NCBI RefSeq assembly: GCF_001306145.1
Contig: NZ_LGKO01000002.1
Location: 806,001-870,000 of the forward strand
Reading direction: 5' to 3'
From: Thermanaerothrix daxensis
Lineage (GTDB): Bacteria; Chloroflexota; Anaerolineae; Anaerolineales; Anaerolineaceae
Length of the DNA: 64,000 nt
Positions 1-64,000 of the stretch are shown piece by piece. The notes under the pieces were generated by a model that had not been told where the DNA came from, did no database searches, and saw nothing but the letters and a program-made list of their open reading frames with translations. The first letter of the stretch is position 1, and the number at the start of each line of letters is the position of its first letter. Position numbers and translations under genes: made by a program.

Positions 1-628
1 CCTCAGCCAGGAAGATGCGCGCCGGTTCGGGCACACGTTGCCTGGCCAGGGTGGTTATCTCCTCCCAATTAAACTTGTGAATAGGGAGATGGAAATGGGC
101 GCCCATGGCAGCACGGACCACTTTTGGGGCAAATAGGTCCGTTGTGCCTGGGGTGGTGATAACGGCGTGGACTCCAGCGGCCCATGCAGTGCGGAGAAGG
201 GTGCCGGCGTTGCCGGGATCTTTAATCCCGTCTAAAACCAATAGAAAATCCCATTGCTCAGGGAAGGGGAGATGATGCATGGGAAGTACGCACAGAATCC
301 CTTGGGGGGTCTCTGTGCCGGCCAGGGTTTCTATTAACTCCTGAGTGACCATGTGGATAGGGACACCCAAGGTACGAAATTGCTCCACCAGTTGCTGGCC
401 GCGTTCCCCCAGTAGCCCGTGGTAGAGAACATACTGAGGACGCCATCCGGCTTTGAGAACCTCTTCGCATAGTCTAATTCCCTCGGCGACAAATGCCCCT
501 TTCTCTTCACGCTCGCGTCGCCGTTCAATCAGGGCTCGCACTTCACGAAAGCGCGGGTTGTGGCGAGAATGGATAAGTGGCTCATGAGGTGGGCGATTGG
601 GATTTTCGCCAGGTTTCAAAGGTTTCAA
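1..628 (-). CDS. SpoU/TrmH-family RNA 2'-O-methyltransferase (3' end outside window)
   Basis: The frame stays open from about 628 to the left edge and carries the SpoU hallmark DGIKDPGNAGTLLRTA, the knotted SAM-binding motif of 2'-O-ribose methyltransferases. The N-terminus (SRHNPRFREVRALIERR, then FVAEGIRLCEEVL) matches the substrate-binding domain of this family. No ATG fits. A TTG at 628 with GAGG six bases upstream is the best start, and a second TTG lies at 619, so the start is uncertain. The 5' end overlaps the last codons of the macro-domain gene, which suggests co-transcription. The C-terminal third with the remaining knot motifs is missing. The exact RNA target cannot be told from sequence. 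Confidence 0.85.
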   Translation of the reverse strand, partial: MKPLKPGENPNRPPHEPLIHSRHNPRFREVRALIERRREREEKGAFVAEGIRLCEEVLKAGWRPQYVLYHGLLGERGQQLVEQFRTLGVPIHMVTQELIETLAGTETPQGILCVLPMHHLPFPEQWDFLLVLDGIKDPGNAGTLLRTAWAAGVHAVITTPGTTDLFAPKVVRAAMGAHFHLPIHKFNWEEITTLARQRVPEPARIFLAE

Positions 629-1166
629 GGAAAACCTCAAGCGTCGGGGTATCGTAGAGGGTGATACGTACTAGCGAAAGGGGGGAATTGGGAGATTGGG
701 AAAAGTAATCGGCGATCGTTTGCAAAAAAACCCGTGCTGCGAGGTCTTTAGGCACACCGAAAATCCCGGTTGAGATTGCGGGAAAAGCCAGAGAGCGTAT
801 GCCCAGCATTTCGGCCAGTTGCAGGCTTCCGGAGATGGCAGCACTGAGTTTGGACTGCTCATCACCTTCGCCCCAAATGGGGCCGACAGCGTGAATGATG
901 TAGCGAAATGGCAACCGCCCTGCGTGAGTATAAGCGGGCCTGCCGTGGGTGACGGGCCCATGTTGCCGTACCCAGGCATCGCTTTCCTCTTGAATTTGTG
1001 GCCCCCCTTTGCGCAGGATGGCTCCTGCCACCCCCGCCCCGTGTTGGAGCATAGCGTTGGCGGCATTGACAATGGCCTCTACATCCTCGGCGGTGATGTC
1101 TCCCTGGGCGATTTCCAGGTTTTGCCCCCCTGGAAACTGGTATCTGGCTTTGACTTGCGATGCCAT
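582..1166 (-). CDS. Macro-domain protein (ADP-ribose binding/deacylating)
   Basis: A single macro domain fills the protein. Seen: GDITAEDVEAIVNAANAML, the glycine-rich GAGVAGAILRKGG loop and AISTGIFGVP, which are the ADP-ribose-binding elements of the family. Bacterial members remove ADP-ribose from proteins or deacetylate O-acetyl-ADP-ribose, but the substrate here is not determined. The start is the ATG at 1166 (MASQVKARYQ) with GAGGTG just upstream. A longer reading to 1253 adds 29 residues unlike the family. It lies downstream of the rplT terminator and overlaps the following SpoU gene. An ADP-ribosylglycohydrolase-family gene is encoded at 62541-63530. Confidence 0.88.
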   Translation of the reverse strand: MASQVKARYQFPGGQNLEIAQGDITAEDVEAIVNAANAMLQHGAGVAGAILRKGGPQIQEESDAWVRQHGPVTHGRPAYTHAGRLPFRYIIHAVGPIWGEGDEQSKLSAAISGSLQLAEMLGIRSLAFPAISTGIFGVPKDLAARVFLQTIADYFSQSPNSPLSLVRITLYDTPTLEVFLETFETWRKSQSPTS

Positions 1167-1223
1167 TTCTGCACCTCGCTTTACTGCGGAGAGATTATAG
1201 CACAGTGCAGGGGAGGGGATGCA

Positions 1224-1256
1224 ATAAAAACGTGGGGCGCACATTGGCCCCACGTT
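1224..1256 (-). terminator. Intrinsic terminator of the infC-rpmI-rplT operon
   Basis: On the minus strand a perfect 10-bp stem (AACGTGGGGC with GCCCCACGTT, loop 8 nt) is followed by a run of T. It starts about 30 bp after the rplT stop codon, as expected for a rho-independent terminator. Confidence 0.9.
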
Positions 1257-1286
1257 GGCTTACCTGCCTCTTGCCTGGATTGAGTA

Positions 1287-1637
1287 TTACAGAGCGGCCT
1301 TGGCCTGGGCTACCACAGCGGCAAAAGCCTGAGGATCGCGCACGGCCAGGTCAGCAAGAACTTTGCGGTTGAGGTTAATGTTGGCTTTCCTCAGTGCGTA
1401 GATCAGCCGACTGTAGGTTGTGCCGTTCAGACGAGCAGCGGCGTTGATGCGCGCAATCCATAACTTACGCAGATCGCGTTTGCGCTGTCGTCGGTCGCGA
1501 TACGCATACCACAGGCTCTTAAGCATGGCTTCGTTGGCCCGCCGGAACAGGCGATGACGTGTTCCAAACTGGCCTTTTGTGAGTTTCAACACCTTCTTAT
1601 GTCGCAGATGGCTGTGTGGACCACCTTTTACACGCAT
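1287..1637 (-). CDS. rplT: 50S ribosomal protein L20
   Basis: A 116-residue basic protein, the usual L20 length. It carries the family signatures [15 protein letters not shown] and [25 protein letters not shown]20 binds 23S rRNA early in large-subunit assembly and in several bacteria represses its own operon. It starts at ATG 1637 with AAGGAG seven bases upstream. It is the last gene of infC-rpmI-rplT and is followed by a strong terminator. The 83-bp gap to rpmI is longer than needed for coupling, but I could not identify an L20 operator in it. Confidence 0.97.
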
Positions 1638-1720
1638 GACTCTCTCCTTTGCGAACCCCTGAGCGTCGGTGCATTAACACCTGTTGCAAACACCCAGCAG
1701 CCGCATCAAGTGATGTGGAA

Positions 1721-1960
1721 TTAATCGGCTTTTTTCAAGTAGGGCGCCAAACGATGAATCCGCTGGATGATCTTTTCGCCCTGGACCGGGATCATTTCGG
1801 TGAATAGAGCCTTGGTGCGCTTTGAGGTGCGGCGGCGCAGGTGGCTCTTACCGCCCTTTGTGCGGACCAGGGTGCCCGATCCGGTTAAGCGGAAGCGCTT
1901 GGCAGTTGCCTTGTGGGTTTTGAGTTTGAACTTCTTTCCCGGTTTTGCTTTGCGAGGCAC
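1721..1960 (-). CDS. rpmI: 50S ribosomal protein L35
   Basis: The N-terminus KLKTHKATAKRFRLTGSG and the basic TKGGKSHLRRRTSKR segment are diagnostic of L35. At 79 residues it is longer than the usual 64-66. The extra length is a C-terminal tail after the basic core (IPVQGEKIIQRIHRLAPYL). The start is GTG at 1960 with GAGGAG upstream, and the ATG-less start is clear because the protein begins MPRKAKPGKKFKLKTHKA. It is the middle gene of the infC operon. Confidence 0.96.
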   Translation of the reverse strand: MPRKAKPGKKFKLKTHKATAKRFRLTGSGTLVRTKGGKSHLRRRTSKRTKALFTEMIPVQGEKIIQRIHRLAPYLKKAD

Positions 1961-2014
1961 GGCTCACAACTCCTCTCACAAAAAGATAAGGCAGGTAATA
2001 ACGCGCGAAGGCGC

Positions 2015-2023
2015 ATTATACCA
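2015..2023 (-). promoter_or_regulatory. Possible internal extended -10 promoter for rpmI-rplT
   Basis: On the minus strand, between infC and rpmI, TGGTATAAT is a perfect extended -10 element, followed by a small GCGC/GCGC hairpin. No convincing -35 exists. If used, it would let rpmI and rplT be made separately from infC. Confidence 0.4.
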
Positions 2024-2063
2024 GAAAAATGAGATCTTGTGGGATGAAAGATTCAAAAATGGC

Positions 2064-2657
2064 TCAAGCGTTAGCAGCGTCCCTGGTTTCAATTTGCGGA
2101 TCAGGGCTACTTTCTGCGGTTGCAGGGGCGACTTTTTTCTTGCCACCTTTGGCCGGCGCTAAAACCATGGTCATGGATTTGCCTTCAAGGGTGGGCATCT
2201 GCTCGATGACGGACACATCGGCCAGTTCGGCGGCAATTTCCTTGAGGTCCTCGAGTGCAATTTCGGGGTATGTGATTTCCCGCCCGCGGAAGCGAATGGT
2301 CACCCGCACCTTCATCCCTTCCTGTAACCAGCGCCGGGCATCACGCGTCTTAAAGCCGCGATGATGCTCGTTAGTTTTGGGACGCAGGCGAATCTCCTTA
2401 ACCTCGATTTTGGTCTGGGCTTTACGAGCCTCACGTTCTTTCTTGGTCTTCTCGTAAAGGAATTTGCCAAAATCCATCACCCGGCACACGGGTGGGGTGG
2501 CATTCGGGGCGACTTCAACCAGGTCTAACTCGGCTTCGCGGGCTATGCGTAACGCCTTCTCGATGGGGACCACCCCTAGATTCTCGCCATTGGGACCGAT
2601 CAGGCGCACTTCTGGGACGCGAATAGCCTCATTTACGCGATAATTTGTCGTGCTAAT
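2064..2657 (-). CDS. infC: Translation initiation factor IF-3 with an ATT start codon
   Basis: IF-3 of 197 residues. The N-terminal domain reads YRVNEAIRVPEVRLIGPNG, then the linker with PPVCRVMDFGKFLYEKTKK, then the C-terminal domain with KEIRLRPKTNEHH and RWLQEGMKVRVTIRFRGRE. No ATG, GTG or TTG lies at the expected N-terminus. The reading frame begins at ATT (2657-2655) with AAGGAG six bases upstream, giving the family-typical RVNEAIR start. ATT/AUU initiation is the known device by which IF-3 senses its own level in other bacteria. The GTG at 2609 would delete 16 conserved residues. First gene of infC-rpmI-rplT. Confidence 0.95.
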   Translation of the reverse strand: MSTTNYRVNEAIRVPEVRLIGPNGENLGVVPIEKALRIAREAELDLVEVAPNATPPVCRVMDFGKFLYEKTKKEREARKAQTKIEVKEIRLRPKTNEHHRGFKTRDARRWLQEGMKVRVTIRFRGREITYPEIALEDLKEIAAELADVSVIEQMPTLEGKSMTMVLAPAKGGKKKVAPATAESSPDPQIETRDAANA

Positions 2658-2697
2658 GGTTCTCTCCTTTCTCCTCGTTAAAATTTTGGGTAATCAA

Positions 2698-2721
2698 ATC
2701 AGTCCGTTTCCACGGACCGAT
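2698..2721 (-). promoter_or_regulatory. 5'-UTR hairpin with GNRA tetraloop before infC
   Basis: Just downstream of the infC -10 box, the transcript can form a 10-bp stem (ATCGGTCCGT with ACGGACTGAT, one G-U pair) closed by GGAA, a GNRA tetraloop. No T-run follows, so it is not a terminator. A 5' stabiliser or a binding site for a regulator such as L20 are possible roles. Confidence 0.5.
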
Positions 2722-2730
2722 AGCAAATAG

Positions 2731-2760
2731 ATATTACCATACCTGTTTTGAGCATGTCAA
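2731..2760 (-). promoter_or_regulatory. Sigma-70/A promoter of the infC operon
   Basis: Minus strand: TTGACA (2760-2755), an 18-bp spacer, TAATAT (2736-2731). It lies between the dtd stop and infC and predicts transcription starting near 2724, about 65 nt before the ATT start. Confidence 0.85.
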
Positions 2761-2794
2761 CTGAAAACCGGGCACACGTTTTCATTCAACTACT

Positions 2795-3232
2795 TCACTG
2801 TTCAAGCCAAATGGTCACCGGTCCATCATTCAAGATGTGGACCAGCATATGGGCTCCGAAAACTCCTTGCTGTACGGGGATTCCGTAGGATTCCAGGTGG
2901 CGCGCAAAGGCTTCAACCAGTCGTCGGGCGATTTCAGGCGGGGCTGCCTGCGTGAACGATGGTCGGTTCCCCTTGCGCGTATCAGCATAAAGGGTAAATT
3001 GGGAGACCACCAGGGCCTCTCCGCCCACATCCTGAATGGAGAGGTTCATTTTGCCCCCGTCGTCCTCAAAAACGCGCAGGTAAGCAATTTTGCGGGCCAG
3101 TAGGGCGGCTTTTTCCTCGGTATCTTCTAATCCCACACCGAGCAGGATGACAAAGCCCGGCCCGATTTGGGCAACGATCTGGTCATTCACTTTGACGCTG
3201 GCCTCACGGACTCGTTGAAGGAGAGCGCGCAT
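2795..3232 (-). CDS. dtd: D-aminoacyl-tRNA deacylase
   Basis: DTD removes D-amino acids (and glycine from tRNA-Ala) from mischarged tRNA. The 145-residue protein has both family signatures: [17 protein letters not shown] in the middle and NDGPVTIW near the C-terminus, the GPVT motif that enforces chirality. The start is ATG 3232 ([15 protein letters not shown]), overlapping the trpS stop by one base (TGATG). An upstream reading to 3322 is only trpS sequence in another frame. Third gene of selW-trpS-dtd, all linked to translation quality or redox. Confidence 0.96.
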
Positions 3233-4221
3233 CAGGGCAACCCAATGGCTTCGCGGACTTCTTGCATGGTTTGTTCGGCAATCACCCGGGCGCGGGCGGC
3301 ACCCTGGCGCAAGATCTCCCAAATCGTTTCCGGATTCTGAGCCAATTCTGCCCGACGTTCACGGAAGGGGGCCAGGTGCTCGTTCAGGTTGCGGGCAAGC
3401 AGTCGCTTGCAATCTACGCAGCCGATCCCGGCACGACGGCACTCGACATTCACCATGGCAATCTCTTCGGGCTTGGAGAAAACTTTGTGCATGGTAAAGA
3501 CATTACACACATCCGGGTTGCCCGGGTCCGTGCGTCGTACTCGTTGTGGATCAGTGACCATTTGCATCACTCGCTGGAGGGTTTCCTCCGGAGTGGCAGC
3601 GAGTTCAATGTGGTTATTCAGGCTCTTGCTCATCTTCTGTTGCCCATCAATGCCCAGCACTTTGGGCACTTCGGTCACTTTCATTTCTGGCTCGATGAGC
3701 ACCTGGGTGTTATAGCGATAATTAAAGGAGCGCACCACCTCACGAGCGAATTCAATGTGGGGCGCCTGATCCAGTCCTACCGGCACCAAATTGGCCTTGT
3801 AGAGCACGATGTCGGCAGTCATCAATACCGGGTAGCCCACCAACCCATAATTTACATTGTGGGGCTGCTGACGTGCCTTTTCCTTAAACGTAGGAAGATC
3901 AGTTAGCTTCCCCAGCGGGGTGACCATTGAAAGATAAGTATGCAATTCCATTACTTGGGGTACATTGGACTGCACGAAGATGATGCTTTTTTCGGGGTCA
4001 ATCCCGGCCGCCAACCAATCTAGCGCCATTTCGTAGGTGTTCTGACGCAAGTCTCGTGTGGTTTCGAGCGTGGTCAAGGCGTGAACATCTACGATGCAGT
4101 AAATACACTCGTAATCCTCTTGTAACGCCACGTAATTGCGAATGGCGCCCAGGTAATTACCGAGATGCTGCCGGCCTGTTGGGCGGGCTCCGGAAAAAAC
4201 GCGACCTTTCTTCTGGCTCAT
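3232..4221 (-). CDS. trpS: Tryptophanyl-tRNA synthetase
   Basis: Class Ic synthetase of 329 residues, the normal bacterial size. The HIGH-like motif appears as [13 protein letters not shown] near residue 15 and the KMSKS loop as [11 protein letters not shown] near residue 195. [18 protein letters not shown] and [12 protein letters not shown] are typical of the tryptophan and adenylate site. The ATG at 4221 overlaps the end of selW (ATGA), and the end overlaps dtd, so the three genes are translationally coupled. Confidence 0.97.
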
Positions 4222-4472
4222 GTACGTCCTTCCTGTAAGTAGTTTTTCACCAGGCTCAGGATTTCGCCTGGTTCCGCATGTCGGCCAGTTTTAAGTTTCG
4301 AGTAAAGCAACTGCCCGTTCACGCTGACCTCAAAGCGACCACCATCTGAGGGAATCACCGTGATGGATTCAATCTCGGGTTCAAAGTTTTTTAGTAAATC
4401 AGCCATCAGACCGATGGCACGATCCGTATAATGTCAAACTGCACAATATTCAATCGTGATTTTAAGCCACAT
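4218..4472 (-). CDS. SelW/Rdx-family selenoprotein (in-frame TGA = selenocysteine, codon 13)
   Basis: Read from ATG 4472 (RBS GAGG, 7-base spacing), the protein is 84 residues with one in-frame TGA at 4436-4434. Translating it as U gives MWLKITIEYCAVUHYTDRA, matching the N-terminal strand and CxxU redox motif of SelW-like (Rdx) proteins exactly where CxxC or CxxU occurs (C10, U13). The rest (GGRFEVSVNGQLLYSKLKTG) is the conserved Rdx core. A hairpin with a GGTCT loop lies 18-34 nt after the TGA. Starting at the in-frame ATG 4406 would give only 62 residues and lose the active site. Rdx proteins are thioredoxin-fold oxidoreductases whose physiological partner is generally unknown. The gene leads trpS-dtd. 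Sec insertion would need selA, selB, selC and selD elsewhere. A nonsense mutation in a CxxC gene is the alternative. Confidence 0.88.
4402..4418 (-). promoter_or_regulatory. Bacterial SECIS-like hairpin after the selW UGA
   Basis: Minus-strand RNA: GCCAUC, loop GGUCU, GAUGGC, a perfect 6-bp stem. The apical loop begins 21 nt after the UGA codon and opens with GG, matching the known bacterial SECIS spacing (roughly 16-37 nt) and loop-G requirement. GGUCU is also the core of the E. coli fdhF element. An outer AUC/GAU pairing can extend the stem across a small internal loop. Confidence 0.8.
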
Positions 4473-4507
4473 AGGCTTTCCTCTAGATAGGGATGTGTGT
4501 GGCAAAA

Positions 4508-4536
4508 ATTATAACCCAAGCGCGGAGTTTGGTAAA
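4508..4536 (-). promoter_or_regulatory. Promoter of selW-trpS-dtd
   Basis: Minus strand: TTTACC (4536-4531), a 17-bp spacer, perfect TATAAT (4513-4508). It predicts a start about 30 nt before the selW ATG. It lies in the 73-bp divergent gap to the sugar transferase gene. Confidence 0.7.
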
Positions 4537-4545
4537 ATCCAAAGC

Positions 4546-5202
4546 ATGGGTTGGCAGTGGTTTCCTGAGGGTATTCCCTGGTCAAAACGACTTTTTGACT
4601 TAATTCTGGTATTGCTGGGTATGATTCTGGCACTCCCATTGATGGGGATCATTGCTCTGGCCATCCTTGTATTTGAAGGCCCTCCGGTAATTTTCCGTCA
4701 GCCACGTCCGGGTTATAAGGGTCGAATTTTTAAGTTATATAAATTCCGCACAATGCGAGAAGCCTACGACGCGCAGGGGAATCTGTTGCCTGATGCGCAG
4801 CGATTGACGCCTCTGGGGCGGTTTCTACGCGCAACCTCGCTGGACGAACTGCCCGAGCTCTTCAACGTGTTGCGGGGTGAGATGAGCCTGGTGGGGCCGC
4901 GCCCACTTCTGGTGGCTTATTTGGAGCGATATACCCCCGAACAGATGCGGCGGCACGATGTGCTGCCGGGAATCACCGGCTGGGCACAGGTTAATGGGCG
5001 CAATGCCCTTTCATGGGAGGATAAATTCCGGCTGGATGTCTGGTACGTGGATCACTGGTCATTGTGGTTAGATATTAAAATTCTCGCTTTGACCATCTGG
5101 AAGGTCTTGCGGCGAGAGGGAATTAACCAGCCGGGGCAGGCGACAATGGAAGAATTTATAGGATCAACCCCGCCGACCGATCAAGGGGGAGTTAAGGGGT
5201 AG
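4546..5202 (+). CDS. Undecaprenyl-phosphate sugar-1-phosphate transferase (WcaJ/PglC type)
   Basis: Bacterial sugar transferase of the monotopic phosphoglycosyl transferase family, 218 residues in the short form. Order: basic KRLFDL, one hydrophobic segment (about residues 20-45), FKLYKFRTM, TSLDELPELFNVLRGEMSLV, GPRPLL and PGITGWAQVNGRN. It transfers a sugar phosphate from a nucleotide sugar to the lipid carrier at the inner membrane face, the first step of a glycan or surface polysaccharide. The start is ATG 4546; the upstream reading from 4456 overlaps the selW promoter region. TAAAAT sits seven bases before the ATG with no ribosome site, so the mRNA may be leaderless. No glycosyltransferase neighbours are present. 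The last 22 bp overlap the convergent lipoprotein gene. Confidence 0.9.
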   Translation: MGWQWFPEGIPWSKRLFDLILVLLGMILALPLMGIIALAILVFEGPPVIFRQPRPGYKGRIFKLYKFRTMREAYDAQGNLLPDAQRLTPLGRFLRATSLDELPELFNVLRGEMSLVGPRPLLVAYLERYTPEQMRRHDVLPGITGWAQVNGRNALSWEDKFRLDVWYVDHWSLWLDIKILALTIWKVLRREGINQPGQATMEEFIGSTPPTDQGGVKG

Positions 5203-6182
5203 ATCCACCCTTTTTGAAGCTCCTGCATGACCTGTTCCGCCAGGCGTTGTCGGCCAGGGGTTAGCCATTGGGGGTTGATGGTTTGGAGTTTTAGGGGAAC
5301 GATTACGGTCGTGGGTTGTTTCTGTTCTGTTTCGACCTGCCATGCGGCTTCCAGCCCCTGCTCCAGGTCAAAAGTGAGCGCGACTGCCCAATTAGAAGGT
5401 GCATCCTGTGGGGATTCTGTGGTTAATATCCCCCAGCCAGTGGTTGCGAGGTGGTCTTGCAGCTCTGGGGTGAGCACTTCGGGAGAGACAAAGAGCGTTT
5501 CCAGACGATTTTTGTTTAATTCGGCCAGGGCGGCTTGCCACTCATCTGCAGGCGCATTGAGCGAAAGAGTGGTGGTGACGGGGAAGGTTACGATGGGGCC
5601 ATAAGCCGGAACGCAACGCCCGCACAGGTAATAGGCACCATTGCGAAAGGCCTGCAAGGCGGTTTCGGAATTGGGGGGGAACAAGCCGCCTGCGCGAAAA
5701 TCGGGTGCGATCAAAACTGAGAGGTAACCCGCCAGAAAATAAAGATTATCGGCTGAAAAGAGGATTTGGGTTAGGTTGGAGGCTTCGGGCAGAGGCGCTT
5801 CGCCAATGAAGATAAAACGAAGGTCAGGGTGTTGAGCAATAAAATCGCTGTAATCTGATGAGGGGGTTAGAAGGATAACGCCCGCAACTTCAGCCCCTAG
5901 GTTGGCGGCATGTAAATCGGGTTGAATTTCGATTTGCCAACCCTGGGCGCCTAGCCGGCTTCGCAACCAGTTAGCGACTCTGTCTTGCCAGGGGCTACTC
6001 TGGCTGACCAGTATCATTCGGGGAGGAGTGGTGGGCAGGACTGGAGAAGCCAAGGGGATTGGAGTTTCAGCCGGCGCGGTTGGGAGGGGAACTGTTGAGG
6101 TGAGGGTTGGCTGGATGGCGCCGGGCGTGCAGGCCGCAAGTCCAATGAGCATGATGAGGGTGAGAAATCCGAGTCGGCGCAT
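5181..6182 (-). CDS. Lipoprotein, divergent BMP-like periplasmic-binding fold
   Basis: Signal peptide with lipobox (LIGLAAC, Cys18), a Thr/Pro linker of about 35 residues, then a globular part. VILLTPSSDY, the hydrophobic strand RFIFIGEAPLP and DNLYFLAGYLSVLIAPDFRAGGLFP follow the pattern of BMP-family nucleoside-binding proteins, where the equivalent segment reads EGSYLAGLYAGLMS in the homologue at 57775-58830. The two cysteines in YLCGRC are unusual. No transporter genes adjoin it, so it is either an orphan sensor/binding protein or no longer transports. The family assignment is an inference from short motifs. Confidence 0.7.
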   Translation of the reverse strand: MRRLGFLTLIMLIGLAACTPGAIQPTLTSTVPLPTAPAETPIPLASPVLPTTPPRMILVSQSSPWQDRVANWLRSRLGAQGWQIEIQPDLHAANLGAEVAGVILLTPSSDYSDFIAQHPDLRFIFIGEAPLPEASNLTQILFSADNLYFLAGYLSVLIAPDFRAGGLFPPNSETALQAFRNGAYYLCGRCVPAYGPIVTFPVTTTLSLNAPADEWQAALAELNKNRLETLFVSPEVLTPELQDHLATTGWGILTTESPQDAPSNWAVALTFDLEQGLEAAWQVETEQKQPTTVIVPLKLQTINPQWLTPGRQRLAEQVMQELQKGWIYPLTPP

Positions 6183-6220
6183 GGGGTTATTTTACCGCGA
6201 AGAGTGTGGGAATGCTCTGT

Positions 6221-6228
6221 ATTATAAT
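6221..6228. promoter_or_regulatory. Palindromic -10 element shared by divergent genes
   Basis: ATTATAAT is its own reverse complement and supplies a perfect TATAAT on each strand in the 52-bp gap between the lipoprotein gene (minus) and the HAD gene (plus). On the plus strand the ATG follows after six bases, which would give a leaderless mRNA. On the minus strand the leader would be about 30 nt. No good -35 is visible on either side. Confidence 0.55.
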
Positions 6229-6234
6229 AGTGGC

Positions 6235-6705
6235 ATGATTGAACTCAATATCCCCGGGCGCGGTATTCTGCAATTAGAGCATCTGGTGTGTGATGTTAAT
6301 GGGACTCTGGCGCTGGATGGGCAATTGATTGACGGGGTCTATCGCAGCATCAACGCTCTTCGAGATCGTCTCCGCATTCATCTGATCACAGCGGATACCC
6401 ATGGCCGCCAGGCGGCAATTGATCATCATCTGAATCTGACAGCGGTGCGTCTGAACCCCGGCAATGAAGCGGCCCAAAAAGCCGCTTTTGTCCGCGATTT
6501 GGGGGCTGAGCACGTGGTGGCGATTGGTCAGGGCGCTAACGACGCGGAGATGCTTCGCGAGGCTGCCTTGGGAATCTGCGTGATGTCGCGGGAGGGAGTG
6601 GCGGTTTCGACTTTGATGGCGGCAGATGTAGTGGTGCCGGATATTCTGACGGCTCTGGAATTGTTAGAACGACCTTTACGCATTGTGGCGACCTTACGGC
6701 AATGA
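6235..6705 (+). CDS. Soluble HAD-family protein of the P-type-ATPase-like group
   Basis: 156 residues. It begins IELNIPGRGILQLEHLVCDVNGTLALDG, where the first Asp of DxNGT is the HAD nucleophile and the usual second Asp is Asn. LITADTHGR is motif II, KAAFV supplies the Lys, and GQGANDAEML is motif IV (usually GDGxND). This corresponds to the COG4087-type soluble P-type-ATPase-like phosphatases, whose substrate is not known. Start ATG 6235; the 69 upstream in-frame codons of the open frame are not homologous to anything recognisable. It overlaps the next gene by four bases (ATGA). Confidence 0.8.
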   Translation: MIELNIPGRGILQLEHLVCDVNGTLALDGQLIDGVYRSINALRDRLRIHLITADTHGRQAAIDHHLNLTAVRLNPGNEAAQKAAFVRDLGAEHVVAIGQGANDAEMLREAALGICVMSREGVAVSTLMAADVVVPDILTALELLERPLRIVATLRQ

Positions 6706-7889
6706 ATTTGCCTACCAGCGAACCTCTACCTCCGGAACCCGAACACTCGGCGGATTCGCCTCCACCGTTGCGTCGTTCACGCTCCTCGTCCAGCAGTGAG
6801 GATAAAGGAGCGTTGCTACAAGCATTAACGCGCCAATTGGGGGCGGGGTTTGATTTCTACCTTGCGGCCGTAATTTGTGCTCTCTTGGCTGGGGCGGCCC
6901 TAACTTCTGACACCCCTGTCCTGTATTTCCTTGCTATTCTGATGAGTCCTTTCCTGGGGCCAGTAATCGGGGTGATATTGGTAGCCTTTGGAGGGACGGG
7001 GGCTTTTCTGATCAATGGTCTGGGAGGGGTTTTGTTTCTAAGCCTGGTCCTGTTGGGTGCGGGAGGGACTGCCGGTTGGGTGCAACGTAGCCTTCACTCC
7101 GGAGCGTCACCGGCATTACTTCGTTTTTACGGGCAGTGGGGGGGATTGGAGTGGGCCATCACTGCCATTGGCGCGGCGCTGGTGGCCCTTATGTTGCTTC
7201 GATCACCCCGGCAGCGCCCCCTGGTTGTGAATCTGATGCTGGCATATGGGCTTGTATTGCCACTGGCAATAACAGGGTACGGCTGGGGAGGACAACAGCC
7301 GGATCTGTTGTTTGTGGGGCTCCGGACCTTTGGACTGCACTTATTGACCATTTGGTTGGTAACCTGGGGTGTTCTTCTGGTAATGAAAGTGCGTCCCCAC
7401 CTTTGGGGCTATGGGGTCGGACCGGCATTGCTGGTCGGGATAGTGGTGCTGTTGCTGGGAAAGCCAGTGGTATCCCTGAATGGAAGCGTGGTAAGGGTCA
7501 GCCCGACCGCTTCTCCTGCGCCGTTGTTACTGCAACCCACGCTAACGGTGTCACCCCGTCCAACAATGCCCCCAACCCAAGTTCCAGTGAGTTCAACCCC
7601 GTCCATTCTCCCTATCCCCTCTCTCACGCCTTCAGCAACGCTAACCCCCGAACCGACACCAGTGTGGGCGCGGGTGTCGGCAAATGTTGGGGGAGGAGCC
7701 TTTGTGCGCGAAGAGCCAGATGGCCGGGTGCTGACTTCGTTGCTCAATGATTCCCTGGTGCAGGTAATCTCTGACCCTGTTCGGGGACAGGGGGGAGTCC
7801 TGTGGGTTAAGGTACGGACTCAACAAGGGGTTGAGGGATGGATGGTGCAGGCATTGCTGGCCACTGCCACTCCAATGCCCGGATGGTAA
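6702..7889 (+). CDS. Polytopic membrane protein with C-terminal SH3b-like domain
   Basis: 395 residues. An N-terminal Pro/Ser-rich cytoplasmic stretch (about 1-45) is followed by roughly seven or eight hydrophobic segments (about 50-260), then a Thr/Pro-rich spacer (about 265-320). The last domain, with ANVGGGAFVREEPDGRVLTSLLN and VRTQQGVEGWMVQALL, has the look of a bacterial SH3 domain (residues about 325-390), often a cell-wall-binding module. It is coupled to the HAD gene by an ATGA overlap. I do not recognise the membrane part and assign no function. Confidence 0.75.
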   Translation: MNLPTSEPLPPEPEHSADSPPPLRRSRSSSSSEDKGALLQALTRQLGAGFDFYLAAVICALLAGAALTSDTPVLYFLAILMSPFLGPVIGVILVAFGGTGAFLINGLGGVLFLSLVLLGAGGTAGWVQRSLHSGASPALLRFYGQWGGLEWAITAIGAALVALMLLRSPRQRPLVVNLMLAYGLVLPLAITGYGWGGQQPDLLFVGLRTFGLHLLTIWLVTWGVLLVMKVRPHLWGYGVGPALLVGIVVLLLGKPVVSLNGSVVRVSPTASPAPLLLQPTLTVSPRPTMPPTQVPVSSTPSILPIPSLTPSATLTPEPTPVWARVSANVGGGAFVREEPDGRVLTSLLNDSLVQVISDPVRGQGGVLWVKVRTQQGVEGWMVQALLATATPMPGW

Positions 7890-7929
7890 TTACAAACACC
7901 ACTTAACATCTCTGGAGAGGTGAAAAACG

Positions 7930-9390
7930 ATGACGATACATTTTGGTACAGATGGTTGGCGCGCAGTCATCTCTGACACATTCACATTCCACAATTTACG
8001 TCTGGTAACCCAAGCCATTGCAGATGCAGTGGCTTCGGATCAATGGTTAAACGGATTGGGAGAAGGAATCGAGGCTGACCCCAAGACCATGGTGGTGGGG
8101 TTTGACACGCGTTTCCTCTCAGATCGTTTTGCTCAGGAAGTTGCCCGTGTGCTGGCGGCAAATGGATTCACCGTTTACCTTAGCCAGGCTGATGCACCAA
8201 CCCCAGCCATTTCTTTCGCCGTGCGCCATCTGGGTGCTATTGGAGGTGTGATGATTACGGCCTCCCACAATGCACCGCGTTACAACGGGGTCAAACTCAA
8301 AGCCGCATTTGGTGGCTCAGCGTCTCCAGAGCAGTGTCGGCGGGTTGAGATATACCTGAACGACAATGAGGCTCAGGGACGGGGTCCCAACTTGATGGAT
8401 TACGAGCAGGCCCGCCAACTCAAACTGATCCAGCGCTTTAACCCCATCCCTGCTTATGGAGAACACTTACGCCGTCTGATTGACTTTGATATCATTGCCG
8501 AGAATCCCTTGCGGATTGTGGTGGACTCAATGTACGGTTCGGGACGGGGGGTCATTCGCAGTCTGCTTCAGGGGACCGGCTGCGAAGTGCACGAAATTCG
8601 AGGTGAGATGAACCCGGGGTTCGGCGGTGTGCATCCGGAACCGATTGCGCGGTACCTGGGTGCATTGGCAGGCGCCATCAGCACCGGAGCGGGTAATTTC
8701 GGTTTGGCAACCGATGGCGATGCGGATCGTATCGGCGCCATGGATGAGCGGGGAAACTTCGTAGACCCGCACAAGATCATGGCGCTGGCATTACGCTATC
8801 TGGTGGAAAAACGCGGTTTGCGTGGTGCGGTGGTGCGCACGGTTTCGACCACGCGCATGATTGATCGTCTGGCAGCACGGTATGGGTTGCCCCTTTATGA
8901 GACACCGGTGGGCTTCAACCATATAGCCGATTACATGTTGCGGGAAGACGTGCTCATCGGAGGCGAAGAATCGGGGGGCATTTCCTTTAAAGGGCATATT
9001 CCGGAAGGTGATGGGATTCTGATGGGGCTGTTGATTGTGGAAATGGTGGCTCAGTCGGGCGGCACTCTGATGGAATTGGTGGATAGTTTGCTTCAGGAAG
9101 TGGGCCCTGCCTACTACGAACGCAAAGACATGCGTTTGCGCCATCCGGTTTCCAAGGAAAAGATTACCGCCCGGCTTAAGGACGAAGCTCCCGCGCGAAT
9201 CGGTGGGGAGGCTGTGGTCCAGGTTAGCACATTGGATGGTGTGAAATATATCCTGGCTGACGATTCCTGGTTATTGATTCGTCCTTCGGGGACCGAGCCG
9301 GTTTTGCGCGTTTACGCCGAAGGTCGCTCGCCAGAGATGGTACGCGCTCTGCTGGCTTACGGAGAACAGGTTGCCAATCAGGTGGCGTGA
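7930..9390 (+). CDS. Phosphoglucomutase/phosphomannomutase family protein
   Basis: Alpha-D-phosphohexomutase of 486 residues. Four domain signatures occur in order: TASHNAPRYNG with the phosphoserine (near residue 105), the metal loop DGDADR (near 262), the sugar-specificity loop GGEESGG (near 350) and the phosphate site RPSGTEP (near 456). It interconverts hexose 1- and 6-phosphates, feeding nucleotide-sugar synthesis. Whether glucose, mannose or glucosamine is preferred is not clear, though GEESGG favours glucose/mannose types over GlmM. RBS GGAGAGG precedes ATG 7930, and a strong terminator follows. Confidence 0.93.
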   Translation: MTIHFGTDGWRAVISDTFTFHNLRLVTQAIADAVASDQWLNGLGEGIEADPKTMVVGFDTRFLSDRFAQEVARVLAANGFTVYLSQADAPTPAISFAVRHLGAIGGVMITASHNAPRYNGVKLKAAFGGSASPEQCRRVEIYLNDNEAQGRGPNLMDYEQARQLKLIQRFNPIPAYGEHLRRLIDFDIIAENPLRIVVDSMYGSGRGVIRSLLQGTGCEVHEIRGEMNPGFGGVHPEPIARYLGALAGAISTGAGNFGLATDGDADRIGAMDERGNFVDPHKIMALALRYLVEKRGLRGAVVRTVSTTRMIDRLAARYGLPLYETPVGFNHIADYMLREDVLIGGEESGGISFKGHIPEGDGILMGLLIVEMVAQSGGTLMELVDSLLQEVGPAYYERKDMRLRHPVSKEKITARLKDEAPARIGGEAVVQVSTLDGVKYILADDSWLLIRPSGTEPVLRVYAEGRSPEMVRALLAYGEQVANQVA

Positions 9391-9419
9391 ATTTGCCAGG
9401 AGTTAGGAGGATATATTAA

Positions 9420-9450
9420 AGGCAGGGGCGAGCACAACCCCTGCCTTTTT
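9420..9450 (+). terminator. Terminator between convergent genes
   Basis: A 9-bp stem (AGGCAGGGG with CCCCTGCCT, loop 9 nt) is followed by TTTTT on the plus strand. The minus side has TTTAATATA, so it may also stop the facing operon that ends at 9496. Confidence 0.9.
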
Positions 9451-9495
9451 GCTTCCCTAAGGGGTGTTTCCTAAGGCGATACTACGCACCGAAAT

Positions 9496-10128
9496 TTAGC
9501 GCGTGGCCGAGAAACGCAGGCGACGGGTGACCACTATGACGAGGATCAGCAAAACAGCCAGACCCAGCAAACCCGATAACCCAACTTCGTCCGCAAATCC
9601 AGTGGTCGGTAGTGCCGTGCTGGTCGGTGTGGGGCCTACGACCTGAGGGGTCCCGGTGGCTGCCTTCGCCACCTGGGTCAGAAAAGCGGCTACCGTAGCG
9701 GTACGCGCCATGTTTTCTGGTGAGAGGGTATTAGTGGGTACCGGGGTGGCGGTGGGGACGATGATTACCGGTGTGGCAGCCGTTGTAGGGGTGGGTTGAG
9801 CCAGCAAGGTTTGTTGCATGGCCAAAGCCTGAGATGTTTGGGTGGCCTGCATGGCAATGAGTGTGTTTTGGGCGTTGATTTGAGCCGCCTCCTGTTGCAA
9901 TCGGGCGCGGTTCTGGTTTGCTGAGACCAGAGCAAAGATGATCAGGGCAATAACTGCCAGCACAAAAACGCCCCCGATGATCCCGGCCGCAATCAGAAAG
10001 TTGCGGTTGGGTCCAGGACCACCCGCTTCAGGTTCCGGTTCGAAGGATTCCTCAAAGGGATTTTCGGCGCCAGTGCTTCCCTGAGGGGAGCCTTGTTCTT
10101 CACTATCAAAATCGTTGCGAAAGTCCAT
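9496..10128 (-). CDS. Membrane protein with LPTTG sorting-like tail
   Basis: 210 residues. An acidic, Pro/Gly-rich N-terminus (1-42) is followed by a transmembrane segment (about 43-68), an Ala/Gln-rich helical region likely to form a coiled coil (about 70-110) and Thr/Pro-rich linkers. The C-terminus carries LPTTG (173-177), a hydrophobic stretch and TRRLRFSATR, the layout of a sortase or similar sorting signal. The N-terminal segment is far from the start, so it looks like a signal anchor, not a cleaved peptide. Last gene of the eight-gene operon starting at 17545. RBS GGAGAGG. Function unknown. Confidence 0.75.
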   Translation of the reverse strand: MDFRNDFDSEEQGSPQGSTGAENPFEESFEPEPEAGGPGPNRNFLIAAGIIGGVFVLAVIALIIFALVSANQNRARLQQEAAQINAQNTLIAMQATQTSQALAMQQTLLAQPTPTTAATPVIIVPTATPVPTNTLSPENMARTATVAAFLTQVAKAATGTPQVVGPTPTSTALPTTGFADEVGLSGLLGLAVLLILVIVVTRRLRFSATR

Positions 10129-10154
10129 GGTTCACCTCTCCTTGTTTAGACTTA

Positions 10155-11216
10155 TCAGGCAATGATTTCCAAATTGAATAAGGGCACTGTGACCCTTTGG
10201 GTGTTTTCCAGTTCAATCTCTGCCGCCGGAAGGCGTTGTCCACTGCGTTGTAGCCAACTGGTGTGTGGCTGGATCACCTTACCAATGTTTCCTGCATATG
10301 GAGGAAGCGCCAAGCGAACCGTCTGCCCGACGGTAATTTCAACGGCTTCCTCGGGCGCTTTACCATCGGCGGGCAACGGGATCACAATTTCTGGTTTTTC
10401 ACTTAACCTCGGGTTCCAGGTCGCCAGTAGATAGACATCGCGCTTTTGATTGGTGTTCAGTAATTGAAAAGCCAAGCGATTGATCGGAATCTGTCCTACA
10501 CCTTCGAGGAGGATAACGGGTAGGTTAAGAGAGGCTGCCAGCGGAAGCAGGGGGGCCGAAAGACTGCCCAGAATGATACCTCGTACGGGAATTTCTGCCG
10601 CCATCTTGAGGGCCTCGGGCTGATAACAAATGCCCCCGACAATCACGCTGCCTCGTAGGGTCAGGTCTAAGACCTCGGGTTTTAGGGGGGCATCAGGCGT
10701 TTCCGCCAGCATGGTGAGCACGCCGTTGTTGCTCTGCCGATTTCCCCATACCCCCTGGATCAAGGCCCCATGGGTTTCGACGATGGCGCCTCGCTCGGGA
10801 AAAACCTCGGCAACTCTGCCGGGCAACCCGGCTAAAAGGCGATAAGGCTGGGAAGCGACTTCCAGAAGAATTTGGCCTTTATATATGGCTGCAATTCGTC
10901 CAGGCACCGGGGCACGTAAGATGCGCGAAAAAAGACCGCGAGTTTGAGCCAGAATGTCTCCTTTTTCAACCTGTTCTCCCACGCGGCGTTCAATCAGACG
11001 CTCAGCGTCGGTAACGCGCTGGACCCCCAGAGCCTTGCGCACGTCCAGCAATAAGTGCTGACCTGGAGCAGGTGCCTCGGCAATGATGTCGGTGGCTTCC
11101 ACCGTTTGACCGGAACGCACCAGGACGCGCCCTTTTTCAGTGAGCATGCGTAGACGGCGCAGATGAGTCAGAGGGAGAATGTGGTGAGTTGGTAACATCA
11201 TAGGCATGTGAGTCAT
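10155..11216 (-). CDS. Uncharacterised protein with biotinyl/lipoyl-like hammerhead motifs
   Basis: 353 residues, no signal peptide and no membrane segment. VRSGQTVEATDIIAEAP and GEQVEKGDILAQTR followed by RAPVPGRIAAI have the pattern of biotinyl/lipoyl-like beta-barrels (a hairpin around V-x-K-G-D), but no biotinylated Lys motif (MKM) is present. Later segments (RGSVIVGGICYQPEALKMA, VRGIILGSLSAPLLPLA, NLPVILLEGVG) suggest alpha/beta repeats. The C-terminal half carries a beta-rich KOW-like part (VEITVGQTVRLALPPYAGNIG). It sits directly after the MutL-like gene. I assign no function. Confidence 0.7.
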   Translation of the reverse strand: MTHMPMMLPTHHILPLTHLRRLRMLTEKGRVLVRSGQTVEATDIIAEAPAPGQHLLLDVRKALGVQRVTDAERLIERRVGEQVEKGDILAQTRGLFSRILRAPVPGRIAAIYKGQILLEVASQPYRLLAGLPGRVAEVFPERGAIVETHGALIQGVWGNRQSNNGVLTMLAETPDAPLKPEVLDLTLRGSVIVGGICYQPEALKMAAEIPVRGIILGSLSAPLLPLAASLNLPVILLEGVGQIPINRLAFQLLNTNQKRDVYLLATWNPRLSEKPEIVIPLPADGKAPEEAVEITVGQTVRLALPPYAGNIGKVIQPHTSWLQRSGQRLPAAEIELENTQRVTVPLFNLEIIA

Positions 11217-11246
11217 TCTCTAGGCATGCAAGGTTTGTGCCAGTTT

Positions 11247-12965
11247 TCAACCGCCAAGAGTAGCCATCCAACGTTTGAGTAAATCGCGGCGGCGAGCGGA
11301 ATCGGTGGGGAGGGTTATGGGACGTCCACGGGCATCAATCACAGCACCAAGTAGCCCACCTGTGACTTTGAAACTACGTGCCGTGTCCTTTCCAGTCGGA
11401 GAAAGGCGCAGAGGGCGTAGAGGTTGCAGATGCAGGCGCGCTCGTTGTCCATTGGGGATTGGAAGCGGCACCAGCATACCCTGGCGCACTTCCACACTCG
11501 AAGTTTCACCGCTTTCCAGTTCATAGCGTACTTTAAGGATGGGTGTACCATATTGAGCCGGGCTGAGAGGGGCAATAACCGTGCCCAGGTTAACCAGTGC
11601 GTTGCTTTCGAGTACTTGGACAACCAGAGTGGGGTTTAGTGGCGCAATGGCGCCCAGAGCGGTCAGCAAGCCGTAGGGATCGAGAATAAAGGTAGTGACG
11701 CCAATGGGTTGGAGACCATCCAGGAGCGCGAGCAAGGATTGGGCGGGTGAAGTGGCTTGCGTGAGAGCATAACCGCTGACCAGGATGGGTTCGAACCCGT
11801 ACATTCCCTCATCAGGTGCCACACGGGTCGCCACCTGAGCAAGAATTTGACGCAGCATGGCCTGTTCAATGGCCTGGTATTCCAACGAGGTGGGTACAGT
11901 AGTTGGGTACAGCGTTCGATGCCACAGATAATCTCTGACGGTTTCATCTGAGGCATGCATGGGCAGCCAGCGGGTAATGCTTTCCAGCGGGTTTTGTTCC
12001 AACGCCTTGGCTAATCCGAAACCAGTGCCTATAGGTAAGGCTTGCATGGTGAGGGTTCCACCGCGCGCCATCGCAATCCCCGTTGTGGCTGAACCCAGGT
12101 CAATGCCCAGGACTCCCTGAGGAGCATTTGTGATTTTTTCAAGGAATTGGATCATGCGCCCAAAGGCTCGCAGGCTGGGCTGTGGGGTGATGGCACTAAT
12201 CATGCTGTAAGATTGCAATCCACCAATCTGGTGTGAACGGCGCTGATAGACGATTTCAGAGAGCGCCTCCTGGGCGGGTATCAGATTCTCCAGATCAATA
12301 TCCGGGCGTAGGTTAGGAACTGTGTGTGGACGCATATAGGGTTCAAGGCGGTCAGATACCTGTTTTGTAATCGCCGAGTTGCCGGCATAGAGAACTTCCG
12401 GACGGTTCTCGGCGGGCATGAGTTGTAGAGCCAATGCCAGTAAATCTACTAATTTAGCCATGGATCGTGTGGCTCCCTGATCGGTGCCTCCGGCGATCAG
12501 AACCAGGTCTGGGCGAGCGCGTAGAATGGCATCAATTTGAGCCTCTGGTTTTCGGCGGTCGTTGAGGCTGATTTGCTCAACAATCTGGCAGTAGGTAGAT
12601 TCCAACACTTTACGGGCACTTGCCAGGGAAACGTCCTCCAGCAATCCCATGGCCACCACACGCAGAGGTTGTCCGGCTGAGAAAGTCAGTACGAAACGGT
12701 CTACTCCCGATCCGTCCTCTTGTGTGGGGAGGAGCAGGTGGGCTTCCTCCATCAGCCGTCGCCCGGTGATCTCTTCCAGGCGGGTGAGTGCCTGGAAGAT
12801 ACTCTCGCTGATGTCGAAGAACGGCGCGCCAATCGTGCTGCTCACTTGAGTGGCCGCAATCATGCGGTAACGTTCTTCTACCACGTCGAAGAGCAGGGCG
12901 CGCGTGAATACGCTTCCAATATCAACGGCGAGAACCGATTCGGCTTCAATGACGGATGAACTCAT
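11247..12965 (-). CDS. MutL-like (glutamate mutase reactivase family) ASKHA protein
   Basis: 572 residues with two actin-like ATPase halves. VLAVDIGSVFTRALLFD near residue 12 is the phosphate-1 motif, PDLVLIAGGTDQGATRS near 175 and GVLGIDLGSATTGIAMARGG near 290 give the second phosphate loop, and FEPILVSGYAL near 395 resembles the adenosine motif. The layout matches the MutL family named after the gene beside glutamate mutase mutS/mutE. Neither mutase subunit nor any B12 mutase is encoded here. In this operon of membrane proteins the ATPase may have another role, for example assembly or gating. That role is inference. Confidence 0.8.
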   Translation of the reverse strand: MSSSVIEAESVLAVDIGSVFTRALLFDVVEERYRMIAATQVSSTIGAPFFDISESIFQALTRLEEITGRRLMEEAHLLLPTQEDGSGVDRFVLTFSAGQPLRVVAMGLLEDVSLASARKVLESTYCQIVEQISLNDRRKPEAQIDAILRARPDLVLIAGGTDQGATRSMAKLVDLLALALQLMPAENRPEVLYAGNSAITKQVSDRLEPYMRPHTVPNLRPDIDLENLIPAQEALSEIVYQRRSHQIGGLQSYSMISAITPQPSLRAFGRMIQFLEKITNAPQGVLGIDLGSATTGIAMARGGTLTMQALPIGTGFGLAKALEQNPLESITRWLPMHASDETVRDYLWHRTLYPTTVPTSLEYQAIEQAMLRQILAQVATRVAPDEGMYGFEPILVSGYALTQATSPAQSLLALLDGLQPIGVTTFILDPYGLLTALGAIAPLNPTLVVQVLESNALVNLGTVIAPLSPAQYGTPILKVRYELESGETSSVEVRQGMLVPLPIPNGQRARLHLQPLRPLRLSPTGKDTARSFKVTGGLLGAVIDARGRPITLPTDSARRRDLLKRWMATLGG

Positions 12966-12976
12966 AGTCTAGTATC

Positions 12977-13633
12977 TCAAGGTGCCAGAGTATTGATAGA
13001 TTGAAGTATGAAATCCAAGCGCCCAATGAGCACGGTCAATGAGGCCAGGATCACTCCTGCAAAAAAGGCCCCCAGGGTGATGGCAATGAACACCTGCCCG
13101 ATTCTAGCCATCCATTCGACCCAGGGTGAGCGAACAATGCCCTTCCCGGGCTCGCGGCGCCCGGTGAACTGGAAGTACACCAAGGTGGTCATAGTGCCAA
13201 AGAGCAGCACGATTCCGGTGAGCCATCCACTTGGGCTGCTCTGGGCGGGAGTGAAGGGGAGACCCGCGGCGCGCACCTGGGTGAACAGGGTACCAAACAG
13301 GGCTCCGTTGATGATAACGGCGGCTCCAACCCCAACCAGAAAGGCCATGGGCAGGCTGCCCAGGAAAGACAATCGGCGGGAAAGCCGGGCTAGCAATAAC
13401 AGGCTGAGTAATAGCGGGATTGCCATCAACCCAACAGAAGCGCTTGGGCTTAAGAGAGGGGTTATCAGGCGCGGGATGATAACTTGGTCAATGAGGATGG
13501 CTGCGAAGTAGCCAGCCGAGATGCCGATGAACGTGTAAATGGCTATGCGGAAGAGAGGATTATCCCCAATGGCATAGGATAGCACGGCCAGGGTGAGTAC
13601 GAAAGCGATCAGGCTCCACAAAGCGTCGGTCAT
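12977..13633 (-). CDS. Polytopic membrane protein of unknown function
   Basis: 218 residues with about seven hydrophobic segments (residues 5-22, 27-50, 65-85, 90-118, 135-155, 175-200 and a short C-terminal one). There is no recognisable catalytic motif, and GRREPGKGIVRSPW forms the main charged cytoplasmic loop. Short gaps (11 bp downstream, 6 bp upstream) place it inside the eight-gene operon. The fold and size resemble the facing gene 15928-16551, and the two may form a pair. Confidence 0.75.
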   Translation of the reverse strand: MTDALWSLIAFVLTLAVLSYAIGDNPLFRIAIYTFIGISAGYFAAILIDQVIIPRLITPLLSPSASVGLMAIPLLLSLLLLARLSRRLSFLGSLPMAFLVGVGAAVIINGALFGTLFTQVRAAGLPFTPAQSSPSGWLTGIVLLFGTMTTLVYFQFTGRREPGKGIVRSPWVEWMARIGQVFIAITLGAFFAGVILASLTVLIGRLDFILQSINTLAP

Positions 13634-13639
13634 AGTGCC

Positions 13640-15919
13640 TCAGCGTTTTGAGCGGGATTTTTGGGCCTGGAAAAGGGCTTGGGTGGCCCCTGCCAGGGCT
13701 CCCAGCAGAATCAATAAGGCAATGGTGAGGCTCCCCCACTGATAAGCACTCCAAAGTGCAAGGTTCTCACCCCCCACTTTGGGAGTCAGACGGGTATATA
13801 GGATGCTTCCAAGCAGGCCAGTTAGCATGCCATTGATTTGTTCCGATTGCACGTAGGGGGCAAGGTAAGGGGCTGCCTGAGCGCTGGAAATTACCAGGAA
13901 AGGCCGCTCGGAGAAGAGAGGACGCAGTTGTTCGATCCATCCGCGGGCTCGCTCTCCACTGTCGGTGATCAGGAGAATGGCATCGAAATCCTGCAGCGAG
14001 TTGACACCAATCAGGGGTTGTGTATCCCAAGCAGGTTGGCCTTCCAGGGTGGTGGCCATCCCCAACCGCGGTTGATATGCAAAGGCTGCTAATCCGGTGG
14101 TTTCACCAGCCAGGTACCCCAGGTGAACGCTTTGCTCGGAAAGCGCGTACCCGGGAATTTGCTGTGCTGCCTCCTGGGCCATGGCGAGTCCCAAGACCGG
14201 GGCGTTGGATTGGAGAGGGAGAAAAACCAGGCGTGCATCCTGCCGCATCAAGTCACTTAGCGTATTGATCGTGGCCGTGTGAATCTCGGGCAGAAAGCCA
14301 GCATCTATATCCAGTCCTACCAGCACGCGTGGGGCAGGGTGTTGTGCGGAGAGATTGTTAATGGTGGTGGCAAATGCAACCGCCTCGGCCGGAAATAGTG
14401 TCGGTAGAGCACTTGGAGGTGTGGCCGATGCCCACCCTGTAATCAGGATGGCGAAGAGCACTATAGTGATGGCGAGGCGCAAGATCGGGCTGGGAGCAGT
14501 GACTTGTTTTTGAACGCGAAGAGGTGTGGGGGTACTCTCGGCAGTTACCAGACTTTCAAGCAGTGCCGCGTAGGCGCGTTGTTTTTCACTTACATTGAGA
14601 CGAACGGCATGAATCGGGGGGCGTGAGTAGCGCAGCGCCTCAGGTTCACCCGGTAGCACTCCCTGGAAGCCCGCTAGCGGACCACTGGTCTCGATCCGGG
14701 TATCCTCTTCCTCTGCATGAGGGGGTGTAGGGGCAACGGCTTCAACCGGCCGCATTGCTTCCAGCCACTCTGGCAACTGGGCAGCAGGGGTGACGCCGCT
14801 TTCAGCGCCTTCGGCGGGGGACTCTGCTTCGGCCAGCCATTCGGGTAACTCGCTTTCAATAAATGGGGGAACGATTGTCTCCGGCGAGGGGGCGGTTTCG
14901 GCAATGCCGTTATCAACAAAGGCGGGGATCTGGGCGGCGAGGTTTCCTTCCTCCAGAGTTTCTTCAATCTTAAGGTGATCCAGCCAGGCCGCATAATCTT
15001 CTTCGCTGAAAGCCGGGATCACCTCCGGGCTTTCCTCGGGTATTTCGTCGGTTGGAGGGAGTTCGGTGGTTGGGGTGAATTCTTCTGGGGTTGGGGTGGA
15101 TTCATATACACCCGAAGACCGATTCTCAAAAATAGAAGCAGGGGTTTCTTCGAACCAGGCCGTGATGTTCTCGGGGATCTCCGTAAAGGGTGGGATAGCC
15201 TCGGGGGTGATTAGACCCGCTTCCTCTACTTCTGGACCCTGAGCAACCTCCTCAGTGGGCAGTGTTTCTGCTTCTTTGCCTTCTTCTGAAAGCGTGGATA
15301 AATCTTTGAGCCACTCGGGCAGAGATTCCGCTACAAAAGGTTCGGGTTCGGGGAGTGGGGAAGTGGCCTCGCCCTCCACTACGTAAGTTTCTGGAACCGG
15401 AGGCTCTTCTTGCTCTCGCAGTGCTTTCAACCACTCGGGCAATTCTTCCTCACTTTGCCCAGTTAAGGGTGTGCTTTCAGCAGCAAAAGGCGCTTCTTCG
15501 GTTGCTTCCTCACCCTGGAGCCTGCTTATCCATTCGGTGAGGTCCTCTTGCGCCAGCGGTTCGGGCTGAGTGAGGGTTTCAGTTTCCTCGTCTTTATCGG
15601 CAGATAAAATTTTTTCTAGATCAGGCGTCAGGAAGGATTCTTCCCCGCTTGTGGGTTGAATCTCTTCCCCAAAGTCTGAGGTTTCGCTGGCTTGTCGCAA
15701 AGAGAGCAACCAATCCGGCAGTTCTTCGTCTGATGCTTCAGTCGGTGATGGGGGTAAGGGACCGGCTTCCTTAAGCCAATCTGGAAGGTCTATGCTCGCG
15801 CTCTCGGAACCTCCAAAGCCAGAGGTTGATTCAGGATGCAGAGGTGCATAACACCACTGGCAAAATTCATTCTTGTCAGGATTGGAAGAACCACATTGAG
15901 GACAAACTACGGTGTTCAT
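13640..15919 (-). CDS. Zinc-ribbon membrane protein with nine LPEWL-type repeats
   Basis: 759 residues. A CPQCG...FCQWC zinc ribbon (residues 6-23) is followed by a long acidic, disordered region with nine spaced copies of a short motif: LPDWL (45, 67), LTEWI (127), LPEWL (160, 200), ITAWF (252), YAAWL (309), LPEWL (358, 382). Then come a transmembrane segment (about 479-497), a globular outside domain (about 505-720) with strands such as PRVLVGLDIDAGFLP and FDAILLITDSGERA, and a C-terminal membrane segment (about 727-748). The repeats look like linear docking sites for a partner protein. Homologous zinc ribbon/LPxWL proteins are common in Anaerolineae. Function unknown. Confidence 0.8.
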   Translation of the reverse strand: MNTVVCPQCGSSNPDKNEFCQWCYAPLHPESTSGFGGSESASIDLPDWLKEAGPLPPSPTEASDEELPDWLLSLRQASETSDFGEEIQPTSGEESFLTPDLEKILSADKDEETETLTQPEPLAQEDLTEWISRLQGEEATEEAPFAAESTPLTGQSEEELPEWLKALREQEEPPVPETYVVEGEATSPLPEPEPFVAESLPEWLKDLSTLSEEGKEAETLPTEEVAQGPEVEEAGLITPEAIPPFTEIPENITAWFEETPASIFENRSSGVYESTPTPEEFTPTTELPPTDEIPEESPEVIPAFSEEDYAAWLDHLKIEETLEEGNLAAQIPAFVDNGIAETAPSPETIVPPFIESELPEWLAEAESPAEGAESGVTPAAQLPEWLEAMRPVEAVAPTPPHAEEEDTRIETSGPLAGFQGVLPGEPEALRYSRPPIHAVRLNVSEKQRAYAALLESLVTAESTPTPLRVQKQVTAPSPILRLAITIVLFAILITGWASATPPSALPTLFPAEAVAFATTINNLSAQHPAPRVLVGLDIDAGFLPEIHTATINTLSDLMRQDARLVFLPLQSNAPVLGLAMAQEAAQQIPGYALSEQSVHLGYLAGETTGLAAFAYQPRLGMATTLEGQPAWDTQPLIGVNSLQDFDAILLITDSGERARGWIEQLRPLFSERPFLVISSAQAAPYLAPYVQSEQINGMLTGLLGSILYTRLTPKVGGENLALWSAYQWGSLTIALLILLGALAGATQALFQAQKSRSKR

Positions 15920-15927
15920 AGGGTGCT

Positions 15928-16551
15928 TTACTCGCTATAAGGGCGGTCCATGCCAAGCAGAATGCGCAATCCGGTGAGCAGGCTTCCCAGGGCAATTCCC
16001 AAAAGAATTCCACGTGCACCTGCTCCTGGTAAGATGTTTAATATAGTCAATACCTCCTTGATGACTGGCGAGGTGTCATTGGTCAGGAAAATCCCACTTC
16101 CTACAAGCAAAAACACAATGGTGCTGGCCAGAAAAAGCCCGCTTATCCAGGAGCGATGCAGGGCAAACAAACGCACTGCACTGACTACAAATGTGATCGT
16201 AAGCAGGCCTACCAGGCTGGCTTCAACCGGCAGTTGCACGGATGTGATAAGGGGGCGTATGCGTTCATCGGTTGGGCCAAGGAGCAGACCCAGGATTGCA
16301 GTGAAGATAAATCCCAGGATGAAAAACAGGCTGTAGTAATCGCGTTCGCGAGGGGAACCGATTTTGCGCCAGTGAACACTGAAGAGGTTAAGAATGGCCA
16401 CCAAACCGGCCACGGCGGCCAGAATGATGGCCCAATCTAAAAAGAGCATGCGAATGGAAGCAAGGACTGGCAGGGGGAAGAGATAACTCAACAGGACGAT
16501 TAACCCCACCCCAATCGCAATGGCAGTTGCCACAGGAGATCTCATAGCCAT
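15928..16551 (-). CDS. Polytopic membrane protein of unknown function
   Basis: 207 residues with about six hydrophobic segments (10-30, 38-58, 72-92, 102-128, 132-152, 178-198). One basic loop, HWRKIGSPRERDYYS, lies between segments two and three, probably on the cytoplasmic side. The start overlaps the end of the preceding gene by ten bases, and eight bases separate it from the zinc-ribbon gene. No known family recognised. Confidence 0.75.
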   Translation of the reverse strand: MAMRSPVATAIAIGVGLIVLLSYLFPLPVLASIRMLFLDWAIILAAVAGLVAILNLFSVHWRKIGSPRERDYYSLFFILGFIFTAILGLLLGPTDERIRPLITSVQLPVEASLVGLLTITFVVSAVRLFALHRSWISGLFLASTIVFLLVGSGIFLTNDTSPVIKEVLTILNILPGAGARGILLGIALGSLLTGLRILLGMDRPYSE

Positions 16552-17294
16552 CCAAACACCCCCAACACAGCGCTGAGGACGAGCGCTAGAATGACGCCCC
16601 AGCGCAGCAGATCCTGCACACGGAGACTGGCCACATGAGCCGGGCTGGTTTGCAAGTAGGCCGGAATAGCAAAAAGTTCTTCTCCAATAAGGGGTTGTTT
16701 TGTGGTAGCAAAAAGGACCGCTTGAGCGCTAAGGGAGTCGCTGGCTGCCAATGTGAAAGCATTGTTACGGACCGCGGCTTCACAGAGCAAGCCGATTTCT
16801 GGACCGTAATGCCCAATCATCAGATGGACTGAGACATTTTCGTCATGGGCAATGGGTAGCATTCCCGCGGCATATGAGAGGGGGGTAACGCCCGTTAGTC
16901 GCCCACGTTGGGGATCGTAGAGGTCCAGGGCATTATTCAGGCGGTAGGCTGCCCGTTGCGTGCTCTGGCTGAGCAAAGTCAGGCTGCCTTCCCCGCTGGT
17001 GGCCAGTGGGGGGCGGTCGCTAATGGAACTAACGGCGGTTATCCGTTCGAGTGCCTGCAGTCCAATAAGGGCTGAGGCGCTGGTGGGCTGGGTAATGCCA
17101 GTATGACCCAGGGTGAGGTGCAAGCGTGTACCTTCTTCAACGGAAAGGCCTAGGGAGCGAATAAGTTCCGAAAAAGCCGTGATCGGGCGCAAGCCCCAAC
17201 GGGGGCGGCGCTTGGGTGGCAGGGTGAGGAAGAAGAGCAGGCCCGCACAAACCAGGATGATAACAAACGCCACAATAGGCAGGATGGTGCTCAT
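16542..17294 (-). CDS. Membrane-anchored protein, possibly DUF6754-like
   Basis: 250 residues: an N-terminal membrane segment (4-25), a basic stretch KRRPRWGLRP, a soluble domain (about 35-220) and a C-terminal membrane segment (about 230-248). EEGTRLHLTLGHTGITQPTS, EGSLTLLSQS, HLMIGHYGPEIGLL and ASDSLSAQAVLFA are strongly patterned and suggest a conserved fold. It reminds me of the DUF6754 family, but I cannot verify this. It is coupled upstream by ATGA overlap with the 84-residue gene and downstream by a 10-bp overlap. Confidence 0.7.
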   Translation of the reverse strand: MSTILPIVAFVIILVCAGLLFFLTLPPKRRPRWGLRPITAFSELIRSLGLSVEEGTRLHLTLGHTGITQPTSASALIGLQALERITAVSSISDRPPLATSGEGSLTLLSQSTQRAAYRLNNALDLYDPQRGRLTGVTPLSYAAGMLPIAHDENVSVHLMIGHYGPEIGLLCEAAVRNNAFTLAASDSLSAQAVLFATTKQPLIGEELFAIPAYLQTSPAHVASLRVQDLLRWGVILALVLSAVLGVFGWL

Positions 17295-17545
17295 TGGTGG
17301 GGTTCCTCAAGAAGGAGATTGATGAATTCACGCTGTGCGGCGTCATCCTCCAGGATGTGGAGGAGAGCTTGCCATTGCGAAGAGTTGGGCTGGGTGGTAA
17401 GGAGTGGCAGGCCTCCATAGAGGAACTGGGCGAAAACCCACCGCAAAGGCCCCAAGGCCTCTAGCAGTACCGCTATGGGCTGTGCCAGCCCCCAGCGCTG
17501 GAGGTGCTCTGCCCAGGCGACCCAAGGATGGGGTTCGTTTGCCAT
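17291..17545 (-). CDS. Small hypothetical protein, first gene of the eight-gene operon
   Basis: 84 residues from ATG 17545 (MANEPHPWVAWAEHLQRWG). A reading from 17578 adds 11 residues but would start upstream of a TATACT box. Amphipathic and hydrophobic helices (LAQPIAVLLEALGPLRWVFAQFLYGG) suggest association with membrane or protein. It ends with an ATGA overlap with the next gene. I do not recognise it. Confidence 0.65.
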   Translation of the reverse strand: MANEPHPWVAWAEHLQRWGLAQPIAVLLEALGPLRWVFAQFLYGGLPLLTTQPNSSQWQALLHILEDDAAQREFINLLLEEPHQ

Positions 17546-17551
17546 GTCATC

Positions 17552-17557
17552 AGTATA
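17552..17557 (-). promoter_or_regulatory. -10 box six bases before an ATG (possible leaderless promoter)
   Basis: TATACT on the minus strand lies six bases before the ATG at 17545, and no ribosome-binding site is present. This is the spacing expected if transcription starts at or beside the start codon. No good -35 is seen. Confidence 0.45.
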
Positions 17558-17594
17558 GCACAAATTATTAGATGCCATACCCCGTCCATGGCTT

Positions 17595-18344
17595 TTATCT
17601 CGAGTCTTTCATAGGCATCCAAAGGATTTGCCCTTTACAATTTTGATAGTAGAGGCGCAATTCACGATTTAGAGCGTCTAGATCGGGCCAGAACGTACTT
17701 AATTGAGAGCGATAGCAGGCAATGGCCTCAACCCAGATTTCAAGCGCCTCTGCAGGGAGTTCGAGGGGGTAGGGACGATGTGTGGAAAGCGGGTAAAAAC
17801 CCTCTCTGCATTCACGTAAGGCGTAGGGAAACTCAGCATAGTACCACAACGAAGGGCGCGCTAACGCCTCGGCAGCGGCACGGGTCAGATGATGATCAAT
17901 GTGCCCACCTAAACCCAGAGGGCATACCAGGATAAAAGGATCGGTTAATGAGGCTTCAAGCCACTCACGCACAATGGCGACTCGCGGGCGCTCTGAAGAG
18001 GGTAGCGCGGGCTGGAAGAGGTCTTCATCGCGATTCACGATGGGACGGTTCTGCCTGGGATCGCGCCGATAAATACAATCCGGGAGAGGGAATTGACGGG
18101 GCGTGGCCCCTATACGAGCGCAGGCTTCCCGATCTTCCTGGCGGCGAATAGCGACGGCATTAAGTTCGGTTTGCCAGCGCCGATGAAGTTGCTGGGCATA
18201 TGTGGAGAGCGGCCCTTCAGGGGGATCGCCAGCACAAAGGGTCCAAATCTCTACCTCCTGACCCTTTTGGACCTGATACCAGATCCATCCGCCGCACGAG
18301 AGGACAGCATCATCCAGGTGGGGGGAAAGATAAATCCAGCGCAT
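17595..18344 (-). CDS. PIG-L/LmbE-family deacetylase
   Basis: 249 residues. MRWIYLSPHLDDAVLSCGG has the zinc motif (P)HxDD near residue 9, and GLGGHIDHHLTR supplies the later HxDH. ETL-like charged loops and PHLDDA are typical of the LmbE family, which deacetylates N-acetyl sugars such as GlcNAc-inositol or lipid-linked GlcNAc. The start is ATG 18344 with GAGGG four bases upstream. The long open frame to 18692 is an artefact antisense to the next gene. It is followed 50 bp later by the eight-gene operon, which has its own candidate promoter. Confidence 0.88.
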   Translation of the reverse strand: MRWIYLSPHLDDAVLSCGGWIWYQVQKGQEVEIWTLCAGDPPEGPLSTYAQQLHRRWQTELNAVAIRRQEDREACARIGATPRQFPLPDCIYRRDPRQNRPIVNRDEDLFQPALPSSERPRVAIVREWLEASLTDPFILVCPLGLGGHIDHHLTRAAAEALARPSLWYYAEFPYALRECREGFYPLSTHRPYPLELPAEALEIWVEAIACYRSQLSTFWPDLDALNRELRLYYQNCKGQILWMPMKDSR

Positions 18345-18428
18345 TTTGCCCTCGCGTCGGTGAAAAATTTTATCATAACCATCTGTGAGGTCAGGCGGGT
18401 ATAATAAAAACACAGAAAAGGAGTAACC

Positions 18429-18734
18429 ATGGGTATTTGGAATTTGTTTTCCCGAAAACCTTTCCCGCGCGAGCGCCGACATGAGGTGGAGCGTCTGATC
18501 GAAGAACTGGTCCAGATTGGACAGCGAGAAGATTTTCTCTCCGAACGCCCTGGCGGCTCTTTCAATGCCCAGTGTCGGCATCGGCGCGCTTGTGAAATCG
18601 GTGCCCAATTGCATACCCTTGGGGGCATTACCCTGATGGAATATGTGGTCAAACGCGTGCATAAGCGCCTTGGTGCCACGCTGGCAACCCATTTGTCATA
18701 TGCCTGGACGGATATTGGCGGGTGGGTGCCATAA
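18429..18734 (+). CDS. Small conserved-looking hypothetical protein
   Basis: 101 residues with no signal or membrane segment. A basic N-terminus (MGIWNLFSRKPFPRERR), an acidic helix (EVERLIEELVQIGQRED), two Cys in NAQCRHRRACEIG and a helical C-terminus ending DIGGWVP. RBS AAGGAG sits seven bases before the ATG and TATAAT lies at 18400-18405. It immediately precedes the riboswitch promoter but reads as its own unit. I do not recognise the family. Confidence 0.7.
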   Translation: MGIWNLFSRKPFPRERRHEVERLIEELVQIGQREDFLSERPGGSFNAQCRHRRACEIGAQLHTLGGITLMEYVVKRVHKRLGATLATHLSYAWTDIGGWVP

Positions 18735-18737
18735 GCC

Positions 18738-18765
18738 TTGACGAATTTACAAAGCCGATTAAACT
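18738..18765 (+). promoter_or_regulatory. Promoter of the riboswitch-controlled P-type ATPase gene
   Basis: TTGACG (18738-18743), a 16-bp spacer, TAAACT (18760-18765). The predicted start, about 18772, coincides with the first base pairs of the aptamer P1 stem. Confidence 0.6.
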
Positions 18766-18770
18766 TGAAA

Positions 18771-18865
18771 GGTGTTGGGGAGTAGCTGCCCAAACCACGG
18801 GGTGGGTTATCGTCAGGACGAAGCCACGGCTTCCGGTAACCTGCGCAATCAGCGAGACCATCACC
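18771..18865 (+). promoter_or_regulatory. yybP-ykoY (Mn2+-sensing) riboswitch aptamer
   Basis: The segment has both conserved loops of the class: GGGGAGTAGC at 18777-18786 and GCGAGACC at 18852-18859, held by P1 formed from GGTGTTGG (18771-18778) and CCATCACC (18858-18865) with one mismatch. Internal GC-rich stems account for the two coaxial arms that meet around Mn2+. The class commonly precedes P-type cation ATPases and Mn exporters, as here. An overlapping terminator supplies the expression platform. Confidence 0.85.
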
Positions 18866-18887
18866 GGTTAACGGGATGGTCTTTTTT
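18855..18887 (+). terminator. Riboswitch-controlled intrinsic terminator
   Basis: AGACCATC (18855-18862) pairs with GATGGTCT (18875-18882) and a T-run (18882-18887) follows. The left arm reuses the 3' strand of aptamer P1. Metal-stabilised P1 would therefore prevent the terminator and switch the ATPase on. Confidence 0.85.
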
Positions 18888-18921
18888 GTTTGAACGTACG
18901 CATCATGAAGGAGGATGTTTT

Positions 18922-21705
18922 ATGGAGGAAAAACCCTGGTATGAACTGTCACTGCTTGAGGTTTCCGAGCGGCTAAAAACCAATTTGCAAAATGGTCTGA
19001 GCCGTGAAGAGGCTCAGCGCCGCCTCAATGAGGTTGGACCCAACGAACTGATTGAACGGGGATTGAAAAGCCCGTGGCGTATCTTGTGGGAACAGCTCAC
19101 TGGCATCATGGTGATCATTCTGATCATCTCGGCGATCATTTCGGTCTTTCTACACGAGTACACTGATGCCCTGGTGATTTTGGTGATCGTTGTACTCAAT
19201 GCCATCCTGGGATTCTCACAGGAATATCAGGCTGAGAAGGCTATGGCTGCTTTAAAGAAGATGGCCGTGCCCAAAGTTAAGGTCCGCCGCGAGGGGCATC
19301 TTATTGAGATCTCGGCGCGCGAACTGGTGCCCGGAGATCTCATCCAGTTGGAGGCGGGGGATGCCGTTCCTGCTGATGCCCGCTTGATTGAGGCGGTCAA
19401 CTTGCGTGTCCAGGAGGCCGTGCTGACCGGGGAATCGGAACCGGTAGAAAAGCATACCGAGCCTATCTCTGCCGAGCATCTTCCGGTGGCCGATCAGCGG
19501 AACATGGTCTTCATGGGTACCGTGGTGACTTATGGGCGCGGGATGGCCATTGTGGTCAGTACGGGCATGCGCACCGAATTGGGCAAAATTGCGGATATGA
19601 TCCAGTCGGTAGGGCAGGAGCCCACTCCTTTGCAAAAACGTCTGGAGCAACTGGGGCGTGGTTTGGCGGTGGCAGCACTGGGGATTGTTGCAATTGTGTT
19701 TGCCCTTGGAGTGCTACGGGGTGAGTCTGTTCGGGTGATGTTTCAGACGGCTATCAGTATGGCCGTAGCGGCTGTACCGGAGGGTTTACCCGCTGTGGTG
19801 ACCATTGCGCTGGCCCTGGGTGCCCAGCGCATGCTCAAACGCAATGCGTTAATTCGGAAGTTACCCGCCGTGGAAACGCTCGGTTCGGTTACTGTAATAT
19901 GTTCAGATAAAACGGGCACCCTGACCGAGAATCGGATGACCGTGACTGTCATTGATGTGGCGGGTCATCGGGTTGACTTCCAAGAGGAGGTGGACTATTA
20001 CCAACCTCAATCGGGTCTAGCCGTACCCCCGCTGCTGACGGCTCGGTCATCAGTGGCTTTGATGCTGATGGGTGGCGCGCTGTGTAACGATGCCACACTT
20101 GAACCGGCTGAAGAGGGCGGACGCCATGGCTTTGCTGCCGTTGGCGACCCGACAGAAGGAGCGCTGGTCATTGCGGCGGCACAGGCCGGTTTACTCAAAC
20201 AGAATCTTGAGACTCTCTTGCCTCGTGTGCAGGAATGGCCGTTTGATTCTGAACGTAAACGCATGAGCACCTTACATCGGGTGGATTGGCAGAAAGAGTG
20301 GCCACCAGAGTTGAGCACACTCAAAGAACACCTGATCCATCTCTGGGAAACGCCTGTGAATTACCTTATGTTCACCAAGGGAGCTGTGGATTCCCTGCTT
20401 GAAGTATGTGATCGGGTTTGGGTAGACCAGCAGATTAAGCCTCTCGATGCTGGCTGGCGAGAGCGAATTGTTCGGGCCAATGACATGATGGCCCAAAGCG
20501 GGATGCGCGTTTTGGGAGTGGCATTCCGTCCGGTTGGGGAGGAAGTCGAAAAGGATCATCCGGATGAGGTTGGGGAGTCACAATTAATCTTTGTGGGCAT
20601 GTTTGGAATGATTGATCCTGCTCGCCCTGAGGTATTCCAGGCGGTTCAGGTGGCGAAAACAGCCGGAATCCGACCCGTCATGATCACGGGAGATCACCCT
20701 CTCACGGCTTTGCACATAGCCCGTACGCTGCGCATTGCTGAGGATGGACGGGTGATGACCGGACAGGAACTTGCCCGGCTTTCTGTGGCCGAGTTGGAAC
20801 AGCAGGTTGAAGAGATACCGGTGTTTGCCCGGGTTTCGCCAGAACACAAACTTAAAATCGTGGAGGCATTGCAGAATCGTGGGCACATTGTTGCCATGAC
20901 AGGCGATGGCGTCAACGATGCCCCAGCGCTAAAGAAGGCAGATATCGGCGTTGCAATGGGGATCACCGGCACCGATGTTTCCAAAGAGGCCGCTGATATG
21001 GTCTTGCTGGATGACAATTTTGCCACCATTGTCGCTGCCGTCGAGGAGGGGCGCCGAATCTATGATAACATCCGCAAATTTATCAAATACACCCTCACTT
21101 CTAACGCGGGTGAAATCTGGGTCATGCTTTTAGGGCCTTTTGCGGGGCTTTCTTTGCCTCTGACTCCTCTGCAAATTCTATGGATAAACCTGGTGACCGA
21201 TGGATTGCCTGGCCTTGCATTAACCGTTGAACCGGCTGAGCGCGATATCATGCGCCGTAAACCCTTCTCTCCCAAAGAGAATATCTTTGGGCGCGGCCTG
21301 GCTTTAAGTGTGCTTTTGATTGGAATTGAGATGGGGCTTACTTCCCTGCTGGCTGGGCTATGGGCACTTTACACGGGTCGCACCGAAACCTGGCAGACGA
21401 TGATTTTCACCACGCTAACCCTGGCCCAGATGGGAAACGCGTTGGCCATCCGTTCGGATCGAGAGCCGCTGGTTCGTTTAGGATTGTTTTCCAATCCGTT
21501 GCTGCTCGCTTCTGTGCTATTGACTTTTGTGTTACAGATGGCGGTGATTTATGTGCCGTTCTTGCAAGCTATCTTCCGCACACAACCTCTGCCTCTTGTG
21601 GATTTGCTGGTCAGTTTAGCCTTTAGTAGCATAGTCTTCTTGAGCATTGAAGCGGTAAAATGGGTGCGGTTGTGGCGCGCAAAAGCCGCTAATTCCGCGG
21701 TCTAA
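18922..21705 (+). CDS. P-type cation-transporting ATPase (SERCA/PMR1-like)
   Basis: 927 residues with the complete P-type (P2) plan: actuator TGES (169-172), M4 PEGLP (286-290), the phosphorylated Asp in DKTGT (D329), nucleotide domain, MITGDHP, hinge [21 protein letters not shown] and M5/M6 with TSNAGEI and NLVTDGLP. M4 Glu and the M5/M6 Asn-Asp pair are the ligands of Ca2+/Mn2+ pumps. It exports divalent cations from the cytoplasm at the cost of ATP. Start ATG 18922 with GGAGG eight bases upstream; the in-frame codons back to 18772 are the riboswitch. Mn2+ control suggests Mn2+ export, with Ca2+ also possible. Confidence 0.93.
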
Positions 21706-21719
21706 AAAGGGCATCTCAA

Positions 21720-23021
21720 ATGGCATGGGAATGGTCGTTGTTGCCTCTCACAACCCAATTGGAAAGAGGGGGGGTGCAGATAGGGGGGTGTTTGGTGTCA
21801 GACCTGGTGAAGACATATGGCACCCCTCTTTATCTCTACGACGCGGTTACTCTTCGCACTCATGTTCAAACCCTGGGGGAATTACTTCATAAATACTACC
21901 CTGGCGAAGGTTTGATCACATATGCCGCTAAGGCCTATTTTGTCCCGGCACTGGCTCGCAGGCTGGCGATCTGGGGAATCGGTGTGGATGTGGTCAGCCT
22001 GGGTGAACTTCGTGTGGCTCAGAAAGCAGGTTTCGTGCCTGCGCATATTCACCTGCATGGTAATAATAAAGCCCTGGAGGAAATCACCCTGGCTTTAGAG
22101 ATGGGGGTCCAGGCCATTGTGGTGGATAGTCTGGATGAACTGGAGTGGGTTGAATCCATTGCGCGGGAGCATGGGCGGGTTGCGCGTATCTGGCTGCGGA
22201 TCACTCCCGGCATCACTGCTCACACCCACCCTCACATCCAGACTGCTCATGCGCAGAGTAAGTTTGGTCTCTACATAGAAACGGGAGATGCCATGGTCGC
22301 GATCCATAAGGCCCGGCGTAGTCCCTGGCTGGATTTGCGAGGTCTCCACACCCATTTGGGCTCTCAGATCCGGGACCCCGAGCCCTACCAGAAGGCGATT
22401 GACGCCCTTTTTGCTCTGGCCGAGCAGGCCGATTACTTTCCTGAAGAGTTTAGCCCCGGGGGTGGGTGGGGGGTGCGTTATCGGCCAGAAGATCCGCCGG
22501 ATGATCCACGGCCCTGGGTGCAATCTATCAGCGAGAGTCTTGTCGCGGCCTGCGAGCGGCGTCGCTGGCCATTGCCGCGATTGGTGATTGAGCCGGGGCG
22601 CTGGTTAGTTGCCCGGGCAGGCGTTGCAATTTACCGAGTGGGAACCCAGAAGCGCACCGCAGATGGACGGTATATTGTTGCAGTGGATGGGGGAATGGCA
22701 GATAACCCGCGGGTGGCGCTGTATGGGGCGCGCTATGTGGTTTTGCCATTGGGGTATGAAAACTACGAAGGTCCGCTACGACCTAGCCGGGTGGTTGGGC
22801 GTTTTTGTGAATCGGGGGATATCCTGATTGAAGAAGTTGACCTTCCCCCACTGCGGCGGGGAGATTTGCTAATCGTGCCCGTCGCCGGTGCGTATCATTT
22901 GAGCATGGCCTCAAATTATAACCTGGCCACTCGCCCGGCGGTGCTCTGGTTGGAAGATGGGCGGGCCGATCTTCTGCAGCCACGCGAGGACCCGCTGACA
23001 TCCTCGTGGTGGGGCGGTTAA
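21720..23021 (+). CDS. lysA: Diaminopimelate decarboxylase-like PLP enzyme
   Basis: Group IV (alanine racemase-fold) decarboxylase, 433 residues. YAAKAYFVP near residue 69 contains the PLP Lys, GLHTHLGSQI near 215, SPGGGWGVRY the glycine loop and IEPGRWLVA the phosphate site. The DAP-binding Cys region appears as FCESGDIL near 362, and AGAYHLSMASNYN is the usual C-terminal motif. It makes L-lysine from meso-diaminopimelate. YAAKAYF differs from the common YAxKAN, so an ornithine- or carboxynorspermidine-type substrate cannot be ruled out. It starts 14 bp after the ATPase gene. Confidence 0.85.
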   Translation: MAWEWSLLPLTTQLERGGVQIGGCLVSDLVKTYGTPLYLYDAVTLRTHVQTLGELLHKYYPGEGLITYAAKAYFVPALARRLAIWGIGVDVVSLGELRVAQKAGFVPAHIHLHGNNKALEEITLALEMGVQAIVVDSLDELEWVESIAREHGRVARIWLRITPGITAHTHPHIQTAHAQSKFGLYIETGDAMVAIHKARRSPWLDLRGLHTHLGSQIRDPEPYQKAIDALFALAEQADYFPEEFSPGGGWGVRYRPEDPPDDPRPWVQSISESLVAACERRRWPLPRLVIEPGRWLVARAGVAIYRVGTQKRTADGRYIVAVDGGMADNPRVALYGARYVVLPLGYENYEGPLRPSRVVGRFCESGDILIEEVDLPPLRRGDLLIVPVAGAYHLSMASNYNLATRPAVLWLEDGRADLLQPREDPLTSSWWGG

Positions 23022-23028
23022 TGACAAC

Positions 23029-23056
23029 GGATGGTGGGATTTCAATCCCACCATCC
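23029..23056. terminator. Perfect 12-bp hairpin between convergent genes
   Basis: GGATGGTGGGAT pairs perfectly with ATCCCACCATCC around a TTCA loop, eight bases after the lysA stop and 24 before the nrdJ end. There is no T-run on either side, so it could be a processing or stabilising hairpin as well as a weak terminator. Confidence 0.6.
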
Positions 23057-23079
23057 GGGGATGTAAGGGGCAACTGGGT

Positions 23080-25668
23080 CTAACATTCACTGTAGCCGCA
23101 GGCATAGCATTTCCGGCAGCCTTCTTCATTAACTACGGCCGCCTGTCCGCATTCTGGGCAGAGGTCTCCAAATTCCAAGAGGGGCTGGTTCTTAAATGTA
23201 AGGTATTCCGGTTCTGGTGCTGGTGCGGGGGCGGGTGAAGGCATACCACCGCCAGCCTGAGATTGGAGGCGTTCTTCTCTCTGACGCAGGTATTCATCCA
23301 GAATCTGGCCCACGCCATCGGGGAGGGAGCGGACGCGGTTGGGGCCAAAGCCCAGTGAGCGTCCTCCACCAATGCCCAACAGTTGATCGGCGGCTTCGCG
23401 CAAGCGGCGCGCTGGCTCAATCGGTGAGGCCAGGCGCAGGATGTAAGAGAGCAAGCGGCCAATCGCCTCAGAGACGGCAGCGGTATCAGATCCTGCCTTT
23501 GCCGTGTTGACAAACACTTCAAAGGGCTGTGCCTCCCCGTTTTCATTGATGGTGATAAATGCTTTACCCAGAGGTGTCTGGATGGAATAAGTGAAGCCAG
23601 GCAGGTAGCGCGGGCGGGGTTTCTTGAGATCGTGCCAGATTGGTAATTGTTGTGGAACTTCGGGACGCGGGGCTTCTTCGGCTTGTTTCTTTTTCTCGGC
23701 CGTGGCCAATGTTTCCAGGACGACCTTCTCACGCGAACCTGTAACATAGACGGTCAGGCCTTTACAGCCCAGTTTCCAGGCTAGCATGTAGGCAGTGGCC
23801 ACATCTTCTTCAGTGGCATGTTCAGGAAAGTTAATGGTTTTTGAAATGGAGTTATCCACGAAGGCTTGCAGGGTGGCCTGCATCCGCACGTGTTCCTCAG
23901 CAGTGATATCGGAAGCCACAACGAAAACATTGCGGATGTGTTCGGGGACGTCTGGAATGTGCTGACAGGTGCCTTCCCTCAGCACGCGTTCGAAAATCTC
24001 GCGGCGCTTTTCTTCTGGAATGCCTGCCTCACGCAGGGCTTCTTCGAAACGGGGGCTGGCGTAGGTTAATTGCAAATCCTTGCCGTTGTCATTGACATGA
24101 CGGATGTATGCCAGAGCAAAGACCGGTTCACAACCATAGCCCTCACAACCGGCTACGGTGGCTATGGTGCCAGTGGGAGCAATGGTGGTTTGTGCTGCAT
24201 TGCGAATGCCGTATAGCCGAATGCCCTCCACCACTTCGTCCCAATCCAGGGGAGGGCGTCCCCAGTCGCGCTGATAAGGCATGAGAGGGCGAGGCGGGGT
24301 CCAGGTCAGATTTTCCGGATCGTAGATACTGCCCTTAATGGCCGGGAAGGGACCGCGCTGACGCGCCAGTTCAATGCTCGCTTTCATGGCGTGGAAGCGG
24401 ATGAATTCCATCACCTGAGCGGCAAATTCCTGGCCTTCTTCCGAGCCATAACGCACACCGACGTGATACATCAAATCTGCCAGTCCCATAATGCCAAGCC
24501 CGATACGCCGTGCACGGTGAGCGGCTTCCTTGAGCTGGGGCACGGCAGGAACATAGGCGTTGGCTTCTACCACATCATCCAGAAAGCGCGTAGCAGTAAT
24601 GACGGATTGGCGCAAAGTTTCCCAATCCACGGTGCCATTGGGACCACAATGCTCATTCAGATTAATGGAGCCCAGACAGCAGTTCTCGTAGGGGCCAAGC
24701 CACTGCTCACCGCAGGGATTGGTTGCCTCTAGCGGGTAAAGGTGAGGAACTGGATTAGAGCGATTGGCGGTATCCAGGAACAGCACCCCGGGTTCGCCGT
24801 TGTGATGGGCTTGCTTGACGATTTTGTTGAATAGGTCTCGGGCTCGCACCCGGCGGTAAGTCACTATGGGTACGCCTGCGGCTTCCAATTGCTCCAACGT
24901 TCCTTTTACCTCGCGGTAGCGTGGCGAACGCACATCAGGGAAGCGCAATTCCCATTCTTCATCGTTCTCAACCGCGCGCATGAAGGCATCGGTGATGCCA
25001 ACGGAGATGTTGAAGTTGGTAATGGCGTTCTCATCTGTTTTACAGGTGATGAAATCTTCGATATCCGGGTGATCAACCCGCAGAACACCCATATTTGCGC
25101 CCCGACGGGTACCTCCCTGGGCAATCTCACCGAAGGCATGATCATAAACACGGAGAAAGCCTACCGGCCCGGTTGCCTGACCAGCCGAGGATTTTACCAG
25201 GGTGCCTTTAGGGCGCAGCCGAGAAAACGAGAAACCGTTTCCTCCCCCGGTTTGCTGGATGAGGGCAGCATCGCGCAGGGTCTGGAAGATACCATCGGGT
25301 TCACGTCCCATGTCGTCGCTGATGGGCAGGACAAAACAGGCAGCCAGTTGCCCTAGGGGTGTTCCGGCTCCCGTAAAAGTGGGAGAGTTAGGGAAGAATT
25401 TTTTAGACGTCAGCAGGAGATAAAATTCGCGCGCAGATTGCATGACATCGCCACCCCAGTTTTCTTCCACTTTGGCAATGTGGTAAGCCACGCGCCAAAA
25501 CATTTCCTCTACGCTCTCGACAGGTTGCCCGTCCTCTCCTCGACGGACGTAGCGGCGGATGAGCACCTGACGAGCGTTTTCCGTGAGGTGCACCGACGGC
25601 AGGTCACCAGGAAGGGGAGGGGTGGGTAAGAGGCCGTTCTTGTTAGAAATGCGATTCTGGGTTGCCAT
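23080..25668 (-). CDS. nrdJ: Adenosylcobalamin-dependent (class II) ribonucleoside-diphosphate reductase
   Basis: 862 residues. [25 protein letters not shown] and [16 protein letters not shown] are the N-terminal reductase core, [21 protein letters not shown] holds the active-site Cys region, and [13 protein letters not shown] closes the barrel. The C-terminus is a Cys-rich zinc ribbon (CPECG...[12 protein letters not shown]), typical of class II enzymes, with redox cysteines at the end. It makes deoxynucleotides with B12 and without oxygen. No B12 riboswitch was recognised upstream. It follows nrdR after 12 bp in one operon. Confidence 0.95.
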
Positions 25669-25680
25669 GGGAAAACTCCT

Positions 25681-26130
25681 TCATCCTTCTAAAAGTCGGT
25701 CAATCTCTTCACGAATGGCTCTCAAGTCATTAAGGTTGAGGTAGACAATGGCATAGCGAATATAAGCGATTTGGTCCAATTCTTTGAGCCCGGCAATGAC
25801 CATGTCACCAATGACGCGGGAGGGGACTTCCGCCCGTCCCATTTGCTGGAGAGACGATTCGATTTCGCCAACCAGCCGTTCGATTTCGGCTGCCGAGACG
25901 GGGCGTTTCGCACAAGCAATGCGGATGCCGCGCATCAGTTTTTCGCGGTCGAATTCTTCCCGGGTGCCGTCTTTTTTGACCACCAGGGGGGTAGCCAGGA
26001 TGGGGCGCTCGTAGGTGCTGAAACGCTGGTGGCACTTTTCACATTCGCGGCGGCGGCGGATCCCGCCGCGCTGATCATGGGTGGTATCGAGAACCCGAGT
26101 ATATTCATTATGGCAATAAGGGCACCGCAA
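25681..26130 (-). CDS. nrdR: Transcriptional repressor NrdR
   Basis: 149 residues from TTG 26130, giving MRCPYCHNEYTRVLD, the family-typical N-terminus. GGAGG lies eight bases upstream. The GTG at 26139 would add MFT and overlaps the ribosome site. Zinc ribbon Cys are CPYC and CEKC, followed by the ATP-cone domain (VVKKDGTREEFDREKLMRGI). NrdR senses ATP/dATP and represses ribonucleotide reductase genes, so autoregulation of nrdR-nrdJ is likely. The leader of about 200 nt holds a palindrome and a strong hairpin. Confidence 0.95.
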   Translation of the reverse strand: MRCPYCHNEYTRVLDTTHDQRGGIRRRRECEKCHQRFSTYERPILATPLVVKKDGTREEFDREKLMRGIRIACAKRPVSAAEIERLVGEIESSLQQMGRAEVPSRVIGDMVIAGLKELDQIAYIRYAIVYLNLNDLRAIREEIDRLLEG

Positions 26131-26280
26131 GGTAAACACCTCCTCTGGGGTATTCTGGTGACACGATGTCAGCGAGGTTACAGGTAGGATGTAGGTATGA
26201 GTTTTCGGTACAGCAAGGCTTTACTCACCACCCTTGGAGAACAAAGGTTCCGAGAAAACCCGGATCAGTATTTTAGCGAA

Positions 26281-26308
26281 TGAGACCCCCTATATATGGG
26301 GGTTCTCA
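26281..26308 (-). promoter_or_regulatory. Strong hairpin/palindrome in the nrdR leader, with ATATAT core
   Basis: TGAGACCCCC and GGGGGTTCTCA form a 10-bp stem (one bulged T) around TATATAT. A second ATATAT-centred element lies at 26310-26316. NrdR boxes are 16-bp sites with an ATATAT core, so both could be operators, but their 19-bp spacing differs from the usual 31-32. As RNA it is a stable hairpin without a T-run. Confidence 0.5.
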
Positions 26309-26337
26309 GTATATATTGCCGTACATTTGCTGGTGTT

Positions 26338-26366
26338 ATTTTAGCATATCTTTTCAAGATATGCAA
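26338..26366 (-). promoter_or_regulatory. nrdR-nrdJ promoter with a palindromic operator in its spacer
   Basis: Minus strand: TTGCAT (26366-26361), 17 bp, TAAAAT (26343-26338). The spacer is filled by a perfect inverted repeat, GCATATCTT-TTC-AAGATATGC (26344-26364), whose right arm enters the -35 box. A protein bound there would block RNA polymerase. The bound regulator is unknown. It does not match the usual NrdR box. Confidence 0.6.
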
Positions 26367-26453
26367 TACACTTTGGTCAACGCGAACCTTAAAATTCTAG
26401 AATTCAGCATGAGCCAAATCTCGGGTGCTTATCTGGCGGCATAGAGAAAAATT

Positions 26454-26619
26454 CCCCCGATTTTACCTATGGGTGGGGGATGACATCCTCCGTATAGGGA
26501 GGGCGGTGAATAGAAGGGCTGCTCGCCGGAGGAACGAGCAGCCCTAAAGCAAAGGAGCGACATATTGGCAAACAGGCATGCTGAGTTATGGGTCTGGGTT
26601 AAGACCCCTTCCTCAGGCC
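26454..26619 (-). other. Hairpin-rich 3' region or candidate small RNA between ftsZ and nrdR
   Basis: The 566-bp stretch between nrdR and ftsZ (26131-26696) holds no supportable gene. Its ftsZ-proximal part contains four successive hairpins: 26575-26619 (GGC, CTGAG and GGGTCT stems with a 4x4 internal loop), 26515-26545 (perfect 11-bp AGGGCTGCTCG stem), 26487-26502 (CCTCC/GGAGG) and 26454-26479 (CCCCC/GGGGG). The last is followed on the minus strand by AATTTTT and looks like a terminator for the dcw operon. Regular stems with defined loops suggest a structured 3' UTR or small RNA. No known RNA family was recognised. Confidence 0.5.
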
Positions 26620-26696
26620 GGTACTCCCTAGTAACGACATGAGTTAATGAGAAAAACAATCCAGGCCAGGCTTATGTTGCCGGTCTAGCCGGGTTA

Positions 26697-27854
26697 TTAC
26701 CGCTGAATGCGTTTGCGCAGGAACGCGGGCACGTTCAAGTCCTCCGTGTTGATGACATGGGGTTGAAACTCCGTTGGCGAAGGTGGGGGAGTAGGGGTGG
26801 AAGGTCGAGGCTCTGGCCGGGCCGATGCAGGACGGGCGGGTGCCTGACCTTCCTCAATGCGGTTTGGGCGGGGTTCCACCACGGGCGCGCGCATTGCTGG
26901 GCGATCAAACCCTGTGGCGATCACAGTAATGCGAATTTCATCGCCCATGTTCGGGTCAATGACCGCACCGAAGATGAGGTTGCAGTCAGGATGCGCGGTT
27001 TCCTTGATTATTGCTGCCGCCTGATTGACCTCAAAGAGGGTGAGACCCGGACCACCTGTGATGTTGAACAGGATGCCGCGAGCGCCATCAATGGTTATAT
27101 CCAGCAACTGGCTGGAGATGGCTTGTTCGGCAGCCACCCGAGCGCGGTCTTCGCCGGAGGCGCGTCCCACTGCCATCAGTGCTGCACCACCTTCCGACAT
27201 AATGGCTTTGACATCGGCAAAGTCCAGGTTGATCAAACCGGGCACGGTAATAAGTTCGGAAATTCCCTGAATGCCCTGGCGCAGAACGTCATCGGCGATG
27301 CGAAAGGCCTCGATAATGCCGATTTTCTTATCCACAATTTGCAGTAGCCGGTCATTGGGAATGACAATGAGCGTATCGGCGTGTTCTTTGAGCTTGGCAA
27401 TGCCGGCTTCGGCGGCCTGGGCACGCTTGCTACCCTCGAAGGCAAAGGGACGAGTGACCACACCAATGGTAAGTGCGCCCACTTCCTTGGCGATCTGAGC
27501 CACAACTGGTGCGGCACCCGTACCAGTGCCTCCTCCCAGACCGGCTGTGACAAAGACCATGTCACTACCTTTGAGGACGTTGTACAATTCCTCAGCCGAT
27601 TCCTCGGCGGCTTTACGGCCCACCTCAGGATTTCCACCGGCGCCGAGTCCTCGCGTGAGTTTATCGCCAATGCGAACCCGGGTGGGGGCTTTGGAGAGCA
27701 ACAAGTCTTGAGCATCTGTGTTGACAGCAATGAACTCAATTCCGGTCAATCCTTCTTCGATCATCCGGTCAACGGCGTTGCAACCACCGCCGCCGACCCC
27801 CACTACTTTGATGCGAGCAAACGATTCGGGCAAGGGATTGTTGATTGTATCCAT
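26697..27854 (-). CDS. ftsZ: Cell division protein FtsZ
   Basis: 385 residues. The tubulin GTP-binding G-box reads [15 protein letters not shown], preceded by [14 protein letters not shown]. The synergy loop region is [15 protein letters not shown] Pro-rich linker of about 50 residues leads to the conserved tail NVPAFLRKR, the site that binds FtsA and other partners. It polymerises into the division ring. Last gene of the dcw cluster, 69 bp after ftsA, RBS GGAGG. Confidence 0.98.
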
Positions 27855-27923
27855 GGTTTTTCCTCCGGTGACTTAATTTTAGACGATTGAACGTAGGTGT
27901 GTCGCTCCTTGGGATCACAGGTT

Positions 27924-29156
27924 TCAGGGCAAAAGGCGTCGTAAGAAGTTTTTCAGTGTCTCTGTGTTTATGCCACCTCCTCGAAACGGGGTATGTTTGC
28001 GCGGTGTTGGAGCGGCTTCACTGAGCAGCAGGGCCCAGTGGAGCAGACCAACGCTTGTGGAATATGCCGGGGATTGTAGTTGATCGGTCAGACCCACCAG
28101 GTTTTCGGGTTTGGCAACTCGTACCGGCAGGCCCAAAACCGAACTGGCAAGGGTGCGAATACCTGGCAGTAAGGATGTTCCCCCGGTTAATACCATGCCG
28201 GCAGGCAGGAGGCCATCGTAGCCGGAGCGTTTGATCTCCTCCAGCACGAAGAGAAAAATTTCTTCCACACGTGCTTCGATGATGTGCGCCAGTTCACGCC
28301 GGCTGACTTGAACGGGGTGCTCCTGCCCAAAGGTGCGGAGGGTTAAGATTTCATCCTCACTCACCTCGCTTTCGATGGCATGTCCGTACTGCTTTTTCAC
28401 CTCTTCGGCCTGAGGCAAGGGGAGGCGTAAGCCGTGAGCGATATCTGAGGTGATATGATTACCCCCTAGTGCCAGCACCATGGTATGCCAGACATCGCCG
28501 TCTATGTAAATTGCCAAATCCGTGGTTCCTCCACCAATATCGCAGACCACCACGCCCATTTGCCGTTCGGTCTCTGTGAGCACCACTTCACCTGAGGCCA
28601 AAGGATTGAGGACGAAGTGGGAGACCTGCACACCTGCCGCTTCAACGCATTGGCGAATATTCTCAACCGTAGATTCAGCCGCAGTGATGATATGGGCTTC
28701 AACTTCCAGGCGGTAGCCGTGCATACCGAGGGGGTTGCGAATGCCATCCTGTCCATCTACTACAAAACCACGTTGAATCACGTGAATGATCTGTCGGTTG
28801 TGGGGAATGGCGATCGCCTGAGCCGATTCAAGTGCTCGGGCAATGTCTTCCTGATCAATGATTCCCCCCGAGATACCCACCACGCCGCGGCTGTTGACCG
28901 AGGCAACGTGAGAGCCGGCCAGGCTGACCAGAGCCGAGGTGATCTCCAGCCCAGAGGTGCGCTGCGCTTTTTCGATAGAGCGGGCGATAGCAGTAGAGGC
29001 GGCTCCCAAATCTACCACCGCCCCCTTGCGGATGCCCTGGGATGGCTCAATCCCCACACCGAGGATGCGTAAATTCTGCTCTCCCTCAACTCTGGCTACG
29101 AGGGTGCAGACTTTGGTTGTGCCGATGTCAATTCCTACAACAATTGGTTCGTCCAT
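27924..29156 (-). CDS. ftsA: Cell division protein FtsA
   Basis: 410 residues, actin-like. VVGIDIGTTKVCTLVA is the phosphate-1 motif, VVCDIGGGTTDLAIY phosphate-2 and GMVLTGGTSLLPGI the adenosine motif. The 1C subdomain lies at about 85-165. FtsA anchors FtsZ to the membrane through a C-terminal amphipathic helix, here TLKNFLRRLLP at the extreme end. It is 18 bp downstream of ftsQ. Confidence 0.97.
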   Translation of the reverse strand: MDEPIVVGIDIGTTKVCTLVARVEGEQNLRILGVGIEPSQGIRKGAVVDLGAASTAIARSIEKAQRTSGLEITSALVSLAGSHVASVNSRGVVGISGGIIDQEDIARALESAQAIAIPHNRQIIHVIQRGFVVDGQDGIRNPLGMHGYRLEVEAHIITAAESTVENIRQCVEAAGVQVSHFVLNPLASGEVVLTETERQMGVVVCDIGGGTTDLAIYIDGDVWHTMVLALGGNHITSDIAHGLRLPLPQAEEVKKQYGHAIESEVSEDEILTLRTFGQEHPVQVSRRELAHIIEARVEEIFLFVLEEIKRSGYDGLLPAGMVLTGGTSLLPGIRTLASSVLGLPVRVAKPENLVGLTDQLQSPAYSTSVGLLHWALLLSEAAPTPRKHTPFRGGGINTETLKNFLRRLLP

Positions 29157-29174
29157 AGCCGTGCTCCCAATCCC

Positions 29175-30164
29175 TTACTTATAGAAGGGGGCTTGCAAAT
29201 ATTCCAGGCTGATCACCTGGGGATGAAGGCCGCGCTTTTGGATTTGTTCGGTGATGATTTGATACAATTCCATTTTGGCCTCGAAGTCATCCAGCGTATT
29301 CCCCAGCAGCACCTGCCAGCCATTGGGGTCCTGCCAGCCAAAGCCAATTTCACCATCGTAAACCAGGGGAATATCAGATGAAAGACGCTGCCGCAAGTTC
29401 AAGATGGCTTGCACAAATTTGGCTTCGGTATGGTTTCCCCATACTTCGGGTGGATTCAAGGATGCTCTTGCGCCTTTGGAATCGTTCATTAACGGCGGCA
29501 GGGCGTTTGCCGTGACGAGAGGCAGTTCTCCTGCTTCTCCGCGAGGTCGCAGAATGACGCCCTCTGGGTCAATCCAGTAAGTATCACCATTGACTTGCCA
29601 GGCCAGCGCGGGTTGACGCTCAACCGCCGTAAGCACCAGACGAGCCGGGAAGAGCAGGCGAAGACGTATGTTTTTCAATTCGGGAAAGGCGGCTTCCAGT
29701 TGGGTTTTTAGGGTTTGGAGATCCAGCGTGACCGCTGGCTTGTCCGTGATTTCCAGGACGGCCTGGAGATCGGCTGGGGTGAGCCGCTGCAGGCCAATGG
29801 CTTCAATACGCTGCACTCGGAACGTTGGGGCATTGAAAAGGGTATAGAGGATTAAGGTCATTAGGATTGCAATCATTCCGGAGAGGAGACGCCAGCCCGG
29901 GTTGACCAGTGGAATTGCGGGCATGCGCAGTTCAGCGCCGCTGACTCCTAACGTGAAATAGTATTGTCGGCGTACTTTGCTGGTGGGTAGTGGACGGGTA
30001 GGCGAAGCCGAAGGCACAACCATGCCACGCGCGATAACCGTGGGTCTATGTTCGCGACGCATCACCGATTGCTTGGCGCGTTGGATGCGCTGTTGAGTGG
30101 TTTGAGCACGGCGCTGACGCACCAAATCGGCTCGGCTAGGCGTGGTCTTTTCCGAACCTTTCAT
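29175..30164 (-). CDS. ftsQ: Cell division protein FtsQ/DivIB
   Basis: 329 residues. A basic cytoplasmic N-terminus of about 90 residues, a membrane segment (about 92-112), then the POTRA domain (RVQRIEAIGLQRLTPADLQAVLEI) and the beta domain with YWIDPEGVIL. The POTRA/beta part links FtsB-L to FtsW-I in the divisome. The N-terminal cytoplasmic tail is long for the family. Start overlaps the ddl stop (ATGA). Confidence 0.9.
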   Translation of the reverse strand: MKGSEKTTPSRADLVRQRRAQTTQQRIQRAKQSVMRREHRPTVIARGMVVPSASPTRPLPTSKVRRQYYFTLGVSGAELRMPAIPLVNPGWRLLSGMIAILMTLILYTLFNAPTFRVQRIEAIGLQRLTPADLQAVLEITDKPAVTLDLQTLKTQLEAAFPELKNIRLRLLFPARLVLTAVERQPALAWQVNGDTYWIDPEGVILRPRGEAGELPLVTANALPPLMNDSKGARASLNPPEVWGNHTEAKFVQAILNLRQRLSSDIPLVYDGEIGFGWQDPNGWQVLLGNTLDDFEAKMELYQIITEQIQKRGLHPQVISLEYLQAPFYK

Positions 30165-31276
30165 CCCTCCCTCCGGTAGGCATATTGAGTCCGATCCCGC
30201 TCGGCTTTACGTTCAAGCGCCAGGGAGATAAGGCGATCCAATAATTGGGGGTAAGGCAAACCACTGGCTTCCCACAGTTTGGGGTACATGCTAATCTCGG
30301 TAAAGCCTGGCAGTGTGTTAATCTCACTGATATATACTTCTTGCGTTTGGGGATCGAGCAGAAAATCCACGCGGGCCATGCCGGCGCAGTCCACAGCCCG
30401 GTAGGCGGCTACCGCCAGACGGCGAATTTCCTGAGTGAGGGCCTCGGGTAAGGGAGCGGGGATGAGCAGTTGTGTGCCGCTATTAAGGTATTTTGACGCA
30501 TAGGAATAAAATTCTTCATCCGGTACCACTTCTCCCGGGATTGAGGCAATGGGCTGTTCATTGCCCAAAACACTGACTTCGATTTCGCGTGCCCGGTCAA
30601 TCCCTCGTTCAATCAGAATGCGACGATCATAGCGAGCCGCTTCCTCAAGCCCTTCCATTAGTTCGGTACGGTTGTGACACTTCGTAATTCCCACCGAGGA
30701 GCCCAAATTGACCGGCTTGGTGAAGAGGGGATAAGGAGCCAGCGATTCAGCGGCCTCAACCACCCGAGCCCGATCATTTTCAATTTCAGAACGGGTGAAA
30801 ACCAGGTATTCCACTACAGGTAGATGGTGAGCCTGCATGATCTGTTTAAATAAGGCCTTGTCCATGCCTAATGCTGAGGCTACTACCCCCGCTCCGACAT
30901 AGGCCACCCCAGCCAGTTCAAGCAAACCTTGCAGGGTCCCATCTTCACCGAATGTGCCGTGGAGGACTGGAAAAACGACGTCCAGATCCGTGTAGGGTCT
31001 AAGCACAACCTGATCGCCCTGTACCTCACGCAGGTATAAATGCTGATGAAGCGGCTCGGGTAATAGGCATGCACGCTTCAGGTGCTGGGTCTGACGCTGT
31101 TCCAACGCCTCTAACACGTTCTCACCCGTTACCCATTCGCCCTCCAGGGTGATGCCAATTTGGATCACCTCGTATTTTTGAGGATCCAGAGCCTGGAGCA
31201 CCGAGCGAGCGGAACGTAGGGAAACCTCGTGCTCACCAGACCTGCCACCAAAAATGATGCCAACGCGTTTCTTCAT
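30161..31276 (-). CDS. ddl: D-alanine--D-alanine ligase
   Basis: 371 residues, ATP-grasp fold. VGIIFGGRSGEHEVSLRSA is the N-terminal signature. LHGTFGEDGTLQGLLELAGV, FTKPVNLGSSVGITK and the C-terminal ISEINTLPGFTEISMYP complete the set. It joins two D-alanines for the peptidoglycan stem peptide. It lies between murB and ftsQ and overlaps ftsQ by four bases. Confidence 0.97.
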   Translation of the reverse strand: MKKRVGIIFGGRSGEHEVSLRSARSVLQALDPQKYEVIQIGITLEGEWVTGENVLEALEQRQTQHLKRACLLPEPLHQHLYLREVQGDQVVLRPYTDLDVVFPVLHGTFGEDGTLQGLLELAGVAYVGAGVVASALGMDKALFKQIMQAHHLPVVEYLVFTRSEIENDRARVVEAAESLAPYPLFTKPVNLGSSVGITKCHNRTELMEGLEEAARYDRRILIERGIDRAREIEVSVLGNEQPIASIPGEVVPDEEFYSYASKYLNSGTQLLIPAPLPEALTQEIRRLAVAAYRAVDCAGMARVDFLLDPQTQEVYISEINTLPGFTEISMYPKLWEASGLPYPQLLDRLISLALERKAERDRTQYAYRREG

Positions 31277-31286
31277 CTCGTTTCCT

Positions 31287-32270
31287 CTAACTCAAAGAGA
31301 TTGCGCTTTCGTCATCCCAATCACCGATTCGTTCGATTTCTAATTCCAAATGAATACCAAAGGTCTCGAGAACCTTCTGCCGCACCAGGCATATCAGACG
31401 CCAGTAATCACTGGATGTTGCACCTTCATAAGCGATAAAGAAGTTCGCATGGATTGGACTGACCTCCACTCCGCCAATTCGGGTACCTTTTAGCCCCGCT
31501 TGTTCGATCAGCCGACCAGCATAGTCGCCGGGTGGGTTTTTGAAAACGGAGCCCATACTGGCACCAGGAGGTTGAGTACGCTTCCGATAGGCGACGAAAG
31601 CCTCCATTTGCGCTTGAACGTTCTCGCGCGTACTTTTACTTAGCCTCAATAACCCGCTCAAGATCACTGCCTCGCCAGGGTGCTTTTTCAAGTAACTGGT
31701 GCGGTAGCCATATTCCAGACGCTCACACAACCAGTTTTCTTTTCCGTATTCACGATGCAAGATTTCTGCCAGAATCAGGGTTCCTGCCATATCCTGCCCA
31801 TGGGCACCGGCATTCCCGTAGATCGCCCCACCCACGGTGCCCGGAATTGTGGCTGCCCATTCCAGTCCACTGAGCCCATGATGGGCCAGAGTGCGGGCAA
31901 TAAGCCCCAGGTTGGCCCCTGACTCTGCCCAAACAGTAGGGGGATCCTGTTCGGCGTGAATATCAAAACGTTGGGCTCGGTTGAGGATCACCACCCCGCG
32001 AACACCACGATCGCTGATCAGCACGTTGGCTCCACTTCCCAAGATCACGAAGGGTATTTCGAGATTCCACAAGTGACGCACAGAGGTTTCAAGTTCTTCG
32101 GCACTTTGTGCAATCAGCATAAAATCACCCTTTCCACCAACCCGCGCGGCGGTGTAGTTTGCCAGTGGAACATCCTGACGCAGTCTTTCGCCGAAAAGGC
32201 TGTGCAGGTGATTTATCTGATCCTGAGAAAGCGAGCCTTGGACTGACATGAGCACCTTGGCGAACCTCAT
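31287..32270 (-). CDS. murB: UDP-N-acetylenolpyruvoylglucosamine reductase
   Basis: 327 residues, FAD-dependent. VPLANYTAARVGGKGDF, FVILGSGANVLISDRGV and GLEWAATIPGTVGGAIYGNAGAHG are the FAD domain. YRKRTQPPGASMGSVFKNP holds the catalytic Ser and the loop typical of type II MurB. It reduces UDP-GlcNAc enolpyruvate to UDP-MurNAc. ATG 32270 overlaps the stop of the small upstream gene. An in-frame ATG at 32249 with AAGGTG nearby is an alternative start. Confidence 0.96.
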   Translation of the reverse strand: MRFAKVLMSVQGSLSQDQINHLHSLFGERLRQDVPLANYTAARVGGKGDFMLIAQSAEELETSVRHLWNLEIPFVILGSGANVLISDRGVRGVVILNRAQRFDIHAEQDPPTVWAESGANLGLIARTLAHHGLSGLEWAATIPGTVGGAIYGNAGAHGQDMAGTLILAEILHREYGKENWLCERLEYGYRTSYLKKHPGEAVILSGLLRLSKSTRENVQAQMEAFVAYRKRTQPPGASMGSVFKNPPGDYAGRLIEQAGLKGTRIGGVEVSPIHANFFIAYEGATSSDYWRLICLVRQKVLETFGIHLELEIERIGDWDDESAISLS

Positions 32271-32464
32271 AAGGTTTTGATACAGGCGATTAATCGTTCG
32301 AGAATCTCCACCTGAGGGGACTGTGGCGGGTTCTTCAAAGAAGCAGTTGGGGTGTTAGGGAGATCATTTTGACGTGTTGCCATTGCTGGCAACTCTCGTG
32401 CCTCAGTGGGGTGAGCAGGTATCGAAGAACAGGATTGAGATAAATCAGTGGCCTGGTTGGACAT
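32267..32464 (-). CDS. Small ORF between murC and murB
   Basis: 65 residues from ATG 32464 with GAGG seven bases upstream, overlapping the end of murC by 20 bp and ending TTATGAGG, the junction with the murB ATG. The protein is polar and Pro/Ser/Thr-rich, then ends in a likely amphipathic helix (QVEILERLIACIKTL). A perfect fit between two coupled genes and a good ribosome site argue for translation. I know no family for it. Confidence 0.55.
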   Translation of the reverse strand: MSNQATDLSQSCSSIPAHPTEARELPAMATRQNDLPNTPTASLKNPPQSPQVEILERLIACIKTL

Positions 32465-33854
32465 AGGATTCCTCACTTTCTGACCGCCATTCTTGCAAAA
32501 GACGATAACCAATCTGATTAGCATTGCCGGCAGAGAGAATGATGACGACATCACCGCTGTGTAGATGGGTTGTTAAGTAACGCACTACTGAGTCCAGGCT
32601 TTCAACAAAGCGGGTATCCGGGTGCTTCATGACTTGAACAACCTGGGCGGCGGAAAAACCCTGATTGGTTTCACGAGCGGCATAAACTTCGGTGACGATC
32701 ACTTTGTCTGCGTCTGAAAAAGCCTGGGCAAAATCATTGAGCAAAGCTTGAGTGCGGGAGTACGTATGCGGTTGCCAGATCGCCCAGAGCCGCCGCTGGG
32801 GGTAGCGGGAGCGGGCCGCAGCAAGGGTAGCGCGAATTTCACTGGGGTGGTGCGCATAGTCATCAATTACAACAACACCTCTGGTTTCTCCCAGGACCTC
32901 AAATCGCCGTGCTGTGCCCTTATATTCTCCCAGGGCATCGGCAAATCCCTGGGTGTCCACTCCCAAGCAATGGGCAACCGCCAGGGCTGCCAGGGCGTTA
33001 AGCAGGTTGTGTCTGCCGGGCACCCGCAGCGAGATCCGAGCTAGGGGGTATGAATTACCTCCGGGGGACGTAAATACGGCTTCAAATGTCAAGCCACCTT
33101 CGGTATTGAGGCGCTCCGCAACCGCCCGATAGTCACCTTGTTGAAAACCGTATGTCCATACGGTTAATCCCTGGGCTCTCATGGCATTTGCCAAACGGAC
33201 GGCGGCTGTATTTTCGGCACAAGCCAGCAGTTTCCCTCCCGGGCGTAGGCGGCCGGCAAAGGCTTCGAAGGCTGCGTAGTAGATCTCAGGGGATGGGTAG
33301 CAATCCGGGTGGTCGTGCTCGATATTGGTAATCACGCTGATATCGGGGTTTAGCCCAAGGAACATATGGTCGTATTCATCCGCCTCAATAACAAAGTGGG
33401 GGCCCTGACCAGCATGTGCGTTGGTAGCGAGGCCGTGAATGATGCTCCCTACAATATATGATGGGTCGAGCCCCAGTTGTGCCAGCCCCCACGCGATCAT
33501 GGCCGTGGTGGTGGTTTTCCCATGGGTTCCGGCAACGGCAATAGCAGTGTGATTTTCCATCAATTGCGCAAGGAGATCTTCACGCTTGAGCACGGGGATG
33601 CCCTGGCTTTGGGCTGCTTGCACCTCGGGGTTGTCTAGCGGCACGGCGGATGAGCGCACCACGAGGTCTGCTCCCCGGATGTTTTCGGGGTGGTGCCCGA
33701 TATGAATCTGGGCTCCGGCCTCTGCCAGTTGTTCGGTGATAGGGGAAGCCTGGCGATCCGAGCCACTGACGGCATAACCGCGTTCCAGCAGGAAACGCGC
33801 AATGGCCGAAAGGCCGCTACCACCAATGCCGATGAAATGCACGTGTCTCATCAT
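32445..33854 (-). CDS. murC: UDP-N-acetylmuramate--L-alanine ligase
   Basis: 469 residues, Mur ligase. HFIGIGGSGLSAIARFLLERGY is the N-terminal UDP-binding fold, AVAGTHGKTTTTAMIAW the P-loop, and FVIEADEYDHMFLGL with ITNIEHDHPDCYP the catalytic middle. VVIDDYAHHPSEIRATLAAAR is typical of MurC. It adds L-Ala to UDP-MurNAc. It starts at ATG 33854, overlapping the cvpA stop by one base. Confidence 0.97.
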   Translation of the reverse strand: MMRHVHFIGIGGSGLSAIARFLLERGYAVSGSDRQASPITEQLAEAGAQIHIGHHPENIRGADLVVRSSAVPLDNPEVQAAQSQGIPVLKREDLLAQLMENHTAIAVAGTHGKTTTTAMIAWGLAQLGLDPSYIVGSIIHGLATNAHAGQGPHFVIEADEYDHMFLGLNPDISVITNIEHDHPDCYPSPEIYYAAFEAFAGRLRPGGKLLACAENTAAVRLANAMRAQGLTVWTYGFQQGDYRAVAERLNTEGGLTFEAVFTSPGGNSYPLARISLRVPGRHNLLNALAALAVAHCLGVDTQGFADALGEYKGTARRFEVLGETRGVVVIDDYAHHPSEIRATLAAARSRYPQRRLWAIWQPHTYSRTQALLNDFAQAFSDADKVIVTEVYAARETNQGFSAAQVVQVMKHPDTRFVESLDSVVRYLTTHLHSGDVVIILSAGNANQIGYRLLQEWRSESEESYVQPGH

Positions 33855-34393
33855 CAGATAAACACCACTAGCACAAAAACGAAGGCTAAGGCGACGGCAA
33901 TGTAGATGACGGGCGGGTTTAACAAAGCCGGCGGCAGGTAGCGAAGCATGCTCAGACTGGCCTGGCCGGCAGCCGTATTGGGATCAGGAGGCAGAATAAC
34001 GCTCAGAGGGTAATTTGCCTCGTGCATATAATACCAGGCGGTACCCCAGATCAAATACCCGTTGATGGCTCCGAAGAAGAAACCCAGCAAGATGTCTTGA
34101 AGGCGTTCGCGGACGAACCGTCCCGTAGCGGCGACCTTAGGAATATTGGGGGTTTGATACCCAAAAAATACCAGGGCAATCAACAGGCTGACGCGGACCC
34201 AGAAGATATTGGCAGGTCCGGAGTTATTCAATATATCTCGAACAAAGGGGACGAAATTCTCCAGGACCGTGTTGATGAAGATTGCCAGAATCACACTGAA
34301 GGATACAATGAGTTCCCTGGCCCACCCCCGCATTCCTCCAATAAGGGCGAAAAGGATCACAAACATGTAAAAGAAAACATTTAGACTGATCAT
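33854..34393 (-). CDS. CvpA-family membrane protein
   Basis: 179 residues with four or five membrane segments. RGWARELIVSFSVILAIF near residue 22 is the CvpA signature, and LQDILLGFFFGAINGYLIW is the second conserved block. CvpA homologues are required for colicin V export and implicated in envelope homeostasis elsewhere. Insertion between murG and murC and the 4-bp overlap with murG place it in the wall-synthesis set. Its role here is inferred. Confidence 0.75.
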   Translation of the reverse strand: MISLNVFFYMFVILFALIGGMRGWARELIVSFSVILAIFINTVLENFVPFVRDILNNSGPANIFWVRVSLLIALVFFGYQTPNIPKVAATGRFVRERLQDILLGFFFGAINGYLIWGTAWYYMHEANYPLSVILPPDPNTAAGQASLSMLRYLPPALLNPPVIYIAVALAFVFVLVVFI

Positions 34394-35508
34394 TTTGCGT
34401 CCTCCCGCATTGGCACGCCCGCAGATCGGGTTGCCAGGGTCCTGACCAGATTAGCCAGGTTAGCTGCGGCATCGGGGATAGCCAAAGTACGCATGGCTTC
34501 TCCCATTTGGCGCAGGCGTTGAGGGTCGCCGAAAAGTTCTTGCAGGGTGGGTATTAAGGTTTCCGCAAGCGTATCATCCGAGAGGACTACGGCGGCGCCT
34601 CGCTCACTCAAGTATTGCGCATTGGTGGCCTGGTAGCGCCAGGCATAGGGGTAAGGGACCAAAATGGCAGGTAAGCCAAACAGGGGGAGTTCACCCAGGG
34701 TTGAAGCACCGGCACGGCAAAGGATCAGGTCAGAAGCGGCGAAGGCAGCACCAATGTCCTCATGTAAATAGGGATGGGCATGGTAACGTGAGCGAAGATC
34801 GGTGGGCAGATAGGCAACATGTTGCTGAATCTCAGGCCAATCTGTTGAGCCTGTGAGGTGAATTACCTGTGCCAGGGATAAAATGGCTTCCAGGTTTGCA
34901 GTTACGGCGCGGTTGATCGAACGGGCCCCTTTGCTACCTCCCATGACCAGCAAGACGGGAGCCTCCGGGGTCAGGCCCAGTATCTCCCGCGCATGTTCGC
35001 GTTTCCAATTGCGTAACTCGGCACGGGTGGGGTAACCCGTGACTACTACGTGCTTTCGCGGGGAGAAGTAACGACGTGATTCTGGAACGGTTACGGCGAT
35101 GGTGTGGGCAAAGCGGCTCATGAGATTGAGGGCCAGGCCGGGTTCGATATCGGGCACGTATACCAGGCTGGGGATGGAACGGCCGGCAATTGCCATGGGC
35201 ACCCCGACATAACCGCCAGTAAAGAGCAAGACATCAGGCTTGTAGGTGCGAAGAATTTGATGCGCCGCCAGAGTCCCGCGTATCAGTTGGATAATGTTGC
35301 CCGGTAAGCGACGCCAGCCGACCCCGTGAACGCCGGCGGCTGGGATGGCCTGAAAGGGGATACCGGTACGCGCTACCAAATCCCGCTCCATGCCTCCCTC
35401 GCTCCCAACCCAAAGGACGGCTTCAGGTTCATTGCTCAATGCCTGAAGGATGGCGAGGGCGGGATACACGCCGCCGCCGGTCCCCCCGGCGCAAACTAAC
35501 AACCGCAC
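34390..35508 (-). CDS. murG: UDP-GlcNAc:lipid I GlcNAc transferase MurG
   Basis: 372 residues, GT-B fold. LLVCAGGTGGGVYPALAIL is the acceptor-side loop, and ILCRAGASTLGELPLFGLPAILVPYPYA the donor-binding motif. It turns lipid I into lipid II on the cytoplasmic membrane face. Start GTG 35508 with AAAGGAGG seven bases upstream. The ATG 35541 reading lies upstream of that ribosome site. The gene overlaps ftsW by about 80 bp because the glycine loop must be near the N-terminus. It overlaps cvpA by four bases. Confidence 0.95.
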   Translation of the reverse strand: MRLLVCAGGTGGGVYPALAILQALSNEPEAVLWVGSEGGMERDLVARTGIPFQAIPAAGVHGVGWRRLPGNIIQLIRGTLAAHQILRTYKPDVLLFTGGYVGVPMAIAGRSIPSLVYVPDIEPGLALNLMSRFAHTIAVTVPESRRYFSPRKHVVVTGYPTRAELRNWKREHAREILGLTPEAPVLLVMGGSKGARSINRAVTANLEAILSLAQVIHLTGSTDWPEIQQHVAYLPTDLRSRYHAHPYLHEDIGAAFAASDLILCRAGASTLGELPLFGLPAILVPYPYAWRYQATNAQYLSERGAAVVLSDDTLAETLIPTLQELFGDPQRLRQMGEAMRTLAIPDAAANLANLVRTLATRSAGVPMREDAK

Positions 35509-36679
35509 CGTAGATCCTCCTTTCCGTGGTTTCCTGCTCACGTGCAGAAACGCGTGCCACGCTCATCAGCAGACCAACCCCGGCCAATGTGGTCACAAGG
35601 CTGGAGCCGCCAATGCTGACAAAGGGAAGCACGTTCCCGGTTGCCGGTAAGAGATTGAGCATGGCAAGAATGTTCATCAATGCTTCCAGGGTGATCCAGA
35701 GCGAAATACCTGCAGCGATCAGTGCCCCGGCCATGTCAGGGGCGCGTCGCGCAATTAGCAGGCCTCGCCACAAAACGACCAGATAAGCGGCAATGAGGAG
35801 AGACGCACCAACCAAACCGGTTTCTTCCACGATCACAGCAAAGATGCTGTCGTGGTGGGGCAGGGGTAGACTGGTCAGTTTGGTTGTACCTTCGCCAATG
35901 CCGACCCCCAAAATACCCCCTCGTACGACGGCTTCCTGAGCCCGTTGGATGTGATAGGACGCTGCCAGTGGGTCCTGTAAGCCGGCAATGAAATCGCGAA
36001 TGCGGGTTTGGCCGGTGGATGAGAAGGTGGTCACGAAGACTGCGACCACGCCAACCACGAGGATGATCAGAAGTATCTGGCGCAAATCCACCCCGGCCAG
36101 GAAGAAGAGCAATCCTCCGATGGCAAGGATAGTAAGTGCGGTGGAGATGTCGGGTTCCAGGAGGATCAATCCCGCTACCAGCCCTAGAATGAAAATCAAG
36201 GGCAGAAGGCCGAAGGTAATCTTATTGAGTACCTCTCGCTTAGACTGAAGCCAGACTGCCAAGTAAAGGATCGTCACCAGTTTTGCCAGTTCTGCTGGTT
36301 GAATGGAGCCCCCCAATAAAGTGCGCCGGGAGTAGTTGAGGGTTTGCCCAAAAATTAATACCGCCAGCAATAAAACAATGGTCGCGCCCATCATCCAAAG
36401 GACAAACGGGTAGAAGCGCCGATAATCAAAGTACATTAGAAATGTCGCGATCACAGAGCCAACAATTGCCCACTTAATTTGATTGGTGAAGAAGTAAGAG
36501 ACACTGCGCCCCTGGGTGTGAGCAGCGGAAGGCATCCATGAGGCGGAGTACACCATTAGGAGCCCGAAGCCCAGCAGAAATACCAATGCCAGGAAAAGCG
36601 GAATATCCAGGCTCAGGCGGAGCGGGCGGGGGCGTGCGAGTGGTGGTGTGGAGGAGTTTACGGTAGTTGCTTCACCCAT
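35429..36679 (-). CDS. ftsW: Lipid II polymerase FtsW (SEDS family)
   Basis: 416 residues with about ten membrane segments. GSIQPAELAKL, LLEPDISTALTI, LPHHDSIFAVIVEETGLVG and GNVLPFVSIGGSSLV are the SEDS motifs, with the catalytic Asp in LEPD. It polymerises lipid II together with its cognate PBP (FtsI, encoded at 40469). A basic C-terminal tail (RRGDRRRRVSRPRH) is long and lies in the overlap with murG. The start overlaps murD by 22 bp. Confidence 0.95.
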   Translation of the reverse strand: MGEATTVNSSTPPLARPRPLRLSLDIPLFLALVFLLGFGLLMVYSASWMPSAAHTQGRSVSYFFTNQIKWAIVGSVIATFLMYFDYRRFYPFVLWMMGATIVLLLAVLIFGQTLNYSRRTLLGGSIQPAELAKLVTILYLAVWLQSKREVLNKITFGLLPLIFILGLVAGLILLEPDISTALTILAIGGLLFFLAGVDLRQILLIILVVGVVAVFVTTFSSTGQTRIRDFIAGLQDPLAASYHIQRAQEAVVRGGILGVGIGEGTTKLTSLPLPHHDSIFAVIVEETGLVGASLLIAAYLVVLWRGLLIARRAPDMAGALIAAGISLWITLEALMNILAMLNLLPATGNVLPFVSIGGSSLVTTLAGVGLLMSVARVSAREQETTERRIYGAVVSLRRGDRRRRVSRPRHPSGIEQ

Positions 36680-38049
36680 TGGCGGAAAGCCTCCCCTCGT
36701 GCTTCAAAATCTCGAAAGGCATCAAAACTAGTGCAGCCTGGTGAGAGCAAGACCACGTCTCCGGGTTCGGCCACGCGGGCCGCGGCGAGAACGGCCTCCT
36801 CCAGGGTTGGGCAGTGCTCTAGGGTGTAAGGACGCTGCCCGGATTGTTGCGGTCCCAGGGCCTGCAAAATCTTGTTGGCCGATTCTCCAAAAACGATCAC
36901 ATGATCCACCCGTTCGTGGATTAACCGTGCCAGATCCTCCCAGGGCAGATTTTTATCTCGCCCCCCCAGGAGGAGCACTATGGGCTCGCTAAAGGCTCGA
37001 ATGGCGGCTGCGGTGCGTTCGGGGGCGGTTGCAATGGAATCGTTGTACCAAGCCACGCCACGCCACATACGCACCAGTTCCAAACGATGGGGCACGCCAG
37101 TGAACTCGCGGATAACCTCACGGGCCACTTCCGGTGGCCACCCTGCTGCCATCGCAATGGCCAGGGCCGCCAATACGTTGGCAACATTATGTTCACCCCG
37201 CAAGTGGATCTCATCTCGGGCAAACAGGGGGTGGGTTTCTGTGCCGTTCCACCAGCACAGCGTGTTGTTGTTGAGGTAGGTACCAATCTCGCCCTGGGGC
37301 GGGTGCCCAAACCCGAAGGTTACCAGGCGACCGCGCACCTTATCACGGAGGGCCCAAGTTCCACTATCCTCCCGGTTAAGAATGGCTGTGTCTGTTTCGC
37401 TTTGGTGCAGAAGAATGTTGGCTTTGGCCGCCTGATAGGCTTCAAATGTGCCGTGACGGTCAAGATGATTGGGGGTGATGTTTAAAATCGCGCCAATAGT
37501 AGGTGAGCGGGCCATTAATTCTAGTTGAAAGGATGAGAGTTCCATAATGGCTACGTCGTGCGGTTGCATCTCATCCAGATAGGTGATAAGAGGAGTTCCA
37601 ATGTTGCCTCCTACCCAGGCGCGGCGCGGGGGCTGCAAGGCACGTTCGGCAATGAGTCCGACCAGCGTTGTAGTCGTGGTCTTGCCGGCTGAACCCGTAA
37701 TGCCGATTACCGGACACGGCGCATGCTCGAGGAAAATCTGTGAGTCATTGGAAAGCGGTATGCCCCGCCGAAGGGCTTCCTCGAGTATTGGAAGGGTAAG
37801 AGGCACACCGCCAGAGACGCATACCAGGTCAGTGTGGTCAAGCAACGAGATAGGATGTCCGCCCAGCACCCACTGGATATTTGGCAGGTCGGCCAGAGCC
37901 TGGCGGGCATTTTCCATTTGCTCCGCTGGTCGCTGATCGTTGAGCGTGACAAGAGCCCCGTGGGTGGCCAGGAAGCGGGCCAGTGCCAACCCTTGTCGGG
38001 CTGCGCCGATGATTAGAACGCGTTGACCTTGCCACTGAGTCGCCATCAT
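36658..38049 (-). CDS. murD: UDP-N-acetylmuramoylalanine--D-glutamate ligase
   Basis: 463 residues. VLIIGAARQGLALARFLATHG starts the UDP domain, PVIGITGSAGKTTTTTLVG is the P-loop, ILNITPNHLDRHGTFEAY carries the catalytic His, and GVPHRLELVR with SPGCTSFDAFRDFEARGEAF is the MurD-type C-terminus. It adds D-Glu to UDP-MurNAc-L-Ala. Coupled to mraY by ATGA. Confidence 0.97.
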   Translation of the reverse strand: MMATQWQGQRVLIIGAARQGLALARFLATHGALVTLNDQRPAEQMENARQALADLPNIQWVLGGHPISLLDHTDLVCVSGGVPLTLPILEEALRRGIPLSNDSQIFLEHAPCPVIGITGSAGKTTTTTLVGLIAERALQPPRRAWVGGNIGTPLITYLDEMQPHDVAIMELSSFQLELMARSPTIGAILNITPNHLDRHGTFEAYQAAKANILLHQSETDTAILNREDSGTWALRDKVRGRLVTFGFGHPPQGEIGTYLNNNTLCWWNGTETHPLFARDEIHLRGEHNVANVLAALAIAMAAGWPPEVAREVIREFTGVPHRLELVRMWRGVAWYNDSIATAPERTAAAIRAFSEPIVLLLGGRDKNLPWEDLARLIHERVDHVIVFGESANKILQALGPQQSGQRPYTLEHCPTLEEAVLAAARVAEPGDVVLLSPGCTSFDAFRDFEARGEAFRQWVKQLP

Positions 38050-39038
38050 ACGAGTGCCAGAGCCACACCAAACATTGCAAAGAGAAGACCGACCAACCAG
38101 AACCGTTGCACGACCTGGGTTTCACTCCACCCCCCCAGTTCAAAGTGATGATGAAGGGGTGCCATGCGAAAAATACGCTTGCCGCCAGTGGCTTTGAAGT
38201 AGGCCACCTGGATGATCACACTGAGCGCTTCACTGACCGGAATGATTGCGATAATAGGGAGGAGTAGCCACTGTCCGGTCATCAGGGCCACTACACCAAG
38301 TGTAGCTCCCAAGGAAAGAGAGCCGGTATCGCCCATAAAAAGCTGGGCGGGGTGCACATTCCACCACAAGAAGCCAAAGAGTGCCCCAACCAGAGTGAAG
38401 CAGAAGCGTCCCAGAAAGACTTGCCCCTGAAGCAGGGCAATTCCCCCATAGGCTGCGAAAGCCGTTGCGGTGATCAAACCGGCCAGGCCGTCTAGCCCAT
38501 CCGTGAGGTTGACGGCATTAGAGAGGCCTACGATAGTGAAGACGGCCAGGGGTATGTACAGATTCCCTAGCGTCAAAGGTTCTTGGACCCCAGGCCAGAA
38601 AAGTTCGGGCACTTGGAGGAGATATTTCAGGGCAAATGCCACAATCAACGCCAGACCAACCTGGAGCAGGAACTTCGTCCTGGCGCGCATGCCCAGCCCG
38701 CGCCGTGGCCCGCGAATTCCTTCCCAATCGTCAATGGCTCCTAAGAGTGCGAAGGAGAGCATGACCAGAAGGGGCAACAGAACCGAGCGACCAAGAACAG
38801 TGACTCCAATGAGTGAGGCCGCATTAAGAAGAACAGTGACTAACGTCACCGGCAAGATAATCAGGACACCTCCCATGGTGGGCGTGCCCATTTTGGCAAA
38901 ATGGCGGTCGGGTCCTTCCACACGGATCAACTTGCCGATGCGAAAATGGCGCAATACCCGCAAGAGAGGCGGCCCCCAGATGACAGCCAGCATAAAACTC
39001 AATCCGCTTAAGGCCAATGCCAATGAGGTCTCTCTCAT
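38046..39038 (-). CDS. mraY: Phospho-N-acetylmuramoyl-pentapeptide transferase
   Basis: 330 residues with about nine to ten membrane segments. FAKMGTPTMGGVLIILP, GAIDDWEGI and SNAVNLTDGLDGLAGL are the conserved loops with the Mg2+ Asp residues, and APLHHHFELGGWSETQVV is the MraY-specific HHH loop. It makes lipid I from UDP-MurNAc-pentapeptide and undecaprenyl phosphate. It overlaps murF and murD by four bases each. Confidence 0.97.
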   Translation of the reverse strand: MRETSLALALSGLSFMLAVIWGPPLLRVLRHFRIGKLIRVEGPDRHFAKMGTPTMGGVLIILPVTLVTVLLNAASLIGVTVLGRSVLLPLLVMLSFALLGAIDDWEGIRGPRRGLGMRARTKFLLQVGLALIVAFALKYLLQVPELFWPGVQEPLTLGNLYIPLAVFTIVGLSNAVNLTDGLDGLAGLITATAFAAYGGIALLQGQVFLGRFCFTLVGALFGFLWWNVHPAQLFMGDTGSLSLGATLGVVALMTGQWLLLPIIAIIPVSEALSVIIQVAYFKATGGKRIFRMAPLHHHFELGGWSETQVVQRFWLVGLLFAMFGVALALV

Positions 39039-40459
39039 GCGGTTTCCTCCAATGCAGCCACGATGCGATCCATTCGTAAACCGTGGGATCCCTTTATCAG
39101 CACCACATCTCCTTCCTTCAGAAGATGGCGTAAGACCTCGACAGCATGTGGCACATCTTCCACGTGAACGACCTGCTCTGCAGGCAAACCGGCTTTCACT
39201 GCCGCTTCGGCGATCATACGTGCGCGCGTGCCCAGGGTAACCAGGTGATCAGCCACCTCGGCCGCACGGATGCCGACCAGGCGATGTCCCTCGGCCTCGT
39301 ATGGCCCGAGTTCCAGCATGTCACCCAGAACGGCAATTTTACGCCCTTCAATCTCATTTAGCAGATTCAGGGCTGCCAGCATCGACTCGGGTGCCGCATT
39401 ATAAGAGTCATCCAGGACCAGGGCACCGTTAGGCAAGCGCACCGCTACTAGACGTAGTTGATTGCGCGCTTGTTGTAATCCTTGGATGATTTCTTGCCAT
39501 GAGAGGCCACATACCAGGCCTGCCGCTGCCGCACGCAAGGCCGTTTGCACGGCGTGGCGACCTAGCATTGGCACGCGCAAATGCAGAGTTTCATGTCCAA
39601 AATGAAGGCGAAAACGCAATCCCTTTAATCCTTGGCTTTCGATCTCATCTGCCCACAGATCGGCTGCCGGACTCAGACCGTAGTAGAAAACGCGGGCGCG
39701 TGTCTTGTCGGCCATCCAGCGTACCCAGGGGTCATCGTGATTGAGGATTGCAATACCTTCCGGGGCCGCTGGGAGGGCCTGAACCAGTTCGGATTTTCCG
39801 CGCGCAATGGCTTCTTGTGATCCCGCGCGTTCAGCATGGACCGTCCCCACGTTCGTGATGATCCCAATTTGAGGTTGGGCGAGTTCGCAAAGGAACGCGA
39901 TTTCTCCTGGCACGTAGAAGCCCATCTCCAGCACAGCGCAGTCGTAACCCGCTCCCAGACGCAACAACGTTAGCGGTAACCCAATCTCATTATTGAGGTT
40001 CCCGGGGTTTTTCAATGTGCGGTAGCGCTGGCTCAGTACTTCGGCCACTACCTCTTTTGTGGTTGATTTCCCCACAGAGCCGGTAATGCCAATGACGCGC
40101 GATGAGAACTTGCGCCGCCAGAAGCGTGCAATCTCTTGGAGGGCGCGCAGGGTATCCGATACCCGGATCATAAAGGGCGGATTTGGAAGGGTGGGGCCTA
40201 ACTCCACGGACTCCGAGGTCAAGTCGAGACAGGGACGGTTTATTGCTACCTCACGTTGTACAAATGCCACCAAGGCACCCCGTTCAAATGCTTGCCCCAC
40301 AAAGTCGTGACCATCGGTGCGCTCACCCGGTAACGCAAAGAACATCCCGCCAGGGAGGACCTGACGTGAATCAATGGCGGCCTCGCTTAGGGTTAGCCGT
40401 TCTGCAGAGGCCAGGCGTTTGCCGGTGAGCGCTTCCAGAATGTCACTCAAGGTAATCAT
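39035..40459 (-). CDS. murF: UDP-MurNAc-tripeptide--D-alanyl-D-alanine ligase
   Basis: 474 residues. AIDSRQVLPGGMFFALPGERTDGHDF is the N-terminal MurE/F fold, GITGSVGKSTTKEVVAEVL the P-loop and DDSYNAAPESMLAALNLL with DMLELGPYEAEGHR the MurF C-terminal motifs. It adds D-Ala-D-Ala. It lies directly behind ftsI (9-bp gap), where murE is normally found, so murE is missing from this cluster. Confidence 0.95.
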   Translation of the reverse strand: MITLSDILEALTGKRLASAERLTLSEAAIDSRQVLPGGMFFALPGERTDGHDFVGQAFERGALVAFVQREVAINRPCLDLTSESVELGPTLPNPPFMIRVSDTLRALQEIARFWRRKFSSRVIGITGSVGKSTTKEVVAEVLSQRYRTLKNPGNLNNEIGLPLTLLRLGAGYDCAVLEMGFYVPGEIAFLCELAQPQIGIITNVGTVHAERAGSQEAIARGKSELVQALPAAPEGIAILNHDDPWVRWMADKTRARVFYYGLSPAADLWADEIESQGLKGLRFRLHFGHETLHLRVPMLGRHAVQTALRAAAAGLVCGLSWQEIIQGLQQARNQLRLVAVRLPNGALVLDDSYNAAPESMLAALNLLNEIEGRKIAVLGDMLELGPYEAEGHRLVGIRAAEVADHLVTLGTRARMIAEAAVKAGLPAEQVVHVEDVPHAVEVLRHLLKEGDVVLIKGSHGLRMDRIVAALEETA

Positions 40460-40468
40460 ACACGTTCC

Positions 40469-42292
40469 TCAGGGTTGCTTCATTTGCTGACGAACTTCAT
40501 CGGGTGGAATACGCAGGATGGTAACCACCTTTTCCACAACATCATGGAATACCGGTGCGGCAATGACAGAAGCCCAGGGAGAGGCAACGGGCTTTTCCAT
40601 CCAGATGTATACGATAAATTGCGGGTCATCTACCGGCCCCCACCCCACGAATGAGGCATTGGTGAGCGGGGAGGTGTAGCCTTGGGCCGTGGGAATGCTG
40701 GCTGTGCCGGTCTTACCGGCCAGGCGGTAGCCAGGTACAAGCGCTGGAGAGGCTTCATTGGCCAGCGCGTTAGCCAGCATCTCGCTAAGAGTTCGGGCGG
40801 TTTCGGCTTTAATCGGCGCGGTCATCAATTTGGGCGAGACTTCAATTTGCTGACCGTTGCGGATATAGGCTTTGACAATGTGGGGGGCCATTATCTTGCC
40901 TTCGTTGGCGACTGCCGAGATTGCGGCGATCATCTGAATGGGGGTCACCGAAACGCCCTGACCGAATGAATTGGTGCCCAAGTCTACCTCGTGCCAGTCC
41001 GTGTCCCCAGGGCGCCGGAGAGGGTAGAGGGCTTCGTAAGATAGGTCAATCCCGGTGCGCCGACCAATCCCAAAGGCTTCCAGGTATCGGTAAAAGCGCG
41101 TAGGCCCCATTTGGTCGGCCACCCAGGCCAGACAGGCGTTGATGGAGTGCTGCATGCAGCCGGTCATGTCCTGCATTCCCCACACGGTGTATTCCCAGTT
41201 GTGGAGGGGGATACCACCGACAACGTAACTTCCAACATCCAGGAAGGTGGATTCTGGGGTCACCACACCGCTATCCAGCCCTCCGGCCATGGTTAGCACT
41301 TTAAAGACGGAGCCAGGTTCATAAACCTGAGAGATAGCCCGGTTGAAAGTTGGAATGTCTATGATCTCTGGATAAGTCCAGTAACGATTAAGGTTATACC
41401 GGGGGGTACTGGTCATTCCCAAAATCTCACCATTGCGCGGGTTGGCGACAATAATCGTCACGGCTTCAGCACCACTGGATTCGCGTGCCTGGTCGGCGAT
41501 TTGTTCTATGGCAGCCTGAATCTCGCGGTCGAGGGTTAGGATCAGGCTGCTTCCGGGTGGAATGGGTGGTAGACTGTCAATTTTGCGGGGGTCTTTCGGC
41601 AGACGGACCTGGATCGGTGTGCCGGCCAGGAGATTATCGTAGTACTCTTCAACCCCCAGGTGGCCACCGCACCAATCCCCGTTCTCCTGGCATCCGACGA
41701 CGTTCTCCGGGCGCTTGAGAAAGTTTACAAACCCCAGAACATTGGACGCCAAATCATTTTCGGGGTAATAGCGCATAGGATGGGCTGACCAGTATAATCC
41801 GGTCAGATTTAGGGGCGTTTTATTTTCCCTGGCGGTTTTGATCTTATCCTCAAGGGCCCGAATCTTCTGAGCGGGCACAAAGTCGGCAATTGTCACAAAT
41901 TCGGCTTTACCCTTTTGATAAGGGGTTTCGGCAGCTACTTTTATTTCGGCGTAACCAGGACTTTCTAGGATTTCGGAAAGGGTTCGTGCAATGGTTTCGG
42001 CACTTCGCGCGCGCTGGACCTCATCCAAAGCTACGCCAATTTCGTAAACCTCCACGTTCCCGGCCAGGAGGTTCCCCCAGCGATCAAAAATTTCTCCCCG
42101 TTCCGGATAGAGGGTGCGGGTCTCGTAATTGTAGAGGGCTTCGCCAATTTTGGGAAGTTCCTGAGCGCGTGCGTCCGTTTGTAAATAGATGATTTTTATG
42201 ACTGCCAGCACGCCCAGGAGTGAAAAGACGACTCCCAGCAGGTAAAATCGGGAAAGAGAAATGGGATGGGGGGCTGATGGGGCGGTATTCAC
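40469..42292 (-). CDS. ftsI: Division transpeptidase (class B PBP, FtsI type)
   Basis: 607 residues. One membrane segment (about 14-34), the non-catalytic pedestal, then the transpeptidase: SVFK with the nucleophile Ser (in EPGSVFKVLT), the SIN triad (QHSINACLAW) and KTGTASIP. No PASTA domains are present. It crosslinks septal peptidoglycan with FtsW. The start is GTG 42292, overlapping the ftsL stop (GTGA). Confidence 0.93.
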   Translation of the reverse strand: MNTAPSAPHPISLSRFYLLGVVFSLLGVLAVIKIIYLQTDARAQELPKIGEALYNYETRTLYPERGEIFDRWGNLLAGNVEVYEIGVALDEVQRARSAETIARTLSEILESPGYAEIKVAAETPYQKGKAEFVTIADFVPAQKIRALEDKIKTARENKTPLNLTGLYWSAHPMRYYPENDLASNVLGFVNFLKRPENVVGCQENGDWCGGHLGVEEYYDNLLAGTPIQVRLPKDPRKIDSLPPIPPGSSLILTLDREIQAAIEQIADQARESSGAEAVTIIVANPRNGEILGMTSTPRYNLNRYWTYPEIIDIPTFNRAISQVYEPGSVFKVLTMAGGLDSGVVTPESTFLDVGSYVVGGIPLHNWEYTVWGMQDMTGCMQHSINACLAWVADQMGPTRFYRYLEAFGIGRRTGIDLSYEALYPLRRPGDTDWHEVDLGTNSFGQGVSVTPIQMIAAISAVANEGKIMAPHIVKAYIRNGQQIEVSPKLMTAPIKAETARTLSEMLANALANEASPALVPGYRLAGKTGTASIPTAQGYTSPLTNASFVGWGPVDDPQFIVYIWMEKPVASPWASVIAAPVFHDVVEKVVTILRIPPDEVRQQMKQP

Positions 42293-42801
42293 GGTTGGGT
42301 CCCCCTGGCATTAACTCGTAATTGCAAAATCTCTTCCAGCATCCAGTCCCATAGAGATTGCTTGTAAGCTGGCTTAATCAGAGGCTCGGGCTTCGAAGAA
42401 GGGGGCGGGGCGAGTTGGGCTTCCTGGCGTACCATGGAGGGGGCCACCGGCACGTAGAGCGCTTGGGACATATCTGCTGGTTGGAATCCCAGGTCACGGG
42501 CGCGCTGAGCCATTACACTTGCCGAAGTCAGACTGGCAAGTTCGGAACGGAGGCTGGCTATTTCCAGGGTTTGAGCCTCGCGCGTGGCTTCAAGGTACGA
42601 GATTTGATACCCCACCTCGGTAGCCTGAGCAGAGATGCTGAGGTAAATTCCGGCAACCAGGGCAATCAGAGCGAATACCGCCAGCCCCAAGCCGATCCAT
42701 TTTATCTGGATGCGCCATGGGGATTCGCGATAAGCCTGAGAAAGGATTCGATCCATGGTGGTTTTCTGCTCACTCATCCTGAAGGTTTGAAAATCGATCA
42801 T
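42289..42801 (-). CDS. ftsL: FtsL-like bitopic protein
   Basis: 170 residues: a short cytoplasmic N-terminus, one membrane segment (about 36-57) and a coiled coil (YQISYLEATREAQTLEIASLRSELASL) followed by ARDLGFQPAD, the FtsL/DivIC-like ending, and a Pro-rich tail. Position between rsmH and ftsI and this architecture identify it. Sequence conservation of FtsL is weak in general. ATG 42801 overlaps the rsmH stop. Confidence 0.75.
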   Translation of the reverse strand: MIDFQTFRMSEQKTTMDRILSQAYRESPWRIQIKWIGLGLAVFALIALVAGIYLSISAQATEVGYQISYLEATREAQTLEIASLRSELASLTSASVMAQRARDLGFQPADMSQALYVPVAPSMVRQEAQLAPPPSSKPEPLIKPAYKQSLWDWMLEEILQLRVNARGTQP

Positions 42802-43751
42802 GCAATACTCATGCCAGGTGGGATCTTTTCGGCCACGCGCAGGCGGGCGCTGCGAGCACGGGGATTAGCCCGAATCTCCTCTTCCTGGGGGGTGATTGGG
42901 CGACGGGTAATCTCGCGTAGGGTGGCCTGATGCCCGCAAGTGCATTGGGGTTGTTGTGGCGGACAAAGGCACTGGGTGCTCTCACGACGGAAGAACTGCT
43001 TGACAATGCGATCTTCCAGAGAGTGGAAAGCGATCACCGCCAGGCGTCCGCCAGGAGCCAGAGCGGTAACCGCTTGAGGAAGTGCTACTTCCAGGCGTTC
43101 CAACTCGCGGTTAACGGCAATACGTAGAGCCTGGAAGGTGCGGGTTGCGGGGTGGATTTCTTGAGAATATCGCCCAACTGCACGACGGATGACCTCGGCC
43201 AGTTCACGGGTGGTAGAGAGTGGGCGATTTTGGACAATTGCGCGCGCGATCCGGCGCGCATAGCGTTCCTCCCCATATCGCCAGATCAAATCAGCCAGTG
43301 CGTTTTCTGAGAGCGTGTTGACCAAATCTGCCGCGGTAAGAGTATCGGCCGGATCAAACCGCATATCGAGGGGACCTTCCTGAAAGAACGAAAACCCTCG
43401 CTCGGCCTGGTCGAGTTGCATAGAAGAGACACCCAAATCAAACAGAATTCCGTTCACGCTCTCCCATCCTACGACTTGTAACTGGGTCAGCAGGGTATCA
43501 TAGGCAGCCTGGATCAGAGTATAGCGCCCGGAGAAAACCGAAAGGCGCTGGCTTGCGAGTGCCAACGCCTGTGGGTCTCGATCCAGTCCCAGAAGTTGTC
43601 CCTCTGGCGAACTGGCTTCCAAAATGCCCCAGGCGTGTCCACCGGCCCCCACAGTTGCATCCACATACTTTCCTGGGCTGCGCGGCATTAAGGCGTTTAT
43701 CACTTCTTGATAAAGTACGGGTTGGTGCGGTAATGAGACTGGCGTGCTCAT
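42798..43751 (-). CDS. rsmH: 16S rRNA (cytosine-1402-N4)-methyltransferase
   Basis: 317 residues from ATG 43751 (MSTPVSLPHQPVLYQEVINAL). VDATVGAGGHAWGIL is the SAM motif, LFDLGVSSMQLDQAERGFSF the RsmH signature, and HSLEDRIVKQFFRR the C-terminal motif. A longer reading to 43850 runs into mraZ and is not needed. A Cys-rich insert (CLCPPQQPQCTC) is unusual. It methylates C1402 in the ribosomal P site. It lies 13 bp after mraZ. Confidence 0.94.
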   Translation of the reverse strand: MSTPVSLPHQPVLYQEVINALMPRSPGKYVDATVGAGGHAWGILEASSPEGQLLGLDRDPQALALASQRLSVFSGRYTLIQAAYDTLLTQLQVVGWESVNGILFDLGVSSMQLDQAERGFSFFQEGPLDMRFDPADTLTAADLVNTLSENALADLIWRYGEERYARRIARAIVQNRPLSTTRELAEVIRRAVGRYSQEIHPATRTFQALRIAVNRELERLEVALPQAVTALAPGGRLAVIAFHSLEDRIVKQFFRRESTQCLCPPQQPQCTCGHQATLREITRRPITPQEEEIRANPRARSARLRVAEKIPPGMSIA

Positions 43752-43764
43752 TGGGCTGAGGTGG

Positions 43765-44199
43765 CTACAACGAAAGTTCAAGTGAGGCAAAGCGGCGAGC
43801 GTTGGCTTCCGGGTCTTGAAGTAATTGGCGTTGTTCTTCCCAGCGCTCAAAGGGCCAGATTTCGAAGTAGTCTCCCATGCCCACCACTATCGCGCGGGAG
43901 TTAATCTCGGCACTTTTACGCAGCCACTGAGGGATTAGGATGCGCCCAACGCGATCCATTTCAACTCGTTCGGCGTGGGAGAAGAGGAGGCGTTTGAGCA
44001 GGCGGGCGTTGGGGTCGGTGAGGCTCATGGCGCGGGCGTGTTCGGAAAGGCGAATGAAAACCTCAGAGGGCAACACCATCAGATTCTGGTCGAATCCCAG
44101 GGTGATGTAGCCGTTTGATCCCAGCAGTTCCCGGAATCGCGCGGGTACCATGAGGCGGCCTTTTTCATCTACGACGTGCTCATGCTGGCCCAAGAACAT
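43765..44199 (-). CDS. mraZ: Transcriptional regulator MraZ
   Basis: 144 residues made of two SpoVT-AbrB-like DNA-binding halves. It begins MFLGQHEHVVDEKGRLMVPARF and repeats the motif as ERVEMDRVGRILIPQWLRK. MraZ represses its own dcw operon by binding TGGGN repeats. Four such repeats precede the gene. RBS AGAGGA. First gene of the dcw cluster. Confidence 0.96.
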   Translation of the reverse strand: MFLGQHEHVVDEKGRLMVPARFRELLGSNGYITLGFDQNLMVLPSEVFIRLSEHARAMSLTDPNARLLKRLLFSHAERVEMDRVGRILIPQWLRKSAEINSRAIVVGMGDYFEIWPFERWEEQRQLLQDPEANARRFASLELSL

Positions 44200-44244
44200 A
44201 AGTTCTACATCCTCTGAATATGGCGAGACGCCGGATCACCGGCG

Positions 44245-44279
44245 TCCCACAATTTACCACTTGCCACCACTTTCTCCCA
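44245..44279 (-). promoter_or_regulatory. Four MraZ boxes with 10-bp spacing
   Basis: Minus strand: TGGGA, TGGTG, TGGTA and TGGGA, each starting exactly ten bases after the previous one. This is the tandem TGGnN array bound by the MraZ ring in studied bacteria. It lies directly after the -10 box, covering the transcription start. A perfect 8-bp hairpin (GACGCCGG/CCGGCGTC, 44227-44246) abuts it. Confidence 0.85.
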
Positions 44280-44280
44280 C

Positions 44281-44309
44281 AGTATAGCCGATTTAAGGCA
44301 GTTTTGCAA
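44281..44309 (-). promoter_or_regulatory. Promoter of the dcw cluster
   Basis: Minus strand: TTGCAA (44309-44304), 17 bp, TATACT (44286-44281). Transcription would start near 44274, inside the MraZ box array. Confidence 0.75.
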
Positions 44310-44360
44310 GCGACTTACACATTTGTAATCTTAAAAAATCCTGAAAACAAAAAATGGGGC

Positions 44361-45053
44361 TCATGGGAGGGAGCAAGGGGGCGGTAAAAGGGCGAGCAAG
44401 TGGGTAGGTGAGGGAAGGACCAGGTCAGCGCCCGCGTGGCGGAGTTCACGCTCGGTGCCAAAGCCGCATAAAACCCCAACCGCCTGAGCGCCTGCGGCTT
44501 TGGCGGCTCGAATATCAGGCGGAGTGTCGCCAACCATCAGACAATGATGGGGCTCAACTCCCATAGCGTGAGCGGCCCAGAGCAGGGGATCGGGGAAGGG
44601 TTTTGTATGGGGGGTAGTTTGTGCGGTAACCACAACGCGGAAAAAATGGCGCAATGAATGGTGCTCCAGAAAGGCCAGGGTGGAGAGTTCGTCTCGTGCG
44701 CTGACAATCGCCAGGGGATAGTGACGGTACAGGCTGTTGAGCAGAAGGGGAACCCCGGGAACTAATCGAAAGCGGGGAGACGAAGTCCGAGGCTTTCTCC
44801 GTAGCCATAGATTCACGTGATGCAATCGCTCATCCAGGTTGAGACGATCCAGAAACTCAAAGAACCAGTTACCCGGTGTTTCACCGCTCATGACCAACCA
44901 CCGCGCCAGTGTGTGTAAGCGCTTTGGGGACAGAAAGAAGAGAAGGGGTTTTAAGCGGTTTTCCAGTTCCAAAACCCACTCGTCGTCAGTGTCGCTCAGT
45001 GTACCGTCAACGTCAAAACAGATGGCACGGATGTGGGCAAGGTCGAGGGGCAT
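44361..45053 (-). CDS. HAD-family phosphatase (Gph-like)
   Basis: 230 residues. DVDGTLSDTDDEW is motif I, AIVSARDEL motif II with Ser, HTKPFPDPLLWA the Lys motif and LMVGDTPPDIRAAKAAGAQAVGVL motif IV. This is the DxDGT class IA layout seen in phosphoglycolate phosphatases. The cap domain (about 20-110) is helical. The actual substrate is open. It ends 52 bp before the mraZ -35 box and lies six bases after the metallopeptidase gene. Confidence 0.88.
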   Translation of the reverse strand: MPLDLAHIRAICFDVDGTLSDTDDEWVLELENRLKPLLFFLSPKRLHTLARWLVMSGETPGNWFFEFLDRLNLDERLHHVNLWLRRKPRTSSPRFRLVPGVPLLLNSLYRHYPLAIVSARDELSTLAFLEHHSLRHFFRVVVTAQTTPHTKPFPDPLLWAAHAMGVEPHHCLMVGDTPPDIRAAKAAGAQAVGVLCGFGTERELRHAGADLVLPSPTHLLALLPPPCSLP

Positions 45054-45058
45054 AAATT

Positions 45059-46495
45059 TCAGGGTTGGGGCAGAACTGACCGGATGAGCGCCTGCACGCG
45101 CCTGACCGCCTCTGCTTCATTTCCGAAGATCCAGACTGTTTGGGCCTGATCCCGGATAAGCAGGCTCTGATCTCCTGAAGGCATCCCCCAGCGGGTCTCG
45201 GATGTGGTAGCGAGGACTGGGGTCCCCCAGCGTTTCTCTCCATATTGCTGAAAGGCGTTATAGAACTCTTCAGCATCCTTCTCTGTATCCCATCGAATGG
45301 TGAGAAGCAGGAAAAGGTCTCCGCTCTGAGCGTTGCGCCAGACCTGATAAGTATCTCCACCCCAACCAGTCGCTGCCTTGGAAGCTACTTCATCGGGTAG
45401 GCGGGCTGTTCGCAAGTCGGCATACGCCAGGATTAAGTAGATGTACCATTCACCTACTTCGCCCTCGTCAAATAGCATGTATTCTGGGAGTGCAGCGCTC
45501 AACTCAGGCAAGTTGACTTCTAGTGGGGCATCGCCGGGATATTTTTCGGGGTGCAGGATCTGTTCTGTAGAAAGGGGAGGTCGCTCAAATGCCGCATTAA
45601 TGGATGCCCAGCGCCCCTTTTGATAAAGGTTGAGCACAAAATCAAGACCCTGTCGGTAAGGGAAAAGAAAGTCTTGTTGCAGGAATTCAGGGGCGGAATC
45701 AAAGATGGGACTCTGGTAACTCTGATAGAACTCCTGAATTTGCTGGCGATCTTCCGGGCTGGCAGCATTTAGTAGCCAGAATTGCTCAGTAAGCGAAGCA
45801 TCTCCTTCAATGAGGGACTGAACAGCGGCGCAATATTCGCTTTGCAACTCGCAGGTTTCGTCTTTGATCCCCAGCCGACCGCGAAAGTCAAAAGTCTGGT
45901 CCTGTAAGGCGTGCGTATATTCATGGGCGTAGGTAGATCGCTGAGGGCCTAGAAAGGCCTCATCTTGTATGATGTACATGGTTTTGGTCTCGTCGTCGTA
46001 GAAGCCGGCGATTTGCTCAGTGTAAAGATCACGAAGTAAGGTGTAGAGGTCATAATTGCGGGGCAGTAGCCCGAAAAGGAATAGGGTGGTGACGTCTTTG
46101 GTAACCTCTTGAGGGGTATAGTCTTTTAGAAAGTCATCAATGACTTTCTGGCGAAGTTGAGCCGTGGTGAGGAGCTCGCGATGTAGCGGTGAGGAGGGTT
46201 GCAGCCCACGAATGTGGATCACCTGTTGCTCAATCCGATCCATCTGGGCAGCAATTTCTGGAGGCAAGGAGGCCTGTGCAGTGGGTTCACTCGTTTGAGT
46301 GGGTGATAGAGAAGGGGGTCGTAATGTGGAGATGGCGCGAGTCGCGGTTGGAAACGGTGAGTCGGTTGCCTGAGTAAAAGAAAGGCCCGCGTTACGGAGA
46401 ACCACTACGCCCACCAAGGTCAAAACACTTATTCCCAAGCAGGCGATCAGTGTAATCACGAAAAGAGTTGAAAGGATGCGACGGTTGGAGTGCAT
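45059..46495 (-). CDS. Membrane-anchored putative zinc metallopeptidase
   Basis: 478 residues. An N-terminal signal anchor (about 8-33), a Thr/Pro/Ser linker (40-75) and a large outside domain. YAHEYTHALQDQTFDF contains HExxH (near residue 193) and SLIEGDASLTEQFW supplies the downstream Glu (E-G-D-A), as in gluzincins. A C-terminal part (about 400-478) has repeating beta strands. It probably cleaves extracellular peptides. The family is not named with certainty. Confidence 0.75.
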   Translation of the reverse strand: MHSNRRILSTLFVITLIACLGISVLTLVGVVVLRNAGLSFTQATDSPFPTATRAISTLRPPSLSPTQTSEPTAQASLPPEIAAQMDRIEQQVIHIRGLQPSSPLHRELLTTAQLRQKVIDDFLKDYTPQEVTKDVTTLFLFGLLPRNYDLYTLLRDLYTEQIAGFYDDETKTMYIIQDEAFLGPQRSTYAHEYTHALQDQTFDFRGRLGIKDETCELQSEYCAAVQSLIEGDASLTEQFWLLNAASPEDRQQIQEFYQSYQSPIFDSAPEFLQQDFLFPYRQGLDFVLNLYQKGRWASINAAFERPPLSTEQILHPEKYPGDAPLEVNLPELSAALPEYMLFDEGEVGEWYIYLILAYADLRTARLPDEVASKAATGWGGDTYQVWRNAQSGDLFLLLTIRWDTEKDAEEFYNAFQQYGEKRWGTPVLATTSETRWGMPSGDQSLLIRDQAQTVWIFGNEAEAVRRVQALIRSVLPQP

Positions 46496-46532
46496 GTTGG
46501 ATTAACCCGTTTATCTCTTACCTGGTTGTAGT

Positions 46533-47807
46533 CTAGTTTTGCTGTACAAAGCGTAACGCATACTCGGCATCCGGGTAACCCGGATGGGCTTTGAGGGCTT
46601 CTTCAAAAGAAGCAATGGCTTCGCTCTTTTTCCCCTGCCGGTAAAGCCCCCACCCTCGCCAGAGCAGCGCTTCTTCAGAATTGGGAGTGCGCTTTAGGGC
46701 ATACTCGGTCAGCGCCATTAGGTCGTCAATCCGGTGTGTGTGAAAATAGGCGAAAAAGGGACCAAACTGGTAGCGAAGCATACGCTGGGGCAGTCCGAGT
46801 GTGCGCGCTTGATCGTAGGCCGCAGCGGCCTCTTCATAACGCTCGAAGTACACCAGATTGGTACCAAGGTTGAACCATGCAAAGGCATTATCGGGTTGTT
46901 CCTGTGTCTCGTGTTGGGCAGTTTCGAGGGCATGGTGGCGGTTGGCCTCTACGTCCCAATCCTCGCCAAGAAGTGCCTGAAGAGTCGCCTCGCTTTCGGG
47001 GGGGAAGACCAGAAAATAAACGCGATTGAAAGCCTGCCAGTTTTGATCAAGTCCTACGTACGGGATCAGGCGATTGGGACCGTAAAAGGAATCCTGGGCG
47101 ATAAAGTAGCCTTCTCCGTCATCGTATCCGGTCAGCAATAAATAATGCCCGGCCCACCGATCGTCGTTGGGCCAGTAGGATTCTTCCATCAGGTAGCCCT
47201 CTTCAATGACAACTGGAAATCCAGCCGCCAATAAACGTTTGAGCAATGCCAGGTCACCCCCCACCCGAAACTCACTCCGCAGCCATCCCACATAACTGCG
47301 GGTGAAGTAGAGAAGTTCCTCGACGTTGACGTTTCGATCCTGCGGAATGGGTTTAATCACTGCGGCAATATCGTTCTGGGTGCCTTTCCAGCCGTAATAG
47401 CGCAGGAGCATGGCTAATGTGGCTGGACCACAGTTGTTAATGTCCTGTTTTTCATAGGGTGGGACGGGCAATTCAATTCGCTGGGGGAGCGGTGTTGGGG
47501 TCAAAGTGGGGGTGGGCGAAGAAACTAAAGGTGCAGGTGTTGGGGTGGGACGCTCCGCGGAAGATAGGAGGTGGGTGGGCGTAGCGGTAAAAACGCGCAC
47601 TCTGGGGGTGGGTAGGGGTTTGACCGGGTCTACCACGCCCCGGAGGTAGGTGGTAATGACCTCATAGCGCCATATCAGCCTGGAACGCAAGGAGGGCGAT
47701 AGCATGGTGAGTACCGCTAGTACGGAAAGGATAAGAAAGATGCTCAGAAGGAAACGCCCACCCCAATGTAAGCGGTGGGTATTACGGTATTTTCGGGTGC
47801 TCAGCAT
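46533..47807 (-). CDS. C39-like cysteine peptidase with TPR repeats
   Basis: 424 residues from ATG 47807. Signal anchor (about 15-38), Thr/Pro linker, then a papain-like C39_2-type domain with catalytic Cys in DINNCGPATLAMLLRYYG, His in GHYLLLTGYD and Asp in IAQDSFYG. Two or three TPRs follow (NAFAWFNLGTNLVYFERYEE and ALLWRGWGLYRQGKKSEAI). The reading from 47909 adds 34 unlikely residues. Exposed on the outside of the membrane, substrate unknown. Followed by the metallopeptidase gene after 37 bp. Confidence 0.8.
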   Translation of the reverse strand: MLSTRKYRNTHRLHWGGRFLLSIFLILSVLAVLTMLSPSLRSRLIWRYEVITTYLRGVVDPVKPLPTPRVRVFTATPTHLLSSAERPTPTPAPLVSSPTPTLTPTPLPQRIELPVPPYEKQDINNCGPATLAMLLRYYGWKGTQNDIAAVIKPIPQDRNVNVEELLYFTRSYVGWLRSEFRVGGDLALLKRLLAAGFPVVIEEGYLMEESYWPNDDRWAGHYLLLTGYDDGEGYFIAQDSFYGPNRLIPYVGLDQNWQAFNRVYFLVFPPESEATLQALLGEDWDVEANRHHALETAQHETQEQPDNAFAWFNLGTNLVYFERYEEAAAAYDQARTLGLPQRMLRYQFGPFFAYFHTHRIDDLMALTEYALKRTPNSEEALLWRGWGLYRQGKKSEAIASFEEALKAHPGYPDAEYALRFVQQN

Positions 47808-47931
47808 GCGGGTGATTCTATCACGATTCCAGAGGAGGTTTTCTAACCATGATATAATACATAAACAGTCTAAATTAGAGCGTAAGAGCGTAGCGCGAGC
47901 AGAAAGCAATCCTTGATATAATCGAGGCGCT

Positions 47932-49293
47932 ATGAAGTACTATATCTGGACCGAAGGTTGTCAAATGAACGTAGCCGACTCACAGCGGGTAGCGGCGGCG
48001 CTGGAACACTTAGGGTACGAGCCTGCCTCTGCCGCTGAGGAAGCGGATGTTATTGTTCTCAATACCTGTGTGGTACGGCAAAGTGCGGAGGATAAGGCTT
48101 ATGGGCGTTTGAATGCGTTGCGTCCGCTTAAGAAGCAGCGCCCTGAGGTCGTGGTTAATTTGATGGGGTGTCTGGTAGGGGTTAAGGGCAATCCTAAGGT
48201 GGCCGAGCGCTTCCCATTTGTGGATGTTTTCTCCCCTCCATCCGACCCACGTCCACTCCTGGCATACCTGAGCCAGCGCTTAGGCCGAGATATTGAGGTG
48301 GAGGAGACAGCTCAACGTTTTGCGTGGATGGATGGAGAGGTGCCTTTGCCTCAGGAGGAGCGTGGGAAAGCCGTTTCTGCCTACATTCCAGTAGTCTATG
48401 GATGTTCGCATGCCTGCACGTTTTGCATCATCCCCTACCGTCGAGGGCCCGAGCGCAGTCGGCCGCCTGAGATGATTCTGGCGGAAGCACGGGCTCTGGT
48501 GGCCCAAGGGGTGCGCGAGATTACCCTCTTGGGGCAGATTGTGGATCGTTATGGCAAGGATGAGCCCGAATTCCCTACCTTGAGCGGTTTATTACGCCGT
48601 TTGCATCAGATCGAGGGGTTAGAGAGAATTCGTTTCCTGACCTCGCACCCCAACTGGATGACCGATGAACTTCTCGATACTGTGGCCGAATTACCCAAAG
48701 TGATGCCTCACATTGAGGTGCCCGTTCAAGCGGGCGATGATGAGGTGTTAGCGCGGATGCGCCGTGGGTACACGGCTGAGCAGTATCGGCGGTTAATTGA
48801 GCGAATTCGGACAAGGATACCAGGGGTGTCCATTGCAACGGACATCATTGTGGGATTTCCGGGCGAAACAGAAGCCCAGTTCCAGCGAACTTATGACTTG
48901 CTGGCAGAGTTGCGCCTGGACATGGCTCACCTGGCGCGTTATTCTCCCCGTGAAGGCACTGTGGCAGCCCGCAAGATGCCCGATGATGTGCCCGAGGAGG
49001 AGAAATGGCGGCGCTTCCGCCTGCTGGAGGCGCTCCAAGAGCGCATTGCTGGCGAAATTAACCAGCAATATGTGGGCAAGGAAGTTCTTGTCCTGTTTGA
49101 GGAGAGAGTTCGTCGGCGCTGGAAAGGACGCACCGAGACTAACAAACTTGTTTTTGTAGAAAGCGAGTTTGATCTGCGCGGTCAAATTTTGCCTGTGCGT
49201 ATTACCTGGGCAGGCCCATGGTCAATGCTTGGTGAAATTACCCAGCAGGCTGATGCCTCGCACGCTGTGGTGAATATCTCTCAACATGCCTGA
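47932..49293 (+). CDS. miaB: tRNA-2-methylthio-N6-dimethylallyladenosine synthase
   Basis: 453 residues. Auxiliary cluster Cys10, Cys46 and Cys80; radical-SAM CSHACTFC at 158-165; TRAM domain from about 380 (GKEVLVLFEERVRRRWKGRTE). The family motif GQNVNSY appears as GQIVDRYG. It adds the methylthio group to i6A37 of tRNA. The start ATG 47932 has TATAAT nine bases upstream and only a weak GAGG, so the leader may be absent or a few bases. Confidence 0.9.
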   Translation: MKYYIWTEGCQMNVADSQRVAAALEHLGYEPASAAEEADVIVLNTCVVRQSAEDKAYGRLNALRPLKKQRPEVVVNLMGCLVGVKGNPKVAERFPFVDVFSPPSDPRPLLAYLSQRLGRDIEVEETAQRFAWMDGEVPLPQEERGKAVSAYIPVVYGCSHACTFCIIPYRRGPERSRPPEMILAEARALVAQGVREITLLGQIVDRYGKDEPEFPTLSGLLRRLHQIEGLERIRFLTSHPNWMTDELLDTVAELPKVMPHIEVPVQAGDDEVLARMRRGYTAEQYRRLIERIRTRIPGVSIATDIIVGFPGETEAQFQRTYDLLAELRLDMAHLARYSPREGTVAARKMPDDVPEEEKWRRFRLLEALQERIAGEINQQYVGKEVLVLFEERVRRRWKGRTETNKLVFVESEFDLRGQILPVRITWAGPWSMLGEITQQADASHAVVNISQHA

Positions 49294-49299
49294 ATTTCT

Positions 49300-50028
49300 A
49301 TGACCAACGACCAGCGCCCTCTGGCGGGCAAGGTCATCCTGATAAGTGGTGCAGCGCGTGGCCTGGGACGCGTTCTGGCGTTAGCGTTGGCCCGGGCAGG
49401 GGCTGTTTTGGCTCTGCATGACCTGGCCCCCACCCATTTGGAAGAAACCTACCGACAGGTTCAAGCCCTTGCCTCGCCAGCCAGGTTGTATGTTGCTGAC
49501 AGTGGCAAGGGATTACCCGCACGACTGCTTATCTCAGAGGTCTTGGAGGATTGGGGGCGTCTGGATGGGCTAGTTAATAACCTGCACGTTCATCCTGAAG
49601 CCGATCTTCTCAACCTAGATGAGTGGGACTGGGAACGTACTTTGGAGATTAACCTGAGTGGCCCTTTCCTTTTGATGCAGAGCGCCATTCCACCCATGAT
49701 GGCATCTGGGAGTGGGGTGATCCTTAATCTGGTTGCCGAGGTTGTCTTTCCTGGGAACGAAAGGGTAAACGCGGCTTTTGCTGCCAGCCAATTTGGATTA
49801 GCCGGCCTGACTCAGGCAAGCGCTCATGAACTTTTTACTTATAATATTCTTAGTTGCGCGCTTGAAGTCGGGTCGTTGACCGAAATTTTGGACGAGGCCT
49901 TCTGGCTTGACGAGGAAGGACAAAAGCGAGTCGCCTGGATGGTACGTTGGATGGCGCGTCAAGTGGAAGCGCCAATAGAGGCCTGGCTGAGGCGCGCGGC
50001 ATTTGAGGGCCTGGTGAGGAATCCATGA
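49300..50028 (+). CDS. SDR-family protein with a lost catalytic triad
   Basis: 242 residues with a Rossmann fold: SGAARGLGR at residue 16 (TGxxxGxG type), NN at 93-94, helices and strands as in reductases. The catalytic Ser is Ala146 (NLVAEVV), Tyr is Phe160 and Lys is Gln164 (FxxxQ in place of YxxxK), and NNAG is NNLH. Oxidoreductase activity is therefore doubtful. It may bind nucleotide or act as a regulator. It is coupled to the acetyltransferase gene by an ATGA overlap. Confidence 0.8.
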   Translation: MTNDQRPLAGKVILISGAARGLGRVLALALARAGAVLALHDLAPTHLEETYRQVQALASPARLYVADSGKGLPARLLISEVLEDWGRLDGLVNNLHVHPEADLLNLDEWDWERTLEINLSGPFLLMQSAIPPMMASGSGVILNLVAEVVFPGNERVNAAFAASQFGLAGLTQASAHELFTYNILSCALEVGSLTEILDEAFWLDEEGQKRVAWMVRWMARQVEAPIEAWLRRAAFEGLVRNP

Positions 50029-50819
50029 TTGGCTTTCGGGATGTTTTACGGGGGTTGCGTGCGCTTTCAATCGGTGAACGGCCAGTGATTGTGCACGCTT
50101 CGCTTTCAGCGTTTGGACATGTGCATGGTGGGGCAGAGTCTGTGGTAGGGGCTTTGCTTGCGGTTTTTCCCGGGGTCATGGCACCTACGCATACTTATAA
50201 GACAATGCTCATCCCTGAGGAAGGACCACCGAACAATGCCATCACCTACGGTAGCGGAAGGGCTCAGAATGCTATGGCGGAATTCTTCACGCTGGATATG
50301 CCTGCTGATCCGCTGATGGGTATTATCCCGGAAACGCTGCGGCGGCATCCCCGGGCTAGGCGTTCAGGCCACCCCATCCTCTCCTTTGCGGGGGTTGGGG
50401 TTGAGGCGGCGCTGAACGCACAGACTCTGGAGGATCCTCTGGCTCCGATTCGGACTTTGATGGAGGAAGGCGGATGGGTTTTATTGATGGGGGTAAATCA
50501 TACGGTCAACACAAGCCTGCATCTGGCCGAGCGTATCGCCGGACGCAGGCAGTTTTTACGCTGGGCATTAACCTTACAGGGAGTGGTTGCCTGTCCGGGT
50601 TTTCCAGGATGCTCATTAGGATTTGAGAAGGCAGAGCCGTTGCTGCGCCCTCTTACTCGTGAGACACAAATCGGTAATGCGACTGTGCGTGCTTTACCCT
50701 TGGCACCCATGATTGAGCGGATCGTTGCTCATCTTCGTGAAGACCCCGCGGCTTTGCTGTGTGATGATCCTTATTGTGAACGTTGTACGGCAATCCGCAC
50801 GGAACTGGCGGCGGCCTAG
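50025..50819 (+). CDS. AAC(3)-family N-acetyltransferase
   Basis: 264 residues. VIVHASLSAFGHVHGGAESVVGALL is the N-terminal signature; APTHTYKT, HPILSFAGVG, LLMGVNHTVNTSLHLAE and CDDPYCERCTAIR are the other conserved blocks. The family includes aminoglycoside 3-N-acetyltransferases, but environmental members acetylate other amines or are uncharacterised, so I do not call it a resistance gene. ATGA overlap with the preceding SDR gene suggests a shared pathway. Confidence 0.85.
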   Translation: MIGFRDVLRGLRALSIGERPVIVHASLSAFGHVHGGAESVVGALLAVFPGVMAPTHTYKTMLIPEEGPPNNAITYGSGRAQNAMAEFFTLDMPADPLMGIIPETLRRHPRARRSGHPILSFAGVGVEAALNAQTLEDPLAPIRTLMEEGGWVLLMGVNHTVNTSLHLAERIAGRRQFLRWALTLQGVVACPGFPGCSLGFEKAEPLLRPLTRETQIGNATVRALPLAPMIERIVAHLREDPAALLCDDPYCERCTAIRTELAAA

Positions 50820-50828
50820 AGTTAACAC

Positions 50829-51992
50829 TTAGGCTAGATATTTCAACCCACTACCAGTGTTCAGGAGTAGTACCCGTTCTTCAGGCTGCACAAAGCCGGA
50901 TTTTTGCAAATGACAGAGCGCGGCTACGGTTGCTGCCCCCTCTGGAGAGGCAAAGATGCCCTCTAACGAAGCCAGAGTTTGCTGAGCGGTCCGTATTTCG
51001 GCATCGCTGACGGCGATAGCTAAACCGTGCGAATCATAGAGTGCCTTGAGCACCAGGCGGTCTCCAAAGGATTTGGGCACACGCAGTCCCGAGGCTATGG
51101 TTTGGGCGCCTTCCCAAAATTCACAATGATCGGCATGAGCCTGAAAAGCGCGTACAAAAGGCGCACATCCCTGAGCCTGGATGGCGATCAATCGAGGTGG
51201 AGTCGTGTCTTCCAACCACCCCAGAGCTTTTAACTCTTGATAGGCCTTCCAGATCCCTGCCAGACCAATTCCACCTCCAGCGGGGTAGAGGATGACCTCT
51301 GGAAAACGCCACCCAAAAACCTGGGCAATTTCATAGCCCATGGTTTTCTTGCCCTCGAGCCGATAGGGTTCCTTGAAAGTAGAAACATCGTACCAGCCTT
51401 GCTCGAGCCTGGTGGCGGCCTCTCGCGCTGCATCGCTGATCAGGCCTGCTACCAAAATGACCTCGGCTCCTGCAATGCGAGCCTCTTCTATATTAGCGTG
51501 TGGGGTGTCGGAGGGCATGAACACGCAGGCCTTCAATCCTGCGCGGGCCGCATAGGCCGCCATGGCCCCCCCGGCGTTCCCGGCCGTGGGAACTAGCACC
51601 TGCCGCAGTCCTAATTCGCGCACTTTGGAGAGGGCTACGGCCTGCCCCCGGGCTTTAAATGTGCCAGTGGGATTCACTGCCTCATCCTTGAGATAGAGAT
51701 GGGGTAAACCGACGTACTCCCCCAGACGTGGTAGGGTAAGGGTGGGCGTATCTCCTTCTCCTAGAGTGAGTGCCCAATGCGGATCAAAAACCGGAAGTAG
51801 CTCCTGCCACCGCCATAGACCTCGCGGGCGGTGAACCATTTGTTCGCGATCGAGGTGATGCCGCCCCTTTTCAAGATCGTAATGGGCCACTAGAGGAGCG
51901 GTGCAATGCGGACAAAAGCGCTGAGGCTCATGCGGTGAGAAGGACCGACCGCATTCAGAGCAAGCCAGGTGAGTGAGAAGTGAGGGGCTCAA
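50829..51992 (-). CDS. thrC: Threonine synthase-like PLP enzyme
   Basis: 387 residues, fold type II. A zinc ribbon (CSECG...CPHC) opens the protein, as in the archaeal-type branch. NPTGTFKARGQA holds the PLP Lys, TAGNAGGAMAAYAA the phosphate loop, and LYPAGGGIGLAGIWKA the Gly loop. TTG 51992 with GGAGG five bases upstream is the chosen start; ATG 52100 would add 36 residues ahead of the ribbon. It makes threonine from O-phosphohomoserine. Cysteate synthase-like activity is the main alternative. Confidence 0.85.
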   Translation of the reverse strand: MSPSLLTHLACSECGRSFSPHEPQRFCPHCTAPLVAHYDLEKGRHHLDREQMVHRPRGLWRWQELLPVFDPHWALTLGEGDTPTLTLPRLGEYVGLPHLYLKDEAVNPTGTFKARGQAVALSKVRELGLRQVLVPTAGNAGGAMAAYAARAGLKACVFMPSDTPHANIEEARIAGAEVILVAGLISDAAREAATRLEQGWYDVSTFKEPYRLEGKKTMGYEIAQVFGWRFPEVILYPAGGGIGLAGIWKAYQELKALGWLEDTTPPRLIAIQAQGCAPFVRAFQAHADHCEFWEGAQTIASGLRVPKSFGDRLVLKALYDSHGLAIAVSDAEIRTAQQTLASLEGIFASPEGAATVAALCHLQKSGFVQPEERVLLLNTGSGLKYLA

Positions 51993-52177
51993 AGAGACCT
52001 CCAGGGGATGACTTTGGGAGTCTATTGGGTTAGCAAAACGTAGATTTTGGTATTGTAAAGCGTTTGAAATGAGGCTAATCGGGTTTTGTGCTATACTCAA
52101 ATAAAGTTACGTCCATTATAAAGTGCCTTTATTCTCTGGTGGGAGATAATTTCATTTTTCCATAAGGATATCGCTCA

Positions 52178-53755
52178 ATGGAGTTGGAACAGGAGCGAGA
52201 CTCGTTTGAACTGTTGCTGGAAATCAGCCGTGAGCTGGCATCCAGTTTAGATCTGGGAACGGTGCTGGCGCGCGTTTTGTTCCTCTCTACTCGCAATGTG
52301 GGGGCTGAGCGAGGAAGTCTGATTGCGTTAAACGAAGAGGGGAAGCCGATTGAAGCCGCCATTGTCGTTGAGGGTTCCATTTATCGCCCAACCGTGGCTG
52401 AAATGCGCGAAGTTTTGGAGCACGGGTTGGCTGGGTGGGTGGCGGATCATCGTCAGGCAACGCTGGTCGAGGACACCTCCAGGGATGAACGCTGGGTGAG
52501 GCGGGCTGATGACCGTGAAGAGGCCAACCGACGCAAATCCGCCATTTGTGTGCCTTTATTGGCACAGGATCAACTGGTAGGTGTGTTGACTCTGGTGCAT
52601 GCCAGGCCGGGGTTTTTCACTCCAGAGCACTTGCGCCTGTTGCAGACCATTGCAGACCTGGCTGGGTTGGCGGTGCGAAATGCGCAACTTTATCATTCCA
52701 TGCAGAGGGCGCAACAACGTTACCGAGATTTGTTCGATGACAGCATTGATCCAATTTTGATCACGACTGTGGAGGGTGTGATTGTTGAAGCCAATCGTCA
52801 GGCAATGGCAAGTAGTGGTTACGCTTTGCAGCAATTAGTAGGTCAATCCCTGGACCTCTTCCATCATGCCAACTGGGGATTGGTTCAAGAGCAATGGGCA
52901 AAGGGGGAGTGGCCTCATCCGATAACCTATCAAGGAACTGTCAGACGTCGAGATGGGAGCGAATTTCCGGTGGAGGTGTATGTACGCCGTGTGGTTTTAC
53001 AGGATAAACCTTATCTGCAATGGACGTTACGAGACATCACAGAACGCAAAGCCCTGGATGCGCTTCGTGAAGACCTGACAGCCATGATCTACCATGATCT
53101 GCGTTCCCCCTTGGCCAACATTATTTCCAGTCTGGACATTTTGAACACTTTGTTGCCCCTAGAGAATATGCCGGCCTTGCAACCGGTTTTTCAAATTGCC
53201 ATGCGTTCGACGGATCGTTTGCAAAGGCTAATCAGTTCCTTGCTGGATATTAACCGTTTGGAGGCCGGTCAACCCATTACAAATCGCAAGCCCATTCATC
53301 CACAGGCTCTGATTCAGGAGGCGCGCGAGGCGGTTCAACCCCTTTTGGAGAGTAAACAGCAGACTTTGGAACTTGAACTTCCCTCATCTCTGCCAGTAGT
53401 ATGGGTGGATGGCGATATGATTCGGCGGGTTTTGATCAACCTCCTGGAGAATGCCATTAAATTTACCCCGACGGGTGGTAAGTTGCGACTGGGGGGCTCT
53501 GCTCAGGAAGATTATGTCCAGTTATGGGTTCAAGATAATGGCCCTGGAATTGATCCAGCCTATCACGAGGTGATTTTCGAGAAGTTTAGCCGCCTTCAGG
53601 GCGAACGCTATCCCCGCGGTTTAGGCTTAGGATTGGCCTTTTGCCAGCTAGCCGTGCAGGCACATGGTGGTAAAATTTGGGTGGAAAGTGAGACCGGGAA
53701 GGGAAGCCGTTTTGTCTTTACCCTCCCGGTTTACCGTGAACCCCAATCCACCTGA
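52178..53755 (+). CDS. GAF-PAS sensor histidine kinase
   Basis: 525 residues: helical lead (1-20), GAF (about 22-170), PAS (about 180-290, ending LRDITERKALDAL), HisKA with His306 in MIYHDLRSPL, and HATPase with NLLENAIKF, DNGPGI and GLGLGLAFCQ. No membrane segment, so it is a cytoplasmic sensor. No response regulator adjoins it, so its partner is elsewhere. ATG 52178 follows AAGGA at a long spacing. The ligand is unknown. Confidence 0.93.
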   Translation: MELEQERDSFELLLEISRELASSLDLGTVLARVLFLSTRNVGAERGSLIALNEEGKPIEAAIVVEGSIYRPTVAEMREVLEHGLAGWVADHRQATLVEDTSRDERWVRRADDREEANRRKSAICVPLLAQDQLVGVLTLVHARPGFFTPEHLRLLQTIADLAGLAVRNAQLYHSMQRAQQRYRDLFDDSIDPILITTVEGVIVEANRQAMASSGYALQQLVGQSLDLFHHANWGLVQEQWAKGEWPHPITYQGTVRRRDGSEFPVEVYVRRVVLQDKPYLQWTLRDITERKALDALREDLTAMIYHDLRSPLANIISSLDILNTLLPLENMPALQPVFQIAMRSTDRLQRLISSLLDINRLEAGQPITNRKPIHPQALIQEAREAVQPLLESKQQTLELELPSSLPVVWVDGDMIRRVLINLLENAIKFTPTGGKLRLGGSAQEDYVQLWVQDNGPGIDPAYHEVIFEKFSRLQGERYPRGLGLGLAFCQLAVQAHGGKIWVESETGKGSRFVFTLPVYREPQST

Positions 53756-53775
53756 GGTCGGACAAAGGGCAGGTT

Positions 53776-54636
53776 ATGCAGGAACTATTCCCAAACTTAT
53801 ATATCGAGCAAGGATATCCGGGCGTTGTCCTGGGGGTCATCACTCTCCCTCATGGGCTGGTACTGATTGATGCGCCGTTTCGCCCTGAGGATATTCGTTC
53901 GTGGCGGGCGGCGCTGGTTAACTTAGGGGGTGGCGTGGATCGTTTGCTTGTCAATCTGGATGCCCATGTGGATCGTACCTTGGGCAGTCGGGCCATGGAT
54001 TGCACGGTGATTGCCCATGAGGGTGTGGTCGCGGTACTGCGTAATCGCCCAGCCACTCTCAAAGCCCAAGGTGTGGAAACCGGAGCGGAATGGGAACTTT
54101 ATGAGAATTTAGGCAGCGTGCGTTGGTCTCCTCCTGAAATTACCTTCACCGAACGTATGAAGATTTTCTGGAATGAGGCGCCGCTGGTACTGGAGTACCA
54201 CCCGGGACCCTCAAATGGGGCTATCTGGGTCAACGTGTTGGAACATAAAACGGTGTTTGTGGGCGATGCCGTGGTCTATCCGCAGCCCCCGTTCTTGGCT
54301 CAGGCGAATATTCCCGAATGGTTGCGCACTCTAGAGACTCTGGCTTCTGCCGAATACCGGGATTACCTCATCATTGGCGGACGGACCGGGCTGGTGACCT
54401 TGAAGGAAGTGGAAAGGCAGGCAGAGTTTCTGCAGAAGGTGTTAACTCGCCTGGAAAGCCTGGATACAGGCAGTGCCTCGCCTGAGGTCCTGATTGCAAA
54501 CCTTGCCCGGGAATTGTTGGGAGAGTTTGAGGTTCTTCCTGAGCGTGCCGCTCAATATGAAAATCGCCTGAAGCACGGGCTGTGGCGTTACTACCTGCGT
54601 CATTACCGATCTTCTGAAGACACGGTGGAGGACTAA
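53776..54636 (+). CDS. Metallo-beta-lactamase-fold protein with altered metal site
   Basis: 286 residues. The N-terminal strand pattern (LYIEQGYPGVVLGVITLPHGLVLIDAP) is that of the MBL fold. The metal motif HxHxDH appears as DAHVDR (62-67), so only one His and the Asp remain, and the GHTPGS His is replaced (GPSNG at 144-148). FVGDAVV (GD 163-164) is kept. A helical C-terminal extension (about 215-286) replaces the usual end. Hydrolase activity is uncertain. It follows the kinase after 20 bp and may belong with its signalling. Confidence 0.78.
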   Translation: MQELFPNLYIEQGYPGVVLGVITLPHGLVLIDAPFRPEDIRSWRAALVNLGGGVDRLLVNLDAHVDRTLGSRAMDCTVIAHEGVVAVLRNRPATLKAQGVETGAEWELYENLGSVRWSPPEITFTERMKIFWNEAPLVLEYHPGPSNGAIWVNVLEHKTVFVGDAVVYPQPPFLAQANIPEWLRTLETLASAEYRDYLIIGGRTGLVTLKEVERQAEFLQKVLTRLESLDTGSASPEVLIANLARELLGEFEVLPERAAQYENRLKHGLWRYYLRHYRSSEDTVED

Positions 54637-54650
54637 AGGAGGTCATCGGC

Positions 54651-55703
54651 ATGACTGAATCGCCTTTTGTGCCCCTGGTTGAACTGACCCGCGGGCCCAT
54701 TGTTGAGTCGGTTCATCATGGGGCATTGGTTGTTGTGGATTCCCAGGGGCGTTTGTTAGCCAGTTTGGGAAACCCTTCCCTGATTATGCATTTACGTTCC
54801 ACGGCAAAGCCCTTTCAGTTGCTGCCTTTAATTGAGCAGGGGGCTGTGGAGCGATTCTCGCTCACTTCGGAAGAGATTGCAGTAATGTGCGCTTCTCACT
54901 CCGGGACGGATGAGCATGTGGCCGTGCTCACCCGTCTTCAGGCGAAGATGGGAATACAGGAGGGGGAATTACAATGCGGTGTGCATCCCCCGTTTGATGA
55001 GACTACCTGGCAGGCGATGATTCGGCAGGGGGAGTCTCCTACCCCCATTCGTCATAATTGTTCGGGAAAGCACACTAATATGCTGGCCCAGGCGGCTCTG
55101 ATGGGGGCTGATCGGGGGAATTACCTTGATCCTCAGCATCCGGTGCAGCAGCGCATTTTACACACTCTGGCGGATATATGCGGTATTTCGCTGGAAGAAA
55201 TTCGCATAGGAATAGATGGGTGCTCTGCGCCAGTCTTTGCGCTTCCTCTTTATAATGCTGCTTTAGGCTATGCCCGGCTGTGCGATCCAGTGGACCTGCC
55301 TTCCGAGCGGGCACAAGCCTGCCATATCATCACTTCGGCCATGATGGCGGCCCCGTTCATGGTGGCTGGACCAGGGCGCTTTGATACGTTAGTGATGGAA
55401 ATTGGCAAAGATAAGATCATTGCGAAAGGTGGTGCAGAGGGATATCAGGGGATAGGTGTTATGCCGGGAGCCCTGGGGCCGGGCAGCCCTGGGCTCGGGA
55501 TTGCCTTCAAGATCGCGGACGGTGATTCGGGGGGAAGAGCGCGTCCAGTGGTGGCTATTGAGGTCTTGCGCCAGTTAGGTCTGCTGGGAGAGGACGAGAT
55601 AAAAACCCACCTCGCCGATTTGGCCACACGGCCTCTGAAGAATTGGCGTGGGTTGCATGTAGGCGAGATACGCCCGGTTTTCAAACTTAGGCTTACTTCC
55701 TAA
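54651..55703 (+). CDS. Asparaginase II (PF06089 type)
   Basis: 350 residues. LRSTAKPFQLLPLIEQGAV, IAVMCASHSGTDEHV, HNCSGKHTNMLA and the later GIDGCSAPVFALPL are conserved in the asparaginase_II/ReAV family, with Ser/Thr and Lys in the active site. It hydrolyses L-asparagine to aspartate and ammonia. RBS AAGGAGG precedes ATG 54651. It lies 14 bp after the MBL gene and is likely co-transcribed with it. Confidence 0.9.
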   Translation: MTESPFVPLVELTRGPIVESVHHGALVVVDSQGRLLASLGNPSLIMHLRSTAKPFQLLPLIEQGAVERFSLTSEEIAVMCASHSGTDEHVAVLTRLQAKMGIQEGELQCGVHPPFDETTWQAMIRQGESPTPIRHNCSGKHTNMLAQAALMGADRGNYLDPQHPVQQRILHTLADICGISLEEIRIGIDGCSAPVFALPLYNAALGYARLCDPVDLPSERAQACHIITSAMMAAPFMVAGPGRFDTLVMEIGKDKIIAKGGAEGYQGIGVMPGALGPGSPGLGIAFKIADGDSGGRARPVVAIEVLRQLGLLGEDEIKTHLADLATRPLKNWRGLHVGEIRPVFKLRLTS

Positions 55704-55731
55704 TTCTTTTTAGAGGGCAAGGCGGTAAAAG

Positions 55732-56427
55732 GTGGTGAAAAGTCAATCCGATCCGCGTTTGGTGGCCAAAGCCCAGCAGGTTTATGAACGGTTGTTACAG
55801 CAGTTTGGTGAACCACGCTGGCGCAAGCCCCTCTCGGCTCTAGAAGAACTGATTTCCACCATTCTTTCCCAGAACACGAATGATCGCAACCGTGATCTGG
55901 CCTTTGAGCGTTTAAGGGCACGTTTCCCATCTTGGGATGCTGTGCGTGATGCCGATCCGGAGGCAGTCATTGAAGCCATTCGACCAGCCGGCCTGGCCAA
56001 TCAAAAAGGGCCGCGTATTCAGGCTTTGCTGCGCCAGATCACCGCTGAGCGAGGATCGTTAGATCTTTCATTCCTTGAGGAAATGTCTCCGGAGGAGGCT
56101 CGGGCCTGGTTGATGCGTTTCAATGGGGTGGGCCCTAAAACGGCTGCGATTGTTCTTCAGTTTGCTTTGGGAAAGCCTTCTTTCCCTGTGGACACTCATA
56201 TTTACCGCGTCAGTGGGCGCTTGGGGCTGCGCCCCCCAAAAATGAGTGTTGAAGAGGCACATACTCACCTAGCTTCTCTGTTCGCACCGGAAACTTACGG
56301 GGTTGCTCATCTTAATCTCATCCGTCTGGGGCGTGAGATTTGCCTGGCGCGTCATCCGCGCTGTTCTGTTTGTCCTCTGAACGATTTGTGTGATGATTAT
56401 CAGCTTCGGCTGAGAGATGCGCCCTGA
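55732..56427 (+). CDS. Endonuclease III-like DNA glycosylase
   Basis: 231 residues. ILSQNTNDRNRDLAF is the N-terminal signature. The helix-hairpin-helix FNGVGPKTAAIVL has Lys136, and PVDTHIYRV has Asp154, the catalytic pair. C204-C211-C214-C220 (x6, x2, x5) binds the 4Fe-4S cluster. It removes oxidised pyrimidines. The start is GTG 55732 or the next codon GTG 55735, both close to AAAGG. Spacing to the asparaginase gene is 28 bp. Confidence 0.92.
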   Translation: MVKSQSDPRLVAKAQQVYERLLQQFGEPRWRKPLSALEELISTILSQNTNDRNRDLAFERLRARFPSWDAVRDADPEAVIEAIRPAGLANQKGPRIQALLRQITAERGSLDLSFLEEMSPEEARAWLMRFNGVGPKTAAIVLQFALGKPSFPVDTHIYRVSGRLGLRPPKMSVEEAHTHLASLFAPETYGVAHLNLIRLGREICLARHPRCSVCPLNDLCDDYQLRLRDAP

Positions 56428-56727
56428 GATTTTTGTCCGGAGGCTTCGATTGGCGTCACAGGCTTACAGAGAGGGGAGTCGTCTATAGGATTCACATAAT
56501 TGCCAAGTAAATTAACCTTTGTTTGGCTTGACAATGGGATTTACCCCTCTATATAATCAAAGCAGTTTTTGGCTTTGAGGCTGTTTCCATCTCACCCCGG
56601 ACAGACAGAAAACAAAAACAAGCGGATTCCCTCAACAACTTTGAAATCTATTGGCTCAAAAGTGCCTACATTCCCCAGTTGGCATTTGGCTGTATTATTT
56701 GTGATTTAATATCCTGAGGCTTGTGCG
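56428..56727 (+). other. 300-bp intergenic leader region before the nucleoside operon
   Basis: No gene is supportable here. The left 100 bp are featureless, then a strong promoter occurs at 56528-56557 and a leader of about 160 nt runs to the TTG start at 56728. I searched the leader by eye for purine, preQ1 and other nucleoside-related riboswitch cores and found none. Only short stems such as TGCC/GGCA (56669-56686) are visible. Confidence 0.6.
56528..56557 (+). promoter_or_regulatory. Strong sigma-70/A promoter of the nucleoside operon
   Basis: TTGACA (56528-56533), 18-bp spacer, TATAAT (56552-56557), both consensus. It lies 170 bp before the nucleoside hydrolase start, with no gene between. 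Confidence 0.85.
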
Positions 56728-57684
56728 TTGGATTATTCTTCCCTGATCCCCCTTCTCATAGATACAGATGCTGGAGTGGATGACGCCAGTGCCCTGATGA
56801 TTGCACTGGCCTGTCCTCGCGTGCAACTGTTGGCAATCACGACAGTACATGGCAATGTGCCGGTCAGGCAGGCTACTCAAAATGTCAGCCTTGTTCTGGA
56901 TGTGATGGGTCGCGAGGTGCCTCTTTATGAAGGCGCCTCGCGTCCGCTTTTAGGGGCGCCTTTGGATGCTTCCGACATTATGGGTCCCGATGGCTTGGGT
57001 GGAGTAACCGCCTGGACGCAGCCCTCTATGCGCCAAAGGCGCTCGAGCATGGCGGCGGTTGCTCTGGTGCAATGGCTGACGCACCAGCCGGAATCCGCCC
57101 AAACCCATCTGGTGGCTTTGGGCCCGCTGACCAACCTGGCCCTGGCGCTTGCTTTGAAGCCAGATTTGCCGCGATATGTAGCGCGCCTGGTCATCATGGG
57201 GGGAACTTCTGAAGCGCGAGGAAATGCTTCGGCGGTGGCTGAGTTTAACTTCTTTGCAGATCCTGAAGCGGCGGCGCGGGTGCTTGAGGCAGGGTTCAAG
57301 GATGTGTGGTTGTTGCCGTGGGAGACCTCATTGCGCCATCCGATTGCCTGGTCGGACTTTGATGCGCTGCTCTTTCCGGAGAATCCGCGCACACGGTTTT
57401 TGCGGCATATTACCGGGTACCTCCGCCAACGCCTTCAAAACCTGGGGTTGCCCGGAATGGTCTTGCCGGATTTTTTGGCGATGCTGGTGGCTCTCTACCC
57501 TGAATGTGTCCAGGAAAGCCTTCCCGTCCATGCAACTGTCGAGACGGAGGGACGGCTAGGGCGGGGTTTGCTGGCAATTTCGTGGCTGCCAGGGGTTTCC
57601 ACACCAAATCTCCATCTTGTGACCCGGCTGGACTTGCAGAAGGGGCTCGAGATTCTGCGGGCTTCGCTTACGGATGGGAACTGA
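56728..57684 (+). CDS. Nucleoside hydrolase (inosine/uridine-preferring family)
   Basis: 318 residues. LIDTDAGVDDASALMIAL is the Ca2+ motif DTDxxxDD. VHGNV near residue 40, LVALGPLTNLALAL and GNASAVAEFNFFADPEAA are the other family blocks, with the catalytic Asp among the N-terminal Asp residues. It splits nucleosides to base and ribose. Start TTG 56728 with GAGG eight bases upstream. It precedes the BMP transporter genes, so it likely degrades imported nucleosides. Confidence 0.92.
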   Translation: MDYSSLIPLLIDTDAGVDDASALMIALACPRVQLLAITTVHGNVPVRQATQNVSLVLDVMGREVPLYEGASRPLLGAPLDASDIMGPDGLGGVTAWTQPSMRQRRSSMAAVALVQWLTHQPESAQTHLVALGPLTNLALALALKPDLPRYVARLVIMGGTSEARGNASAVAEFNFFADPEAAARVLEAGFKDVWLLPWETSLRHPIAWSDFDALLFPENPRTRFLRHITGYLRQRLQNLGLPGMVLPDFLAMLVALYPECVQESLPVHATVETEGRLGRGLLAISWLPGVSTPNLHLVTRLDLQKGLEILRASLTDGN

Positions 57685-57774
57685 AAGGAGGTGGTCCTGA
57701 GAGGTGGTGTTGTGAATTTGCCCCATGAGTTTAGATCCAGTTTGTCGCTCAACTTATTCCAGGAGGTAGAGGTC

Positions 57775-58830
57775 ATGAAGTCAAAGGCTTTGGTTTTGGT
57801 GTACGTGCTGGTGGTGCTGGCTCTGGTTCTGGCAGCCTGTGCACCGGCTCAGCAGGGTGTTACCCAGGCACCCCCAACTGAAAAGAAACTCAGGGTGGTT
57901 AACCTGATCAATGGGGTGCTGGGGGATAAGTCCTTCTTTGATTCGGCGAATCGTGGCATGGAGATGGCGAAGAAGGATTTTGGCATTGAGGTCAAAACCA
58001 TTGAGGCAGGCATTGATCCGGCGAAGTGGAAACCCGCCCTTGAAGACGCGGCTGCTAACGAAGAGTACGACATTTTGATTGTGGGCACTTTCCAGATGTC
58101 GGAGTTTCTCCAGGAAGTAGCCCCGAAGTATCCGGATAAAAAGTTCATCATTTATGATGTGTCGGTGGATTATAGTAAATGCGATTGCAAGAACGTATAC
58201 TCGGTGACGTACAAGCAAAACGAGGGCTCCTATCTAGCGGGCTTGTATGCTGGGCTGATGTCACAATCCAAGATTGTGGGTGCCATTGGGGGACAAGATA
58301 TCCCGGTCATCAATGACTTTATTGTGGGTTACAAACAAGGCGCCAAAGATGCCGGCCTTTCTGAGCAGAACGTCATTGTGCAGTATGCAGGCGGCTGGAA
58401 CGACCCGGCGAAAGGGAAGGAGATTGCCCTGGCCATGTACCAGCAAGGGGCAGATATTGTCTTCAACATTGCTGGTGGTACAGGAGTTGGTATCTTCCAG
58501 GCCGCGCAGGAGGTTAACAAGTATGCCATCGGGGTAGATTCGGACCAGGCGTTGATCGTGGAAACCACTAACCCTGAGCAAGCCAAGCACATCCTTACCT
58601 CGATGATGAAGAACGTAGATAACAGCCTTTACCGCGCCATCAAACTGCACCTGGAAGGCAAACTGCCCTATGGGCAGGCAGAGGCGTTGGGCATTGCCGA
58701 AGGCGGAGTGGGTCTGGCTAAGAATAAATACTATGACCAGTTCACACCTGCTGAGGTAAAGGCTAAGATTGATCAGGCTGAGAAGGATATTCTTGAAGGC
58801 AAGATCGTTGTAGATACCGTCTTCAAATAA
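57775..58830 (+). CDS. BMP-family nucleoside-binding lipoprotein
   Basis: 351 residues. Signal peptide with lipobox LVLAAC (Cys at about 22) and a periplasmic-binding fold: VVNLINGVLGDKSFFDSANRG, EGSYLAGLYAGLMS, DFIVGYKQGAKDAG, VFNIAGGTGVGIF, AIGVDSDQA. This is the BMP/PnrA family of purine nucleoside-binding proteins. ATG 57775 has AGGAGG eight bases upstream; an in-frame GTG at 57691 is dismissed. It precedes its ATPase and permease genes, separated by a strong hairpin. Confidence 0.93.
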   Translation: MKSKALVLVYVLVVLALVLAACAPAQQGVTQAPPTEKKLRVVNLINGVLGDKSFFDSANRGMEMAKKDFGIEVKTIEAGIDPAKWKPALEDAAANEEYDILIVGTFQMSEFLQEVAPKYPDKKFIIYDVSVDYSKCDCKNVYSVTYKQNEGSYLAGLYAGLMSQSKIVGAIGGQDIPVINDFIVGYKQGAKDAGLSEQNVIVQYAGGWNDPAKGKEIALAMYQQGADIVFNIAGGTGVGIFQAAQEVNKYAIGVDSDQALIVETTNPEQAKHILTSMMKNVDNSLYRAIKLHLEGKLPYGQAEALGIAEGGVGLAKNKYYDQFTPAEVKAKIDQAEKDILEGKIVVDTVFK

Positions 58831-58839
58831 GAGCGGCTT

Positions 58840-58875
58840 AATGGGTGGGGACATGGATTTGTGTCCCCACCCATT
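58840..58875 (+). terminator. 14-bp hairpin between binding protein and ATPase genes
   Basis: AATGGGTGGGGACA pairs perfectly with TGTCCCCACCCATT (loop 8 nt), 10 bases after the bmp stop, with TATAA but no T-run after it. Such hairpins in transporter operons protect the binding-protein mRNA or partly stop transcription, giving more binding protein than channel. Confidence 0.65.
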
Positions 58876-58897
58876 TATAAAGTTAAATGGAGGTGGC

Positions 58898-60442
58898 ATG
58901 GCGGCTCTGGTTGAGATGGACAACATTGTCAAGATTTACCCCAATGGGGTAGTTGCTAATGATGGTGTGTCATTTTCGGTGGAGCGGGGGGAAATCCATG
59001 CCCTGGTGGGTGAGAATGGTGCGGGGAAAACCACCTTGATGAAAATCCTCTACGGCGAAGAGCGCCCGACCTCCGGGGTGATTCGTATTAATGGTAATTC
59101 GGTGCATTTCCACTCACCCCAGGATGCCATTCGGTTGGGGATCGGGATGGTGCACCAGAATTTTATGCAGATCCCGTCGCTCACTGTAGCCGAAAATATT
59201 GTGTTGGGAAAGGAGCCAACCCGGCGTGGACTTTTGGATCGTAAGGCGGCGATTCAAATTACGGAGGAACTTTCACGCCAATATGGCTTGAAAGTAGATC
59301 CTGAGGCCACTATCGAGAGCGTCAACGTGGGCATGCGCCAGCGAGTGGAGATTCTCAAGATTCTTTACCGCGGAGCGCAGATTCTCATTTTAGATGAGCC
59401 CACAGCCGTGCTCACCCCCCAAGAAACGACTGAACTGTTCAAGTCCATTCGTACTTTGGTGAAGCAGGGCAAAACGGTGATCTTTATCACCCACAAATTG
59501 CGTGAGGTAAAAGAAATCTCGGATCGGGTAACAGTAATGCGGGGGGGCAGAGTGATGGGCACCCTTCTCACTCATGAGGCCACCCGTGAAGGGCTGGCTC
59601 GGATGATGGTTGGACGAGATGTCTTTCTGGAGGTCTCTAAGCCCCCGCAGGTGCGCGGCGAAAAGGTGCTCGAGGTCTGTGATCTAACTTATGTGTCTGA
59701 AACGGGGCGCCAGGTGCTTCGTGGGGTTTCGTTCAATGTGTATGCTGGCGAGATATTGGGGGTTGCGGGTGTGGAAGGCAATGGGCAAACCGAACTGGTT
59801 GAGGTGTTAACCGGCTTGCGACCTGCAACTGGGGGAGAGGCTAGGGTGCTGGGCACTCCCATATTAAATCGTACCCCGCGGGCAGTGCGGTTGGCGGGAG
59901 TGGCCCATATTCCTGAGGACCGTCTGACGAATGGTTTGGCTCTGCAAGCAACCATTAATGAGAATTTGATTGTAGATCGCTATTTTCGTCCCCCATTTCG
60001 GCGAGGTTGGTTCATTGATAACAACGAAGTGAGACGGCATGGACAGCAGTTGATCGAAATCTTCGATATTCGTACACCCGGGGGTGAGGTGCCTGTGGCT
60101 TCGCTTTCGGGAGGGAACATGCAGAAGGTGATTCTGGCGCGTGAATTTTCCAGCCAGCCTCAACTGCTCATTGCTGCTCAGCCAACACGCGGTGTAGACG
60201 TGGGGGCTACTGAATTTATCCGTGAACAACTGGTTGAACAGCGCAACCGCGGCACAGCAGTCCTACTGGTTTCGGCTGACCTGGCCGAGGTAATGAGTTT
60301 GTCAGATCGCCTGGTGGTAATGTATGAGGGGCAAATTACAGGCGTTTTCCCAGAGGCTGCAAAGGCGACGGAAGAGGAGATTGGCTATTACATGTTGGGG
60401 GTAAAACGGCAATCCCCAGAGGAGATGGAGGCCTATTTATGA
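58898..60442 (+). CDS. Nucleoside ABC transporter, double ATP-binding subunit
   Basis: 514 residues with two ABC domains. The first has [14 protein letters not shown], the signature [13 protein letters not shown], and Walker [13 protein letters not shown] with ITHKL. The second has a divergent Walker [15 protein letters not shown], the signature [12 protein letters not shown] and Walker [13 protein letters not shown]. This is the layout of sugar/nucleoside (NupA, YufO-type) ATPases. The Gln in AAQPTRG replaces the usual Glu-type residue. ATG 58898, overlapping the next gene by ATGA. Confidence 0.93.
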
Positions 60443-61563
60443 ACCTGTTGCGTAAGCCGGCTGTGCGAGAATTTTTACGCATAATAATTGCCGTCTCTGC
60501 GGCATTATTGCTTGGCTTTTTCATTACTTTGTTGGTTTCAAAACAACCCCTTGAAGCCTATCGCGCTTTTCTGTTGGGGCCCCTTTCTCGGTTTAATCGC
60601 TTTGGTGATTGGATTGAAGAATCAATTACTTTGACTTTGGTGGGGCTGGCCGTTGCACTGGTCTTCAAATCCAAACAATTTAGTCTGGGAGCTGAAGGCC
60701 AGATTTTGTTGGGTGCTTTAGTCTCGGGTTCAATTGCTCTTTTTGTTCCCTTGCCCGGTTATTTGCGGATTCCGCTGGCGCTTTTGGCTGCAATGGGAGT
60801 GGGCTTTGTGTGGGGATATCTTCCCGGCTACCTGAAGGCTCATTTGAATGCTAATGAAATTGTATCCACCTTGATGTTAAACACGATTGCGCTGAAGCTC
60901 TACGATTATTTTTTGATTTTTCACATCAAACCCCCGAATGCGGGTTACAACGCGTCGGAGACCTTCACGAAAGACGGAATTCTACCCTCGTTTGTTCCAC
61001 CTTTGCCTTTCCTTGCGGACCTGCGTGCACGTTTCATGAGCCAGACCAACATTACGATCATGTTGTATCTGGCCATCCTTGCTTTCCTGGTGGCGTATTT
61101 TCTTATGTATCGCACTCCTTTTGGTTATGAGTTGCGCATGATTGGAGCCAATATCAAGTTTGCGCGTTATGGCGGCATTAATGTCAAACGCACCATTATT
61201 TTGGCCTTCGCGGTGAGTGGTGTTTTTGCCGGGCTGGCAGGAGCCCACCTTGCGATGGGCATTCACACCAAATTGATTCAGAACATTTCGCTTGGGATCG
61301 GGTTTGAAGGCATTGTTGTAGCCCTGATGGCACGCAACAATCCGCTTTTCGTCCCGCTTTCGGCGCTGGCTTACGGGTATTTGCGAGCGGGTGCGGATAT
61401 TATGGAGCGCAGTTCTGATGTCTCGCGTGAGATGGTGTTGGTCATTCAGGCATTAATTATCTTGCTGGTGACCGCTGAGCAGGTGCTGCCCGTGATCCAG
61501 CAACGCGTAGCGGCTCGTCGGGAAGCCCAACCAGCCGCATCTCTGGCAGAGGGAGGCCAGTAG
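60439..61563 (+). CDS. Nucleoside ABC transporter permease, subunit 1
   Basis: 374 residues with about nine membrane segments. FSLGAEGQILLGALVSG and GYLPGYLKAHLNANEIVSTLMLN are the conserved NupB/YufP-type blocks, and RMIGANIKFARYGGINVKR is the cytoplasmic coupling loop. It forms the membrane channel together with the next gene. It starts by ATGA overlap with the ATPase gene. Confidence 0.92.
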   Translation: MNLLRKPAVREFLRIIIAVSAALLLGFFITLLVSKQPLEAYRAFLLGPLSRFNRFGDWIEESITLTLVGLAVALVFKSKQFSLGAEGQILLGALVSGSIALFVPLPGYLRIPLALLAAMGVGFVWGYLPGYLKAHLNANEIVSTLMLNTIALKLYDYFLIFHIKPPNAGYNASETFTKDGILPSFVPPLPFLADLRARFMSQTNITIMLYLAILAFLVAYFLMYRTPFGYELRMIGANIKFARYGGINVKRTIILAFAVSGVFAGLAGAHLAMGIHTKLIQNISLGIGFEGIVVALMARNNPLFVPLSALAYGYLRAGADIMERSSDVSREMVLVIQALIILLVTAEQVLPVIQQRVAARREAQPAASLAEGGQ

Positions 61564-61566
61564 ACT

Positions 61567-62538
61567 ATGTGGGAACTTGTTCTAAAAGGGATTTTTAGCG
61601 CCTTGTTCGTCGCCAGCGTTCTGCGCATCAGTACCCCCCTGATTTTACCGGCGCTGGGTGGTTTGATCTCAGAATTAAGTGGAGCCACTAACATTGCACT
61701 GGAAGGCATCATGCTGGTGGCGGCTTTCACGGGTGTAGTCATCTCGGCCTATACCCAAAATGTCTGGCTAGGAGTCATTGCCGGGATTCTCTCGGGGGTG
61801 TTAGTGGCGGCTTTCCTCGCCTACTTTCATCTTTACCTTGGGGCGGATCTTTTTCTCTCGGGCATTGCGATTAACATCATGGCAACAGGCGGTACGATTT
61901 TCTTATTGTATGTACTGACCGGTGATAAAGGAAGTTCCTCGACGCTGGCAAGCAAGGCGGTACCGGTGGTTAACATTCCCGTAGTTAAAGATATTCCCGT
62001 GGTTGGAACGATCCTTAGCGGGCACAATATTTTTACCTACCTGGCCTTCATTCTTACCTGGTTGGTTTCGGTGTACTTGTATCGTACGCCCCAGGGAGTG
62101 CATTTACGAGCCGTGGGCGAAAATCCCGAAGCGGCGGCCTCGTTAGGGCTTAATGTACGGCGGATCCGGCTCGGCGCGCTTCTCCTGAGCGGGGTATTGG
62201 CCTCTTTGGGAGGGTTGAATCTTTCCATGGCTTACTTGACCCTGTTTCAGCGCGAGATGACAGCCGGGCGAGGGTTTATTGCCCTAGCGGCGGTGTTCCT
62301 GGGTGGGCGAACTCCATGGGGGACACTAATTGCCGCGATTTTGTTTGGGTTCTTTGATGCGCTTTCGAATCAGTTGGGTTCACTGGCTATTCCCTCACAG
62401 TGGGTGCAGATGATCCCTTACGCGGCAACAGTGCTGGCGCTGGTGGTATATTCCGTACGTCAGCGGGCACAGGCAATTGAGCGAGCACGTCGTTTCCAGG
62501 AGAAGCACTTAGCAGAAACCCATGCCGCAGGAGATTAA
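61567..62538 (+). CDS. Nucleoside ABC transporter permease, subunit 2
   Basis: 323 residues with about eight to nine membrane segments. GLISELSGATNIALEGIML is the typical start block of NupC/YufQ-type permeases, LGADLFLSGIAINIMATGG follows, and HLRAVGENPEAAASLGLNVRRIR is the coupling loop. It pairs with the product of 60439-61563. It lies 3 bp downstream of that gene and just 2 bp before the ADP-ribosylglycohydrolase gene. Confidence 0.92.
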   Translation: MWELVLKGIFSALFVASVLRISTPLILPALGGLISELSGATNIALEGIMLVAAFTGVVISAYTQNVWLGVIAGILSGVLVAAFLAYFHLYLGADLFLSGIAINIMATGGTIFLLYVLTGDKGSSSTLASKAVPVVNIPVVKDIPVVGTILSGHNIFTYLAFILTWLVSVYLYRTPQGVHLRAVGENPEAAASLGLNVRRIRLGALLLSGVLASLGGLNLSMAYLTLFQREMTAGRGFIALAAVFLGGRTPWGTLIAAILFGFFDALSNQLGSLAIPSQWVQMIPYAATVLALVVYSVRQRAQAIERARRFQEKHLAETHAAGD

Positions 62539-62540
62539 CC

Positions 62541-63530
62541 ATGCTAAACAGAATTTTGGGTGGGCTTTACGGGCAAGCGCTGGGGGATGCTTGGGGAATG
62601 CCGGCTTTGTTAACCCCAGAGGCCACCTGGGAGCATTTTGGGGGCTGGGTGGAGACCTTTGTACCTGCACCAGAGGATCACCCGGTTCATGCGGGTTTAC
62701 CGGCAGGGCGGGTCACGGATGATACGGAACAGGCTTTTGCCCTGGCTCAGGCTATTCTCTCAGATGGGTGTGTTAGTGCTGAGGGAGTGGCACGGGCATT
62801 GATCGCGTGGTATGAGCGAATCGGTGGGGACCGCTCTCCGTATGTAGGTCCTTCTACCCGGCGGGCGATTCAAGCCCTGAAACGAGGCGAAGACCTTTAT
62901 CAAGTGGGACGATTTGGGGATACCAATGGCGCGGCAATGCGTGTTTCTCCTGTGGGGTTGATCCATCCGGGCGACCCGAAGGGCGCGATCGCCGATGCAT
63001 ATCTATCCTGCATTCCCACGCATCATACCAATGTGGCGGTTTCGGGGGCTGCTGCCGTTGCGGCGGCAATTGCTACAGCCATGCGTCCGGAGGCTCACCT
63101 CGAGGATATTATTGCGGCAGCGAAAGATGCCGCCACCGTGGGACTGAAAATGGGGCATCTCTGGATGGGTGCCTCCATTGCCCGGCGCATTGACCTAGCA
63201 CTGGAAATCGTTCGAGGTCTGGGAAATGAGCGTGAGCGTCTGCAAGCGCTTTATGATGTAGTTGGGGCTGGTCTGGCGATTACCGAAGCGGTGCCGGCAG
63301 CCTTCGGGGTGTTGGTCATGGCTCAGGGAGATATCCGCCGCACGGCCATGTATGGTGCGGCGCTTTCCGGTGATGCTGATACTGTGACGGCCATTGCTTG
63401 TGCAATTGCCGGTGCGTGGAAGGGAATTGAAGCCTTCGATCCAAAATGGTTGGAGCAATTGCGGTTGGCCAATCCGGACCTGGATTTTGAAGCGGTTGCG
63501 GAGGGGTTGTATCAGTTGATAACTTGGTGA
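62541..63530 (+). CDS. ADP-ribosylglycohydrolase (DraG/ARH) family protein
   Basis: 329 residues, all-helical. GGLYGQALGDAWGMP is the start block, RVTDDTEQ (near residue 57) and GDADTVTAIACAIAGA (near residue 277) carry the Mg2+ ligands, and GDTNGAAMRVSPVG the middle. The family removes ADP-ribose from proteins, but members clustered with nucleoside transporters may hydrolyse other N-glycosides. Placement between a nucleoside permease and a deaminase supports a catabolic role. RBS is not strong. ATG 62541 lies 2 bp after the permease stop. Confidence 0.88.
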   Translation: MLNRILGGLYGQALGDAWGMPALLTPEATWEHFGGWVETFVPAPEDHPVHAGLPAGRVTDDTEQAFALAQAILSDGCVSAEGVARALIAWYERIGGDRSPYVGPSTRRAIQALKRGEDLYQVGRFGDTNGAAMRVSPVGLIHPGDPKGAIADAYLSCIPTHHTNVAVSGAAAVAAAIATAMRPEAHLEDIIAAAKDAATVGLKMGHLWMGASIARRIDLALEIVRGLGNERERLQALYDVVGAGLAITEAVPAAFGVLVMAQGDIRRTAMYGAALSGDADTVTAIACAIAGAWKGIEAFDPKWLEQLRLANPDLDFEAVAEGLYQLITW

Positions 63531-63557
63531 GGCAATTGTTTTGGGGAGAAGATAGTC

Positions 63558-64000
63558 ATGCAGACTTTGCTGATTGAAGGTTGTGATCTTTTGACAGTTG
63601 AGAACGGGAATGTGCGTTTCTTGCCCCATCAGGATATCCTGATCGAGGGAACTTACATCAAGGCCATTGGACCGACTGGTAGCTTATCGGTCCCAAAGGA
63701 AGCCACGCGGCTTTCAGCGCAGGGATTATTGGCCATTCCAGGGTTGATCAACACTCATGCCCATGTTCCGATGGTGCTTTTTCGGGGTCTGGCGGAAGAT
63801 GTTACGATTGAGTCCTGGTTTAACGATTACATTTTTCCCCTTGAGTCCAATCTAACCCCTGAGGATGTTTATTGGGGAGCGCTTTTGGGGCTGGCGGAGA
63901 TGATTGAGGCCGGTATTACCTACGTGGCAGATCATTATTTCTTCATGGATGAGGTTGCCCAGGCTGTGAGTGAGGCGGGTCTCCGGGCCAACCTGGTTTG
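63558..64000 (+). CDS. Amidohydrolase, MtaD/SAH-deaminase type (3' end outside window)
   Basis: Open to the right edge from ATG 63558, with GGGGAG nine bases upstream. IPGLINTHAHVPMVLFRG holds the first metal motif HxH, WFNDYIFPLESNLTPEDVYWGALLGLAEMIEAG and ITYVADHYFF are the matching strands of the S-adenosylhomocysteine/5'-methylthioadenosine/chlorohydrolase group. It deaminates purine nucleosides. The later metal ligands lie outside the window. Last visible gene of the nucleoside operon. Confidence 0.85.
   Translation, partial: MQTLLIEGCDLLTVENGNVRFLPHQDILIEGTYIKAIGPTGSLSVPKEATRLSAQGLLAIPGLINTHAHVPMVLFRGLAEDVTIESWFNDYIFPLESNLTPEDVYWGALLGLAEMIEAGITYVADHYFFMDEVAQAVSEAGLRANLV

Follow-up and report, generated by a model that had tools for sequence, protein, structure and literature searches.

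A predicted SelW-like selenoprotein gene with a SECIS-type hairpin, upstream of trpS and dtd, in Thermanaerothrix daxensis

Results

The selW locus and its neighbours

The window, by which we mean the whole 64-kb stretch of Thermanaerothrix daxensis DNA that was analysed, carries on its minus strand a short gene, selW, which starts at ATG 4472, contains TGA as codon 13 (4436-4434) and ends in the TGA at 4220-4218 (Table 1). Its read-through product of 84 residues, MWLKITIEYCAVUHYTDRA...QEGRT, has Cys at position 10 and the predicted Sec at position 13, so that the in-frame TGA at the second CxxU position, which an earlier note on this DNA had read from ATG 4472, is found exactly there. The sole entry of the table-11 ORF list in this frame is 4218..4406, the 62-residue fragment that the same note expected when TGA is taken as a stop, and its statement that gene calling misses the gene holds against this mechanical list. 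The gene model is corrected accordingly; when UGA is read as a stop, a conserved redox protein loses the half that holds its active site, and the same loss applies across Anaerolineae and other Chloroflexota. A total of 2172 TGA triplets occur on the two strands of the window, and only two of them, codon 13 of selW included, passed a filter that combined an open frame, a Cys three residues away and a strong bSECIS hairpin. The other codon that passed, at 46605 on the minus strand, probably did so by chance.

Table 1. Features of the selW locus, in positions of the window.
Feature	Position	Strand	Evidence or remark
SelW-like (Rdx family) selenoprotein CDS	4218..4472	minus	84 aa, predicted Sec at 13, stop codon included
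In-frame UGA, predicted Sec (CAVU, second redox position)	4434..4436	minus	TGA kept in 34/35 Rdx-matching genomes
bSECIS-type hairpin, 6-bp stem GCCAUC/GAUGGC, 5-nt loop GGUCU	4402..4418	minus	fits the published bSECIS model
Ribosome-binding-site-like AGAGGA, 6 bases 5' of ATG 4472	4479..4484	minus	putative, sequence inspection
trpS (tryptophanyl-tRNA synthetase)	3232..4221	minus	PF00579, E 1.3e-67
dtd (D-aminoacyl-tRNA deacylase)	2795..3232	minus	PF02580, E 2.3e-57
Divergent sugar transferase	4546..5202	plus	PF02397, E 6.5e-67; start chosen at ATG 4546

The selW gene heads an overlapping selW-trpS-dtd set (2795-4472, minus strand), in which the ATGA at 4221-4218 contains both the stop of selW and the start of trpS, and the trpS stop and the dtd start share one base (TGATG). 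In the ORF list the divergent sugar transferase starts further out, at GTG 4456, and so covers the 5' end of selW. Downstream of selW, trpS lies within 300 nt in 46 of 53 non-duplicate Chloroflexota selW loci and dtd follows directly in the other seven; the exact ATGA overlap between selW and trpS was found in eight of the 53. Where trpS is present and the sequence extends 1450 nt or more downstream (40 selW loci), dtd follows behind trpS in 29. Many Anaerolineae also carry a second, distant TrpS (35-50% identity), and the window's genome has a single match.

Thirteen relatives have a close trpS and no selW, and in eight of these the divergent neighbour of trpS is still the same sugar transferase. 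A search for a SelW remnant near trpS in the thirteen gave scores of 44 at most, compared with 89-301 for accepted homologues. Four of the 14 regions slightly surpassed the highest score among 60 shuffles, in which half as many frames were read. The 14th region belongs to a genome (G027) in which selW is located elsewhere. No remnant thus stands beside the retained trpS, suggesting that selW was cleanly lost in some lineages.

Family and fold of the read-through product

The read-through product matches the Pfam family Rdx (PF10262) over the whole profile (positions 1-74 of 74) with 75 bits against a cut-off of 22.6 (E 5.5e-21), which bears out the SelW/Rdx assignment of the earlier note, and it exceeds the cut-off of NCBIfam TIGR02174 (CXXU_selWTH; 57 bits, cut-off 34.2). 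With NF041051 (SelTWH_Campy), the Epsilonproteobacterial SelW of PMC4607533, it shares the family and, as far as the available text of that paper describes them, the place of UGA in CxxU and the SECIS hairpin. It differs from NF041051 in scoring 76.7 bits, under the cut-off of 88, and the selW product is therefore not a SelTWH_Campy equivalog.

The top solved relative by sequence is 2fa8 (E 4e-10), whose second active-site Cys faces the selW UGA in the alignment. An AlphaFold2 model built from an alignment of 21 sequences gathered in the analysis reached a pLDDT of 95.5 and a pTM of 0.85, and places the CxxU loop (C10/U13) between a strand at 3-10 and a helix at 16-33, as in a thioredoxin-like fold. 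Foldseek against the PDB again returned 2fa8 as the top match (E 6.9e-8, TM 0.86, rmsd 1.3) and also matched mouse SelW, 2npb (E 6.3e-4). The Cys-type SelW-related structures 2fa8, 2p0g, 3dex, 2ojl, 2obk and 2oka share the fold with query TM values of 0.83-0.87 at 23-32% identity, and the alignments of 2fa8, 2p0g and 3dex show CxxC at the active-site position, with Cys where the window's gene has the Sec codon. An in-frame UGA where homologues have Cys is a mark of bacterial selenoproteins, and selW shows it.

Selenocysteine machinery of the genome

The genome of the window (G000; 3,012,066 bases in six contigs) contains the complete sel set. Profile matches above the curated cut-offs were obtained for selA (532.9 bits), selB (342.6 bits, with the SelB winged-helix domains present) and selD (356.9 bits), and selC, the tRNA-Sec gene, was found with 76.9 bits and the anticodon UCA. 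Another match of the tRNA-Sec profile over the cut-off, at C4:55126, was rejected, being a tRNA-Ser by ARAGORN. The selD gene is itself of the selenoprotein type, with an in-frame TGA in CAGUASK (L011; C1:770652-771584 of the same genome). In the bacterial pathway as given in the available text of PMC1794560, SelA makes the Sec-tRNA, and SelB bound to the SECIS element delivers it to UGA.

The SECIS-type hairpin in the window and across the family

The hairpin GCCAUC-GGUCU-GAUGGC starts fifteen bases 3' of the UGA and its loop starts 21 nt after it; ATG 4406, the start that a naive caller chooses, sits inside the hairpin. The bSECIS model in section 5 of PMC13188914 asks for a loop of 3-9 nt, an upper stem of 4-16 bp, an MFE of -7.5 kcal/mol or lower, a G in the first two loop positions, mostly then G or U, and a distance of 16-37 nt from the UGA. 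The window's hairpin agrees with every numerical item of the model (5-nt loop GGUCU, 6 bp, 21 nt), with an MFE of -8.1 kcal/mol for the hairpin alone and -13.4 kcal/mol for the first 42 nt from the UGA. Dinucleotide shuffles gave z values of -2.27 and -2.64, and synonymous recodings of the same peptide gave z -0.61, with 17% of the recodings equally good; the register-A pairing described below is reached by 27% of such recodings. No Rfam family covers the hairpin in scans of the window and of 4300-4500. The single hairpin of the window is thus statistically unremarkable and gives weak support when taken alone, whereas the support from the family is strong.

In the first set of 66 loci, which comprise 62 distinct 60-mers, 59 of the 62 distinct genes pass the bSECIS model, with at least four Watson-Crick pairs required, and three fail, against 22.5-22.9 passes expected from synonymous recoding. 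A held-out set was made up of 30 loci returned by the phylum search and 80 hand-picked from the TIGR02174 matches listed, of which 109 of 110 could be placed, 64 as Sec-type and 45 as Cys-type. Among the 64 Sec-type loci, 60 are new distinct 60-mers, and all 60 pass (23.4 expected from synonymous recoding, sd 3.6). The Cys-type genes pass in four of 45 cases (6.4 expected, sd 2.1), a control that is imperfectly matched because most of these 45 genes come from a separate subfamily whose motif is set in a different peptide.

The pairing itself was assessed in an alignment of 30 hand-picked sequences, mostly of register A. The stem positions pair in 92.2% of cells, and sliding the partners lowers this to 58% or less. 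Compensatory changes, with both sides of a pair altered, were counted in 18 cells, compared with a shuffled mean of 4.9, and none of 500 shuffles was as high. Three of the six stem pairs show such double changes, and in 11 of the 30 sequences the outermost pair does not form. These computations show that the SECIS-type hairpin is under selection in the SelW family. The family makes a clean natural comparison for bacterial SECIS elements, with the pairing present in its Sec-type and absent from its Cys-type members.

Distribution of the in-frame TGA in relatives and in the phylum

Of 61 genomes, made up of that of the window and those of 60 relatives, 35 gave an Rdx match; in 34 of these the match contains a single TGA, and in the remaining one, G017, it is free of TGA. 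The TGA stands at the CxxU position in each of the 31 inspected genomes among the 34 (all except G045, G050 and G059). The locus pattern used demands Tyr-Cys-x-x-TGA and is not independent evidence for the TGA, whereas the stop counts inside the profile matches are independent. A degraded frame upstream of 4406 in close relatives, which the earlier note had considered as a sign against a selenoprotein, was not seen in these genomes. The remaining 26 of the 61 have no detectable Rdx gene, so selW is dispensable in the lineage. The gene of G017 (L088) is a divergent Cys-type SelW (CVPCGF, 38% identity) lying beside trpS in a genome that has selA, and it may reflect a change from Sec to Cys or a replacement.

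All 34 TGA-bearing genomes of the 61 have a selA match, which in G010, G025, G037 and G038 is only a fragment or falls below the cut-off, and eight of the other 27 genomes are without selA (Fisher p 7.5e-4, kinship ignored). A TIGR02174 match was obtained in 139 of 301 sampled genomes of the phylum. Among the 136 of these 139 whose matches were listed, the 99 genomes with a TGA-bearing copy all match selA, and 37 genomes hold stop-free copies only, six of them lacking selA (Fisher p 3.0e-4, kinship ignored). One of the 37, G136, has a match that covers the profile only from position 10 on, past the active site. Since selA is widely distributed in the phylum (found in 250 of 301 genomes), the association with selA is modest, though it is without exception on the TGA side.

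A few single loci deserve mention. Longilinea arvoryzae carries the gene as well (L033/L055). In L077 (match 3001-3327), a segment of about 30 residues (DRAVSLMDELLKGYEH...GGRF) occurs twice within the SelW gene, close to the end of a contig; the repeat is either a real duplication or an assembly error. The SelW frame of L075 (220-315) stops early, with TAA after EEYEHVI and trpS following, possibly as a decaying copy or through a sequencing error. L080, from a record titled Akkermansia muciniphila MAG, has almost the same SelW as a Pedosphaera MAG from a lake (L081) and falls among the Verrucomicrobia rows, and its bin name is doubtful. A mobile origin was also considered; megablast of the region found no match in plasmids and tblastn of the protein none in phages, giving no sign of such an origin in those two collections.

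Discussion

Proposed decoding of the UGA at codon 13

We interpret selW as the gene of a SelW-like oxidoreductase of the Rdx family in which the UGA at codon 13 is decoded as Sec by means of SelB and the hairpin, and we put the probability of this reading at about 0.96. It draws on the computed family and fold, on the conserved UGA and on a hairpin under selection in a genome with the complete sel set, all of which support what the earlier note had supposed, namely that this lineage decodes UGA as Sec: selA, selB, selC and selD are present and a bSECIS-type hairpin, which that note leaves unmentioned, lies 3' of the conserved codon. In the proposed course of events, the ribosome would initiate at ATG 4472 and SelB with Sec-tRNA-Sec (UCA) would bind the hairpin just 3' of the UGA, whereupon Sec would be incorporated at codon 13 rather than the chain being terminated, and the chain would be finished at 84 residues. 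Cys10 and Sec13 would then form a Cys-x-x-Sec redox pair in the loop that leads from the first strand to the first helix of the thioredoxin-like fold, and the predicted function of the product is that of a small thiol/selenol oxidoreductase. From these data we infer the insertion of Sec at codon 13 and the redox activity, and the same applies to any cellular role.

If the TGA were an ordinary stop, the locus would be a nonsense pseudogene with a 62-residue remnant starting at ATG 4406, and the table-11 list, which shows the 62-residue ORF alone, would agree with that. However, a single TGA is kept in 34 of the 35 matching genomes with the peptide conserved on either side of it, the presumed start lies within the hairpin, the product from 4406 would be without C10 and residue 13, and no selW remnant is seen near trpS where the gene is absent. 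A pseudogene was therefore rejected, and we consider it very improbable. An in-frame TGA inside a conserved gene might equally be read as a sense codon, Trp or Gly, throughout the genome. Such a reassignment has a negligible probability and was likewise rejected, as selW and trpS both terminate in TGA, the genome has a tRNA-Sec with the anticodon UCA, and the Cys-type homologues have Cys at this place, not Trp or Gly.

The decoding of UGA could also be leaky and mainly regulatory, so that the supply of Sec sets how many ribosomes reach the starts of trpS and dtd. The ATGA and TGATG overlaps are compatible with this, as is the presence of trpS adjacent downstream in 46 of the 53 Chloroflexota selW loci and of dtd in the other seven. 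The ATGA overlap is nevertheless limited to eight of the 53 loci, trpS occurs without selW in the 13 relatives examined (in eight of them beside the same sugar transferase), and the conserved CxxU, the fold and the Cys-type homologues argue that the SelW protein itself matters; a mainly regulatory role is unlikely. It is similarly doubtful that Sec decoding in selW gates the synthesis of TrpS and Dtd in the lineage of the window, which would make both partly selenium-dependent because ribosomes halting at codon 13 never reach the trpS start. Were it so, the selenium supply would be coupled to the charging of tRNA-Trp, which is a near-cognate competitor at UGA.

Relation to known selenoproteins

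With Sec decoding at codon 13 as the preferred reading, the gene belongs to a known bacterial family. The earlier note was right that bacterial SelW-like proteins with CxxU are known, as the available parts of PMC1794560 and PMC2398784 attest; the former, a bacterial survey of 2006, includes the family and gives Chloroflexi three selenoproteins in three families in its Table 2, and the latter has SelW-like proteins as the most abundant selenoprotein family in marine metagenomes (427 Sec against 56 Cys homologues). As described in the text available from these two papers, the bacterial proteins share with the window's gene the short Rdx protein, the CxxU motif and a bSECIS directly 3' of the UGA, and the Sec form is common relative to the Cys form, as it is here. 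The window's gene differs from them in its host, a member of the Anaerolineae (Chloroflexota), and there is no difference in kind. In Epsilonproteobacteria, SelW genes were completely missed in some genome annotations, according to the available text of PMC4607533. The available text of PMC5029168 and PMC12013277 yielded nothing on SelW and Chloroflexi. SelW-like bacterial selenoproteins and the fact that annotation overlooks them are therefore already published, and the gene described here adds a well-supported case from the Chloroflexota.

Two registers of the hairpin

The less expected and more interesting by-product of the analysis is that the hairpin takes either of two registers, offset by about 4 nt, with repeated switches between them. 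No report of register switching through synonymous codons was found in the literature searched, in which subscription journals were poorly covered and which included the available text of PMC4607533 and PMC13188914. With the two registers it becomes directly testable how strictly SelB depends on a set distance between the UGA and the loop (17 versus 21 nt).

The comparison covers positions 4402-4418 of the window and the matching stretch of L022-L087 and L104-L173. By best pairing, 39 of the 62 genes of the first set belong to register A (loop 21 nt from the UGA) and 22 to register B (17 nt), with one tie; L069, which is almost unpaired, and L033, which comes close to a tie, are counted among the 22. 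In the held-out Sec-type genes, the loop lies at 17-19 nt in 21 genes and at 21-22 nt in 39 genes.

Judged by their codons, the two registers appear to be mutually exclusive through synonymous choices. Where codon 7 after the UGA encodes Val, it is GTC in all 25 cases of register A, and GTG (18) or GTA (3) in the 21 cases of register B. Codon 8 is GGT (20) or AGT (18) in register A and AGC (13), AGT (6) or GGC (3) in register B, and codon 5 is CGG in 20 of the 22 genes of register B, these differences being partly circular because the register labels derive from the pairing itself. On a gene tree of 124 Sec-type rows (78 of register A, 39 of register B and seven of neither), label B needs 12 changes, at least seven of which are forced by well-supported branches; the number is rough because the tree rests on 70 columns for these 124 rows and has many unresolved forks. 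The repeated switches on this tree suggest that the SECIS element was remade several times at the same site.
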